A stretch of DNA of 45,909 nucleotides, taken from Gammaproteobacteria bacterium (GTDB lineage: Bacteria > Pseudomonadota > Gammaproteobacteria > GCA-001735895). The stretch spans positions 1 to 45,909 of the forward strand of contig JALSKD010000166.1 of NCBI GenBank assembly GCA_026989015.1, read 5' to 3'. Below, in pieces: positions 1-45,909 of the stretch (positions are counted from its first letter, which is position 1; each line of letters begins with the position of its first letter). The translations under genes and the position numbers were made by a program. The notes beneath the pieces are model-generated. The model did no database searches. It worked only from the letters and a program-made list of their open reading frames with translations, and was not told the DNA's origin.

Positions 1-2
1 CC

Positions 3-1452
3 GGCGGCACCACCCTGGCCGCCAGCAACTGGAACGGCAAACGCCCCTTCGTCGGGCGCAATTTCAGTTTCCGCCCCTATTTCCAGCAGGCCATGAGCGG
101 CCGCCTGGGGCGCTATTTCGCGCTCGGCTCCACCTCGCGCCAGCGCGGCTATTACTTCGCCTGGCCGATCATCCATGCCGCCGAGGCCATTGGGGTACTG
201 GTGGTGAAGATGGACCTGGCCGGTATCGAGCAGCGCTATTCAGGCCACCAGACCCAGTTCATCGTTACCGACCCGGACAGCGTGGTGTTCATCTCGACCC
301 GTTCCGACTGGCTGTTCCACAGCCTCAATCCGCTGTCGCAGCAGACGCGGACCCGACTCACCAACAGCCGGCGCTACCCGGACACCGAGATCCGTCCGCT
401 GCCGTTGGCCTGGGACAATACCTCCGGCGGAAGCATGCAGACGCTGCAACTGGGCACGGGCACTGCGCGCAAGGCCTACCTTTACCAGCAGCAGGAGATG
501 CCGGAAGCGGGATGGCGGGTAGCCATCCTGACGCCGCTGGATCCGGTGAGGCGCGGCAGCCTGGTGGCCACCGGGCTGGCCCTGCTCAGTGCCCTGCTCG
601 GCCTGCTGCTGATCCTGCTGCTGCGGCAGCGGCACCGCCGGAGGCTGGAGCGTCAGCGTTATGCCGAACGCTCGCAACGCGAACTGCAACACCAGGTCGC
701 CCTGCAGACCCGGGATCTGCGCCGGGAAATCGAGGAGCGCAAGCGTACCGAACAACGCCTGCGCGATACCCAGGGCGAACTGATTCAGACCGCCAAGCTG
801 GCGGTGTTGGGTCAAATGTCGGCCAGCATCAGCCATGAGCTGAACAATCCTCTGGCGGCGATACGCGGCTACGCCGACAACGCACGCCGTTTCCTCGAGC
901 GCGGCGAAACCGACCCGGTGGATCAGAACCTCCAGCGCATCGGCGAACTCACCAAACGCATGGGAAAGATCAGTTCACAACTGAAGCAGTTTGCGCGAAA
1001 ATCCAGCGACCGACTGGAGCCGGTGCGCATCGAGCCGGTGATCCAGACCGCCATCGACCTGGTGACGCCACAATACCGCCGCTGCGGAATCCACATCGAC
1101 ACAGCCTGTCCGCAGCCGGGGCCTCGCGCGCTGGCCGAGATCATCCCGCTGGAGCAGGTGTTGATCAACCTCATCAACAATGCGGTGCAGGCGCTGGACG
1201 GCGAAGGTCGCATCCTCATAGGCTGCGAACGGCAGCAGGAATGGGTGCTGATCCATGTGGACGACGACGGCCCCGGTCTCGATGAACAGGCACTGGAGCA
1301 TATCTTTGACCCCTTCTATACCACCAAGAAGACCGGCCTCGGCCTCGGACTGTCGATCTCGGCGCGCATCATGGACAGCATGAACGGTCACCTTTCCGCC
1401 GCCAACCGCCCGCAGGGCGGGGCCCGTTTCACCATATCACTGATGGCAGCCG

Positions 1453-1460
<8 letters not shown>
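3..1460 (+). CDS. dctB: C4-dicarboxylate sensor histidine kinase DctB-like (5' end outside window)
   Basis: The reading frame is open from base 3, so the start lies upstream of the window. The N-terminal part reads as the end of an extracytoplasmic Cache/PAS-like sensor domain of DctB type (NFSFRPYFQQA, then a Gly-Ser-Thr turn and a GYYFAWPI strand). A hydrophobic Leu-rich segment at about 555-620 is the second membrane helix and is followed by a basic linker and coiled coil. The HisKA box SISHELNNPLAAI has its phospho-acceptor His at 834-836. The ATPase domain shows the N box (NLINNAVQAL), DDGPGL and the GLGLGLSIS G2 box. Such kinases sense dicarboxylates such as succinate and phosphorylate DctD. 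The stop overlaps dctD by 8 nt, so the pair is an operon. The ligand is inferred from family only; the dctPQM transporter is not in view. Confidence 0.9.
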
Positions 1461-2817
<1,357 letters not shown>

Positions 2818-2848
2818 CCCGCGCCTCAGCGGATGCCGCAGGCCGGTT

Positions 2849-3457
2849 TCATCGCGAGGCCACCCAGTGATGCAGCAACACGCCCAGCGCCGATGAAATG
2901 CTGTCGCCAAAGGCGATCACGCCATCCTCGTGCCCGGCCATGAACAGGATGCGCTTGCCGGACAGCTGGCCGCTGCGGAAGCCCTGTTCGACGGCGCGGG
3001 CCATCTGCGGGGTGCCATAGGCCACCGTCGCTGCGGTGCGGGGCAAGCCCGCGTTCAGTCCGTAGCGCCACAACCGATGCTCATGCAGCACACAGGCTAT
3101 GGCCGGATCGAGCCGGTAGATCATCGCATGGGTCAGCGCCTCCGATGACGGTGGCAACACCCCCCGGGCACGCAGCCGGTTGGCGGCAATGTCCGCTTCC
3201 AGCACCTGTGTGAAATGGCGCTGCTCCAGGGTTTCGAGATGGCCGCTCTGGCTGGCCGAAATGACGAACAGGCCGTCCTCTGTACGCTGGCTCAGATTGC
3301 CATAGCCGTAGCCATCATAACGGTCCGGGTGCTGACCGATCATGTCGAGTCCATGCAGAATGGCGCGGCAGACCTTCAAATGCTCCAGGTCTTCGCCGGG
3401 TGGTGGACCCGGCTCGAAATCGAGACGGTACTTGATGACGCCTTCCTGTTCGGTCAT
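2849..3457 (-). CDS. class II aldolase/adducin-family protein
   Basis: The 202-residue protein has the class II aldolase/adducin signature: a GYGNLSQR strand-turn, the catalytic-type acid in PPSSEALTH (Glu106), the metal-binding HxH in LHEHRLW (His125 and His127) and a third candidate metal His in AGHEDG (His176). These match the zinc ligands of fuculose-phosphate and related aldolases, so a metal-dependent lyase or isomerase fold is well supported. The substrate cannot be read from the sequence. The gene converges on dctD with a 31-nt gap and is divergent from the RAYT gene. The length is near the usual 200-215 residues, so it looks intact. No neighbour indicates a sugar or methionine-salvage pathway. 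Confidence 0.8.
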   Translation of the reverse strand: MTEQEGVIKYRLDFEPGPPPGEDLEHLKVCRAILHGLDMIGQHPDRYDGYGYGNLSQRTEDGLFVISASQSGHLETLEQRHFTQVLEADIAANRLRARGVLPPSSEALTHAMIYRLDPAIACVLHEHRLWRYGLNAGLPRTAATVAYGTPQMARAVEQGFRSGQLSGKRILFMAGHEDGVIAFGDSISSALGVLLHHWVASR

Positions 3458-3498
3458 GGAACTGCCTGTGAAAGTGACTCAGATCAAAAGTATTTTTA

Positions 3499-3517
3499 GG
3501 GGTCAGTCACCTTAATT
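3499..3517 (+). repeat. RAYT-associated 5' motif (GGGGTCAGTC-type)
   Basis: The sequence GGGGTCAGTCACCTTAATT lies 60 nt upstream of the RAYT start. Motifs beginning GGGGTCAG and ending AATTAA or similar are, from memory, frequently found at the ends of RAYT gene units in gammaproteobacteria. No matching inverted copy was found downstream of the gene, so the element end is assigned on one side only. Confidence 0.4.
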
Positions 3518-3577
3518 GCCGCCCTGCCAGGCATCGGATAGACTGGAACGGATTCATGGAGACGGGAGGACACGGCC

Positions 3578-4267
3578 ATGCCGAGAAAACCGCGGTTCTA
3601 CCTGCCCGGTTACCCGGTACACATCGTACAACGGGGGCACAACCAGGATAAGGTGTTTTTCGCAAAGGAGGACTACCTGGCCTACCTCGACTGGCTGCAG
3701 GAAGGCTCGGAATGGTACGAAGTGCCGATACACGCCTATGTCCTGTTGCCGAACCGGATCCACATTCTCTGCTCACCCCCCGACAAGGAAGCCGCCAGCC
3801 GGATGATGCAGTACCAGGGTCGCCGCTATGTACCCTATGTGAATGCCACCTACGGCATGACCGGCACCCTGTGGCAGGGCCGCTACAAGGCCAGCCTGAT
3901 CGACCCGGACACCTGGCTGCTACCGACCATGGTCTATATCGAAACCCAGTCCATCCGCAGCGGTCTCGGAAAATCGGCAGGTGCCTGGAAATGGTCCAGC
4001 TACCATCACAACGCCCGAGGCAAGACGGACCCGCTGATCACCCCGCAGGAACACTACCTGGCCCTCGCCCGCAGCGGCAGGAAACGACTGGAAAAATACG
4101 ATGCCCTGGTCAAGGCCGGAGTGACGCCCCAGCAGATCCGCGATATCGAGGATGCCTGGCAGACCGGCACGCCCATCGGGCCCGACAGCTTCAAGCGCAT
4201 GGTCGAACGCAGGCTCAAGCTGAAGGTAGGGCATCCCAGGCGCGGACGCCCCAGAAAAACCGCCTGA
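3578..4267 (+). CDS. REP-associated tyrosine transposase (RAYT / IS200-like Y1 family), HUH motif degenerate
   Basis: The 229-residue protein opens with the family hallmark MPRKPRFYLPGYPVHIVQRG and continues with FFAKEDYLAYLDWL, HAYVLLPN, GTLWQGRYKAS, the catalytic-type Tyr120 in MVYIETQ and WKWSSYHHNARG, all in the usual RAYT order. RAYTs are single-stranded DNA transposases thought to mobilise or maintain REP hairpins. The HUH metal-binding motif, normally NHVHLL, here reads NRIHIL, so the first metal-coordinating His is Arg60 while His62 remains. That change predicts weak or lost nicking activity unless another residue compensates. The C-terminal basic tail (HPRRGRPRKTA) is typical of the family. 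A GGGGTCAG motif lies upstream and a 12-bp hairpin starts 6 nt after the stop. No second copy is present in the window. Confidence 0.88.
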   Translation: MPRKPRFYLPGYPVHIVQRGHNQDKVFFAKEDYLAYLDWLQEGSEWYEVPIHAYVLLPNRIHILCSPPDKEAASRMMQYQGRRYVPYVNATYGMTGTLWQGRYKASLIDPDTWLLPTMVYIETQSIRSGLGKSAGAWKWSSYHHNARGKTDPLITPQEHYLALARSGRKRLEKYDALVKAGVTPQQIRDIEDAWQTGTPIGPDSFKRMVERRLKLKVGHPRRGRPRKTA

Positions 4268-4272
4268 TGCCC

Positions 4273-4299
4273 CGGCAATGCGAATTCTTCGCATTGCCG
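4273..4299. repeat. perfect 12-bp stem hairpin behind the RAYT gene (REP-like or terminator)
   Basis: The arms CGGCAATGCGAA and TTCGCATTGCCG are perfect inverted copies separated by the 3-nt loop TTC. No T-run follows on either strand, so it is not a canonical intrinsic terminator. Its position 6 nt behind the RAYT stop makes a cognate REP/BIME-like hairpin plausible. No second copy was seen in this window. Confidence 0.6.
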
Positions 4300-4467
4300 A
4301 CCCGTTCACAGGCTTTTCCCCTGCCATCGGCTAGTCTAAGCTCTGTATACAGCCCCCCCTGGCCACGAGCCAGCAGGCTGCAGTCGTCGCGGCACCGACC
4401 GCCTCTCCGAGACACGCCCGGATTCAGGCAGCGCCGTTTTCGCCACCACAGACCGGCAGTAGAGAAG

Positions 4468-5475
4468 ATGGTCCCACCCTTGAAGTCCTTGCTGATCCGC
4501 TCGGCCATGAGCCGCTTCACGAGAAGCCTCGGCCGCAGCCTGGCCGGCCGTTTCGTTCCGGTGTTCATGATGCACCGGGTGAGCGACAAGGAGGGCCGGC
4601 TGAATACGGCCTATCTGGCCATGCTGCGCAAGCAGCTCGAATACATACGGCGCGAGGGCTACCGCCCCATGCCTGTCGAAGACGTGCTGCAGTTGCTGCG
4701 CAACGGTGAACCCTTGCCACTCAACGCGGTCAGTTTTACCGTCGATGACGGCTTCCTCGACCAGGCCGAACATCTCGGCCCCCTGTTTGCCGAGTTCGAC
4801 ATACCGCTGACCTATTTCCTGATCAGCGATTTCCTCGAGCGCAGGCTCTGGTCCTGGGACGACCAGCTCCATTACATCCTGACCCGCAGCCCCCGTCCAC
4901 GGCTGACATTGACCCTGCCGGACGGCAGCGAAGCCGTCTACGACACCGACCGTTACGAGGAACAGTTCCGTCCCTTGCGCAACCGACTCAAGAAGGTCAG
5001 CCATTCACGCATCTACGACTGGATGGATGTGCTCTATGAGCAGGCCGATGTCGAGCGCCCGGACGGCATCCCGGAATCCTTTGCGCCGATGAGCTGGCAG
5101 GATGCCCGGTGCCTCCAGCAGCAGGGGCACTACCTGGCCCCGCACACCCGCAGCCACCGCATTCTCTCGCAGCTGCAGCCGCAGGAGGTCGAAGAGGAAA
5201 TCATCGGCAGTTGCGACATGCTCGAACAGCGGCTGGAGCATTACTCCCCGGTCTTCGCCTACCCCACCGGGCGGCTCGGGGATTTCGGCGAGCGGGAGAT
5301 GGATTTCCTCGCCACCACCCATCTTCTGGGCGCGGTATCGACGGTACCCGGCCCGGTCACACGGGACAGCCACCCCTGGGCTGCGCCGCGCTACAGCATG
5401 CCCGGGGATTTCGACACCTTTCTGCAGTACCTGGACTATATCGAGGCCTTCAACACCCGACTGCGCCAAGGCTGA
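4468..5475 (+). CDS. polysaccharide deacetylase family protein (NodB/CE4)
   Basis: The 335-residue protein contains the carbohydrate esterase 4 signatures: motif 1 as SFTVDDGF (Asp93 base and Asp94 metal ligand), motif 2 as HTRSH (metal His226 and His230), and a downstream FAYPTGR strand like motif 3. Such enzymes remove N- or O-acetyl groups from peptidoglycan, chitin-like or exported polysaccharides. The N-terminus is short and basic with little hydrophobic sequence, so there is no clear signal peptide. The frame is open far upstream, over the RAYT gene, but only the part from about 4468 reads as protein. ATG 4468 is chosen; ATG 4507 is a credible alternative, and neither has a strong ribosome site. 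It probably serves cell-surface polysaccharide metabolism, though no glycan cluster surrounds it. Confidence 0.82.
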   Translation: MVPPLKSLLIRSAMSRFTRSLGRSLAGRFVPVFMMHRVSDKEGRLNTAYLAMLRKQLEYIRREGYRPMPVEDVLQLLRNGEPLPLNAVSFTVDDGFLDQAEHLGPLFAEFDIPLTYFLISDFLERRLWSWDDQLHYILTRSPRPRLTLTLPDGSEAVYDTDRYEEQFRPLRNRLKKVSHSRIYDWMDVLYEQADVERPDGIPESFAPMSWQDARCLQQQGHYLAPHTRSHRILSQLQPQEVEEEIIGSCDMLEQRLEHYSPVFAYPTGRLGDFGEREMDFLATTHLLGAVSTVPGPVTRDSHPWAAPRYSMPGDFDTFLQYLDYIEAFNTRLRQG

Positions 5476-5483
5476 TGCCGGCC

Positions 5484-5801
5484 TCAGGCATGACCGGCAT
5501 TGCTGTCGGTGGGGGCGTGGTAGTAGAAGCTGGATTCGGCCTCGGCCTTGCACTCGTCGAGCAGCGCCATCAGCCGGGACTGGGCATCGCTGACCGACAT
5601 GCAGGATTCACAGTTCGGATCACCACAGGGCTGCCGCGAATGCAGCCAGAAATGCACGGCTCCGGACAACAGACCCGAAGCGACCTCCCAGGGATCAGCC
5701 TCCGGGTCACTGTCCATCAGGCGATTGCCCAGATCCACCGCTTCACGCGCGGCCCGGTCGAAAGGGCTTTCGTCTTCGGGAATGGGTTCTTCACTGTGCA
5801 T
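5484..5801 (-). CDS. small acidic protein with a Cys cluster, function unknown
   Basis: This 105-residue acidic protein has no recognised family. A mid-protein CGDPNCESC cluster (C-x4-C-x2-C) could bind a metal or an Fe-S cluster. The rest reads as amphipathic helices (FDRAAREAVDLGNRLM, then AQSRLMALLDECKAEAE). It lies 38 nt downstream of moaC on the same strand, with an AGG-containing ribosome site 10-12 nt before its ATG, and is likely the last gene of the cbpA-degQ-moaC transcript. It converges on the deacetylase gene with an 8-nt gap. Codon quality and tight spacing support a real gene. A role linked to molybdenum cofactor synthesis would be guilt by association only. Confidence 0.6.
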   Translation of the reverse strand: MHSEEPIPEDESPFDRAAREAVDLGNRLMDSDPEADPWEVASGLLSGAVHFWLHSRQPCGDPNCESCMSVSDAQSRLMALLDECKAEAESSFYYHAPTDSNAGHA

Positions 5802-5839
5802 GTCGTCAAAACCTGTGATGAAAAAGGCGACAGTCTAGG

Positions 5840-6325
5840 CTAGACGGCTTCGCGGTTCCACTCGCCCGACTTGCCGCCGGACTTGTGGATCAGGCGCACC
5901 TGCGTGATCTCCATGCCCCGATCCACCGCCTTGCACATGTCGTAGATGGTCAGCAGCGCGATCTGTACGCCGGTCAGAGCCTCCATTTCCACTCCCGTCT
6001 GCCCCTTCAGCTCGGCGGTCACCTGGCAGCGGATGCGCGAGGCTTCACGCTCGATGCCGAAGTCCACCGCCACCCGGGTCAGCATCAGCGGGTGACACAG
6101 CGGAATCAGGTCGGCAGTGCGCTTGGTGGCCATGATGCCGGCCACCCGGGCGATGCCCAGCACATCGCCCTTGCGGTGTTGCCCCTGCTCGATCAGTGAA
6201 AGGGTTTCCGGCCGCATGACGATCCAGCCCTCGGCAATGGCGCGGCGGCGGGTTTCATCCTTGCCGCCGACATCGACCATGTGGGCCTCTCCGGCGGCAT
6301 CGAAATGGGTCAGGGGCGAGGACAT
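5840..6325 (-). CDS. moaC: cyclic pyranopterin monophosphate synthase MoaC
   Basis: MoaC converts the MoaA product 3',8-cyclo-7,8-dihydroGTP to cyclic pyranopterin monophosphate in molybdenum cofactor synthesis in the cytoplasm. The 161-residue length fits the family. Conserved blocks are all present: [12 protein letters not shown] at the N-terminus, [28 protein letters not shown] and the catalytic Lys-containing KSGGKSG near the C-terminus. The start at 6325 has a GGAGT ribosome site and lies 12 nt after the degQ stop, so it is cotranscribed with cbpA-degQ. No other moa, moe or mog gene is in the window, so MoaC sits apart from its pathway and alongside chaperone genes. Confidence 0.96.
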
Positions 6326-6337
6326 GGAGACTCCGGG

Positions 6338-7735
6338 TTATTGCAGCAACAGTTGCAGCATGCGGTCTCCACGGCGCAAGGTCAACAGCAGGGAACGGCT
6401 GCGCGCGGCCGCGGCCTTCGCCTGCTCCAGATTGCTGACCCGACGCTGATTGATGGCGATGAGGATATCGTCGGGGCGAACACCGGAGAACCAGGCGATG
6501 GAATCCTGTTCCACTTCCAGCACCTGCAGGTATTCGCTGACGCCGCGACGGATGTCGTCATCACGAATACTGCCGATCCTGGCGCCGGCCAGGCGCACAT
6601 GGATTTCACCGCCGTCCAGGCTGGGCACCCGCGGCTCCTCCACCGTGAGGCGGACAAGTCGCAGCTTGCCGCCGCGCAGGAACTCGATCTCCACCTTCTG
6701 CCCCAGGCGCATCAGGCCGACCAGATTGCGGATATCCAGCGACGAACGGACCTTGCGACCGTTGACGCGCAGGATCACATCACCGATCTGCAATCCACCG
6801 CGCTGCGCAGGCGACCCCTGCTCGACCCGGGTGACGATGGCACCCTGGCGTGATTCCAGATCGAAGGCCTGGGCCAGATCGGCGTTCAGGTCCTGCGCCT
6901 CCACCCCGAGACGACCGCGCTTGACCTCGCCGTTCTCGATCAGCTGCTGCATGATGTCACGCACCAGGTTGATGGGAATGGCAAAACCGATGCCGATGTT
7001 GCCCTGGCCACCGCCCTCGGCTCCGAGAATGGCCGTGTTGACCCCGACCAGCCGACCTTTCAGATCCACCAGTGCGCCGCCGGAGTTGCCCGGGTTGATG
7101 GAGGCATCGGTCTGGATGAAATCCTCGTAGGATTCGATGCCCAGTCCGGAGCGACCGAGTGCCGATACGATGCCCGAGGTAACCGTCTGCCCGAGCCCGA
7201 AGGGGTTGCCGATGGCCACCACGAAATCGCCGACCCGCAAAGCGTCGGAGTCACCCAGTTCGATTACGGTCAGTTTTTTTGGTGGCACCTTGATCACCGC
7301 GATATCGGTATCCGGATCCCGGCCGATGACCTCGGCATCCAGTTCGCGGCCATCACGCAGGGTGACGCGGATCTGCACGGCATCCTCGATCACATGGTTG
7401 TTGGTCAGAATGTAGCCGTTGTCGGCGTCGACAATGACACCGGACCCCAGGCTCTGGGTCTCGGCCTTGCGCTCGACACCCGGATTGCCGAAAAAATGCT
7501 GGAAAAAGGGATCGTCGAACAGCGGGCTGCGCACCGTGAGCTGACCGCGGGTGGAGATATTGACCACTGCCGGCGTGGCCCGTTCGAGCATCGGCGCCAG
7601 GCTTGGCAGTGGCTGGCCGTCCACGGCCGCGGGCAGGGCCGAACGCCCCATGCCACTGAACGACAGGCCGAGCAGGAAGGCCAGTGCCAGCGCGGCGAAC
7701 GCAGGAAGTGTTCTTGTCCCGCCTGAGCGTACCAT
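6338..7735 (-). CDS. degQ: periplasmic serine protease/chaperone, DegQ/DegP (HtrA) family
   Basis: The 465-residue protein starts with a hydrophobic export signal or anchor (about residues 10-28). The trypsin-like domain holds the triad His114 (TNNHVIEDA), Asp144 (DPDTDIAVIKV) and Ser218 (NPGNSGGALVD). Two PDZ domains follow: about 255-350 (GAIVTRVEQGSPAQRGGL, VILRVNGRKV) and about 385-465 (VRPDDILIAINQRRV). This is the DegQ/DegP architecture used to degrade or hold misfolded envelope proteins. The linker after the signal is short, closer to DegQ than to DegP. Its ATG overlaps the cbpA stop in a TGATG, so the two are translationally coupled. An inner-membrane-anchored DegS is excluded by the second PDZ domain. 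Confidence 0.93.
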   Translation of the reverse strand: MVRSGGTRTLPAFAALALAFLLGLSFSGMGRSALPAAVDGQPLPSLAPMLERATPAVVNISTRGQLTVRSPLFDDPFFQHFFGNPGVERKAETQSLGSGVIVDADNGYILTNNHVIEDAVQIRVTLRDGRELDAEVIGRDPDTDIAVIKVPPKKLTVIELGDSDALRVGDFVVAIGNPFGLGQTVTSGIVSALGRSGLGIESYEDFIQTDASINPGNSGGALVDLKGRLVGVNTAILGAEGGGQGNIGIGFAIPINLVRDIMQQLIENGEVKRGRLGVEAQDLNADLAQAFDLESRQGAIVTRVEQGSPAQRGGLQIGDVILRVNGRKVRSSLDIRNLVGLMRLGQKVEIEFLRGGKLRLVRLTVEEPRVPSLDGGEIHVRLAGARIGSIRDDDIRRGVSEYLQVLEVEQDSIAWFSGVRPDDILIAINQRRVSNLEQAKAAAARSRSLLLTLRRGDRMLQLLLQ

Positions 7736-8718
7736 CAGAAGCGGCGCGGATTGAAACCAGCGAATTTCTGTTTCATGTCCTCATAGAAGCCGCGCGCATC
7801 ATCGTCCTTCGCCGGGGGTGAGTGAATCTGAATCTCCACCAGCTGGTCGCCCTTGGGCTTGCCCGGCATGCCGCGTCCCTTGAGCCGCATCTTCTGCCCG
7901 GACTGGATGCCCGCCTTGAGCTTGAGGTCCACCTTGCCGTCCAGTGTCGGTACCGTGACCTTCTCGCCCAGCGCCGCCTCCCAGGGCGTGACCGGCAGGG
8001 TCAGCAGGATGTTCTTGCCGTCGAGCCGGAAGTGACGGTGTGGCAGGATATTGATCTCCAGCAGCAGGTCGCCCGGCTCGCCACCCGACAGCGAGGGATG
8101 CCCCTGCCTGGCCAGGCGAATCTTCTGCCCCTGTTGCACACCCTTGGGAATGCTGATCTTCAGCTTCTTCATCGTCGCTGTGACCACGCCACCGGCGCCG
8201 GGTTCGCCGCGCGACAGCTGGATCAGCTTTTCACCGCCGTGGTAGGCTTCTTCGAGCGTGATGTCGAGTTTCAATGTCTGGTCCTGACCCTTGCGCGGAC
8301 GCGCGCGGTAGCCACCATAGCTGCCGCCTGCGCCGTCAAAACCGGCGTCGCCACCAAAGCCGTAGCTGTAGCTGCGGCGCCCGCTGCCTCCCGCCGCATG
8401 CTGGCGGAAGATCTGTTCGAAGAAATCGCTGAAGTCGGCACCTTCGAAACCGCTGCCGGCCGCCTGTTCCCAGCCTCCGGCGTTGAAGTCCTGCCCGTGC
8501 TTCCAGTTCTCGCCGAACTGGTCATAGGCCTTGCGCTTTTCCGGATCCTTGAGCACCTCGTAGGCCTCGTTGACTTCCTTGAAGCGCTCCTCGGCGTCGG
8601 CCTCCTTGTTGACATCAGGATGGTACTTGCGCGCCAGCTTCCGGTAGGCCTTTTTGATGGCGGCCTGATCGGCGTTGCGGTCCACGCCCAGAACCTTGTA
8701 GTAATCCTGAAATTTCAT
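7735..8718 (-). CDS. cbpA: DnaJ-family co-chaperone, curved DNA-binding protein CbpA
   Basis: The 327-residue protein has an N-terminal J domain (about 5-70) with the HPD motif at 33-35, a Gly/Phe/Ser-rich linker with [17 protein letters not shown], and the paired C-terminal substrate-binding domains (about 120-315). There is no four-repeat Cys zinc finger, which separates it from DnaJ and makes it CbpA-like. It should stimulate DnaK ATPase and hold unfolded proteins; E. coli CbpA also binds curved DNA. It follows hsp20 after a terminator and leads the cbpA-degQ-moaC run, and its stop overlaps the degQ start. No strong ribosome site precedes the ATG at 8718. Confidence 0.93.
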
Positions 8719-8733
8719 TGTCTGTCTGCTCTG

Positions 8734-8760
8734 AAAAAATCGCCGCTCCGTGGAGCGGCG
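8734..8760 (-). terminator. rho-independent terminator of hsp20
   Basis: Read on the minus strand, a perfect stem CGCCGCTCC/GGAGCGGCG is followed directly by six T. It lies between the hsp20 stop (8792) and the cbpA start (8718), so it ends the heat-shock transcript or attenuates read-through into cbpA. Confidence 0.85.
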
Positions 8761-8762
8761 CC

Positions 8763-8771
8763 ATTATCCCA
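8763..8771 (-). promoter_or_regulatory. possible extended -10 promoter for cbpA
   Basis: On the minus strand the sequence TGGGATAAT matches an extended -10 element (TGnTATAAT with one change). No convincing -35 is present. The start site would fall near 8756, inside the hsp20 terminator hairpin. Confidence 0.35.
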
Positions 8772-8791
8772 TGAAATCAATGCGCCGTATG

Positions 8792-9196
8792 CTATTGCTT
8801 GATCTCGATCTTGCGCAGGGTTTCCACCGGGCGCTTGCGGCCTATGGTCAGCACCAGTACGCCGTGGCGGCTCTCGGCGGAAATGGCGTTGATATCGGCG
8901 TCATCCGGCAGCGTGAACTGACGGCGGAACAGCCCGTGACGGCGTTCGTTGCGGCTCATGCACTCGCTTTCTTCCAGCTCCACGGGGTCGCGCTTCGCTT
9001 CCACGGTGAGCATGTTCTTCTCTTCGGTAATGTCGATCTGCTGCGGGTCGATGCCGGGCAGATCGAGATACAGACGGTATGCGTCCTTGCCTTCGACGAT
9101 ATCCACCTGCGGGCGCCACAGCACTTCCCGATTCTCATCGCGCAGAGCGCCGGGATTGATGACATTCAGCGGATCGAAAAAGTAATTCTGCAACAT
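8792..9196 (-). CDS. small heat shock protein Hsp20 / alpha-crystallin family
   Basis: The 134-residue protein has the alpha-crystallin fold: PQVDIVEGKDAYRLYLDLPGI, then an ITEEKNMLTVEAKR strand pair and the closing ADINAISAESRHGVLVLTIGRK signature. It acts as an ATP-independent holdase for unfolding proteins in the cytoplasm. The start is set at 9196 (MLQNYFFDP) because AGGAGG lies 8 nt upstream and an upstream in-frame ATG at 9256 has no such site. A sigma-32 promoter is visible further upstream and an intrinsic terminator closes the gene, so it is a single-gene heat-shock unit ahead of cbpA-degQ. Confidence 0.93.
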   Translation of the reverse strand: MLQNYFFDPLNVINPGALRDENREVLWRPQVDIVEGKDAYRLYLDLPGIDPQQIDITEEKNMLTVEAKRDPVELEESECMSRNERRHGLFRRQFTLPDDADINAISAESRHGVLVLTIGRKRPVETLRKIEIKQ

Positions 9197-9263
9197 GATG
9201 GTAACCTCCTGAACACATGTCGTGACAACGGACTCACGGCCCGCGTTTCTCTGCATCCGGAGA

Positions 9264-9288
9264 TAGGGGCGCAGCGGACTTTTTCAAG
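9264..9288 (-). promoter_or_regulatory. sigma-32 (heat shock) promoter of hsp20
   Basis: On the minus strand CTTGAA (9283-9288) is followed after 13 nt by CCCCTA (9264-9269), close to the sigma-32 consensus CTTGAA-N13/15-CCCCAT. It sits about 70 nt before the hsp20 start, within the 100-bp gap between hsp20 and the GGDEF/EAL gene. Confidence 0.85.
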
Positions 9289-9296
9289 GCCGCCAA

Positions 9297-11486
9297 TCAG
9301 CCACCGGGACGGGTATTGCGGTACCACTCGATCATGCGCTGGGCGTCCAGCGGGCGACTGATGTACCAGCCCTGGGCGAAGTCACAACCCATTTCCAGCA
9401 GCAGATTGTGGATCTCCGCCGTTTCCACCCCCTCGGCGACCACATCCAGTCCCAGGGTGTGGGCCAGCTGTATGGTCGCTTCCACGATGTGGCAGTCGTC
9501 GGCGTCCTCGTCCAGGTGGCGTACGAAGGACTGGTCGATCTTGAGCTTTTCCACCGGCATCTTCTTGAGGTAGGTGAGCGAGGCCTGACCGGTACCGAAA
9601 TCGTCGATGGACAGGGAGATGCCCATGCGCGCCAGCCGGCCGAGGATGTCGATGACCTGCTCCGGTTCCTGCATGATCTGACCTTCGGTGATTTCGATCA
9701 GCAGGCGCCGGGGTGAAACGCCATGACGGTCCAGGGTGTCGCGCACCCGGTCCGGCAGGTCTTCCTCGTGCAGGTCGACCATCGACAGGTTGATCGCAAT
9801 CCTCAGGTCCGGCTCTTCGACCTCGGCCAGTTGCACCACCGCGCAATTGAGGATCCAGTGGGTGAGCGGCTTGATCAGGTGATTTTTTTCGGCCAGCTCG
9901 ATGGTGCGCTCGATGGAGTACTGGTGCTGTTCCGGGTGCCTCCATCGCAACAGTGCCTCAAAATAGCCGGTGCGGTGTCCCTGCAGGCTCATCACCGGCT
10001 GATAGACCAGTTCGAATTCCTCGTCATCCAGCGCCTGACGCAGGGACTGGATGATGCTGAAGGCGGAAAAGTCGGAGCCTTCCCGCTCCAGGAACACCAC
10101 CGGCCAGTCGCCCTTCTGCGCCAGCATCAGCGCCTGATCGGCTTTCAGCGCCAGTTCGTCCATGTCCTGGGCATCGTTGGGGTAGACGGCCACCCCGATG
10201 CTGACGCTGATCTCCACTTCCCGTCCGTAGACCCGATAGGGCTTGCACAGGTTCTGGTAGATTTTCTCCACCAGCGCGCTGAGGCGGTCATCTTCATCGA
10301 ACGGAAGCAGCAGCGCGAAATTGTCCTTTTCCAGCCGCGCCACACTGTCTGACTCGCGCAGCATCTCGGTCAGTCGCCGCCCCAGCTGTTTGAGCACACC
10401 GTCTCCGAAATAGGGGCCCAGCTCGTGATTGACACGATGAAAATGGTCGATGTCGATGAACACCAGTGCGTACTTGCGGCCGCTGCGCTTGCCTTCAACA
10501 ATGGCCTGGTGCAGTCGTTCCTCGAAGATCACCCGATTGCTGAGACCGGTCAGCGGGTCATGTCGGGAGATGTGGGTCAGGTAGCTGAAATACTTGTGCA
10601 GCAGCCGCAGACCCGGGGCCAGATACCGGTCTTCGCGGTCATGGGCCGGACGGTGCGCCATCACCTCCTGCCGCAGGCGCAGGGTGATCCGCAGCAAGGG
10701 GGCCAGCAGCGCCTGATGCAACAGAACATACATCCCCAGCGCCAGCAGCAGCAGGGCAGGCAACATCCACCAGGCCTGGGACAGCCACAGATCCAGCGGC
10801 TCCCCGCCGGGCCGCCTCAGCAACAGGCCGCCCAGGACCATGCCATCCTTCTTCCATTCGAAACGCAGGGCGCGATCGCGCTCGGAAGCCGGGAGGCCGG
10901 ATTCGATGAACCACTGGCCGCCGGCGTCCGTTTCGTCGGGTTGCAGGTGCCGATTCAGCAACCGCCCCAGCTCCGGCACGAAATCATGATAATCGGCGAG
11001 GATGATCAGCCGCGGAAGGCGCCGCGGCGCATACAGCGGACCGATCAGGCCGAGCCGCGCCTCGCCGCCCTGCTGGCAGACGAAATACCAGGGCCAGTCG
11101 CCTTGCAGGCGATCGTCGGCGGGCGGAACGCAGTCGCCCAGGGCATCGAAGGGCTCCATGCCGTCGGCCGTCTGCAACTGGATCAGCCGCAGCCACGGGT
11201 AGCGCAGGTAGTTGCGGTTGATGTAGGCCAGGCGCTCGAAGGCGTCGGGGTGCGCCAGCATCCAGCGACGGATGCGTTCGTAGTGCCGCTGCAAACGGCG
11301 TTTCTGTTCGCTGCGCAGGCTGTCGACACGGGCTTCGACGGCAGCCCGGAAGGCGTCCTCGAGCGCGGACTGATGGCGAACCTGGATCAGGTACAACGAG
11401 CCGCTCCACAGCAGCATGGCGATCAGGGCGGCCATCAGCAGGGCCAGCAGTGTGAAGCGCTGAATCGGCAGTCGCGTCAGCAGCAC
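9297..11486 (-). CDS. membrane c-di-GMP phosphodiesterase with degenerate GGDEF and intact EAL domain
   Basis: The 729-residue protein has a membrane helix at about 12-33, a periplasmic region of about 200 residues, a second helix at about 239-258, a GGDEF domain from about 305 (DPLTGLSNR present) and an EAL domain from about 485. The GGDEF active loop reads EKDNF at 386-390, so diguanylate cyclase activity is unlikely. The EAL site is complete: Glu510 in FEALLR, Asn566, Glu598, Asp628-Asp629 in DDFGTG, Lys649 and Glu685 in AEGVE. The predicted role is hydrolysis of c-di-GMP to pGpG, with the upper domain sensing an envelope signal. The start is GTG, 6 nt after the yicC stop, so it is probably coupled to yicC. 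The periplasmic domain was not assigned to a family. Confidence 0.9.
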   Translation of the reverse strand: MLLTRLPIQRFTLLALLMAALIAMLLWSGSLYLIQVRHQSALEDAFRAAVEARVDSLRSEQKRRLQRHYERIRRWMLAHPDAFERLAYINRNYLRYPWLRLIQLQTADGMEPFDALGDCVPPADDRLQGDWPWYFVCQQGGEARLGLIGPLYAPRRLPRLIILADYHDFVPELGRLLNRHLQPDETDAGGQWFIESGLPASERDRALRFEWKKDGMVLGGLLLRRPGGEPLDLWLSQAWWMLPALLLLALGMYVLLHQALLAPLLRITLRLRQEVMAHRPAHDREDRYLAPGLRLLHKYFSYLTHISRHDPLTGLSNRVIFEERLHQAIVEGKRSGRKYALVFIDIDHFHRVNHELGPYFGDGVLKQLGRRLTEMLRESDSVARLEKDNFALLLPFDEDDRLSALVEKIYQNLCKPYRVYGREVEISVSIGVAVYPNDAQDMDELALKADQALMLAQKGDWPVVFLEREGSDFSAFSIIQSLRQALDDEEFELVYQPVMSLQGHRTGYFEALLRWRHPEQHQYSIERTIELAEKNHLIKPLTHWILNCAVVQLAEVEEPDLRIAINLSMVDLHEEDLPDRVRDTLDRHGVSPRRLLIEITEGQIMQEPEQVIDILGRLARMGISLSIDDFGTGQASLTYLKKMPVEKLKIDQSFVRHLDEDADDCHIVEATIQLAHTLGLDVVAEGVETAEIHNLLLEMGCDFAQGWYISRPLDAQRMIEWYRNTRPGG

Positions 11487-11492
11487 GGCGCG

Positions 11493-12371
11493 CTACTCGA
11501 TGTTCTGCACTTGTTCGCGCATCTGCTCGATCAGCACCTTCAGATCGACCGCCAGGCGGGTGGTTTCCGCATCCTGCGACTTGGAGGACAGGGTATTGGC
11601 CTCGCGGTTGAGTTCCTGCATCAGGAAGTCGAGCCGCCGGCCCACCGGCTCGTCGCGCTGCAGCACCTGCTCCACTTCCTCCACATGGGCCAGCAGACGG
11701 TCCAGCTCCTCCTCCACATCGATCTTCTGTGCCAGCAGCAACAGCTCCTGCTCCAGCCGGCCACTGTCGGCCGAGGACGACCACTGCTCCAGCTTTTCTT
11801 CCAGCTGGCGGGTCCACTTGTCGCGCATGGCCAGCAATACCTGCGGTCGGCGCTGCTGCACCGCTTCCACGATCGCGCGCACCTCCTTCAGGCGGCTGGC
11901 GATCATCCCCAGCAAGGCCTCGCCCTCGCGTCGGCGATTCTGCATCAGCTGTTCCAAGGCTGCATCGAAGGCATCAAGGGCCAGCGCCCTCAGTGGCGTG
12001 AAATCCCGGCTGTCCTCATCGATGACGCCAGGCCAGCGCAGGATGTCGATGACCGCCAGGCTCTGTCCATCGTGCACGATGTTGAGCACTTCCCGCTCCA
12101 GGTCGCGCAATGTGCGCACCAGATCATCGTTGAGCCGTATTTCGCCCTGCAGCCGCGAGCTGAGCCTGTAGCGCAGGCCAATGTCCAGCTTGCCCCGACT
12201 CAGCTGACGGCCCAGACGGGCACGCAGCTCCGGCTCCAGCTGGCGGAATTCGTCCGGCAGGCGGAATCCGGGTTCCAGATAACGGTGATTGACGGACTTG
12301 ATCTCCCAGACGACCTCGCCGCTTTCGCTGCTCTGCTGTTCCCGCGCAAAGGCGGTCATGCTCTTCAACAT
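11493..12371 (-). CDS. yicC: YicC-family endoribonuclease-like protein
   Basis: The 292-residue protein matches YicC: the N-terminal MLKSMTAFAREQ, EIKSVNHRYLEPGFRLP, and the C-terminal GRRLDFLMQELNREANTLSSKS, all near-invariant in the family. Family members have been linked to RNA decay and stationary-phase survival. The start at 12371 is chosen over an in-frame ATG at 12407 because MxxSMT is the conserved beginning. It is divergent from rph, a pairing common in proteobacteria, and shares the 113-bp spacer 12372-12484 with it. Confidence 0.92.
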   Translation of the reverse strand: MLKSMTAFAREQQSSESGEVVWEIKSVNHRYLEPGFRLPDEFRQLEPELRARLGRQLSRGKLDIGLRYRLSSRLQGEIRLNDDLVRTLRDLEREVLNIVHDGQSLAVIDILRWPGVIDEDSRDFTPLRALALDAFDAALEQLMQNRRREGEALLGMIASRLKEVRAIVEAVQQRRPQVLLAMRDKWTRQLEEKLEQWSSSADSGRLEQELLLLAQKIDVEEELDRLLAHVEEVEQVLQRDEPVGRRLDFLMQELNREANTLSSKSQDAETTRLAVDLKVLIEQMREQVQNIE

Positions 12372-12445
12372 CTTTTCCGCACCCAACGGTGGCCCGAACC
12401 CGGCCATTCTAGCACGCCACGGCGGCAGGATCGGGCGGAAGCGGG

Positions 12446-12451
12446 TATAAT
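12446..12451 (+). promoter_or_regulatory. candidate -10 element upstream of rph
   Basis: An exact TATAAT lies 34 nt before the rph start in the yicC-rph divergent spacer. No good -35 hexamer was seen at 16-18 nt upstream, so the call rests on the -10 alone. Confidence 0.4.
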
Positions 12452-12484
12452 CCGCGACCCGAAACCGCCCACCGGAGCCCCATC

Positions 12485-13207
12485 ATGAGCCAGGAATTCA
12501 GCCGTCCCAGCGGCCGCGCCGCCGACCAGCTGCGCGAAATCCGCATCACCCGCCACTACACCAAACATGCCGAAGGCTCGGTACTGATCGAATGTGGCGA
12601 CACCCGCGTCATTTGTACCGCCAGCGTCGATGAGCGGGTACCCGGCTTCCTCAAGGGCAAGGGGCAGGGCTGGATCACCGCAGAGTACGGCATGCTGCCG
12701 CGCTCCACCTCCAGCCGCATGCGACGCGAGGCCAGCAACGGCAAACAGGGGGGGCGCACGATGGAAATCCAGCGCCTGATCGGCCGTGCGCTGCGCGCCA
12801 GCATCGACCTGGAAAAACTCGGTGAACGGCAAATCACTCTGGATTGCGATGTCATCCAGGCCGACGGCGGTACCCGCACCGCTTCCATTTCCGGGGCCTG
12901 GGTGGCGCTCAATGATGCAATCGAGAACCTGATCGCCGCCGGCAAACTGAATGAATCCCCGCTCAAGTGCCAGGTGGCGGCAATCTCCGTGGGCGTCTAC
13001 CGGGGCGTCCCGGTGCTGGACCTGGATTATCCCGAGGATTGCGCGGCGGAAACCGACATGAATCTGGTGATGGACAGCAATGGCGGCTTTATCGAGATCC
13101 AGGGCACGGCCGAGGGCGCGGCCTTCAGCCAGGATGAGCTAAACGCGATGCTCGCTTTGGGCCGCAAGGGCATCGACAATATTTTCGCCCTGCAGAGGGA
13201 AGCCTGA
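12485..13207 (+). CDS. rph: ribonuclease PH
   Basis: The 240-residue protein is a phosphorolytic 3'-5' exoribonuclease that trims tRNA 3' ends. Family blocks visible are [14 protein letters not shown] at the start, [52 protein letters not shown] with the active-site Asp residues, and the closing [16 protein letters not shown]. The length equals the usual 238-240. GGAG lies 8 nt before the ATG. rdgB begins 2 nt after the stop, so rph-rdgB-hemW form one operon. Confidence 0.97.
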
Positions 13208-13209
13208 CC

Positions 13210-13815
13210 ATGGCCGCGCCGCAAAAACTGGTCATCGCCAGCGGCAATGCCGGCAAGCTGCGCGAACTCTCCGCACTGCTCGAACCGCTGGGTTTCGAAC
13301 TGCACGCCCAGTCGGAATTCTCCGTGCCCGAAGCCGAGGAAACCGGCACCACCTTCGTCGAGAACGCCATCATCAAGGCGCGCAACGCCGCGTCCCTTAC
13401 CGGACTGCCGGCAGTGGCCGACGACTCGGGCATCGAGGTGGATGCGCTGGACGGCGCGCCCGGTGTCTATTCCGCACGCTTTTCCGGTCCCGGCGCCGAC
13501 GATGCGCGCAACAATGCGCTGCTGGTCGAGAAACTCCGTTCGGTGCCGGAAGACCGGCGCAGCGCACGCTACCGCGCCGTCATCGTCTACATGCGCCACG
13601 CCGCCGATCCGTCGCCCATCATCTGCGAAGGCAGCTGGGAAGGCCGCATCACCCTCGAACCGCGCGGTGACAACGGCTTCGGTTACGACCCGCATTTCTG
13701 GCTCGACAGCCACGGCTGCACCAGCGCCGAACTGGACCCGCAGGAAAAAAACCGCCTCAGCCACCGCGGCCAGGCCCTGCGCCAGCTGGTCGAGCGTCTG
13801 AGGACCGGATCCTGA
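13210..13815 (+). CDS. rdgB: dITP/XTP pyrophosphatase (RdgB/HAM1)
   Basis: The 201-residue protein removes non-canonical purine nucleoside triphosphates (dITP, XTP) by hydrolysis to the monophosphate. Signature elements are the N-terminal substrate loop IASGNAGKLREL, the metal-binding ADDSGIEVDAL, the GPGADDARNN loop and GFGYDPHFW. The length is typical. It lies between rph and hemW, the same order as in many gammaproteobacteria. Confidence 0.96.
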   Translation: MAAPQKLVIASGNAGKLRELSALLEPLGFELHAQSEFSVPEAEETGTTFVENAIIKARNAASLTGLPAVADDSGIEVDALDGAPGVYSARFSGPGADDARNNALLVEKLRSVPEDRRSARYRAVIVYMRHAADPSPIICEGSWEGRITLEPRGDNGFGYDPHFWLDSHGCTSAELDPQEKNRLSHRGQALRQLVERLRTGS

Positions 13816-13822
13816 CCCGCCA

Positions 13823-15025
13823 TTGATTCACGAGCTGCCACCCCTGTCGCTGTATGTGCACCTGCCCTGGTGTACACGCAAATGTCCCTATTGCGATTTC
13901 AACTCCCACGCCGCCGACGGCATGGACGAAAGCGCCTACATCGCCGCCCTGCTGGAGGATGCGCATAACGACCTGCCGCTGGTCTGGGGTCGCGGCATCC
14001 ACAGCATCTTCATCGGCGGCGGCACCCCGTCGCTGTTCTCCCCCGAAGCCATCGACCGCCTGCTGAGCGGCCTGCGCGCGCTGTTGCCGGTCTTCCCGTC
14101 CTGCGAGATCACCCTCGAAGCGAATCCCGGAAGCGCCGATGCCGCGCATTTCCGCGGCTACCGCGATGCCGGCGTCAACCGACTGTCGATCGGCATCCAG
14201 AGCTTCGACGACGAGCAGCTGCGCGCCCTCGGGCGCATCCATGACCGGCAGGCCGCGCTTGCGGCCGTGGACGCCGCGCGGCAGGCGGGGTTCGACAACC
14301 TCAACCTGGATGTGATGTTCGCCCTCCCCGGACAGTCCCTTGCGGGTGCCCTCGCCGACCTCGATCAGGCCATGGCGCTGCAGCCGGAGCACCTGTCCCA
14401 CTACCAGCTCACGCTGGAACCCAATACCCTGTTCCACAAGTACCCGCCCGAACCGCCCGATGACGACCGGGTCATCGACATGCAGGAGCGCTGCCTCGAG
14501 CGTCTGGATGCAGCAGGATACCAGCACTACGAAGTCTCGGCCCATGCCCGCTCCGACAGCCTTCGTTGCCGACACAACCTCAACTACTGGCGCTTCGGCG
14601 ATTACCTCGGCCTGGGCGCAGGCGCCCACGGCAAGATCACACTCCCCGCCGAACAGGGCATACTGCGCCGCATTCGTTTGCGTCACCCTCAGCGTTACCT
14701 GAACGCCCGTGGCGCGGAGCGGATCTCCGAGGAACGCGCGTTGACCGCCCCCGACCGGGTGTTCGAATTCATGCTCAATGCCTTGCGACTGAACGAGGGC
14801 TTCGAACCCGCGCTGTTCGAGCAGCGCACCGGCCTGCCGCTGCACAGTATCCAGCCGCTGCTCGACCGGGCCCGCACGCGGGAACTGCTGGAAACCGAAG
14901 ACGGCCACATACGGCCAACCGAGCTGGGCCGCCGTTTCCTCAACGACCTGCAAGCGGAATTTCTCGAACCGGAGCTGCACGTGACAGCACCGGGACAGGT
15001 CGTTCCGGACACCCGTTTCGACTGA
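13823..15025 (+). CDS. hemW: radical SAM heme chaperone HemW
   Basis: The 400-residue protein carries the radical SAM cluster motif C-x3-C-x2-C as WCTRKCPYCDF (Cys17, 21, 24) after the conserved PPLSLYVHLPW start. Other HemW blocks are FIGGGTPSLF, TLEANPGS, RLSIGIQSFDD, NLDVMFALPGQ and the LGLGAGAHG site. HemW delivers heme to respiratory enzymes; the older coproporphyrinogen oxidase label is not supported by the CxxxCxxC context. The only sensible start is TTG at 13823, 7 nt after the rdgB stop. It closes the rph operon and is followed by the gene-free stretch 15026-15493. Confidence 0.95.
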   Translation: MIHELPPLSLYVHLPWCTRKCPYCDFNSHAADGMDESAYIAALLEDAHNDLPLVWGRGIHSIFIGGGTPSLFSPEAIDRLLSGLRALLPVFPSCEITLEANPGSADAAHFRGYRDAGVNRLSIGIQSFDDEQLRALGRIHDRQAALAAVDAARQAGFDNLNLDVMFALPGQSLAGALADLDQAMALQPEHLSHYQLTLEPNTLFHKYPPEPPDDDRVIDMQERCLERLDAAGYQHYEVSAHARSDSLRCRHNLNYWRFGDYLGLGAGAHGKITLPAEQGILRRIRLRHPQRYLNARGAERISEERALTAPDRVFEFMLNALRLNEGFEPALFEQRTGLPLHSIQPLLDRARTRELLETEDGHIRPTELGRRFLNDLQAEFLEPELHVTAPGQVVPDTRFD

Positions 15026-15028
15026 GAA

Positions 15029-15045
15029 CGCACCTTTATGGTGCG
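15029..15045 (+). terminator. weak terminator-like hairpin after hemW
   Basis: A 6-bp stem CGCACC/GGTGCG with loop TTTAT starts 4 nt behind the hemW stop. Only a short ATTTC follows, so termination strength is doubtful. Confidence 0.35.
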
Positions 15046-15059
15046 ATTTCAGTCGTCAT

Positions 15060-15270
15060 TTATACACAGATCAGAAACTTTACGAAACTGTCAAGCCCTC
15101 AGCGAAAAAAAATGACAAGACCATGACGTGTTTTCTTAAGTCATTGTTTTTTAATATGTTTTATGAGTTGATCAAAAAATGACACATCTAACAGAAAGCC
15201 TTTGTCCAACAGCACCCGGGGGCTTCTTCGACCTTTTACCCACAGACTTATCCACAGGAATTGTGGATAA
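15060..15270. other. AT-rich DnaA-box cluster (candidate replication origin or DnaA-binding locus)
   Basis: This part of the 468-bp gene-free gap 15026-15493 holds the R2-type box TTATACACA (15060-15068, followed at once by GATC), an exact box TTATCCACA (15248-15256), an exact inverted box TGTGGATAA (15262-15270) and a one-mismatch box TTACCCACA (15236-15244). Between them, about 15100-15187 is strikingly AT-rich for this genome and contains two copies of A6TGACA (15107-15117 and 15174-15184) and a second GATC at 15170. AT-rich DNA with repeats beside clustered DnaA boxes is the layout of bacterial origins. The usual markers dnaA, dnaN, mnmG and rpmH are absent, so a DnaA-regulated or titration site is the main alternative. 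The rest of the gap shows a palindrome at 15329 and nothing else recognised. Confidence 0.5.
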
Positions 15271-15328
15271 ACAAAGCAACCACGACGGCACAAGGGTTTC
15301 CGGCCAACACCTCAGTCGGTACTTTAAC

Positions 15329-15340
15329 TTAGCGCGCTAA
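15329..15340. promoter_or_regulatory. palindrome TTAGCGCGCTAA upstream of rpmE2 (possible operator)
   Basis: A perfect 12-bp palindrome is extended to an imperfect 18-bp one by AA and TT on the flanks with one mismatch. It lies 153 nt upstream of the L31 start. It does not resemble the Zur consensus, and no regulator is assigned. Confidence 0.3.
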
Positions 15341-15493
15341 ATTCGTTGCCGCCATTTTCTGCATCCAGCCATGGCGTGCCCCCCCGCAGAAGCCGCTCCC
15401 GGCCCCCGGGAACGGGCATCAAGTTTCGCTTGCACTTTGCCCGGAAAACAGGCAGAATTCGCGCCCTTTCAATGCACGCTGAAGCCAACCGAC

Positions 15494-15739
15494 ATGAAAC
15501 AAGGTATTCACCCCGAATATAGGGAAGTCGTATTCCAGGACACGTCCACCGATTTCGCCATCCTCACCCGCTCGACCATCGAGACCCGAGAGACCATCAA
15601 ATGGGAAGACGGCAACGAATACCCTCTGGTGAAGCTGGAGGTATCCAGCGCATCGCATCCCTTCTACACCGGCAAGCAGCATGTTCTGCAATCTGCGCGC
15701 CAGGTGGACAAGTTCCGCGAGCGTTACGGCAAGAAATGA
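15494..15739 (+). CDS. rpmE2: 50S ribosomal protein L31 type B (zinc-independent)
   Basis: The 81-residue protein begins [19 protein letters not shown] and ends [29 protein letters not shown], the type B L31 pattern. It has no Cys at all, so the zinc-binding CxxC of type A L31 is missing, as expected for the C-minus paralogue. In E. coli the type B copy replaces the zinc form under zinc starvation, under Zur control; no Zur box was recognised here. An in-frame extension to 15371 is low-complexity and is excluded. The ATG lacks a clear ribosome site. A strong terminator follows. Confidence 0.93.
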
Positions 15740-15776
15740 TCCGCCTCGCGGCTGGAAGGCCGCGGCAGACGGCAAC

Positions 15777-15798
15777 AGGGCGCTTCGGCGCCCTTTTT
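15777..15798 (+). terminator. rho-independent terminator of rpmE2
   Basis: The stem GGGCGC/GCGCCC closes on a TTCG tetraloop and is followed by five T. It begins 38 nt after the L31 stop. Confidence 0.88.
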
Positions 15799-15867
15799 CG
15801 TGGCCGCCGATTGTAGGCGGCGACGCGATTACCTATGATTCCCTCTCACCCAGCAAATGAGCAGCCG

Positions 15868-17079
15868 ATGAAAAAACAGGCCCTCGAATACCACGAGTTC
15901 CCGAAACCGGGGAAGATCGCCATCGAAATCACCAAACCCACGGTCACCCAGCACGACCTCGCCCTGGCCTACACCCCGGGCGTTGCCGAGCCGGTACGCA
16001 AGATAGCCGCCAACCCGGATGCCGCCTACCGCTACACTGCCAAGGGCAATCTGGTGGCGGTGATCACCGACGGCACCGCAGTGCTCGGCCTGGGCAATGT
16101 GGGCGCGCTGGCCGGCAAACCGGTGATGGAAGGCAAGGCCGTGCTGTTCAAGGCCTTTGCCGACATCGATGTATTCGACATCGAGGTTTCCACCACCGAT
16201 ACCGACGCCTTCATCGATACCGTGGCCCATATCTCCGGCGGGTTTGGCGGCATCAATCTCGAAGACATCGCCGCGCCGCGCTGCTTCGAGATCGAGGCCC
16301 GTCTCCGCGAGCGGCTCGATATTCCGGTGTTCCACGACGACCAGCACGGCACGGCCATCATCATTGCCGCCGGCCTGCTCAACGCTCTGGAACTGCAGGG
16401 CAAGACCCTGGAGCAGGCCCGCATCGTCTGCGTTGGAGCCGGCGCCGCCGGCATCGCCTCAATGGATCTGCTGGTGGAACTGGGCGCCGACCTGGAACAC
16501 ATCACACTGGTTGACAGCAAGGGGGTGATTCACTGCGAGCGCGACGATCTCAACCCCTACAAGCGGGCCTACGCTCGAATCACCGATCAGCGCACGCTGG
16601 CCGACGCCATCGCCGGGGCCGATGTCTTCATCGGAGTGTCCGGGCCGGACATCCTCAGCGCCGAGATGCTGTCGTCCATGGCCGAGCGTCCGGTGGTGTT
16701 TGCGCTGTCCAACCCGGACCCCGAGATCCATCCGGACCTGGCCCTGGAAACCCGGCACGACATCATCATGGCCACCGGGCGCAGCGATTTCCCCAACCAG
16801 GTCAACAATGTACTGGGCTTCCCCTACATCTTCCGCGGCGCGCTGGACGCCAGGGCTACCTGCATCAACGGTCCGATGATCGTCGCCGCCGTGCACGCAC
16901 TGCGCGACCTGGCCCGTCAGCCGGTGCCGCGGGAAGTGCTCGAAGCCTACAACCTGGAACACCTGGAGTTTGGTCCCGACTACATCATCCCCAAGCCCTT
17001 CGACCCGAGGCTGATCGACACCGTGCCCCCGGCCGTGAAGCAGGCCGCCATCGACTCCGCTGTGGTGCACCGCAACTGA
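15868..17079 (+). CDS. maeB: malic enzyme (malate dehydrogenase, oxaloacetate-decarboxylating)
   Basis: The 403-residue protein catalyses oxidative decarboxylation of malate to pyruvate, probably with NADP. It matches the catalytic half of Mae[11 protein letters not shown]-like start, [11 protein letters not shown] with the catalytic Tyr, [44 protein letters not shown] and the Rossmann loop VGAGAAG. The C-terminal phosphotransacetylase-like domain of the 759-residue E. coli MaeB is absent, as in many shorter malic enzymes. ATG 15868 is chosen because [11 protein letters not shown] aligns with family starts; ATG 15835 is in frame and would add 11 residues. Pairing with a dicarboxylate-sensing system 13 kb away fits C4-acid use but is only suggestive. 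Confidence 0.93.
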
Positions 17080-17099
17080 CACGCTGCGCCGGCGGCTGA

Positions 17100-18599
<1,500 letters not shown>

Positions 18600-18603
18600 C
18601 GCC

Positions 18604-19473
18604 ATGGACCGGTACGCCGTAGTCGGTCACCCGATCGGGCACAGCCTGTCGCCGCGCATCCACCGGATGTTTGCCGAACAGACCGGCCAGGAGATGGAAT
18701 ACAGCGCCATCGAACTGCCGCTGGACGGTTTCGAGGAAGGCGTCAGACAGCTTCAGGCCGAAGGGTTCAAGGGCCTCAATGTCACCGTACCCTTCAAGGA
18801 ACAGGCCTTTGCGCTGGCCGATCGCTGCAGTCCGCGCGGACGCGATGCACGGGCGGTCAACACCCTGATCTTCGCCACCGAGATTGAACGCGACGAGGAC
18901 GGCAACGAACAGCCATGTCCCCGCATCTTCGCCGACAACACCGATGGCGCCGGCCTGGCGCGCGATCTGGCCAGCCACCGCGTACTGGTACCCAATCGGC
19001 GCATCCTGGTACTCGGCGCCGGCGGCGCGGTACGCGGGATACTCGGCCCCCTGCTGGTGCAGAAACCCGAACTGCTGACCGTGGCCAATCGCAGCCTGGA
19101 GCGGGCGGAACAGCTGCGCGACGATTTCGCCCACATCGGCCCGTTACAGGCCTGCACTTTCCAGGCATTGAACGGACACCTGCACGAAGAACGATACCAC
19201 CTGATCATCAACGGCACCTCGGCCGGTCTGTCCGGAGAAGTGCCTCCCCTGCCCGACGACATTCTCGGCATCCATTCGGTCTGCTACGACCTGATGTACC
19301 GCCTCGAAGGTCCGACCGCCTTCCAGCGCTGGGCCGAGGAACGCGGTGCGCTGATGGCGCTGGATGGCCTGGGCATGCTGGTGGAACAGGCCGCCGAAGC
19401 CTTCCATCTGTGGCGCGGCCTGCGGCCCGACAGCGCGCCGGTAATCGAGGCGCTGCGCGACGACAGGCCTTGA
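18604..19473 (+). CDS. aroE: shikimate 5-dehydrogenase
   Basis: The 289-residue protein reduces 3-dehydroshikimate to shikimate with NADPH in the aromatic amino acid pathway. It shows the substrate pocket GHSLSPRIH, catalytic Lys65 in NVTVPFKEQ, Asp114 region in ADNTDGAGL, the NADP loop GAGGAVRG and ANRSLERAE with the basic specificity residue, and [11 protein letters not shown]. Between NTLIF and ADNTDG there is an acidic insertion of about ten residues compared with E. coli AroE. The gene is cotranscribed with hemB. The product is slightly longer than the usual 270-280. Confidence 0.95.
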
Positions 19474-19494
19474 CCTGAGTCATCGCCCGCGGCA

Positions 19495-19524
19495 TTGATT
19501 CCTGTACCTTTGGGGTCATATAGA
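19495..19524 (+). promoter_or_regulatory. candidate sigma-70 promoter for the dksA-like gene
   Basis: TTGATT (19495-19500) is followed after 18 nt by TATAGA (19519-19524), in the 80-bp gap between aroE and the DksA-like gene. Each hexamer matches four of six consensus positions. Confidence 0.45.
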
Positions 19525-19553
19525 GCACAGGATCAATCAGCGGATACACGGCC

Positions 19554-19910
19554 ATGACCCACGACACCGAACACTTCAGACAAAAACTGCTGGCTTTGAA
19601 GAAAGAGGCCACCGAACGCCTTGAGGCCATAAAAAAGGACATGCGTCACGAGAACATCCCCAAGGACTGGGAAGACCGCGCCTCGGAAACCGAGAACGAC
19701 GAGACCCTGGAATCACTGATGCTGCTCACCGAGCGCGAGCTGGAGCAGATCAACGAAGCACTGGCGCGCATCGACGCAGGCAGTTACTTCACCTGCAGCG
19801 AGTGCGGCGCCCCGATCCCGGAGCAGCGCCTCGAACTGCTGCCCTTCACCACCCTGTGCGTGAACTGCGCCGAATTGCACGAAAAGCAGGAACGCCTCGG
19901 CCTCGGTTGA
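19554..19910 (+). CDS. DksA/TraR-family zinc-finger transcription factor
   Basis: The 118-residue protein has an N-terminal coiled coil and a C4 zinc finger, CSECG then LCVNC (C-x2-C-x17-C-x2-C). The coiled-coil tip reads DWEDRA, giving Asp38, Asp41 and Ala43, which match the DxxDxA tip that DksA inserts into the RNA polymerase secondary channel. The protein is about 30 residues shorter than DksA at the N-terminus, so it is a short DksA paralogue and not the main DksA by length. It should modulate transcription initiation; the targets are unknown. It is followed 27 nt later by a DUF465 gene. Confidence 0.85.
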   Translation: MTHDTEHFRQKLLALKKEATERLEAIKKDMRHENIPKDWEDRASETENDETLESLMLLTERELEQINEALARIDAGSYFTCSECGAPIPEQRLELLPFTTLCVNCAELHEKQERLGLG

Positions 19911-19937
19911 GGCCCATCACTACCTTCGGAGACGCCG

Positions 19938-20198
19938 ATGACGATAGAAAAACACGACCTGGTCCACGAGCTCCCGGAATACCGGGACCTCATCCACGAG
20001 TTGAAGATGCAGGATCATCACTTTGCTCGCTTGTTCGATGAGTACCACGAGGTCGATCACGAGATCCACCGCATCGAGACCAACGCGGAAATCACCTCCG
20101 ACGAATACCTGGAAGAACTCAAGCTCAAGCGACTCAAGCTCAAGGATGAGCTGTTCGAAATCATCAAGAAGGCCGAGGAAGAGCGGCAGAACGCCTGA
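19938..20198 (+). CDS. YdcH-family (DUF465) small coiled-coil protein
   Basis: The 86-residue protein is almost entirely helical with heptad-like charge spacing. The features HHFARLFDEYHEVDHEIHRIE and LKLKRLKLKDELFEII are diagnostic of the DUF465/YdcH family, whose function is not established. The ribosome site is CGGAGA upstream of the ATG. It lies 27 nt behind the DksA-like gene and ahead of a strong terminator, so the two are probably cotranscribed. Confidence 0.85.
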   Translation: MTIEKHDLVHELPEYRDLIHELKMQDHHFARLFDEYHEVDHEIHRIETNAEITSDEYLEELKLKRLKLKDELFEIIKKAEEERQNA

Positions 20199-20218
20199 TC
20201 CCCGGTCGCTGTCCCGAG

Positions 20219-20251
20219 CCGCGGTCGGCATGCATCCGGCCGCGGTTTTTT
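20219..20251 (+). terminator. rho-independent terminator after the DUF465 gene
   Basis: A 10-bp stem CCGCGGTCGG/CCGGCCGCGG with one G-U pair and loop CATGCAT is followed by six T. It begins 20 nt after the stop codon. Confidence 0.88.
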
Positions 20252-20326
20252 GCGGACCACTTGCAATCCCCGGTCAAACCCCCATAGTGAAAACGATTCC
20301 TGTTTTCACAACCCGGAGGTGCACCC

Positions 20327-21079
20327 ATGATTTTCCGACAGCTCTATGAAGCCGACTCATCCACCTATACCTACCTGATCGCCGACCCGAACGCCGGCGA
20401 GGCCATCCTGGTCGATCCGGTACTGGAAACCGTGGAACGGGATCTTCAGGTACTGCGCGATATGGGGCTGACCCTGACCGCCACCCTGGACACTCATGTG
20501 CATGCCGACCATTTGACCGGGGCTCGGCTGCTGCGCGAACGCGTGGGCAGCAAGGTGGCCTATCCTGCCATGGTGCAGGCCTCCTGTGTCGATATCGGCA
20601 TCCGCGAAGGCGAGCCCTTCCGTGTCGGCGGCATCGAACTGCACCCGCTCTATACCCCCGGTCACACCGATCATCATCATGCCTATCTGATCGACACCCC
20701 GGTGCAAAAGATGGTGTTCACCGGCGATGCACTGCTGATCGACGCCTGTGGCCGTACCGACTTCCAGTCCGGCGACCCGGAAGCCCTGTACAACAGCATC
20801 CACAACAAGCTGTTCTCGCTGCCCGGGGAAACCCTGGTCTATCCGGGCCATGATTACGAGGGCCGCTTCGTCAGCTCCATCGCCCAGGAGAAGACCCGCA
20901 ACCCGCGACTGGGCGGCGGCAAGAGCAAGGAGGAATTCGTCGCCATCATGAACGGGCTGGATCTGCCCTATCCGCGCAAGATCGACTTCGCGGTGCCCGG
21001 CAACATGGAATGCGGCCGCTGTCCCGAAAACATTCCAGAATCGATGCGCGGCCAGTGCCCGTTCCACGACCAGGGCTGA
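20327..21079 (+). CDS. persulfide dioxygenase, ETHE1-like metallo-beta-lactamase fold
   Basis: The 250-residue protein has the MBL metal motif THVHADH (His57, His59, Asp61, His62), a second ligand His in YTPGHTDHHH, the bridging Asp in FTGDALLIDACGRTDFQ and the late His in VYPGHDYEGR. The GRTDFQ-GD segment is characteristic of ETHE1-type persulfide dioxygenases, which oxidise glutathione persulfide to sulfite in mitochondria and sulfur-handling bacteria. A glyoxalase II role is less likely because of that segment. Four Cys occur near the C-terminus (NMECGRCPE and GQCPF), not part of the standard site. A GGAGG ribosome site precedes the ATG by 6-7 nt. Confidence 0.87.
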   Translation: MIFRQLYEADSSTYTYLIADPNAGEAILVDPVLETVERDLQVLRDMGLTLTATLDTHVHADHLTGARLLRERVGSKVAYPAMVQASCVDIGIREGEPFRVGGIELHPLYTPGHTDHHHAYLIDTPVQKMVFTGDALLIDACGRTDFQSGDPEALYNSIHNKLFSLPGETLVYPGHDYEGRFVSSIAQEKTRNPRLGGGKSKEEFVAIMNGLDLPYPRKIDFAVPGNMECGRCPENIPESMRGQCPFHDQG

Positions 21080-21092
21080 CCCCCGGGCCGTG

Positions 21093-21692
21093 TTACTCGT
21101 TGTCGAGCAGTTCCAGACCGCTGGTATCGGGCCAGGGCGGCGTCGGCGGTTCCGGAGAGGTGATCAGCGGTGCGCCCACCGGGGCCAGCACCAGTCCTTC
21201 GATATCGATGTCGAACGGCGGAGGTTCGACGATGCGGTGCTGCACCGGGCTGCCTACCGGGGCCAGATCGGCCTCCAGCGGAGGGATCCGGTCGGCCCGA
21301 ACCCGCAGACGGCTCTGTAGCGCGGGCGGAAGATCCGCCTGATTCCCGGCTGCATCTTCGCCACCGCTGCCACCGATCGGTGGTGGCTGTTTCACCACCG
21401 GGATGTCCGCCGTCGCATTGGCCGCCACCTCGGCGGCGGCACGGGCGGCCTCGGCCTCGGACTGGGTCATCACTTCGCAGACCGCTCCGGCCCGCTCGAA
21501 AGCGGCACGGTACTTGGCCACCATGCCTGCATCGGCCTGCCTCTTGATAATCACCCGCTGACCGGAAAACAGCTTCTGCACCCGTTCCGCATCGGCCTTG
21601 AACATCTGCCCGACGCGCAGCTTGACGGTCTCCAGCTCAGCGCCTTCGGCGATCTCGCCGCAAAAGGCGATTTCGAACAGTTCTTCGCTCAT
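21093..21692 (-). CDS. unknown protein with a small N-terminal alpha/beta domain and Pro-rich tail
   Basis: The 199-residue protein has a compact N-terminal domain (about 1-75: ELFEIAFCGEIAEGAELETV, then VGQMFKADAERVQKLF and RVIIKRQADAGMVAKYRAAFERAG), followed by a low-complexity Ala/Pro/Glu-rich tail. Similar N-terminal units recur, from memory, at the front of various gammaproteobacterial membrane proteins, but no name is given. No signal peptide or membrane helix is visible. The start at 21692 has GGAG 7-9 nt upstream. The frame runs on, antisense to tdh, and that extension is excluded. It converges on the ETHE1-like gene and diverges from tdh. Confidence 0.65.
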   Translation of the reverse strand: MSEELFEIAFCGEIAEGAELETVKLRVGQMFKADAERVQKLFSGQRVIIKRQADAGMVAKYRAAFERAGAVCEVMTQSEAEAARAAAEVAANATADIPVVKQPPPIGGSGGEDAAGNQADLPPALQSRLRVRADRIPPLEADLAPVGSPVQHRIVEPPPFDIDIEGLVLAPVGAPLITSPEPPTPPWPDTSGLELLDNE

Positions 21693-21810
21693 CGTGATCT
21701 CCAATCCGGTGGCAATGGCCGCGGAATTATAAGTCTTAGAAGATCTGGTTTTTTCCGGGCCTGCTGCAACTGTAGCATACTGCCGGCCTTGCGACAGCCG
21801 AGGAAGGTCC

Positions 21811-22851
21811 ATGCTCCCCCACCGCATGAAGGCCCTGGTCAAGGCCCACGCCGAGCCAGGGCTGTGGATGCAGCCGGTGCCCGTACCCGAATACGGCATC
21901 AACGATGTCCTGATCCGCATCCTTCGCACCGCCATATGCGGCACCGATCTGCACATCTGGAACTGGGACGACTGGGCGCGCCGGACGATCCCCGTGCCGA
22001 TGGTGGTGGGCCATGAATTTGTCGGTGAAATCGTCGCCGTCGGCAGCAATGTCAACGACTTCGAGCCGGGGCAGATCGTTTCCGGCGAGGGCCATGTGGT
22101 CTGCGGCCGCTGCCGCAACTGCATGGCCGGTCGCCGCCACCTCTGCGCCCATACCGAAGGCATCGGCGTCAACCGCCAGGGCGCCTTCGCCGAATACCTG
22201 GCCCTGCCGATGTCGAATGTCTGGGTGCACCGCCCCGGCATCGATCTGGATGTGGCCGCCCTGTTCGATCCTTTCGGAAACGCGGTGCACACGGCCCTCA
22301 AGTTCGATCTGGTCGGCGAGGATGTATTGATCACCGGCGCCGGCCCCATCGGCTGCATGGCGGCGGCCGTCTGCCGCCATGTCGGTGCTCGCCATGTGGT
22401 GGTCACCGATATCAACCCGGCCCGGCTGGAACTGGCCCAGCGGCTCGGAGCCACCCGCACGGTCGATGTGCGCCACGAGAAACTGGATCGGGTGCAGCAG
22501 GAACTGGGCATGACCGAGGGCTTCGACATCGGGCTCGAAATGTCCGGCAGCCCGGCGGCGCTGGACGACATGATTGCCCACCTGGGCCACGGTGGCCGTA
22601 TCGCCATGCTCGGCATACAGCCCGATAACAGCCGCATCGACTGGAACCGCGTGGTGTTCAACATGCTGACCCTGAGCGGCATCTATGGCCGGGAAATGTA
22701 CGAAACCTGGTACAAGATGGCCGTGTTCATCGACTCGGGGATGGACATTTCGCCGATCATCACCCACCGCTTCACCATCGACACATTCGAACAGGGTTTT
22801 GCCGTCATGCTCCAGGGCAATGCCGGCAAGGTCATCCTCGACTGGGAGTGA
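21811..22851 (+). CDS. tdh: L-threonine 3-dehydrogenase
   Basis: The 346-residue zinc alcohol dehydrogenase oxidises threonine to 2-amino-3-ketobutyrate with NAD. Catalytic-zinc Cys43 is in [16 protein letters not shown], followed by GHEFVGE. The structural-zinc lobe has four Cys in [15 protein letters not shown]. The Rossmann loop is GAGPIG, with NAD specificity supported by a following [14 protein letters not shown] 21811 is favoured by GAGGAAGG just upstream; ATG 21826 (MKALVKAH) matches the E. coli start and would give 341 residues. kbl starts 4 nt after the stop, the classic tdh-kbl operon. Confidence 0.95.
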
Positions 22852-22855
22852 GCTT

Positions 22856-24046
22856 ATGGACACCGAACTGATCGAACAGATCCGGCAGCAGCTGGAGGCC
22901 CTGCGGACGCAAGGCCTGTACAAGGAAGAACGCGTCATCGACACCATACAGGGCGCCCATGTCGCGGTACACCAGGGCCGGGGGGTCATCAATCTCTGTG
23001 CCAACAATTACCTGGGCCTGGCACAGCATCCCGATGTACGGGCCGCGGCACGGAGGGCGCTCGACGAGCGCGGCTACGGCATGGCCTCGGTGCGCTTCAT
23101 TTGCGGCACCCAGGATCTGCACAAGCAGCTGGAACAGCGATTGGCGGACTTCCTCGACTTTGAGGACTGCATCCTCTACCCGTCCTGCTTCGATGCCAAT
23201 GGCGGACTGTTCGAAACCCTGCTCGGCCCCGAGGACGCGGTGATCTCCGACCGGCTCAATCACGCCTCGATCATCGACGGCATTCGCCTGTGCAAGGCCC
23301 AGCGTTACCGCTACCGCAACAACGACATGGCGGACCTGGAAGCCCGCCTGCGCGAAGCCAGGGACAGCGGTGCCCGCCACATCCTGGTCAGCACCGACGG
23401 CGTGTTCTCGATGGACGGCATCATCGCCGACCTGCCGCGCATCTGCGATCTGGCCGCGCGCTACGGCGCACTGGTCCATGTCGACGACAGTCACGCCACC
23501 GGCTTTCTCGGCAGTCACGGCCGGGGCAGCCATGAATACCACGGCTGCATGGGCCGCATCGACATCACCACCGGCACCCTGGGCAAGGCCCTCGGCGGTG
23601 CCGGAGGTGGCTATACCTGCGCCCGCCGCGAACTGGTGGAATGGCTGCGTCAGCGATCCCGCCCCTACCTGTTCTCCAACAGCCTGTCGCCACCGGTCGT
23701 GGCCGGCACACTGAAAGCCCTGGACCTGCTCCAGGGCAGCCCACAGCTTCGTCAACAGTTGCACCACAATGCGCTGCTGTTCCGCAAGGGACTCAGCGCG
23801 CGCGGTTTCGAACTGCTGCCGGGGGAGCATCCGATCATTCCGGTGATGCTGCGCGAAGCGCCTGTCGCCACCGAATTCGCCCGGCGAATGCTTGACCGGG
23901 GCGTTTATGTCGTCGCCTTCGCCTATCCGGTGGTGCCGCAGGGCCAGGCCCGCATCCGTACCCAGGTATCCGCCGCTCACAGCGAGCACGACCTGCAGCA
24001 GGCGATCGAAGCCTTCTCGGAAGTACATCGGGAGATGGGCCTGTAG
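22856..24046 (+). CDS. kbl: glycine C-acetyltransferase (2-amino-3-ketobutyrate CoA ligase)
   Basis: The 396-residue PLP enzyme cleaves 2-amino-3-ketobutyrate with CoA to glycine and acetyl-CoA, the second step after Tdh. Alpha-oxoamine synthase blocks are [55 protein letters not shown] and the PLP-lysine region [11 protein letters not shown]. The length is within two residues of E. coli Kbl. The ribosome site GGAGTGAG spans the tdh stop, so the two genes are translationally coupled. Confidence 0.96.
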
Positions 24047-24071
24047 GCGTCTGCGTGCGACAATCGGGGGC

Positions 24072-24761
24072 ATGAACAGACTCATCGACTGGACCCGCAT
24101 CGACACCGTGCTGCTGGACATGGACGGCACGCTGCTGGACCTCAATTTCGACAACTACTTCTGGCTGGAATACCTGCCGCAACGCTATGCGGAGGCATTC
24201 GGCATCGACCCGGAACAGGCCCGCCGCGACATCGGCGAAAAAACACGGGCACTGGAAGGCACGCTGGAATGGTACAGCACCAGCTACTGGACCGAAGCGC
24301 TGGGCATCGATGTCGTGGCCCTCAAGCACGAGGTGCGGCACCGGGTTCGGGAACTGCCTCACTGTCATGAATTCCTCGATCAGCTCAAGGCCGCCGGCAA
24401 GGACATCGTGATGGTCACCAATGCCCACCACGACAGCCTGAACCTGAAAATGGACCAGACCGGGCTGGCCCACAAGTTCGACCGGCTGATCACGGTGCAT
24501 GAATTCTCGCTGCCCAAGGAACGCGTCGAATGCTGGGACGAGGTGCAGAAGATCCATCCCTTCGACCCCGAGCGCAGCCTGCTGATCGACGACAACCTGG
24601 CTGTGCTGCGCTCCGCCGAACGCTATGGCATCGCCCATCTGCTGGCCATCTACCAGCCCGACTCCCGTGGGCCGAAGAAGGATGTGGCCCATTTCAGGGC
24701 ACTGCACGGTTTCGACGAGATCATGCCGGTGCTGCGCGCCAGCCCCCCGGGAAAACGCTGA
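24072..24761 (+). CDS. yrfG: HAD-family GMP/IMP nucleotidase, YrfG-like
   Basis: The 229-residue protein has HAD motif I LLDMDGTLLD (Asp16 nucleophile and Asp18), motif II VTNAH, a Lys in SLPKE and motif IV LLIDDN. The N-terminal block DTVLLDMDGTLLDLNFDNYFW is nearly the E. coli YrfG sequence, which dephosphorylates GMP and IMP. It follows kbl by 25 nt on the same strand and may share its transcript. A GGGGG tract serves as a poor ribosome site. Substrate use is inferred from the family. Confidence 0.85.
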   Translation: MNRLIDWTRIDTVLLDMDGTLLDLNFDNYFWLEYLPQRYAEAFGIDPEQARRDIGEKTRALEGTLEWYSTSYWTEALGIDVVALKHEVRHRVRELPHCHEFLDQLKAAGKDIVMVTNAHHDSLNLKMDQTGLAHKFDRLITVHEFSLPKERVECWDEVQKIHPFDPERSLLIDDNLAVLRSAERYGIAHLLAIYQPDSRGPKKDVAHFRALHGFDEIMPVLRASPPGKR

Positions 24762-24863
24762 TCGATTCGGACCGGGACCCGTGCAGTGCAAGGGAGCCGG
24801 CAGAGACGGAAGCACGACGCTCTCGCGCTTCCCTGCGCCCGCAGGATCAGTACTTCCGTGTAC

Positions 24864-24890
24864 AAAAAAGGCCGCGACGAGCGCGGCCTT
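24864..24890 (-). terminator. rho-independent terminator of the mscS gene
   Basis: On the minus strand a 9-bp stem AAGGCCGCG/CGCGGCCTT is followed by six T. It lies 21 nt after the mscS-like stop. The plus-strand side lacks a long T-run. Confidence 0.87.
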
Positions 24891-24911
24891 CGGATCGGAC
24901 GGGGTTGCCCG

Positions 24912-25736
24912 TCAGGCAGCCTTGATGTCCGGCGTATGCACATCCATCTGCGGGTAGGGAATGGAGATGCCGGCGGCATCGAATTCCAGCTTGACCTTTT
25001 CGGTCAGATCCCAGTACACGGCCCAGTAGTCACCGCTCTTGACCCAGGGACGAACGATGAAGTTGACCGAGGAGTCGGCCAGTTCGCCAACGGCAATCAC
25101 CGGCGCCGGGTCGGACAGTACGCGTTCGTCGGAAGTGACGATTTTCTCCAGCAGCTGCTTCGCCTTCTTGATGTCATCGTCATAACCGATGCCGAACACC
25201 ATGTCGATGCGCCGCGTCTCACGGGCGGAGTAGTTGATGATGGTGCCGCCATAGATCGCACCATTGGGGATGATCACCTCTCGGTTGTCACCGGTGCGGA
25301 AGATGGAGCTGAAGATACCGACCGTCTCGACCACGCCGGATACGCCTCCGGCCTCGACGAAGTCACCGGCCTTGAACGGGCGGAACACCAGCAGCATGAC
25401 GCCAGCAGCAAAGTTCTGCAGGGAATTCTGCAGGGCCAGACCCACGGCCAGGCCAGCGGCACCGAGCAGGGCGATGAGGGAGGTGGTGTCGACACCCAGC
25501 TGGTTGAGCGCGGCAATGACCACGAACAGCAGCAACACGGTGCGCACGATGGAAACGACGAAATTGATGAGCATTTCATCCATCTTCGATTTGCCCAGCA
25601 GTTTGCGCAGCACGCGGGCAATGATGTTGACTACGATCTTACCGACGATGTAGATGGCGATCGCCATCGCGATGTTGATGGCCCAGGGGATGACATAGGT
25701 ATCGGTCATCTTCTGGATATCGATGTTTTCAAACAT
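24912..25736 (-). CDS. mscS: small-conductance mechanosensitive channel, MscS family
   Basis: The 274-residue inner-membrane protein has three hydrophobic segments in its first 120 residues, the third being the Gly/Ala-rich pore helix AAGLAVGLALQNSLQNFAAG, followed by FRPFKAGDFVEAGG and the IPNGAIYGG beta domain. The length and order match E. coli MscS, which opens on membrane tension to release solutes. AGGAG lies 8 nt before the ATG and the gene has its own terminator, so it is a single-gene unit. The 155 bp upstream hold the slyD terminator and a weak TATAAA (minus strand, 25841-25846). Confidence 0.94.
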   Translation of the reverse strand: MFENIDIQKMTDTYVIPWAINIAMAIAIYIVGKIVVNIIARVLRKLLGKSKMDEMLINFVVSIVRTVLLLFVVIAALNQLGVDTTSLIALLGAAGLAVGLALQNSLQNFAAGVMLLVFRPFKAGDFVEAGGVSGVVETVGIFSSIFRTGDNREVIIPNGAIYGGTIINYSARETRRIDMVFGIGYDDDIKKAKQLLEKIVTSDERVLSDPAPVIAVGELADSSVNFIVRPWVKSGDYWAVYWDLTEKVKLEFDAAGISIPYPQMDVHTPDIKAA

Positions 25737-25891
25737 GTGCGTTCTCCTGTGGTTCCGTATTGTAGGGTTGTGTCCTGTCGGGGCCGGCGGCGAATGTCTG
25801 GAACTGCTCGCTGTTCCCTGCCGACCGCGAAAGTGGCGCTTTTATACCTGTTTTCGGCAACAATTGCATCCGAAAACTTTTCTGCCGCAAC

Positions 25892-25921
25892 AAAAAACCC
25901 CGGAGCCAGGGCCCCGGGGTT
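25892..25921 (-). terminator. rho-independent terminator after the SlyD-like gene
   Basis: On the minus strand the stem AACCCCGG/CCGGGGTT closes around a GC-rich loop and continues into a T-run. It lies 27 nt after the SlyD-like stop. Confidence 0.85.
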
Positions 25922-25947
25922 CGCATGATACGACGGACGCTGTACCG

Positions 25948-26430
25948 TCAGTGATCGTGGCCTTCCGGCCCGTGTACATGGCCGTGTTCCAGCTCGGCTG
26001 CTTCGGCCTCGCGCACACCGACCACTTCGACATCGAAATTCAGTTCGACGCCGGCCAGGGCGTGATTGGAATCGATGGTCACGGTCTTGTCGCCGACTTC
26101 GACCACGGTCACGGTGATGACTTCACCGTTCGGTCCCTGGGCATGGAACACCATACCGGGCTTGATCTCGCCATCATCGGGGAACATTTCGCGCGGCACC
26201 TCCTCGATACGGGCCTCATCGCGCTCGCCATAGGCCTCGGAGGGCGGAATCTTCACGGTCAGCTTGTCGCCGACCTCCTTGCCTTCCAGCGCCTTTTCGA
26301 GTCCCGGAATGATGTTCTGGGCACCGTGGAGATAGGCAAAACTGCCGTCATCGGATTGGTCGATGACCTGGCCATCGTTGTCGGTCAGGGTGTAGTTGAG
26401 GTTGACGACGTGCTTGTCGGAGATTTTCAT
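25948..26430 (-). CDS. slyD: FKBP-type peptidyl-prolyl isomerase, SlyD-like
   Basis: The 160-residue protein has the split FKBP domain with an inserted chaperone flap: LNYTLTDNDGQVIDQS, YLHGAQNIIPGLEKALEGKEVGD, PPSEAYGERDE, then the insert and HALAGVELNFDVEVVGV. The C-terminal tail ELEHGHVHGPEGHDH is His-rich and could bind nickel or zinc, as the longer tail of E. coli SlyD does. SlyD isomerises prolyl bonds and helps nickel delivery. The start MKISDKHVV at 26430 matches the family; no good ribosome site is visible. A second FKBP (FkpB-like) occurs at 41612. Confidence 0.92.
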   Translation of the reverse strand: MKISDKHVVNLNYTLTDNDGQVIDQSDDGSFAYLHGAQNIIPGLEKALEGKEVGDKLTVKIPPSEAYGERDEARIEEVPREMFPDDGEIKPGMVFHAQGPNGEVITVTVVEVGDKTVTIDSNHALAGVELNFDVEVVGVREAEAAELEHGHVHGPEGHDH

Positions 26431-26507
26431 GTTCAGGGTCTTCGTGTTGGGGTGAAACGCCGCACCATACCAGAACCGCCGCAAAATGATAGGGCAGGCA
26501 CTGTCTC

Positions 26508-27734
26508 TCAGTGCAACAGGGCCTCGATCTCCCGGATTTCCTTCTGCGACTGACGGATCAGGTCAATGCTCTCCTGAGGCCCCATGTTGAACTTGCCCAT
26601 CGCCGGCAGGGTCGTGATCGGCGGAATCTTCTCCATCGCCGGCGTGCCCATCAGGCTGTGGTACTGGGAGAGCAGCACCAGATCACAGAGGTCCACATCC
26701 TTCTTCGGGTTGCGGAACCACTGTTCCGACTCCTCGGCCACGGTGACCATGTCTTCAGAGAAATTCCACTGCCGCAACAGCGTGGCGCTGATCTGCGGAC
26801 GCAGCTGCTGCAGTGTCTCGTCCATTTCTTCCTGAGGCGTATCCGGATCGCAGTAATTCTGGAAATACTGGAGGATAACGATCACCCCGACATCGTGAAC
26901 CAGTCCCGCGAGCATGGCGTGTTCCGGGTCGAACAAGCGGCTGTTGACCGCCAGCACCCGGCTGATGGCCGCCACCTTGCGGCTGTGCGACCAGAGCTCC
27001 CTCATGTGCTTTTCGATGCGTGGCGTCTTGGCTTGGAACAACTCGTTGACCGCATAGGCCATGACCAGTTCGTAGGTGGTATCCAGGCCCAGACGAACGA
27101 TGGCCTGCTGCAGGGTCTCGGTAGCGGCCAGACCGGAGTAGACCGGGCTGTTGGCCACCTTGATCAGCTTGGCGCTGATCGCCGGATCGGTCATCAGAAT
27201 ATGCGCCAGCTGATCCGCATCGGTATCCTCGCGGTGGTAGGCCTGCTGAATGCGCTGAGCTACATCCGGCAGGCTGGGCAGGGTCAGCCGGTCCATCAGC
27301 AGATCCTCGTAGAGGTGCAATGTCAGCGGACTGGAGTCGGCTTCCTCATCCAGCATGTGCACGCTGATGTCCTCGTCGCCGGTTTCGCTGAGCTGGGCGA
27401 ACTGGGTCAGGAAGTCCCGGTCGATGCGCAGATAGCGCACCGGACCCAGCGCCACGATGTCGTACATGCTCGGGCGCAGCTGCGCCAGCGGATTGAGTTC
27501 CTCGCGCCCATCGACCTCAAGATCCGTCTGCTGACCGTCCACCGCCAGCAGACGCACCTTGCCTTCGAGGACGAACAGGCTGTCGTTGCCGGCATCGCCG
27601 CGGCGAATCAGAAACTCCTTCTTGCGCGCGGTCCGCTCCTCCAGCTGATTGGCCAGGGTCTGCAACTGCTCCTCGGTGAATTCGGACAGCGGCCGCAGCC
27701 GGCGCAGGGTGTTCAGGTCGGGGGAATGTGACAT
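26508..27734 (-). CDS. HDOD-domain signalling protein with N-terminal cyclic-nucleotide-binding-like domain
   Basis: The 408-residue protein has a cNMP-binding-like beta roll at about 10-125 (FTEEQLQTLANQLEERTARKKE, RRGDAGNDSLFVLEGKVRL) and a HDOD domain at about 145-345 (LPSLPDVAQRI, ADQLAHILMTDPAISAKLIKVANSP, LAGLVHDVGV). The family works in stress and motility signalling; catalytic HD metal function is usually lost. The Arg/Glu of the classic cNMP phosphate cassette is not evident, so the roll may not bind cAMP. It lies 77 nt upstream of the slyD-like gene on the same strand. No membrane segment is seen. Confidence 0.88.
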   Translation of the reverse strand: MSHSPDLNTLRRLRPLSEFTEEQLQTLANQLEERTARKKEFLIRRGDAGNDSLFVLEGKVRLLAVDGQQTDLEVDGREELNPLAQLRPSMYDIVALGPVRYLRIDRDFLTQFAQLSETGDEDISVHMLDEEADSSPLTLHLYEDLLMDRLTLPSLPDVAQRIQQAYHREDTDADQLAHILMTDPAISAKLIKVANSPVYSGLAATETLQQAIVRLGLDTTYELVMAYAVNELFQAKTPRIEKHMRELWSHSRKVAAISRVLAVNSRLFDPEHAMLAGLVHDVGVIVILQYFQNYCDPDTPQEEMDETLQQLRPQISATLLRQWNFSEDMVTVAEESEQWFRNPKKDVDLCDLVLLSQYHSLMGTPAMEKIPPITTLPAMGKFNMGPQESIDLIRQSQKEIREIEALLH

Positions 27735-27814
27735 CGGCAGGGTACGGCTCGCGGTGAATGGAATACACCGCTAGTTGTAGTCGTCATCCCCGAAATGTCA
27801 ATGCCGTGAGCGAC

Positions 27815-28357
27815 TCAGAACCCGTTGGAGAGATAGACCGCAAAACTGCCCGCATCGAGCGTCCCCGCCCGGGATTCGTATTCCAGGTCGCTGACCCGGA
27901 AGCCCAGCTCCAGACCGGGAGAAAATCGGTAGCCGTACTGCAGCAACGGCCCGATCGCATCCTGATAGTCGATGCGCGTGGTCACGCCATTGACCGTGGC
28001 ACGGTAACGCGGCGATCCGTGCCAAGTGGCACCGACTCCGAAGGAGTGCGGACCGGAATTGATCAGGTAGACGGCATCGAAGGTCAGCGCCTCGATCTCG
28101 GCGCTGCCGTTGCTTCCGCTGACATCGTCCCACAGGTAGCCGACATCGAGACGCAATGACGAAGCGCCGGACGCATCCAGCCAGGTCTGCATGCCAATGG
28201 CCAGTTTCATGCCGCCACCGGCATTCAGGCGGTCATCGAGCGTGCTGCGTGCCAGCGTGTCACCGCCGCCTTCAAGACCGGCCTCCAGATAGAGTTCGGC
28301 TCGGGCCGGCTGCAACAGGGACAGACCCAGCAGGGCCGTCAGCAACAGGTTTTTCAT
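27815..28357 (-). CDS. small outer-membrane beta-barrel protein
   Basis: The 180-residue protein begins with a clear signal peptide (MKNLLLTALLGLSLLQPARA, cleavage after ARA) and continues as alternating beta strands with Asp/Gly-rich turns, ending FAVYLSNGF with a terminal Phe, the usual Bam recognition signal. About eight strands are expected from the length. It could be an OmpX/OmpW-like barrel; the PagL catalytic signature is not present. GAGGAATG precedes the ATG. No neighbour suggests a cargo. Confidence 0.75.
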   Translation of the reverse strand: MKNLLLTALLGLSLLQPARAELYLEAGLEGGGDTLARSTLDDRLNAGGGMKLAIGMQTWLDASGASSLRLDVGYLWDDVSGSNGSAEIEALTFDAVYLINSGPHSFGVGATWHGSPRYRATVNGVTTRIDYQDAIGPLLQYGYRFSPGLELGFRVSDLEYESRAGTLDAGSFAVYLSNGF

Positions 28358-28469
28358 GGCTCATTCCTCGCTTGTGGGGTTCACTCTGTTTGGGATCACC
28401 CTATGTTTCCATCCATGAACCCTTGATGAATTCCATGGCCGGCTCCATAGTGAATATTGATGCAGGCCA

Positions 28470-28499
28470 TTGGACCCCATGGGCAACACAGGTCATAAT
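28470..28499 (+). promoter_or_regulatory. candidate promoter for the hxlR gene
   Basis: TTGGAC (28470-28475) is followed after 18 nt by CATAAT (28494-28499), which matches five of six -10 positions. The 218-bp spacer 28358-28575 contains nothing else that I recognise and serves both the OM barrel and hxlR. Confidence 0.35.
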
Positions 28500-28575
28500 G
28501 GTTGCAAAACGAAACTGTACATTCCCCGGCGGCTCCGGGCGATGAGGGCAGGCATTACCAGGGAGTAAACCGGGC

Positions 28576-29127
28576 ATGAAAGAACGATTCGATCCACTCA
28601 ACGGCTCCATTGCGCATGTACTCGAATGCCTCGGCGAAGGCTGGTCGATGCTCATCATCCGAGAGGCATTCTTCGGCATCCGCCGTTTCGAAGACTTCCA
28701 GAGCCATCTGGGGATCGCCCGCAACATCCTCACCGCCCGCCTCAAGAAGCTGGTTGCCAACGGCATCCTCGAGCGCGTGCCGATCAAGCCCGGCGCCAAG
28801 CGTCACCATTACCAGCTGACCATCAAGGGCAAGGAACTGATGCCGATGCTGATCGCCCTGACTCAGTGGGGCGACCGCTGGATCTACGGCGAAGGTAACG
28901 AACCGGTGGTATTCCGTGACCGGGAACTGGGCGAACCCATCGCCCCCATCTGCGTCTGCAACTCGCGTGGCAAGCCCCTGAAACCGCGCGAAATCATGCC
29001 CACGCCCGGACCAGGCGCCAACGACAAGGCCCGTGAACGCCTGGAGGAACTGCAGCAACTGGCGATGCAGATCGAGGCCGAACGCAAGCACAAGGAACAG
29101 CAGGAACGCTCCGCCTCGCCCGCGTGA
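28576..29127 (+). CDS. HxlR-family winged-helix transcriptional regulator
   Basis: The 183-residue protein has the HxlR fold: LECLGEGWSMLIIREAFFGIRRFEDFQ, then a recognition helix ARNILTARLKKLVANGILERV and the wing RHHYQLTIKGKEL. Cys18 is at the position used for redox sensing in several family members. The C-terminal 70 residues, with an Arg/Glu-rich coiled coil (DKARERLEELQQLAMQIEAERKHKEQQ), extend beyond the usual 110-residue HxlR core. The stop overlaps the next reading frame in GTGA, so that frame was probably coupled to it. It likely regulates that operon; the effector is unknown. Confidence 0.9.
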   Translation: MKERFDPLNGSIAHVLECLGEGWSMLIIREAFFGIRRFEDFQSHLGIARNILTARLKKLVANGILERVPIKPGAKRHHYQLTIKGKELMPMLIALTQWGDRWIYGEGNEPVVFRDRELGEPIAPICVCNSRGKPLKPREIMPTPGPGANDKARERLEELQQLAMQIEAERKHKEQQERSASPA

Positions 29128-29581
29128 AGGCAGACGAACGGCTGGAACTCGCGGTGACCTGCGGACTCCAAACGGTATCACTCGCCAACGGAATGCCCGC
29201 CATGTGCAGCAGCCCCAGACCCCTGCGCCGAATGTGGCGTCCCGCCGCCGGCAGCATTCTCGACAGCGAGACCGGTGCATGCTTCGCGCGGCAATGGCGC
29301 GAAAGCAACGACAATGTGGAACGCCTGAGAAAACAGCGGGAAGCCGAATTCACGGCCAGGGAGCCGGCCTGGAGCGCCTCTGTCGACATCGACCACCTCC
29401 GCTGCACCTGCAGCGCATGCGCGAGGCGCTGGGTCGCATCCATCGCGGGCAGATCCTCCGAATCTCGGCACCGACCCAGGCGTTGATCGACGACCTTGAC
29501 GCCGCCGCGCGCCAGCTTCATCTTCAGAGCTCTCGACTGATGTTTCGCGGCAAACGCTTTCTCTACATCCGCGCCGCCTGA
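29124..29581 (+). pseudogene. frameshifted gene behind hxlR, C-terminus weakly TusA-like
   Basis: A GTG start at 29124 overlaps the hxlR stop by 4 nt and the frame reads as plausible GC3-rich coding sequence to about 29420, ending VDIDHLRCTCSACA. Just there the coding signal passes to another frame, which runs from about 29407 to the stop at 29581 (QRMREALGRIHRGQILRISAPTQ, then FRGKRFLYIRAA). Moving from one to the other requires a -1 shift, as a net loss of 1 or 7 nt would cause. The joined ends resemble the LxCPxPxxxxxAL and closing strand of TusA-like sulfurtransferases, but the Pro positions are missing and the similarity is weak. A genuine frameshift, a sequencing indel or coincidence are all possible. 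Confidence 0.45.
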
Positions 29582-29616
29582 TACCATCGCGCTTTTCCCG
29601 TTCAGCGCCAGGGTTC

Positions 29617-30762
29617 ATGGAACAGCCGCAACGCATTACCCAGTACGATCATTTCATCCCTTTGGGCATCGGCAGCCTGCTCAATGCACTGGCCGACAGC
29701 GGCCTCGAGCAGCACGCTTGCGAGGCCGCCGGCCTGCTGCGCCGCCTGCTGGCTGAAGACTTCCGCTCCCGCCTCGACCGGTTGCGGCGTGACTACCGTC
29801 CGTTCAACCCGGATCGCGAACTGCTGCTGGACGACGATCCGCCGGCGGAAGACGATGGCGTCATCGATGCCATCGATCGCCTGCTCAAGCAGGGCAACCA
29901 CATCCCGCTCGGACGCGAGCAAATCCGCCAGGCGCTGGAACGCAGTTCGCCTTACGGACTGGTCATTGAAATCGACCTCGAACGCTACCGCCATGTCACC
30001 CTCTACTACCGGGGCAAAAGCAGCGAACAGGTCGAAATCCGTGACTGGCGCCGTCTGTTCCTGAAGAAGCGGCGGGTCAGCCTGCTGCGTTATTCCCGCC
30101 TGTGTCTGGTGCTGCAATACCGTGACGAGGAAGAGCACCCCGGCATCCACATCAAGCTGTTCAAGGACATTCTGCGCGCCGACCTGGAAATGCTGTTTCC
30201 CGACTGCCGAGTGCGCATGAAGCCCTTCGACAAGATCAAGCTGGCGCTGACCGGTGGCGGCGGTACCGCCGGCGGCCTGTTGGCCACCCTCGGCAAGATC
30301 TCTGCAGCGGTCAGCCCCTGGACCATCGCCGTGGCCATTGGCGGCTTTGCCGCTTTGCTGTGGCGGCAGATCAGCAAGGTGTTCGTGCAGCGCACCCGCT
30401 ATGCAGCCACGCTGGCGCGCAACCTCTATTACCACAACCTGGACAACAATGCCGGCGCGCTGGCCTACCTCAGTGAGCTGGCGCTGGACGAGGAAACCAA
30501 GGAGCTGCTGCTGAGCTGGGCAATGCTTCAGCTCCATGGCCCACAGACCATTGAGCAGCTCGATGACCGCTGCGAGGAGTGGTTCGCCGAGCGCTATGGC
30601 ATCGCCATCGACTTCGACATCGAGGATGCGCTGCGCAAATTGCAGGGCTACGGACTGGTGGAAGCCCATGGCCAGACCATCAGCGCCTTGCCTGCAGAGC
30701 AGGTGCTGCCCGCGCTGAGGGCGCGCTGGAACGCACTCATCGACGCGCCAGCAGCCGACTGA
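29617..30762 (+). CDS. DUF3754 (TMEM143-like) membrane protein
   Basis: The 381-residue protein has the family features FIPLGIGSLLNAL at the start, YDH, a YYRGKSSEQVEIRDW strand, LRYSRLCLVLQYRDEEEH, KLFKDILRADLEMLFPDCRVRM and the invariant DKIK before a Gly-rich turn. A hydrophobic segment at about 217-250 probably forms one membrane hairpin or helix. The function of this family, known in animal mitochondria and cyanobacteria as well, is not established. The gene starts 35 nt after the frameshifted gene and converges on mutY with a 26-nt overlap of coding sequence. Confidence 0.8.
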   Translation: MEQPQRITQYDHFIPLGIGSLLNALADSGLEQHACEAAGLLRRLLAEDFRSRLDRLRRDYRPFNPDRELLLDDDPPAEDDGVIDAIDRLLKQGNHIPLGREQIRQALERSSPYGLVIEIDLERYRHVTLYYRGKSSEQVEIRDWRRLFLKKRRVSLLRYSRLCLVLQYRDEEEHPGIHIKLFKDILRADLEMLFPDCRVRMKPFDKIKLALTGGGGTAGGLLATLGKISAAVSPWTIAVAIGGFAALLWRQISKVFVQRTRYAATLARNLYYHNLDNNAGALAYLSELALDEETKELLLSWAMLQLHGPQTIEQLDDRCEEWFAERYGIAIDFDIEDALRKLQGYGLVEAHGQTISALPAEQVLPALRARWNALIDAPAAD

Positions 30763-31816
30763 CCGGCGCCGGCAGTGCATGCTCCGGCAGCCGGTCGGCC
30801 GGCACCCAACGCAGGCCAGCGCCTTCGGCCACGGCCGACGGTGCCGACGACGGCACGCGGCAGTGCAACAGGGAAATGCTCAGATCGAAATGGCTGAAAC
30901 GGTGCAACAGGCAGTCCTGCTCCTGCCGTTCGGGAGTCCAGACCGCGCCCAGGTGCCGCCGCTGCCAGTCTTCCGCCGCTTCCACCGAGGCCTGTTCCGG
31001 CAACGACCAAAGCCCGCCCCAGATGCCCTGCGGCGGGCGCTGCTGCAGCAGCACCGCTCCGTCCTCGCGACGGTGCAGCAGCATCCAGCACTGGCGCAGC
31101 GGTCGCGCGCGCCGTGGCCGGGGCTCCGGGAAACGCGCCACATCGCCCTGCCCGTGTGCGGAGCAGATATCCTGTAATGGACAGCGCGGGCAGTCCGCCT
31201 GACCGCGCCGGCACAGGGTGGCCCCCAGGTCCATCATCGCCTGGTTGTATGCCCCGGACCGCCCTGCTGGCGTGAACCGCTCGGCCAGAGCCCACAGGCG
31301 CTTTTGCGTCGCGCTGCGGCCGGGCCAGCCGGCAACGCGGAACAGGCGCGCCAGCACCCGCTTGACATTGCCATCGAGGATTGCGGCATCGATGCCGTGA
31401 CCCAGGCTGAGGATGGCGCCAGCGGTGGAGCGGCCGATGCCCGGCAGGGCGCAGAGGCCAGCGAGATCCCGCGGGAATCGGCCTTCCTGCTCATCAACCA
31501 GCAGCCGGCCGCAGCGGTGCAGGTTGCGCGCACGGGCGTAATAGCCGAGCCCGGCCCAGACTGCGAGCACCTCGTCGATATCCGCGGCTGCCAGCGAAAC
31601 CAGATCCGGGAAGCGCTCCATGAAGCGCAGAAAATAGCCTTCCGCCGTGGCCACCTGGGTCTGCTGCAACATGATCTCGGATACCCACACCCGGTAGGGA
31701 CCGGGCGGGCCGCCATGGCCGTCGCTCTGCCACGGCAGATCATGACGGCCGTGCCGTTCGAACCAGGGCAGCAACCGGCGCGCAATGGCGTCGTCTTGGT
31801 CCAGCGCTCCGTTCAA
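30737..31816 (-). CDS. mutY: A/G-specific adenine DNA glycosylase MutY
   Basis: The 359-residue protein removes adenine paired with 8-oxoguanine. It shows the catalytic Glu47 in SEIMLQQTQVATAE, the helix-hairpin-helix LPGIGRSTAGAIL, catalytic Asp148 in LDGNVKRVLAR, and a complete 4Fe-4S loop C-x6-C-x2-C-x5-C (Cys202, 209, 212, 218). The C-terminal half is the Nudix-like 8-oxoG recognition domain (RREDGAVLLQQRP, WGGLWSLPE, HRFSHFDL). The start is TTG at 31816, sharing TTGA with the asmA stop, an unusual weak start for translational coupling. asmA-mutY is a common pair. Confidence 0.96.
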   Translation of the reverse strand: MNGALDQDDAIARRLLPWFERHGRHDLPWQSDGHGGPPGPYRVWVSEIMLQQTQVATAEGYFLRFMERFPDLVSLAAADIDEVLAVWAGLGYYARARNLHRCGRLLVDEQEGRFPRDLAGLCALPGIGRSTAGAILSLGHGIDAAILDGNVKRVLARLFRVAGWPGRSATQKRLWALAERFTPAGRSGAYNQAMMDLGATLCRRGQADCPRCPLQDICSAHGQGDVARFPEPRPRRARPLRQCWMLLHRREDGAVLLQQRPPQGIWGGLWSLPEQASVEAAEDWQRRHLGAVWTPERQEQDCLLHRFSHFDLSISLLHCRVPSSAPSAVAEGAGLRWVPADRLPEHALPAPVSRLLARR

Positions 31817-34068
31817 AACAGCTTTTTCAGCTTGTCTTCCAGTTTCTTTTTGGCCTTGTCTTCGGCGGCTTTCTTCTCGGCTTCGAGCTTCGCCTTTTCC
31901 CTGGCCTTTTTCAGCTCCAGTTCCTTCTGCAAACGGGCCTTCTCGGCGGCGACCTTTTTCTCCTGGGCGGCTTTCAAGGCAGCCTTTTCGGCTTCCAGCT
32001 TTTTTTTCAACTCGGCCTTTTCCGCCGCCACCTGCGCTTTCAGCTGGGCATTCTTGCGCGCCAGATCGGCCTTGAGCAGGTCGTCGTAGAGCACATTGAT
32101 CTTCGGATCCAGCCAGGAACCAGTGATCGCCACCGGCACCAGCAGTCCGGACAGTTCATCGACGGTACCCGCGCCCTGCCCGCGGGTGGTACCCACCAGC
32201 TTGGCATCCACTCGGTAATCGATGGTTTCGGAGACCAGGTCCACCTTGCCCTCGCCTCCGACGCGGATCAGTGGCGCCTGAATGTTCAGATCCTTGCTGT
32301 AGAGGACGCCGTCACGGATTTCGGCGGACATCGACAGGGCGCTGAAATCGGTTTTCTGCTGCTCCTCGGGAGGCGCTGGCTGGTTTTTGAGCCTGGCCTT
32401 GGCGCGCGCCACTTCGTAACGCAGGTTGAAGCCCTTGAGGGCACCGTCTTCCACCTTCAATGCCAGCCGGCCATTGAGGTTTTTCTTCAGTTCGCTGAGC
32501 CATTCACCGCGGGTGCTCAGATCAACATCGAGATTGGCGACGCCGGAAATCCGGTCGTCCTGCATGAAATCGGTCAGAAATTCGCCGATCCTGAAGCCAG
32601 ACAATTTTTGCCCGACGCGGTACACCGGTTGCTTGCCGCGCGCATCCAGCCCGATCTCTCCATCGAGGCGGCCATCATAGAGCGCCAGCGTCATCGGCTG
32701 CACCCGCAGCTGCCCCTTGTCGGCCAGAACCCTCAACGAGAGCTGTTCCAGCTTGAGGCCATGGACCCGCAACAGTCCAACACCCAGCTTGCCGTCCAGC
32801 TCGAGCCGGCGCAGCAACTCCATCGGCAGGGCAATATGGACATCCTGTGCCGAACCGGTCGCCACCGGCTCGGCAGGACCGGTCTCGGCGGCACCGGGCT
32901 GATAGCCGGTAAGCGCGTCCACATCCAGTGACTCGGCCTGCAATTCAAAACGCAGGGCGGGTTGCGCATAGTCGCGCACATCGACAAAGCCGTCGAAGCG
33001 CTGGCCATCGATCAGCAATTGCAGGTCGTCGAGCTTCACCGAGCGAGCCGCCAGATCGACCACCAGCTGACGGGAGGAGAGCCCGGTCTGCATCTGTCCC
33101 TTGGGCAGGGTCTCGCCGGTCAGATCGGTCTCCAGCGACAGGCCGGCCACGGTAAGCCGCTGCCGTTCGATGTCGAAACCGATGTCGCCGCCCAGCTCTG
33201 CTTTAGCCTGCTGCAACGGGCCGCCCTCGGTCTGCGCCTGCAGGCTGAAACCCTGCACCGACAGCTGCTTGCTGCCCAGCGCCAGGGCCAGATCACCGCC
33301 GATCCTGATCAGCGCCTTTTTCACCGGCAGCGGCCCGCCCGCGGCTTCCGTATCCAGCTGCAACGCGGTCAGCCTCACTTCCTTCGCACCCAGTCGACCC
33401 TGTGCCTTGAGTGTCAACCCGGCATCCAGACCGTCACCGCCGCGCAGGCGCAGCGAAAGCTGGACCGGGAAATCACGATCCGGCTCGATGCGTCCGGTCG
33501 CCAGGTTCAGCTGGCTGGCTTCATACTCGACCCCAGCCTGGGCGTCGCGCCAGCGGATGTCGGCGTTGCTCAGTTGCAGCCCGCCGAACACGCCCGCGAT
33601 CTGCATGTTGCCGGCCGATCCTTCGGCGGCGGACTCGGCTTCATTGCCGGCAGTGGACGCTTCCGGTGTTGCCAGCAGATCATCCCAGTTGGTCTTCCCC
33701 TTCACGTTGCGCTGAAGATCCAGTTGCAGGCCATCCAGCACCAGCCTGGCGATCTCCGGTTGCAGACGCAACAGCGACAGCAGATCGACGCTGACGCTGG
33801 CCTTTTCCACCGCCAGCATCGGCCTTTTGCCGAAGCCCGGCGCATTGGCGAAGCTCAAGCGGCCCAGGCTCATGCCCAGCGAGGGGTAGAAGGTGAGACC
33901 GACATCGCCTTCAAAACGCAGTTCGCGCCCGGTCTGCTTGCGGACCAGGTCGGACAGTTCCTGCTTGTAGGCATTGGCGTCGAAGGTGGCGATGAAGATG
34001 CCGAGGCCGATGACGAACAGCAACAGCAGTGCTCCGGCCGCCAGCAACAGGTATTTGACGAGTTTCAT
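31813..34068 (-). CDS. asmA: AsmA-family protein
   Basis: The 751-residue protein has one N-terminal membrane helix (YLLLAAGALLLLFVIGLGIFIA), the AsmA start domain (VRKQTGRELRFEGDVGLTFYPSLGMSLGRLSFANAPGFG) and the C-terminal AsmA block (LSGLLVPVAITGSWLDPKINVLYDDLL). A Lys/Ala/Glu-rich coiled coil of about 80 residues follows. Family members are periplasmic bridge-like proteins linked to envelope lipid transport and outer-membrane assembly. It starts at 34068, shares a divergent spacer with the DUF2333 gene, and its stop overlaps the mutY start. The highly charged tail would lie in the periplasm if the topology is N-in. Confidence 0.92.
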   Translation of the reverse strand: MKLVKYLLLAAGALLLLFVIGLGIFIATFDANAYKQELSDLVRKQTGRELRFEGDVGLTFYPSLGMSLGRLSFANAPGFGKRPMLAVEKASVSVDLLSLLRLQPEIARLVLDGLQLDLQRNVKGKTNWDDLLATPEASTAGNEAESAAEGSAGNMQIAGVFGGLQLSNADIRWRDAQAGVEYEASQLNLATGRIEPDRDFPVQLSLRLRGGDGLDAGLTLKAQGRLGAKEVRLTALQLDTEAAGGPLPVKKALIRIGGDLALALGSKQLSVQGFSLQAQTEGGPLQQAKAELGGDIGFDIERQRLTVAGLSLETDLTGETLPKGQMQTGLSSRQLVVDLAARSVKLDDLQLLIDGQRFDGFVDVRDYAQPALRFELQAESLDVDALTGYQPGAAETGPAEPVATGSAQDVHIALPMELLRRLELDGKLGVGLLRVHGLKLEQLSLRVLADKGQLRVQPMTLALYDGRLDGEIGLDARGKQPVYRVGQKLSGFRIGEFLTDFMQDDRISGVANLDVDLSTRGEWLSELKKNLNGRLALKVEDGALKGFNLRYEVARAKARLKNQPAPPEEQQKTDFSALSMSAEIRDGVLYSKDLNIQAPLIRVGGEGKVDLVSETIDYRVDAKLVGTTRGQGAGTVDELSGLLVPVAITGSWLDPKINVLYDDLLKADLARKNAQLKAQVAAEKAELKKKLEAEKAALKAAQEKKVAAEKARLQKELELKKAREKAKLEAEKKAAEDKAKKKLEDKLKKLF

Positions 34069-34148
34069 GGGTCAGTTTCCGTACTTGAGAGTGGGCTAGA
34101 GCCAAATACTGTAGCATGACTGCCGCGCACGCCGGCAGACATTCCGGG

Positions 34149-34154
34149 TATAAT
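34149..34154 (+). promoter_or_regulatory. candidate -10 element of the DUF2333 gene
   Basis: An exact TATAAT lies 28 nt before the chosen start at 34183 and overlaps an upstream ATG at 34153, which argues against that ATG as the start. A -35 at the right spacing is poor. Confidence 0.5.
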
Positions 34155-34182
34155 GGAGCGACATGTTCTCCTGGATGACCCG

Positions 34183-35232
34183 ATGACGACACGCTTCACC
34201 GATCTGGCCGATACGGTCATGGACTGGCTGCACAACTGGCGCGATCACCGCAACCTGCTCAAGCTGGTGGCCGCCGGCACCGGACTGTTGCTGCTGATAC
34301 TTGTGCTTGTGGGCTGGTACTGGAGCTTCGAGCCGGATCCCTTCGATATCGATGAGGTGACCCGCAGCATGGCACCGGAAACCCGCCAGCGCATCACCGT
34401 CGGCAGCCCGACCACGGCCACCATCATCCAGCTGATGGACACCCTGCTCCACAAGCCCGGCGGCTACATCAGCAACGACAAGCTGCCACCCGGCGTCTGG
34501 CTTGACAACATGCCCAACTGGGAATTCGGCGTGCTGGTGCAGGTACGCGACATCACCCGCGCCCTGCGCAATGATTTCAGCCGCTCGCAGTCGCAGTCGG
34601 TGGAGGACAAGGATCTCATCATCGCCGAGCCGAAATTCAATTTCGACAGCGAATCCTGGCTGATTCCTTCCACCGAGGGCGAATACCGGGAGGGACTGCA
34701 AGCCCTGCGCCGCTATCTGAAACGGCTGCAGGATCCGGCCGAGCCCCAGGCCCAGTTCTATGCCCGCGCCGACAACCTCAGCGACTGGCTGGGTCAGGTG
34801 GAGAAGCGCCTGGGCAGCCTGTCACAGCGGCTCAGCGCCAGCGTCGGACAGATTCGCGTCAACACCGATCTCGGTGGCGATACCGGCGCCCGCCAGTCCA
34901 CTCCCGCTTCGGGCGAGCTGGAGATCAAGACCCCCTGGCTGGAAATCGACGATGTATTCTATGAAACCCGTGGTGCCGCCTGGGCGCTGATCCACCTGCT
35001 CAAGGCAATAGAGAAGGATTTCGACCAGGTACTGCGCAAGAAGAATGCGCTGGTCAGCCTGCGTCAGATCATCCGCGAGCTGGAGGGCACCCAGCAACCC
35101 CTGTGGTCTCCGGTGGTGCTCAATGGCACCGGTTTCGGCCTGTTTGCCAATCATTCACTGGTCATGGCCTCCTATATCTCGCGGGCCAATGCTGCCTTGA
35201 TCGACCTGCGCCAGCTGTTGCAACAGGGCTGA
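34183..35232 (+). CDS. DUF2333 family inner-membrane protein
   Basis: The product is 349 residues from ATG 34183 (MTTRFTDLADTVMDWL). One membrane helix (LLKLVAAGTGLLLLILVLVGWYW) is followed by a long soluble part with the family blocks GGYISNDKLPPGVWLDNMPNWEFG, RDFSRSQSQSVEDKDL-like segment and FYETRGAAWALIHLLKAIEKDF. The role of this gammaproteobacterial family is unknown; periplasmic location is inferred from the single N-terminal helix. An in-frame ATG at 34153 overlaps the -10 element, so 34183 is preferred. The gene ends before a strong bidirectional terminator. Confidence 0.85.
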   Translation: MTTRFTDLADTVMDWLHNWRDHRNLLKLVAAGTGLLLLILVLVGWYWSFEPDPFDIDEVTRSMAPETRQRITVGSPTTATIIQLMDTLLHKPGGYISNDKLPPGVWLDNMPNWEFGVLVQVRDITRALRNDFSRSQSQSVEDKDLIIAEPKFNFDSESWLIPSTEGEYREGLQALRRYLKRLQDPAEPQAQFYARADNLSDWLGQVEKRLGSLSQRLSASVGQIRVNTDLGGDTGARQSTPASGELEIKTPWLEIDDVFYETRGAAWALIHLLKAIEKDFDQVLRKKNALVSLRQIIRELEGTQQPLWSPVVLNGTGFGLFANHSLVMASYISRANAALIDLRQLLQQG

Positions 35233-35257
35233 GCCGGGACGGCCAACACGCAGGCAC

Positions 35258-35290
35258 AAAAAAGCCGGATCATGAAGATCCGGCTTTTTT
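35258..35290. terminator. bidirectional rho-independent terminator (DUF2333 gene / rpsT)
   Basis: The stem GCCGGATC/GATCCGGC with loop ATGAA is flanked by A6 on the left and T6 on the right, so it works on both strands. It sits between the convergent DUF2333 gene and rpsT. Confidence 0.92.
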
Positions 35291-35311
35291 GCAGCTTGAT
35301 GTTCGCGCCGA

Positions 35312-35575
35312 TCAGGACATGGCCTTGATCTGGGAATTGAGACGGCTCTTGTGACGCGCGGCCTTGTTCTTGCTGATCAGTCCCTGGCGGGCGATGCGGT
35401 CGAGAACAGGAACGGCCTGCTTGTAGGCCGACTCGGCTGCCGACTTGTCACCCGCGGCAATGGCCTTGACCACATGCTTGACATAGGTGCGCATCATCGA
35501 ACGGCGGCTGGCGTTGTGACGACGACGGGCTTCCGCCTGACGGGCGCGCTTTTTCGCGGAAAGAGAGTTAGCCAA
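35312..35575 (-). CDS. rpsT: 30S ribosomal protein S20
   Basis: The 87-residue basic protein ([45 protein letters not shown]) is S20, a primary 16S rRNA binder. It begins with TTG at 35573-35575, directly before ANSLSAKKR, with AGGAG 7 nt upstream. E. coli rpsT also uses UUG, which is part of its translational autocontrol, so the same control is likely here. An in-frame ATG further upstream would add a 35-residue tail not seen in S20. A consensus promoter precedes it and a terminator closes it. Confidence 0.96.
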
Positions 35576-35615
35576 GAGAGTCTCCTGAATCCTGCTGTGT
35601 AAAAATGAGGCGCGC

Positions 35616-35644
35616 ATTATCATGATTGCACCGCCCCCTGTCAA
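35616..35644 (-). promoter_or_regulatory. sigma-70 promoter of rpsT with GC-rich discriminator
   Basis: On the minus strand TTGACA (35639-35644) is followed after 17 nt by GATAAT (35616-35621). The next bases GCGCGCC form a GC-rich discriminator, the type associated with growth-rate and ppGpp control of ribosomal promoters. Confidence 0.87.
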
Positions 35645-35794
35645 CGCCTTTCCGCCAGGATGCGAAGGAAAACGGGGCATGCAGCGGGTTTTGCCGCTGG
35701 CGCGGGTTGGCGACTCCGGTAAAATGCCCGTTTTTCGCCATCATCATCGCCCCGCCGTCATGCCGCCCCTCGCCCCCAACGCCCGCCTCCTGCC

Positions 35795-37345
35795 GTGGCC
35801 AGCCTGACCCGTTCCACCTTCTCGGTGGCGTCGATGACCCTGCTGTCGCGCGTGCTGGGGCTGTTGCGGGACATCGTCATCGCACGCATGTTTTCGGCCA
35901 GCGACGCGGCCGACGCCTTTTTCGTCGCCTTCAAGATACCCAATTTCATGCGCCGTCTGTTCGCCGAGGGCGCGTTTTCGCTGGCCTTCGTACCGGTGCT
36001 GACCGAATACCGCAATACCCGCGCGCTGGAGGAGACCCGCCGGTTCATCGGACAGGTAGCCGGCACGCTGGGGCTGATCCTGCTGCTGCTGACGGCGGTT
36101 GGCGTCGCGGCGTCACCTGCGCTGGTAACGGTTTTCGCCGCCGGCTTCCTCGACCAGCCACAGAAATTCGCGCTGACCGCCGATCTGTTGCGGCTCACCT
36201 TTCCCTATATCCTGCTGATCTCGATGACCGCGCTGGCCGGCGGCATCCTCAACAGCTGGAAGCGTTTTGCCGTTCCTGCCTTCACTCCGGTATTGCTCAA
36301 CCTGAGCCTGATCGCTTGCGCACTGTGGCTGGCACCACGGCTCGATGTGCCGGTCTATGCACTGGGCTGGGGCGTGCTGATCGCCGGCCTGGCTCAACTG
36401 CTGTTCCAGCTGCCCTTCCTCTACCGGCTGGGCTTGCTGGCCAAGCCGGTCTGGGCCTGGCGCGAGCCCAGCGTACAGAAGATCATCAAACTGATGACTC
36501 CGGCATTGTTCGGTTCCTCGGTCTCGCAGATCAACCTGTTGTTCGATACCTTCATCGCCTCCTTCCTGGTCACCGGCTCGGTCTCCTGGCTCTATTACGC
36601 CGACCGACTGCTGGAATTCCCGCTCGGCGTGTTCGGTATCGCGCTGGCCACCGTGGTGCTGCCCAACCTGTCGGAATCCCATGTGGCGCGGGGGCGCGAT
36701 CATTTCAACCGGGTACTCAACTGGGCCGCCCAGCTGGCGCTGCTGATCGCCCTGCCGGCCACCGTCGGGCTGGTGCTGCTGGCGGCGCCGATCCTCGCCA
36801 CCCTGTTCCAGTACGGTGCCTTCGGCGCCGGCGACACCCACTACAGCGCGATGAGCCTGATGGCCTACGCGGCCGGCCTGCCCGCCTTCATCCTGATCAA
36901 GATCCTCGCCAACGCCTTCTATTCGCGCCAGGACAGCGCGACTCCGGTACGCATCGGCATCATCGCCATGGTCGTCAACATGGCACTGAATGTGCTGTTC
37001 GTGCTGGCGCTGCTGAAGCTGACGCCCATCCCCGGCCATGTGGGACTGGCGCTGGCCACCGCTGGCTCGGCTTGGTGCAATGCCGCGCTGCTGGCCCGCG
37101 CGCTGCGGCGTGACGGCTACCTGACCCTGGGGCGGGGATTCCTGATTCAGCTCGGACGCATCCTGGCGGCCAGCATCGGCATGGGGCTGTTGCTGTGGTG
37201 GCTGGCGCCACCCGCCGAGAGCTGGAGCGATTGGAGCGTCTGGCAGCGGGTGGGGCAACTGGCGCGGCTGATCCTCCCCGCCGCCTTGTGCTATGCCCTG
37301 CTGCTCTGGATAATCGGCCTCCGCCGCCGTCACCTGAGCCTGTAG
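35795..37345 (+). CDS. murJ: lipid II flippase MurJ (MVF family)
   Basis: The 516-residue inner-membrane protein has the MurJ start STFSVASMTLLSRVLGLLRDIVIARMFSAS, a conserved AFKIPNFMRRLFAEGAFSLAFVPVL block and about 14 hydrophobic segments. It flips the peptidoglycan precursor lipid II to the periplasmic face. The start is GTG at 35795. The gene is followed by ribF after 6 nt. The pair murJ-ribF-ileS-lspA is the usual gammaproteobacterial order, with rpsT on the opposite strand. Confidence 0.96.
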   Translation: MASLTRSTFSVASMTLLSRVLGLLRDIVIARMFSASDAADAFFVAFKIPNFMRRLFAEGAFSLAFVPVLTEYRNTRALEETRRFIGQVAGTLGLILLLLTAVGVAASPALVTVFAAGFLDQPQKFALTADLLRLTFPYILLISMTALAGGILNSWKRFAVPAFTPVLLNLSLIACALWLAPRLDVPVYALGWGVLIAGLAQLLFQLPFLYRLGLLAKPVWAWREPSVQKIIKLMTPALFGSSVSQINLLFDTFIASFLVTGSVSWLYYADRLLEFPLGVFGIALATVVLPNLSESHVARGRDHFNRVLNWAAQLALLIALPATVGLVLLAAPILATLFQYGAFGAGDTHYSAMSLMAYAAGLPAFILIKILANAFYSRQDSATPVRIGIIAMVVNMALNVLFVLALLKLTPIPGHVGLALATAGSAWCNAALLARALRRDGYLTLGRGFLIQLGRILAASIGMGLLLWWLAPPAESWSDWSVWQRVGQLARLILPAALCYALLLWIIGLRRRHLSL

Positions 37346-37351
37346 CCTGCC

Positions 37352-38299
37352 ATGAAACTGATTCGCGGATTGCACAACCTGAAGCAGCCCCTGCCCGGTT
37401 GCGTGGCAACGATCGGCAATTTCGACGGCCTGCACCTGGGCCATCAGCATGTGATCCAGCAACTGCACGCGGTGGCCGAAATCAAGGCCCAGCCCAGCCT
37501 GGTGATGCTGTTCGAACCGCAACCCGCCGAGTTTTTCGATCCGCAGCACGCTCCACGACGCTTGTACCGGCTGCGTGACAAGATCCGGCACCTGTCGGAA
37601 TTGGGTGTGGACTACCTGCTGTGCCTGCCCTTCAACCGCGAACTGGCGTTGTTGGAAGCGGAAGATTTCGTTGAACGGATTCTGGTCGATCGGCTCAATC
37701 TGCGCCACTTGGTGATCGGCGACGATTTCCGCTTCGGGCGTGGCCGCCGCGGCGATTTCGACTTCCTGCGCGCCGAAGGACGGCGGCACGGTTTCGAGGT
37801 GGAGAACACGCAAACCCTGCTCATCGATGGCGAGCGGGTCAGCAGCACCCGCATCCGGCGGCTGATCCTGGCCAACCGCTTCACCGAGGCGCGTCATCTG
37901 CTGGGCCGCCCCTACACCCTTTCCGGCAAGGTGGCTCACGGCAAAAAACTGGGGCGGCAACTGGGTTTTCCGACGATCAATATCCGCCTCGGCAAGCGCC
38001 CGATCATTGCCCAAGGAATATTTGCGGTATTGGTCAAAGGCTTGGATAATCGGGTGATGCGGGGCGTGGCCAGCATTGGCACCCGGCCGACGGTCAATGG
38101 CACCGGGGTCGTCCTTGAGGTGTACATCCTGAATTTTTCCGAGCAGATCTACGGCCGCTGCGTCGAGGTGGAGCTGCTGCACAAGCTGCGCGACGAGGAG
38201 CGTTTCGATTCCCTCGCCGCGCTGACCGTACAGATCAAGCGCGACATCGACGAAGCCCTGAACTTTTTTGAGCACAACGAGATACTGGATTCCCCGTGA
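37352..38299 (+). CDS. ribF: bifunctional riboflavin kinase / FMN adenylyltransferase
   Basis: The 315-residue protein makes FMN from riboflavin, then FAD. The N-terminal nucleotidyltransferase domain has the [11 protein letters not shown] motif and [11 protein letters not shown] with SSTRIR. The C-terminal flavokinase domain shows [24 protein letters not shown] and GTRPTVNG. The length fits. Its last codons overlap the ileS GTG start in GTGA. Confidence 0.97.
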
Positions 38300-41136
38300 C
38301 CGATTACAAACCGACCCTGAACCTGCCCGCCACGCCCTTCCCCATGCGCGGAAACCTGGCCAAGAACGAGCCCGCCCGCCTCAAGCGCTGGTACGAGAAG
38401 GGACTGTACCGCCATATCCGTGAGGCCTGCGACGGCCGGCCGCGGTGGGTGCTGCACGACGGCCCGCCCTATGCCAATGGCGACATCCACATCGGCCACG
38501 CGGTCAACAAGATCCTCAAGGACATCATCGTCAAATCGCGCACCCTGGCGGGCTATGATGCGCCCTATGTGCCCGGCTGGGATTGCCACGGGCTGCCCAT
38601 CGAACATGCGGTGGAAAAAAAGATCGGCAAGGCCGGCATCGCGGTGGAGCCGCGCGAATTCCGCAAGGCCTGCCGCGCCTTTGCCCACGAGCAGATCGAG
38701 AACCAGAAGAAGGATTTCATCCGCCTCGGCGTGCTCGGCGACTGGGACAAGCCCTACCTGACGATGAACTTCGACACCGAGGCCAACATCGTGCGCGCGC
38801 TCGGCAAGATCATCGAAAACGGTCATCTGGCCAAGGGCGTCAAGCCGGTGCACTGGTGCACCGATTGCGGATCCGCACTGGCCGAGGCCGAAGTGGACTA
38901 TAAGGACAAGGATTCCTGCGCCATCGATGTCAAGTTCCCGGTCAAGGACGAGGAGGATTTCTTCCGGCGGTTCCACGAGGTGCCCGGCCACCACGGCACC
39001 GGCCCGCTGTCGGTGGTGATCTGGACCACCACGCCCTGGACCCTTCCGGCCAACCTGGCGGTGGCGGTCAACCCCGGGTTCGAATATGTGGTGGTGCAGG
39101 CGTTGACCGAACACGGGCCGGAACGGCTGATGGTCGCAGAGGACATGCTCAAGGAAACCATGGACCGCTGGGGCATCGAAGACTACTCGGTGCTGGCCTA
39201 TGGCAAGGGTGAGGCGCTGGAGGGCACAAAACTGCATCACCCCTTCTATCCGCGCGAATCGCTGATGATTCTCGCCGACCACGTCACCCTCGACGCCGGC
39301 ACCGGCTGCGTGCACACCGCTCCGGGCCACGGACAGGACGACTTCGTGGTCGGCCAGAAATACGGCCTCGACGCCTACAACCCGGTGGGCGACGACGGCC
39401 GTTTCCTGCCTGACACGGAGATCTTCGCCGGCGAACATGTCTTCAACGCCAACGAACACGTGATCGATGTGCTCAAGGGTCACAAGGCGCTGCTGCACGA
39501 GGAGAAACTGACCCACAGTTACCCGCACTGCTGGCGCCACAAGACGCCGATCATCTTCCGCGCCACACCGCAGTGGTTCATCAGCATGGACCAGAACGGG
39601 CTGCGCCAGACCGCGCTCAGCGAGATCCGCAAGGTACGCTGGATCCCCGAATGGGGCGAAGCGCGCATCACCGGCATGATCGCCAACCGCCCCGACTGGT
39701 GCATCTCCCGCCAGCGTTTCTGGGGCGTACCGATCCCGCTGTTCATCCACAAGCAAACCCAGGAACTGCACCCGAACACCCTGGGGCTGATCGAGCAGGT
39801 GGCACAGCGCATGGAGAAGGAAGGCATCGATGCCTGGTTCGAGCTGGACCCTGCCGACCTGCTGGGCGACGATGTGGACAACTGGACCCGTGTCACCGAC
39901 ACCCTCGATGTCTGGTTCGATTCCGGAACCACCTACTACAGCGTTCTGATGCAGGATGAACGCTGTCACTTCCCGGCCGAAATGTACCTGGAAGGCTCCG
40001 ACCAGCACCGCGGCTGGTTCCACTCCTCGTTGCTCACCTCCAGCGCGATGAACGGCTGTGCCCCCTATACCTCGGTGCTGACCCATGGCTTCACCGTCGA
40101 TGCCAAGGGCATGAAGATGTCCAAATCGGTGGGCAATGTGGTGGCCCCGCAAAAGGTAACCGATACCCTGGGTGCCGACATCCTGCGCCTGTGGGTGGCT
40201 GCCACCGACTATTCGGCGGAGCTGTCGATCTCCGACGAGATCCTCAAGCGCACCGCCGATGCCTACCGCCGCATCCGCAACACGATGCGTTTCCTGCTCG
40301 CCAACATGAACGGCTTCGACCCGGCTGAACACGCAGTAGCACCGGACAACCTGATCGCCCTCGACCGCTGGGTGGTACACCAGACCCTGGAATTGCAAAA
40401 AGAGCTGCAGGACCTGTACGAGAACTACCAGTTCCATGTCGCGGTACAGAAGATCCACAACTTCTGCTCCGAAACCCTGGGCGGCTTCTATCTGGATGTC
40501 ATCAAGGACCGTCAGTACACCACCCCGGCCGATTCACTGCCGCGCCGCTCCTGTCAGACGGCGATGCATCATGTGGCCGAGGCCATGGTGCGCTGGATCG
40601 CGCCGATCCTCAGCTTTACCGCCGACGAGGTCTGGGAAAACCTGCCGGGCGAGCACGAGGAATTCGGCGCGTTTACCGCCACCTGGAGCGAGCAGCTGTT
40701 CCCCTACCGGCACCCGGAGATCGATCTCGCATTGTGGGATCAATTGCTGGCGCTGCGCGAGCAGGCTTCGGTACTGCTCGAAAACCTGCGCCAGGAAGGG
40801 CGCATCGGTTCCAGTCTCGATGCCGAACTGACGATTTACGCCGACGAAGAACTGCTCAACCGGCTCGACATCCTCGCCGACGAACTGCGTTTTGTGCTGA
40901 TCACTTCCGAAGCCACTCTGGCCCCGCTGTCGGAAGCCCCGGCCGACGCCGAGATCCAGTCCATCGACGGCGACAGCCTGCAATACGCGCTCGCGGCGGA
41001 ACCCAGCCCGCATCCGAAGTGCGTGCGCTGCTGGCATCACCGCGCCGATGTCGGCAGCGACCCGCAGCACCCCGAACTCTGCGGCCGTTGTGTGGAGAAT
41101 GTCGAGGGCGAGGGCGAGCGCCGGCGCTACGCCTGA
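38296..41136 (+). CDS. ileS: isoleucine--tRNA ligase
   Basis: The 946-residue class Ia synthetase charges tRNA-Ile. It has the HIGH motif ([15 protein letters not shown]), the large editing domain, KMSKS in [12 protein letters not shown], and the C-terminal zinc finger CVRCWHH then CGRC. The length fits bacterial type IleRS. Translation starts at GTG 38296, overlapping the ribF stop by 4 nt, and its stop overlaps the lspA ATG by 1 nt. Confidence 0.98.
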
Positions 41137-41615
41137 TGCTGCGCTATCTGTGGATCAGCGCGCTGGTGGTGCTGCTTGATCAGGCGAGCAAGCACTATGC
41201 CGACCACGTACTCGACTATCACCGGCCGGTGGAAGTCATACCCGGTCTGTTCGAGTGGTACCTGTCCTACAATACCGGCGCGGCCTTCAGTTTTCTGGCC
41301 GGCGCCGGAGGATGGCAACGCTGGTTTCTGCTTGGCCTGGCGCTGGTCATCAGCGCCGTACTCATCGGCTGGATGCGCAAGCTGGGGCGGCATGAACGGC
41401 TGACTGCGGTGGGACTGGCGATGATCCTTGGCGGCGCCATCGGCAATGTCATCGACCGCGCTCTGCTCGGTCATGTCATCGATTTCATACAGGTCTGGCT
41501 GGGCAGCTACCCCTGGCCGGCCTTCAATCTGGCCGACAGTTTCATCACCATCGGCGCGGTACTGCTGATCGGCAGCGGCCTGCTCGACTCGCACAAGGAG
41601 GACTCATCCTCATGA
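41136..41615 (+). CDS. lspA: lipoprotein signal peptidase (signal peptidase II)
   Basis: The 159-residue inner-membrane aspartyl protease cleaves prolipoprotein signal peptides. Family blocks are LDQASKHY, YNTGAAFSFL, GAIGNVIDR with one catalytic Asp, VIDFIQV and FNLADSFITIGA with the second Asp. Four hydrophobic helices are visible. The start ATG lies in the TGATG at the ileS stop. The fkpB ATG overlaps its stop by 4 nt. Confidence 0.97.
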   Translation: MLRYLWISALVVLLDQASKHYADHVLDYHRPVEVIPGLFEWYLSYNTGAAFSFLAGAGGWQRWFLLGLALVISAVLIGWMRKLGRHERLTAVGLAMILGGAIGNVIDRALLGHVIDFIQVWLGSYPWPAFNLADSFITIGAVLLIGSGLLDSHKEDSSS

Positions 41616-42058
41616 AGATCACCCCGAACAGCCGGGTCACGCTGCATCACCAGCTGGGGCTCACCGACGGCACCGTTCTCGAGGACAGCTTCGAAGGCGA
41701 GCCCCTGTGTGTCCAGCTGGGTCGTGGCGAGCTGGCCGAGGGGCTGGAGCTGGCATTGATCGACCTCGAGGAAGGCGACGAACAAACCATCGACATCGGC
41801 CCGGATCTCGCCTTCGGCTACCCGGACGCGGAAGCCATCCACGAACTGCCACGCAGCGAATTCCGCGAGGACGCGCCTCTGGAGCCCGGTGTGATCATGG
41901 AATTCTCCATGCCCAACGGAGAAACCCTGCCTGGCACCATACTCGAAGCCGATGACGAGCGTGTGCGCATCGATTTCAACCACCCCCTGGCCGGAGAGAC
42001 CGTACGCTACCGGGTGAAGATCCTCAAGGTCGAGGAAGGAGTCGGAGCGCTGCACTGA
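41612..42058 (+). CDS. fkpB: FKBP-type peptidyl-prolyl isomerase, FkpB (SlpA)-like
   Basis: The 148-residue protein has a SlyD-type split FKBP domain ([51 protein letters not shown], then the insert and [17 protein letters not shown]). It lacks a His-rich tail. The lspA-fkpB-ispH order is the standard FkpB context, and start and stop codons overlap on both sides (ATGA with lspA, TGATG with ispH). A role in folding is inferred from the fold. Confidence 0.95.
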
Positions 42059-43011
42059 TGGAAGTCCGGCTTGCCAATCCCCGCGGTTTCTGTGCCGGCG
42101 TCGACCGCGCCATCGAAATCGTCGAGCGGGCGCTGAAACTGTTTGGGGCTCCCATCTATGTACGCCACGAAGTCGTGCACAACCGCTTTGTGGTCGATGA
42201 CCTGCGGCGCAAGGGCGCGATCTTTGTCGATGAGCTGGACCAGGTTCCCGACGGCGAGCATGTCATCTTCAGCGCCCACGGCGTCTCCCGCGCGGTACAA
42301 CAGGAAGCCCGCCGTCGCGGCCTCAAGGTCTTCGACGCCACCTGCCCGCTGGTTACCAAGGTCCACCTCGAAGTGGCCCGCTACAGCCGCGAAGGCATCG
42401 AAACCATTCTCATCGGCCACAAGGGACACCCGGAAGTCGAAGGCACCATGGGCCAGTACGATCGCAGCAACGGTGGGGACATCTACCTGGTTGAATCGGT
42501 GGAGGATGTGCAGCGCCTGACGATCCGCGATCCGCAACGCCTCAGCTTCGTCACCCAGACCACCCTGTCGATGGACGACACGGCCGCCATCATCGATGCC
42601 CTGCGCGCACGCTTCCCCGACATCACCGGACCGCGCAAGAACGACATCTGCTACGCCACCCAGAACCGACAGGATGCCGTCAAACAGCTTACCGATGACT
42701 GCGACCTGGTGCTGATCGTCGGCTCCCAGAACAGTTCCAATTCCAACCGGCTGCGCGAAATCGCCGCACATCGCGGCATAGATGGGCACCTGATCGATGG
42801 CGCCGAAGACATCCGCGACGAATGGCTCGAAAACAAGCACTGCATCGGCGTCAGCGCCGGCGCATCGGCCCCCGAGTTGTTGGTGCGGCAGGTCATCGAC
42901 TATCTGCAAACGAAAGGCGCCCAGCGCATCCAGTCTCTCGGCTTCGAGGAGGATGTCACCTTCCAGCTCCCGCGCGAGTTGCGCAATGACCCGGACAATC
43001 AGGGCGCCTAG
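42058..43011 (+). CDS. ispH: 4-hydroxy-3-methylbut-2-enyl diphosphate reductase
   Basis: The 317-residue iron-sulfur enzyme makes IPP and DMAPP in the last step of the MEP isoprenoid pathway. The three cluster Cys are Cys12 ([10 protein letters not shown]), Cys96 ([11 protein letters not shown]) and Cys198 ([11 protein letters not shown]). The conserved HEVVHN, SAHGVS, and [11 protein letters not shown] with ASAPE blocks are present. It closes the ileS run and overlaps the convergent exporter gene by 4 nt. Confidence 0.98.
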
Positions 43012-43631
43012 AGCCAACCCGCCAGCAGGTTCACCGCCAACACCACGAACAGCACTGCGATGAAGCGGTTCAGCCAGGCACGCCGTTGCGGGGAAGCATT
43101 GAGCTTTTCCGCGTAGCGCCCGGCCAGCAATGCAATGCCGCCGAAGACCAGTATTGTCGCCAGCGCAAACAACACGCCCAGGGTCAGTATCTGTGTGGTC
43201 ACCGGGCCATGGGCCGGATCGACGAACTGGGGCAGAAAAGCCAGAAAGAAGAGTGCCACCTTGGGATTGGTGGCGTTCATGATCACTCCGCGACGGTACA
43301 GTTGCCCGCCTGTCAGCGAAACGGCCGGGCGGGCCCGCGAGGCGTCGCGGGCATGCAGCCAGCTCATCCATGCCAGATACAGCAGATAGGCCGCGCCCAG
43401 CAACTTGATCAACAGCAAGGCATGGGGCGAAGCACGCAGCAGCGCCGCCAGGCCCAGCGCCACCACCGCGGTATGGAACACCAGACCGGTACACAGCCCC
43501 AGCACCACCAGCAGCCCGGCTCGCGCGCCATAGGCCAGCGACTGGGTCAAAACGAACAGGTTGTCCGGCCCCGGCGCCAGAGCCAGCAGCGCCGCGGCGC
43601 CGAAAAACAGGAGCATCACATCGACAGGCAT
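43008..43631 (-). CDS. LysE/RhtB-family amino acid exporter
   Basis: The 207-residue protein has six hydrophobic segments and the family N-terminus [19 protein letters not shown], with [19 protein letters not shown] in the middle. Relatives export threonine, homoserine, leucine or basic amino acids; the substrate here is not predictable. ATG 43631 is chosen over GTG 43637; neither has a clear ribosome site. It converges on ispH. Confidence 0.88.
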
Positions 43632-43721
43632 CGGCACAGATTAACCAATTGATCAGCTCCGCGCCACAGCATCTCCCCATCCAGAGTTACAGGCAGTGCT
43701 GTTGCAGGGAGTACAGGCCGT

Positions 43722-44020
43722 TCAGAATTGGTAATAATAACTGAGGTAGAGGGAGTAGGCGGTCTGGTCGTTCAGTTCGGGCAGATTGAAGTTGGAATAT
43801 TCAAATCCGAAACTGCCTTCCAGGTTCAGGTTGCTGCGTGGTTTGTAGCTGAGCTTGAGTTCGGGTGAGACAAGCCACTGGCGCACATCATCGGTCTTGC
43901 TCTGGCGGTAGTCCAGACGCAACCGAGGGGTGTAATAGATCTCTCTTTCGCTGCGCAGGCGTGTCCGCGCCTGCAAGGACAATACGGAGGAACTGTCGGA
44001 GTCGGTGAGGCGCAGTCTCA
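43722..44020 (-). pseudogene. 3' fragment of an outer-membrane beta-barrel gene
   Basis: The last hundred or so codons on the minus strand read as clear barrel strands (EIYYTPRLRLDYRQSK, LVSPELKLSYKPRSNLNLEGSFGFEYSNF, YSLYLSYYYQF with terminal Phe). Upstream of about 44010-44030 the same frame becomes antisense of an ankyrin-repeat gene, with no start codon or signal peptide for the barrel. The gene is therefore cut off at its 5' side at this point. The upper limit is approximate. Confidence 0.7.
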
Positions 44021-44925
44021 ACTCCACCGACCGCGAGGGCAACACCGCCCTGCACCGCGCCGCCGGCAAGGGACAGATGAAAAGCCTGCGCATCCTGCTT
44101 GACCGGGGCATCGACATCGACCACAGGAACCGCAAGGGGCAGACCGCTCTGTTCATTGCCGCCCTCAATGGGCAGAAAGCCGCCGTCCGCACACTGCTCA
44201 AACGCGGCGCCGACAGCCGGATGGCCGACAACAAGGGCATCACCCCGCTGCTGGCCGCGCTGCGCGGCAACCATCATGAGTTGGCGCTGGAGCTGGCCGA
44301 CCACCCTGCCAGCGACCGCAACCGCTATCAGGCCCTGATCCTCGCCATCCAGAAACGCCAGCAGAAACTGGCATTGAAACTGCTCGACACAAAAATCCCG
44401 CTGCGCCTGATGCGCCCCGACAAGCGCGGCCGCAGCCTGCTGTGGCTGGCCGCCGACCAGGGCATGCCCGCACTGGTCAAGCGTCTGGCCGCACAGAATC
44501 CGGACCTTGTCGACCGGCCCGACCGCTCCGGCTACACCCCCCTGGCCCGTGCCGTCAAGCGCGGCTTCGTCACCACCGCCAGCCTGCTGATCGACCTCGG
44601 TGCCCGGCTCGATACGGTCACTGCCGAGGGCAACAGCCTGCCCATTCTCGCCGTACTTTCCGGCAAGCCCGACATGCTGCAACGGGTACTTGCGCATGAA
44701 CCGGCCCTCAACATCCGCAACAACCACGGCGACACCGCCATCATGCTCGCCGCCTCTGCCGGCAATGAACGCTTGGTGAGCCTGCTGATCGAAGCGGGCG
44801 CCGACCTGCAGATGCGCAACAGCGCAAACCAGAACGCCGAACAGCTTGCGCGCAAGAACGGACACCGGAAAGTCGCCGAAATGATCCGCGCCAGAAAACC
44901 GGCCCTGCTGCGCCTGTTTGAATGA
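44005..44925 (+). CDS. ankyrin-repeat protein, 5' truncated
   Basis: About 306 residues of ankyrin repeats begin almost at once (GNTALHRAAGKGQMKSLRILLDRG, GQTALFIAALNGQKAAVRTLLKRGA, GITPLLAALRGN, GRSLLWLAADQGM, GYTPLARAVKRGFVTTASLLIDLGA, GDTAIMLAASAGNERLVSLLIEAGA). There is no signal peptide or leader; the first candidate start is GTG 44005, with stop codons in frame at 43933-43938. The first recognisable residues, LNSTDREGN, look like the tail of a preceding repeat, so earlier repeats are missing. The gap to the barrel fragment is nil, so the two genes meet at the breakpoint. Whether the shortened gene is expressed cannot be told. Confidence 0.75.
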   Translation: MRRSLNSTDREGNTALHRAAGKGQMKSLRILLDRGIDIDHRNRKGQTALFIAALNGQKAAVRTLLKRGADSRMADNKGITPLLAALRGNHHELALELADHPASDRNRYQALILAIQKRQQKLALKLLDTKIPLRLMRPDKRGRSLLWLAADQGMPALVKRLAAQNPDLVDRPDRSGYTPLARAVKRGFVTTASLLIDLGARLDTVTAEGNSLPILAVLSGKPDMLQRVLAHEPALNIRNNHGDTAIMLAASAGNERLVSLLIEAGADLQMRNSANQNAEQLARKNGHRKVAEMIRARKPALLRLFE

Positions 44926-45061
44926 ACGACCGGGCAGCAAGACCTGATCTACTCAGGCCACGCAGGACGCGCACCGGCCTGCCCCAATCATCCAAGGCTT
45001 AAGCTCCGATTCATTTCCCTGCCGCTAATCTGGTCCCCAAGCTGCTTACAGGAGACCCGAC

Positions 45062-45805
45062 ATGAAGCGTGCGATTTCCCTGACACTGTTGCTGATGCTC
45101 GCCCACGCAACGGCCTGGGGCGAGGCGCCTCAGGTGTTGACCCGTTCGGCCGAAGGGCTCGCCAGCGAAGACCCTACCCTTCTCGAACAACGCCTGGAAC
45201 AGGCGCCGGTCATCACCGCCCAGCCTCGCACAGAGTCCACCGTTACCGGCTTGGCCGCCCGCGATTGCGGCTGCTTCGAGCTGTTTGATGCCTGGGCAAG
45301 TCAGACCCGGGACGACGACGGAGACGGTTACCATCACCGCATCAGTGTCGAATTCGACGCCGACACCGCCAGCGCCCGCGAAACCGTGTACGCCAAGCTC
45401 TACCTGCGCCGCGATTACGGCCCGTGGACGCTGTACAGCGAAACCGGTCTGTTCGACATCCGCTACGACGAGGCCGCCGATCGCTACCGGATCGACACCG
45501 ATCTGCTGGAAGGCTTCCCCCCGGGCCGTTACGACCTGATGATCGACCTCCATGCCTTGTACCACACGGGCATCGTGGCCAGCCGGGTGGTGAGCTTCGA
45601 TGCACGGGGTGATCTGCTCTATCTGGAAGACGAGCAGCACGACACTCCCCCGACGGAGGTCGTCATCGTCACCCCGCCGGTGGACGAAATCGTCATCATC
45701 GAGGATGATCCCTACGCCGGAGCCCTGACACCCGGCGGGCTGCTGGCGATGGGCCTGCTGGGCTGGCTGCGACGCCGGACGCGGATCAAAGGTTCCGCAG
45801 CCTGA
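45062..45805 (+). CDS. secreted choice-of-anchor-H-like protein with C-terminal sorting signal
   Basis: The 247-residue protein has a signal peptide (MKRAISLTLLLMLAHATAWG), a middle domain with FDAWASQTRDDDGDGYHHRISVEFDADT, then VYAKLYLRRDYGPWTLYSET and PPGRYDLMIDL, which match the choice-of-anchor H pattern as I remember it. The last 30 residues are TPGGLLAMGLLGWLRRRTR: a short hydrophobic helix before a basic cluster, as in GlyGly-CTERM-type signals cleaved by rhombosortase. The envelope anchoring is inferred; no rhombosortase gene is in view. AGGAGA lies about 7 nt before the ATG. The gene appears to run alone from the 136-bp gap behind the ankyrin gene. Confidence 0.7.
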   Translation: MKRAISLTLLLMLAHATAWGEAPQVLTRSAEGLASEDPTLLEQRLEQAPVITAQPRTESTVTGLAARDCGCFELFDAWASQTRDDDGDGYHHRISVEFDADTASARETVYAKLYLRRDYGPWTLYSETGLFDIRYDEAADRYRIDTDLLEGFPPGRYDLMIDLHALYHTGIVASRVVSFDARGDLLYLEDEQHDTPPTEVVIVTPPVDEIVIIEDDPYAGALTPGGLLAMGLLGWLRRRTRIKGSAA

Positions 45806-45873
45806 CCAACAGGCACCCGCGCGGGAAATCCGTATCCGGCCGATGACCGGGCGCACCGCCGGCTCCCGGACAG

Positions 45874-45890
45874 TGCGGCAATTTGCCGCA
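45874..45890. repeat. 7-bp perfect hairpin near the window end
   Basis: The arms TGCGGCA and TGCCGCA flank the loop ATT. No T-run follows. It lies 68 nt behind the last gene, and the sequence to 45909 contains nothing else recognised. Confidence 0.35.
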
Positions 45891-45909
45891 GATGTCAGCA
45901 CCGGCTCCA

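Follow-up and report, generated by a model that had tools for sequence, protein, structure and literature searches.

A probable DARS2-like DnaA-reactivating sequence in the hemW-rpmE2 interval of a gammaproteobacterial genome

DnaA-reactivating sequences (DARS) have been described for E. coli and for nearby species of Vibrio, Shewanella and Yersinia, and DARS2 has been kept, in comparable genome positions, by beta- and gammaproteobacteria close to E. coli. In E. coli itself, the ADP-DnaA that occupies the core DnaA boxes loses its ADP once IHF and Fis have bound, DnaA lying head to head on boxes I and II, and the apo-DnaA then takes up ATP (PMC4245941, PMC8682772, PMC5742627). DARS1 (bioD-uvrB) is active without protein activators according to the later DARS literature. 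The two IHF sites of DARS2, IBS1 and IBS2, were published as lying 3 bp apart (PMC4245941), as do the IHF-consensus matches found in its sequence (NC_000913.3) at -87 and -71, all offsets here being numbered from the base at which box III starts; the same sequence holds, at -125, a match to the Fis consensus and, at -185, an exact DnaA box. No paper on DARS copies linked to hemW or priA was found in a literature search that left most subscription papers uncovered.

The genome considered here consists of 198 contigs (2.9 Mb), one of which, 45.9 kb in length, is the window, that is, the whole stretch of DNA that was analysed. As the original prediction had it, an intergenic cluster of four DnaA boxes, at 15060 (+), 15236 (+), 15248 (+) and 15262 (-), with a GATC beside the first, is flanked by hemW on the left (13823-15025, + strand; TIGR00539, 362 bits) and by rpmE2, encoding a type B L31 protein, on the right (15494-15739, + strand; PRK01678, 134 bits). 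Allowing one mismatch, the box sequence TTATCCACA occurs 10 times in the window against 3.7 expected, and four of these matches fall within 211 bp. Further near-consensus boxes, which may be chance matches, lie in the window at 39743-39751, 39873-39881 and 41091-41157.

The three rightmost boxes, identified by a box search, form a compact core that reads TTACCCACA-gac-TTATCCACA-ggaat-TGTGGATAA, in which box III (TTACCCACA, 15236-15244, + strand) is followed after 3 bp by box II (TTATCCACA, 15248-15256, + strand) and, after another 5 bp, by box I, an inverted TTATCCACA (15262-15270, - strand). The boxes have the same order and orientation, and the two spacers the same lengths, in E. coli DARS1, which on the reverse strand reads TAATACACA-tgg-TTATCCACA-ggaat-AGTGGATAA and even shares the II-I spacer GGAAT, and in DARS2, which reads TTCTTCACA-act-CTATCCACA-gaaaa-GGTGAATAA. 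Against the core pattern DARS1 has 1 mismatch and DARS2 has 3, the core boxes of the window being stronger than those of DARS2, while E. coli datA has 6 at best and E. coli oriC has 8. The pattern with its exact spacing was matched at up to 3 mismatches in none of 20 shuffled windows, and patterns with a II-I spacer of 4 or 6 bp had no match in the same loci. The clustering of the three boxes is far beyond chance.

Upstream of the core, the sequence is ordered in a way that has been kept in the hemW-linked copies of the genome's family, for which 18 loci were collected and whose layout is common to all that were examined. The fourth, distal box (TTATACACA, 15060-15068, + strand), which the original prediction had called R2-type, lies at -176; in all 18 hemW loci a box TTATNCACA occurs in + orientation at -175 to -177, 17 times exactly. 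It is followed by a conserved TGTCAA motif (15089-15094, + strand), present as TGTCAA or GTCAA at about -146 throughout the 18 loci. Next comes a putative IHF-binding site, TAAGTCATTGTTT (15137-15149, - strand), one mismatch away from the consensus YAANNNNTTGATW; in the family this consensus is found at -98/-99 with at most 1 mismatch in 18 of 18 loci and exactly in 11. Between it and the core lies a Fis-like site, GATCAAAAAATGACA (15170-15184, 1 mismatch to the consensus GNNYANNNNNTRNNC), whose counterpart at -66 occurs with at most 1 mismatch in 16 of the 18 loci, the assignment resting on a degenerate consensus such that the site could belong to another dimeric protein; column conservation across the 18 loci extends this block into CATCTAACAGAAAGCC (15185-15200). 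An AT-rich repeat tract had been predicted in this interval and is indeed there: about 15104-15193 is 73% A+T, the highest of any 90-bp stretch in the whole 46 kb, and holds A6TGACA at 15107-15117 and again at 15174-15184. The second repeat is part of the Fis-like site and of a block conserved among relatives; the first aligns merely with a generally A-rich stretch. Downstream of the core, the motif ACTTTAAC (15321-15328, + strand) is conserved at an offset of about +86 in the family's hemW and priA copies, in both of which it lies about 51 bp past box I.

The likeness to DARS2 reaches beyond the way in which the three core boxes are ordered, oriented and spaced, to an IHF site that flanks box III about 60-100 bp from the core (-98 in the window, -87 for IBS1), an extra high-affinity box near -180 and a Fis consensus nearby. 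There are also clear differences. DARS2 lies upstream of mutH (mutH/ygdR) and the window element between hemW and rpmE2; the window has a single IHF consensus; its distal box is co-oriented with boxes II and III, whereas the corresponding E. coli box points the opposite way; and the essential Fis sites of DARS2 (FBS2-3) lie beyond the IHF site, whereas the conserved Fis-like site here is placed on the core side of the IHF site, either replacing one beyond it or in addition to it. An exact Fis consensus beyond the IHF site occurs in none of the hemW loci; at -121 one is present in 6 of 22 priA loci. DARS1 is close in core geometry but yielded no IHF match over the 260 bp that were scanned, in contrast to the IHF and Fis-like sites of the window. 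In our judgement the region 15060-15270 is probably a DARS-type DnaA-reactivating sequence whose design is closest to that of E. coli DARS2, in a variant whose Fis-like site is nearer to the core than the IHF site is; lying between hemW and rpmE2, with its Fis-like and IHF sites in a different order and its distal box co-oriented, it would be a relative of DARS in a new genomic setting. The location also agrees with that of DARS elements, which are intergenic and conserved and lie between oriC and the terminus instead of at oriC: the element is intergenic and conserved, shows no skew switch and, to go by the cores of closed class relatives, would lie far from dnaA. The fact that the IHF and Fis-like sites of the window are each 1 base off consensus counts against this assignment, as do the position of the Fis-like site and the orientation of the distal box. 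The original prediction had offered a DnaA regulatory site as an alternative to an origin, and it is this alternative that gains support, made specific by the DARS1/DARS2 layout of the boxes.

A DNA search recovered the site region in most members of the genome's family, and the core, allowing up to 2 mismatches, is present in 40 of 41 family genomes, nearly all of which have two cores, and in 295 of 369 class genomes, or about 80% of the Gammaproteobacteria sampled; some sites are counted on both strands because the II-I pair is nearly palindromic. A reversed control core had no match in the 369 gammaproteobacterial genomes. Conservation of the boxes in close relatives, which had been named as a check on the prediction, proved strong, and we therefore regard the site as real.

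Upstream of priA the second copy is present at 22 loci. The family accounts for 21 of these, among them the locus of the genome studied here, where a DARS-like core in the hemH-priA gap (L033, 1719-1753; G000:C17:23718-23752) reads TTGTCCACA-gag-TTTTCCACA-gaaaa-TGTGGATAA and is accompanied by an exact IHF consensus at -98. The recurrence of the same layout at hemH-priA means that the element is not tied to one gene. In the family's priA copies the distal box takes the form GATATNCACA, at about -178. As for the neighbour of the hemW-linked copy, rpmE2 (80-96% identical in relatives) adjoins the element in 16 of the 18 loci and is absent beside it in two relatives (L037, L038).

The upstream sites recur well outside the family. 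Among 34 class-level loci from other families, the IHF consensus is found at -100 to -96 with at most 1 mismatch in 20, against 0.2 in shuffles, and exactly in 9, against 0.02, an enrichment of about 100-fold for the IHF site; an exact Fis consensus at -67 to -63 occurs in 12 (0.14 in shuffles), and an exact box in + orientation at -180 to -173 in 16 (0.03 in shuffles), with no box in - orientation in that interval in any of the 34. All three sites are present together in 10 loci. Cores without an IHF match at -98 (14 of 34) or without a distal box (18 of 34) also exist, and some of these may thus be a different type of site. Nine of the 34 loci adjoin priA, which suggests an old association with that gene, and two adjoin hemW. 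Beyond the class, a few of the phylum's families have the core and many lack it. A HemW alignment search matched only contigs of other lineages, none of which contains the core. One of the phylum's families outside the class, f198 (G437), has many DARS-like cores per genome, often ending in TGTGGATAG, with up to 9 strand matches in one genome of 3.1 Mb.

By analogy with E. coli, we infer for the element an ADP-to-ATP exchange activity on DnaA. ADP-DnaA bound head to head on boxes I and II, together with box III, would lose its ADP, and the apo-DnaA would leave and pick up ATP, such that ATP-DnaA would be regenerated before initiation. A bend introduced by IHF at -98 could fold the upstream arm back onto the core, a geometry suggested by the IHF site being about equally far from the distal box and from box III; the fold would carry Fis and the DnaA of the distal box to the core and might in this way place the reaction under the control of cell cycle and growth phase. 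The genome encodes DnaA, IhfA, IhfB, HU and Fis, the last in the usual dusB-fis-purH order, as well as an Hda-like protein (187 bits, with a cut-off of 195), and with the genes for DnaA, the Hda-like protein, IhfA, IhfB and Fis at hand, the known DARS2 partners are available.

We next weigh the readings that compete with a DARS. Since any cluster of high-affinity boxes will also titrate DnaA, the site might hold DnaA, or promote hydrolysis of its ATP, on boxes bent by IHF and so block re-initiation. In E. coli datA, which stimulates DnaA-ATP hydrolysis, DnaA boxes 2 and 3 flank an IHF site, and the window resembles datA in having an IHF site set between high-affinity boxes at fixed distances (box, IHF site, box), away from oriC. 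However, the invariant III-II-I core with its 3- and 5-bp spacing is a DARS hallmark that E. coli datA lacks, and plain titration would need neither exact spacing nor fixed positions of IHF and Fis-like sites, nor a constant count of roughly two per genome. We therefore regard a datA-like or titrating function as unlikely.

Considerably less probable still is a promoter region controlled by DnaA, IHF and Fis, serving rpmE2 here and priA at the second locus. Both rpmE2, whose start codon lies 223 bp beyond box I, and priA do have the element upstream of them, pointing the same way with respect to each gene, but a consensus scan found no sigma-70-like promoter, the element remains beside hemW in the two relatives in which rpmE2 is absent, and in other families the same element adjoins unrelated genes. 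The rpmE2 promoter was rejected on the missing promoter match and on the persistence of the element without rpmE2.

DnaA boxes beside an AT-rich unwinding tract define a bacterial oriC, usually near dnaA, mnmG or rpmH, and the original prediction had considered that the site could be an oriC that had left these neighbours. On this reading DnaA would open the AT-rich tract and load the helicase. The boxes do adjoin the 90-bp stretch with the highest A+T content in the window, an IHF site is present as in E. coli oriC, and the genome's own dnaA locus, on another contig in the normal context between rpmH and dnaN, has few boxes. Several findings nevertheless speak against this reading. GC skew, which had been proposed as a check and was followed over the window and stretches of two relatives, came out against an origin: it is equally negative on both flanks of the site (-0.059 and -0.052, up to 20 kb each), no switch occurs at the orthologous site in two family relatives with contigs of 155-165 kb, and the sole change among the tested stretches is a weak negative-to-positive one at dnaA in one relative. 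Nor would an origin be expected in two copies per genome, away from dnaA, mnmG and rpmH; in six genomes of the class that consist of a single contig, the distance between cores and dnaA is about 0.1-1.3 Mb. The core, moreover, does not match E. coli oriC. Skew, copy number and the separation from dnaA accordingly led us to reject an oriC, to which we give hardly any credence. Rfam returned only sub-threshold chance matches (PYLIS_3, 25 bits against a gathering threshold of 38; RsmW, 26 against 52).

Returning to the DARS reading, the class-level loci raise the question of how general the design is. A module made of a distal box at -177, an IHF site at -98, a Fis-like dimer site at -66 and the core, present about twice per genome and frequently adjoining priA or hemW, could be class-wide: a widespread, perhaps ancestral, IHF-looped machine for recharging DnaA, of which E. 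coli DARS2 would be a rearranged descendant. On this wider proposal we find ourselves evenly divided. The occurrence of the same core in about four-fifths of the sampled Gammaproteobacteria, in many of them with fixed IHF, Fis-like and fourth-box geometry, suggests that replication control in this class generally includes dedicated DNA sites at which ADP-DnaA is recharged. The alignment predicts which bases and spacings matter, and these predictions are directly testable.

Two further features were noted in the priA copies. A TTGACA is conserved shortly ahead of the distal GATATNCACA box (L011, L014-L016, L019-L024 and L030-L031 being among the loci concerned), and a TTAGC motif lies about 28 bp past box I and recurs in other families.
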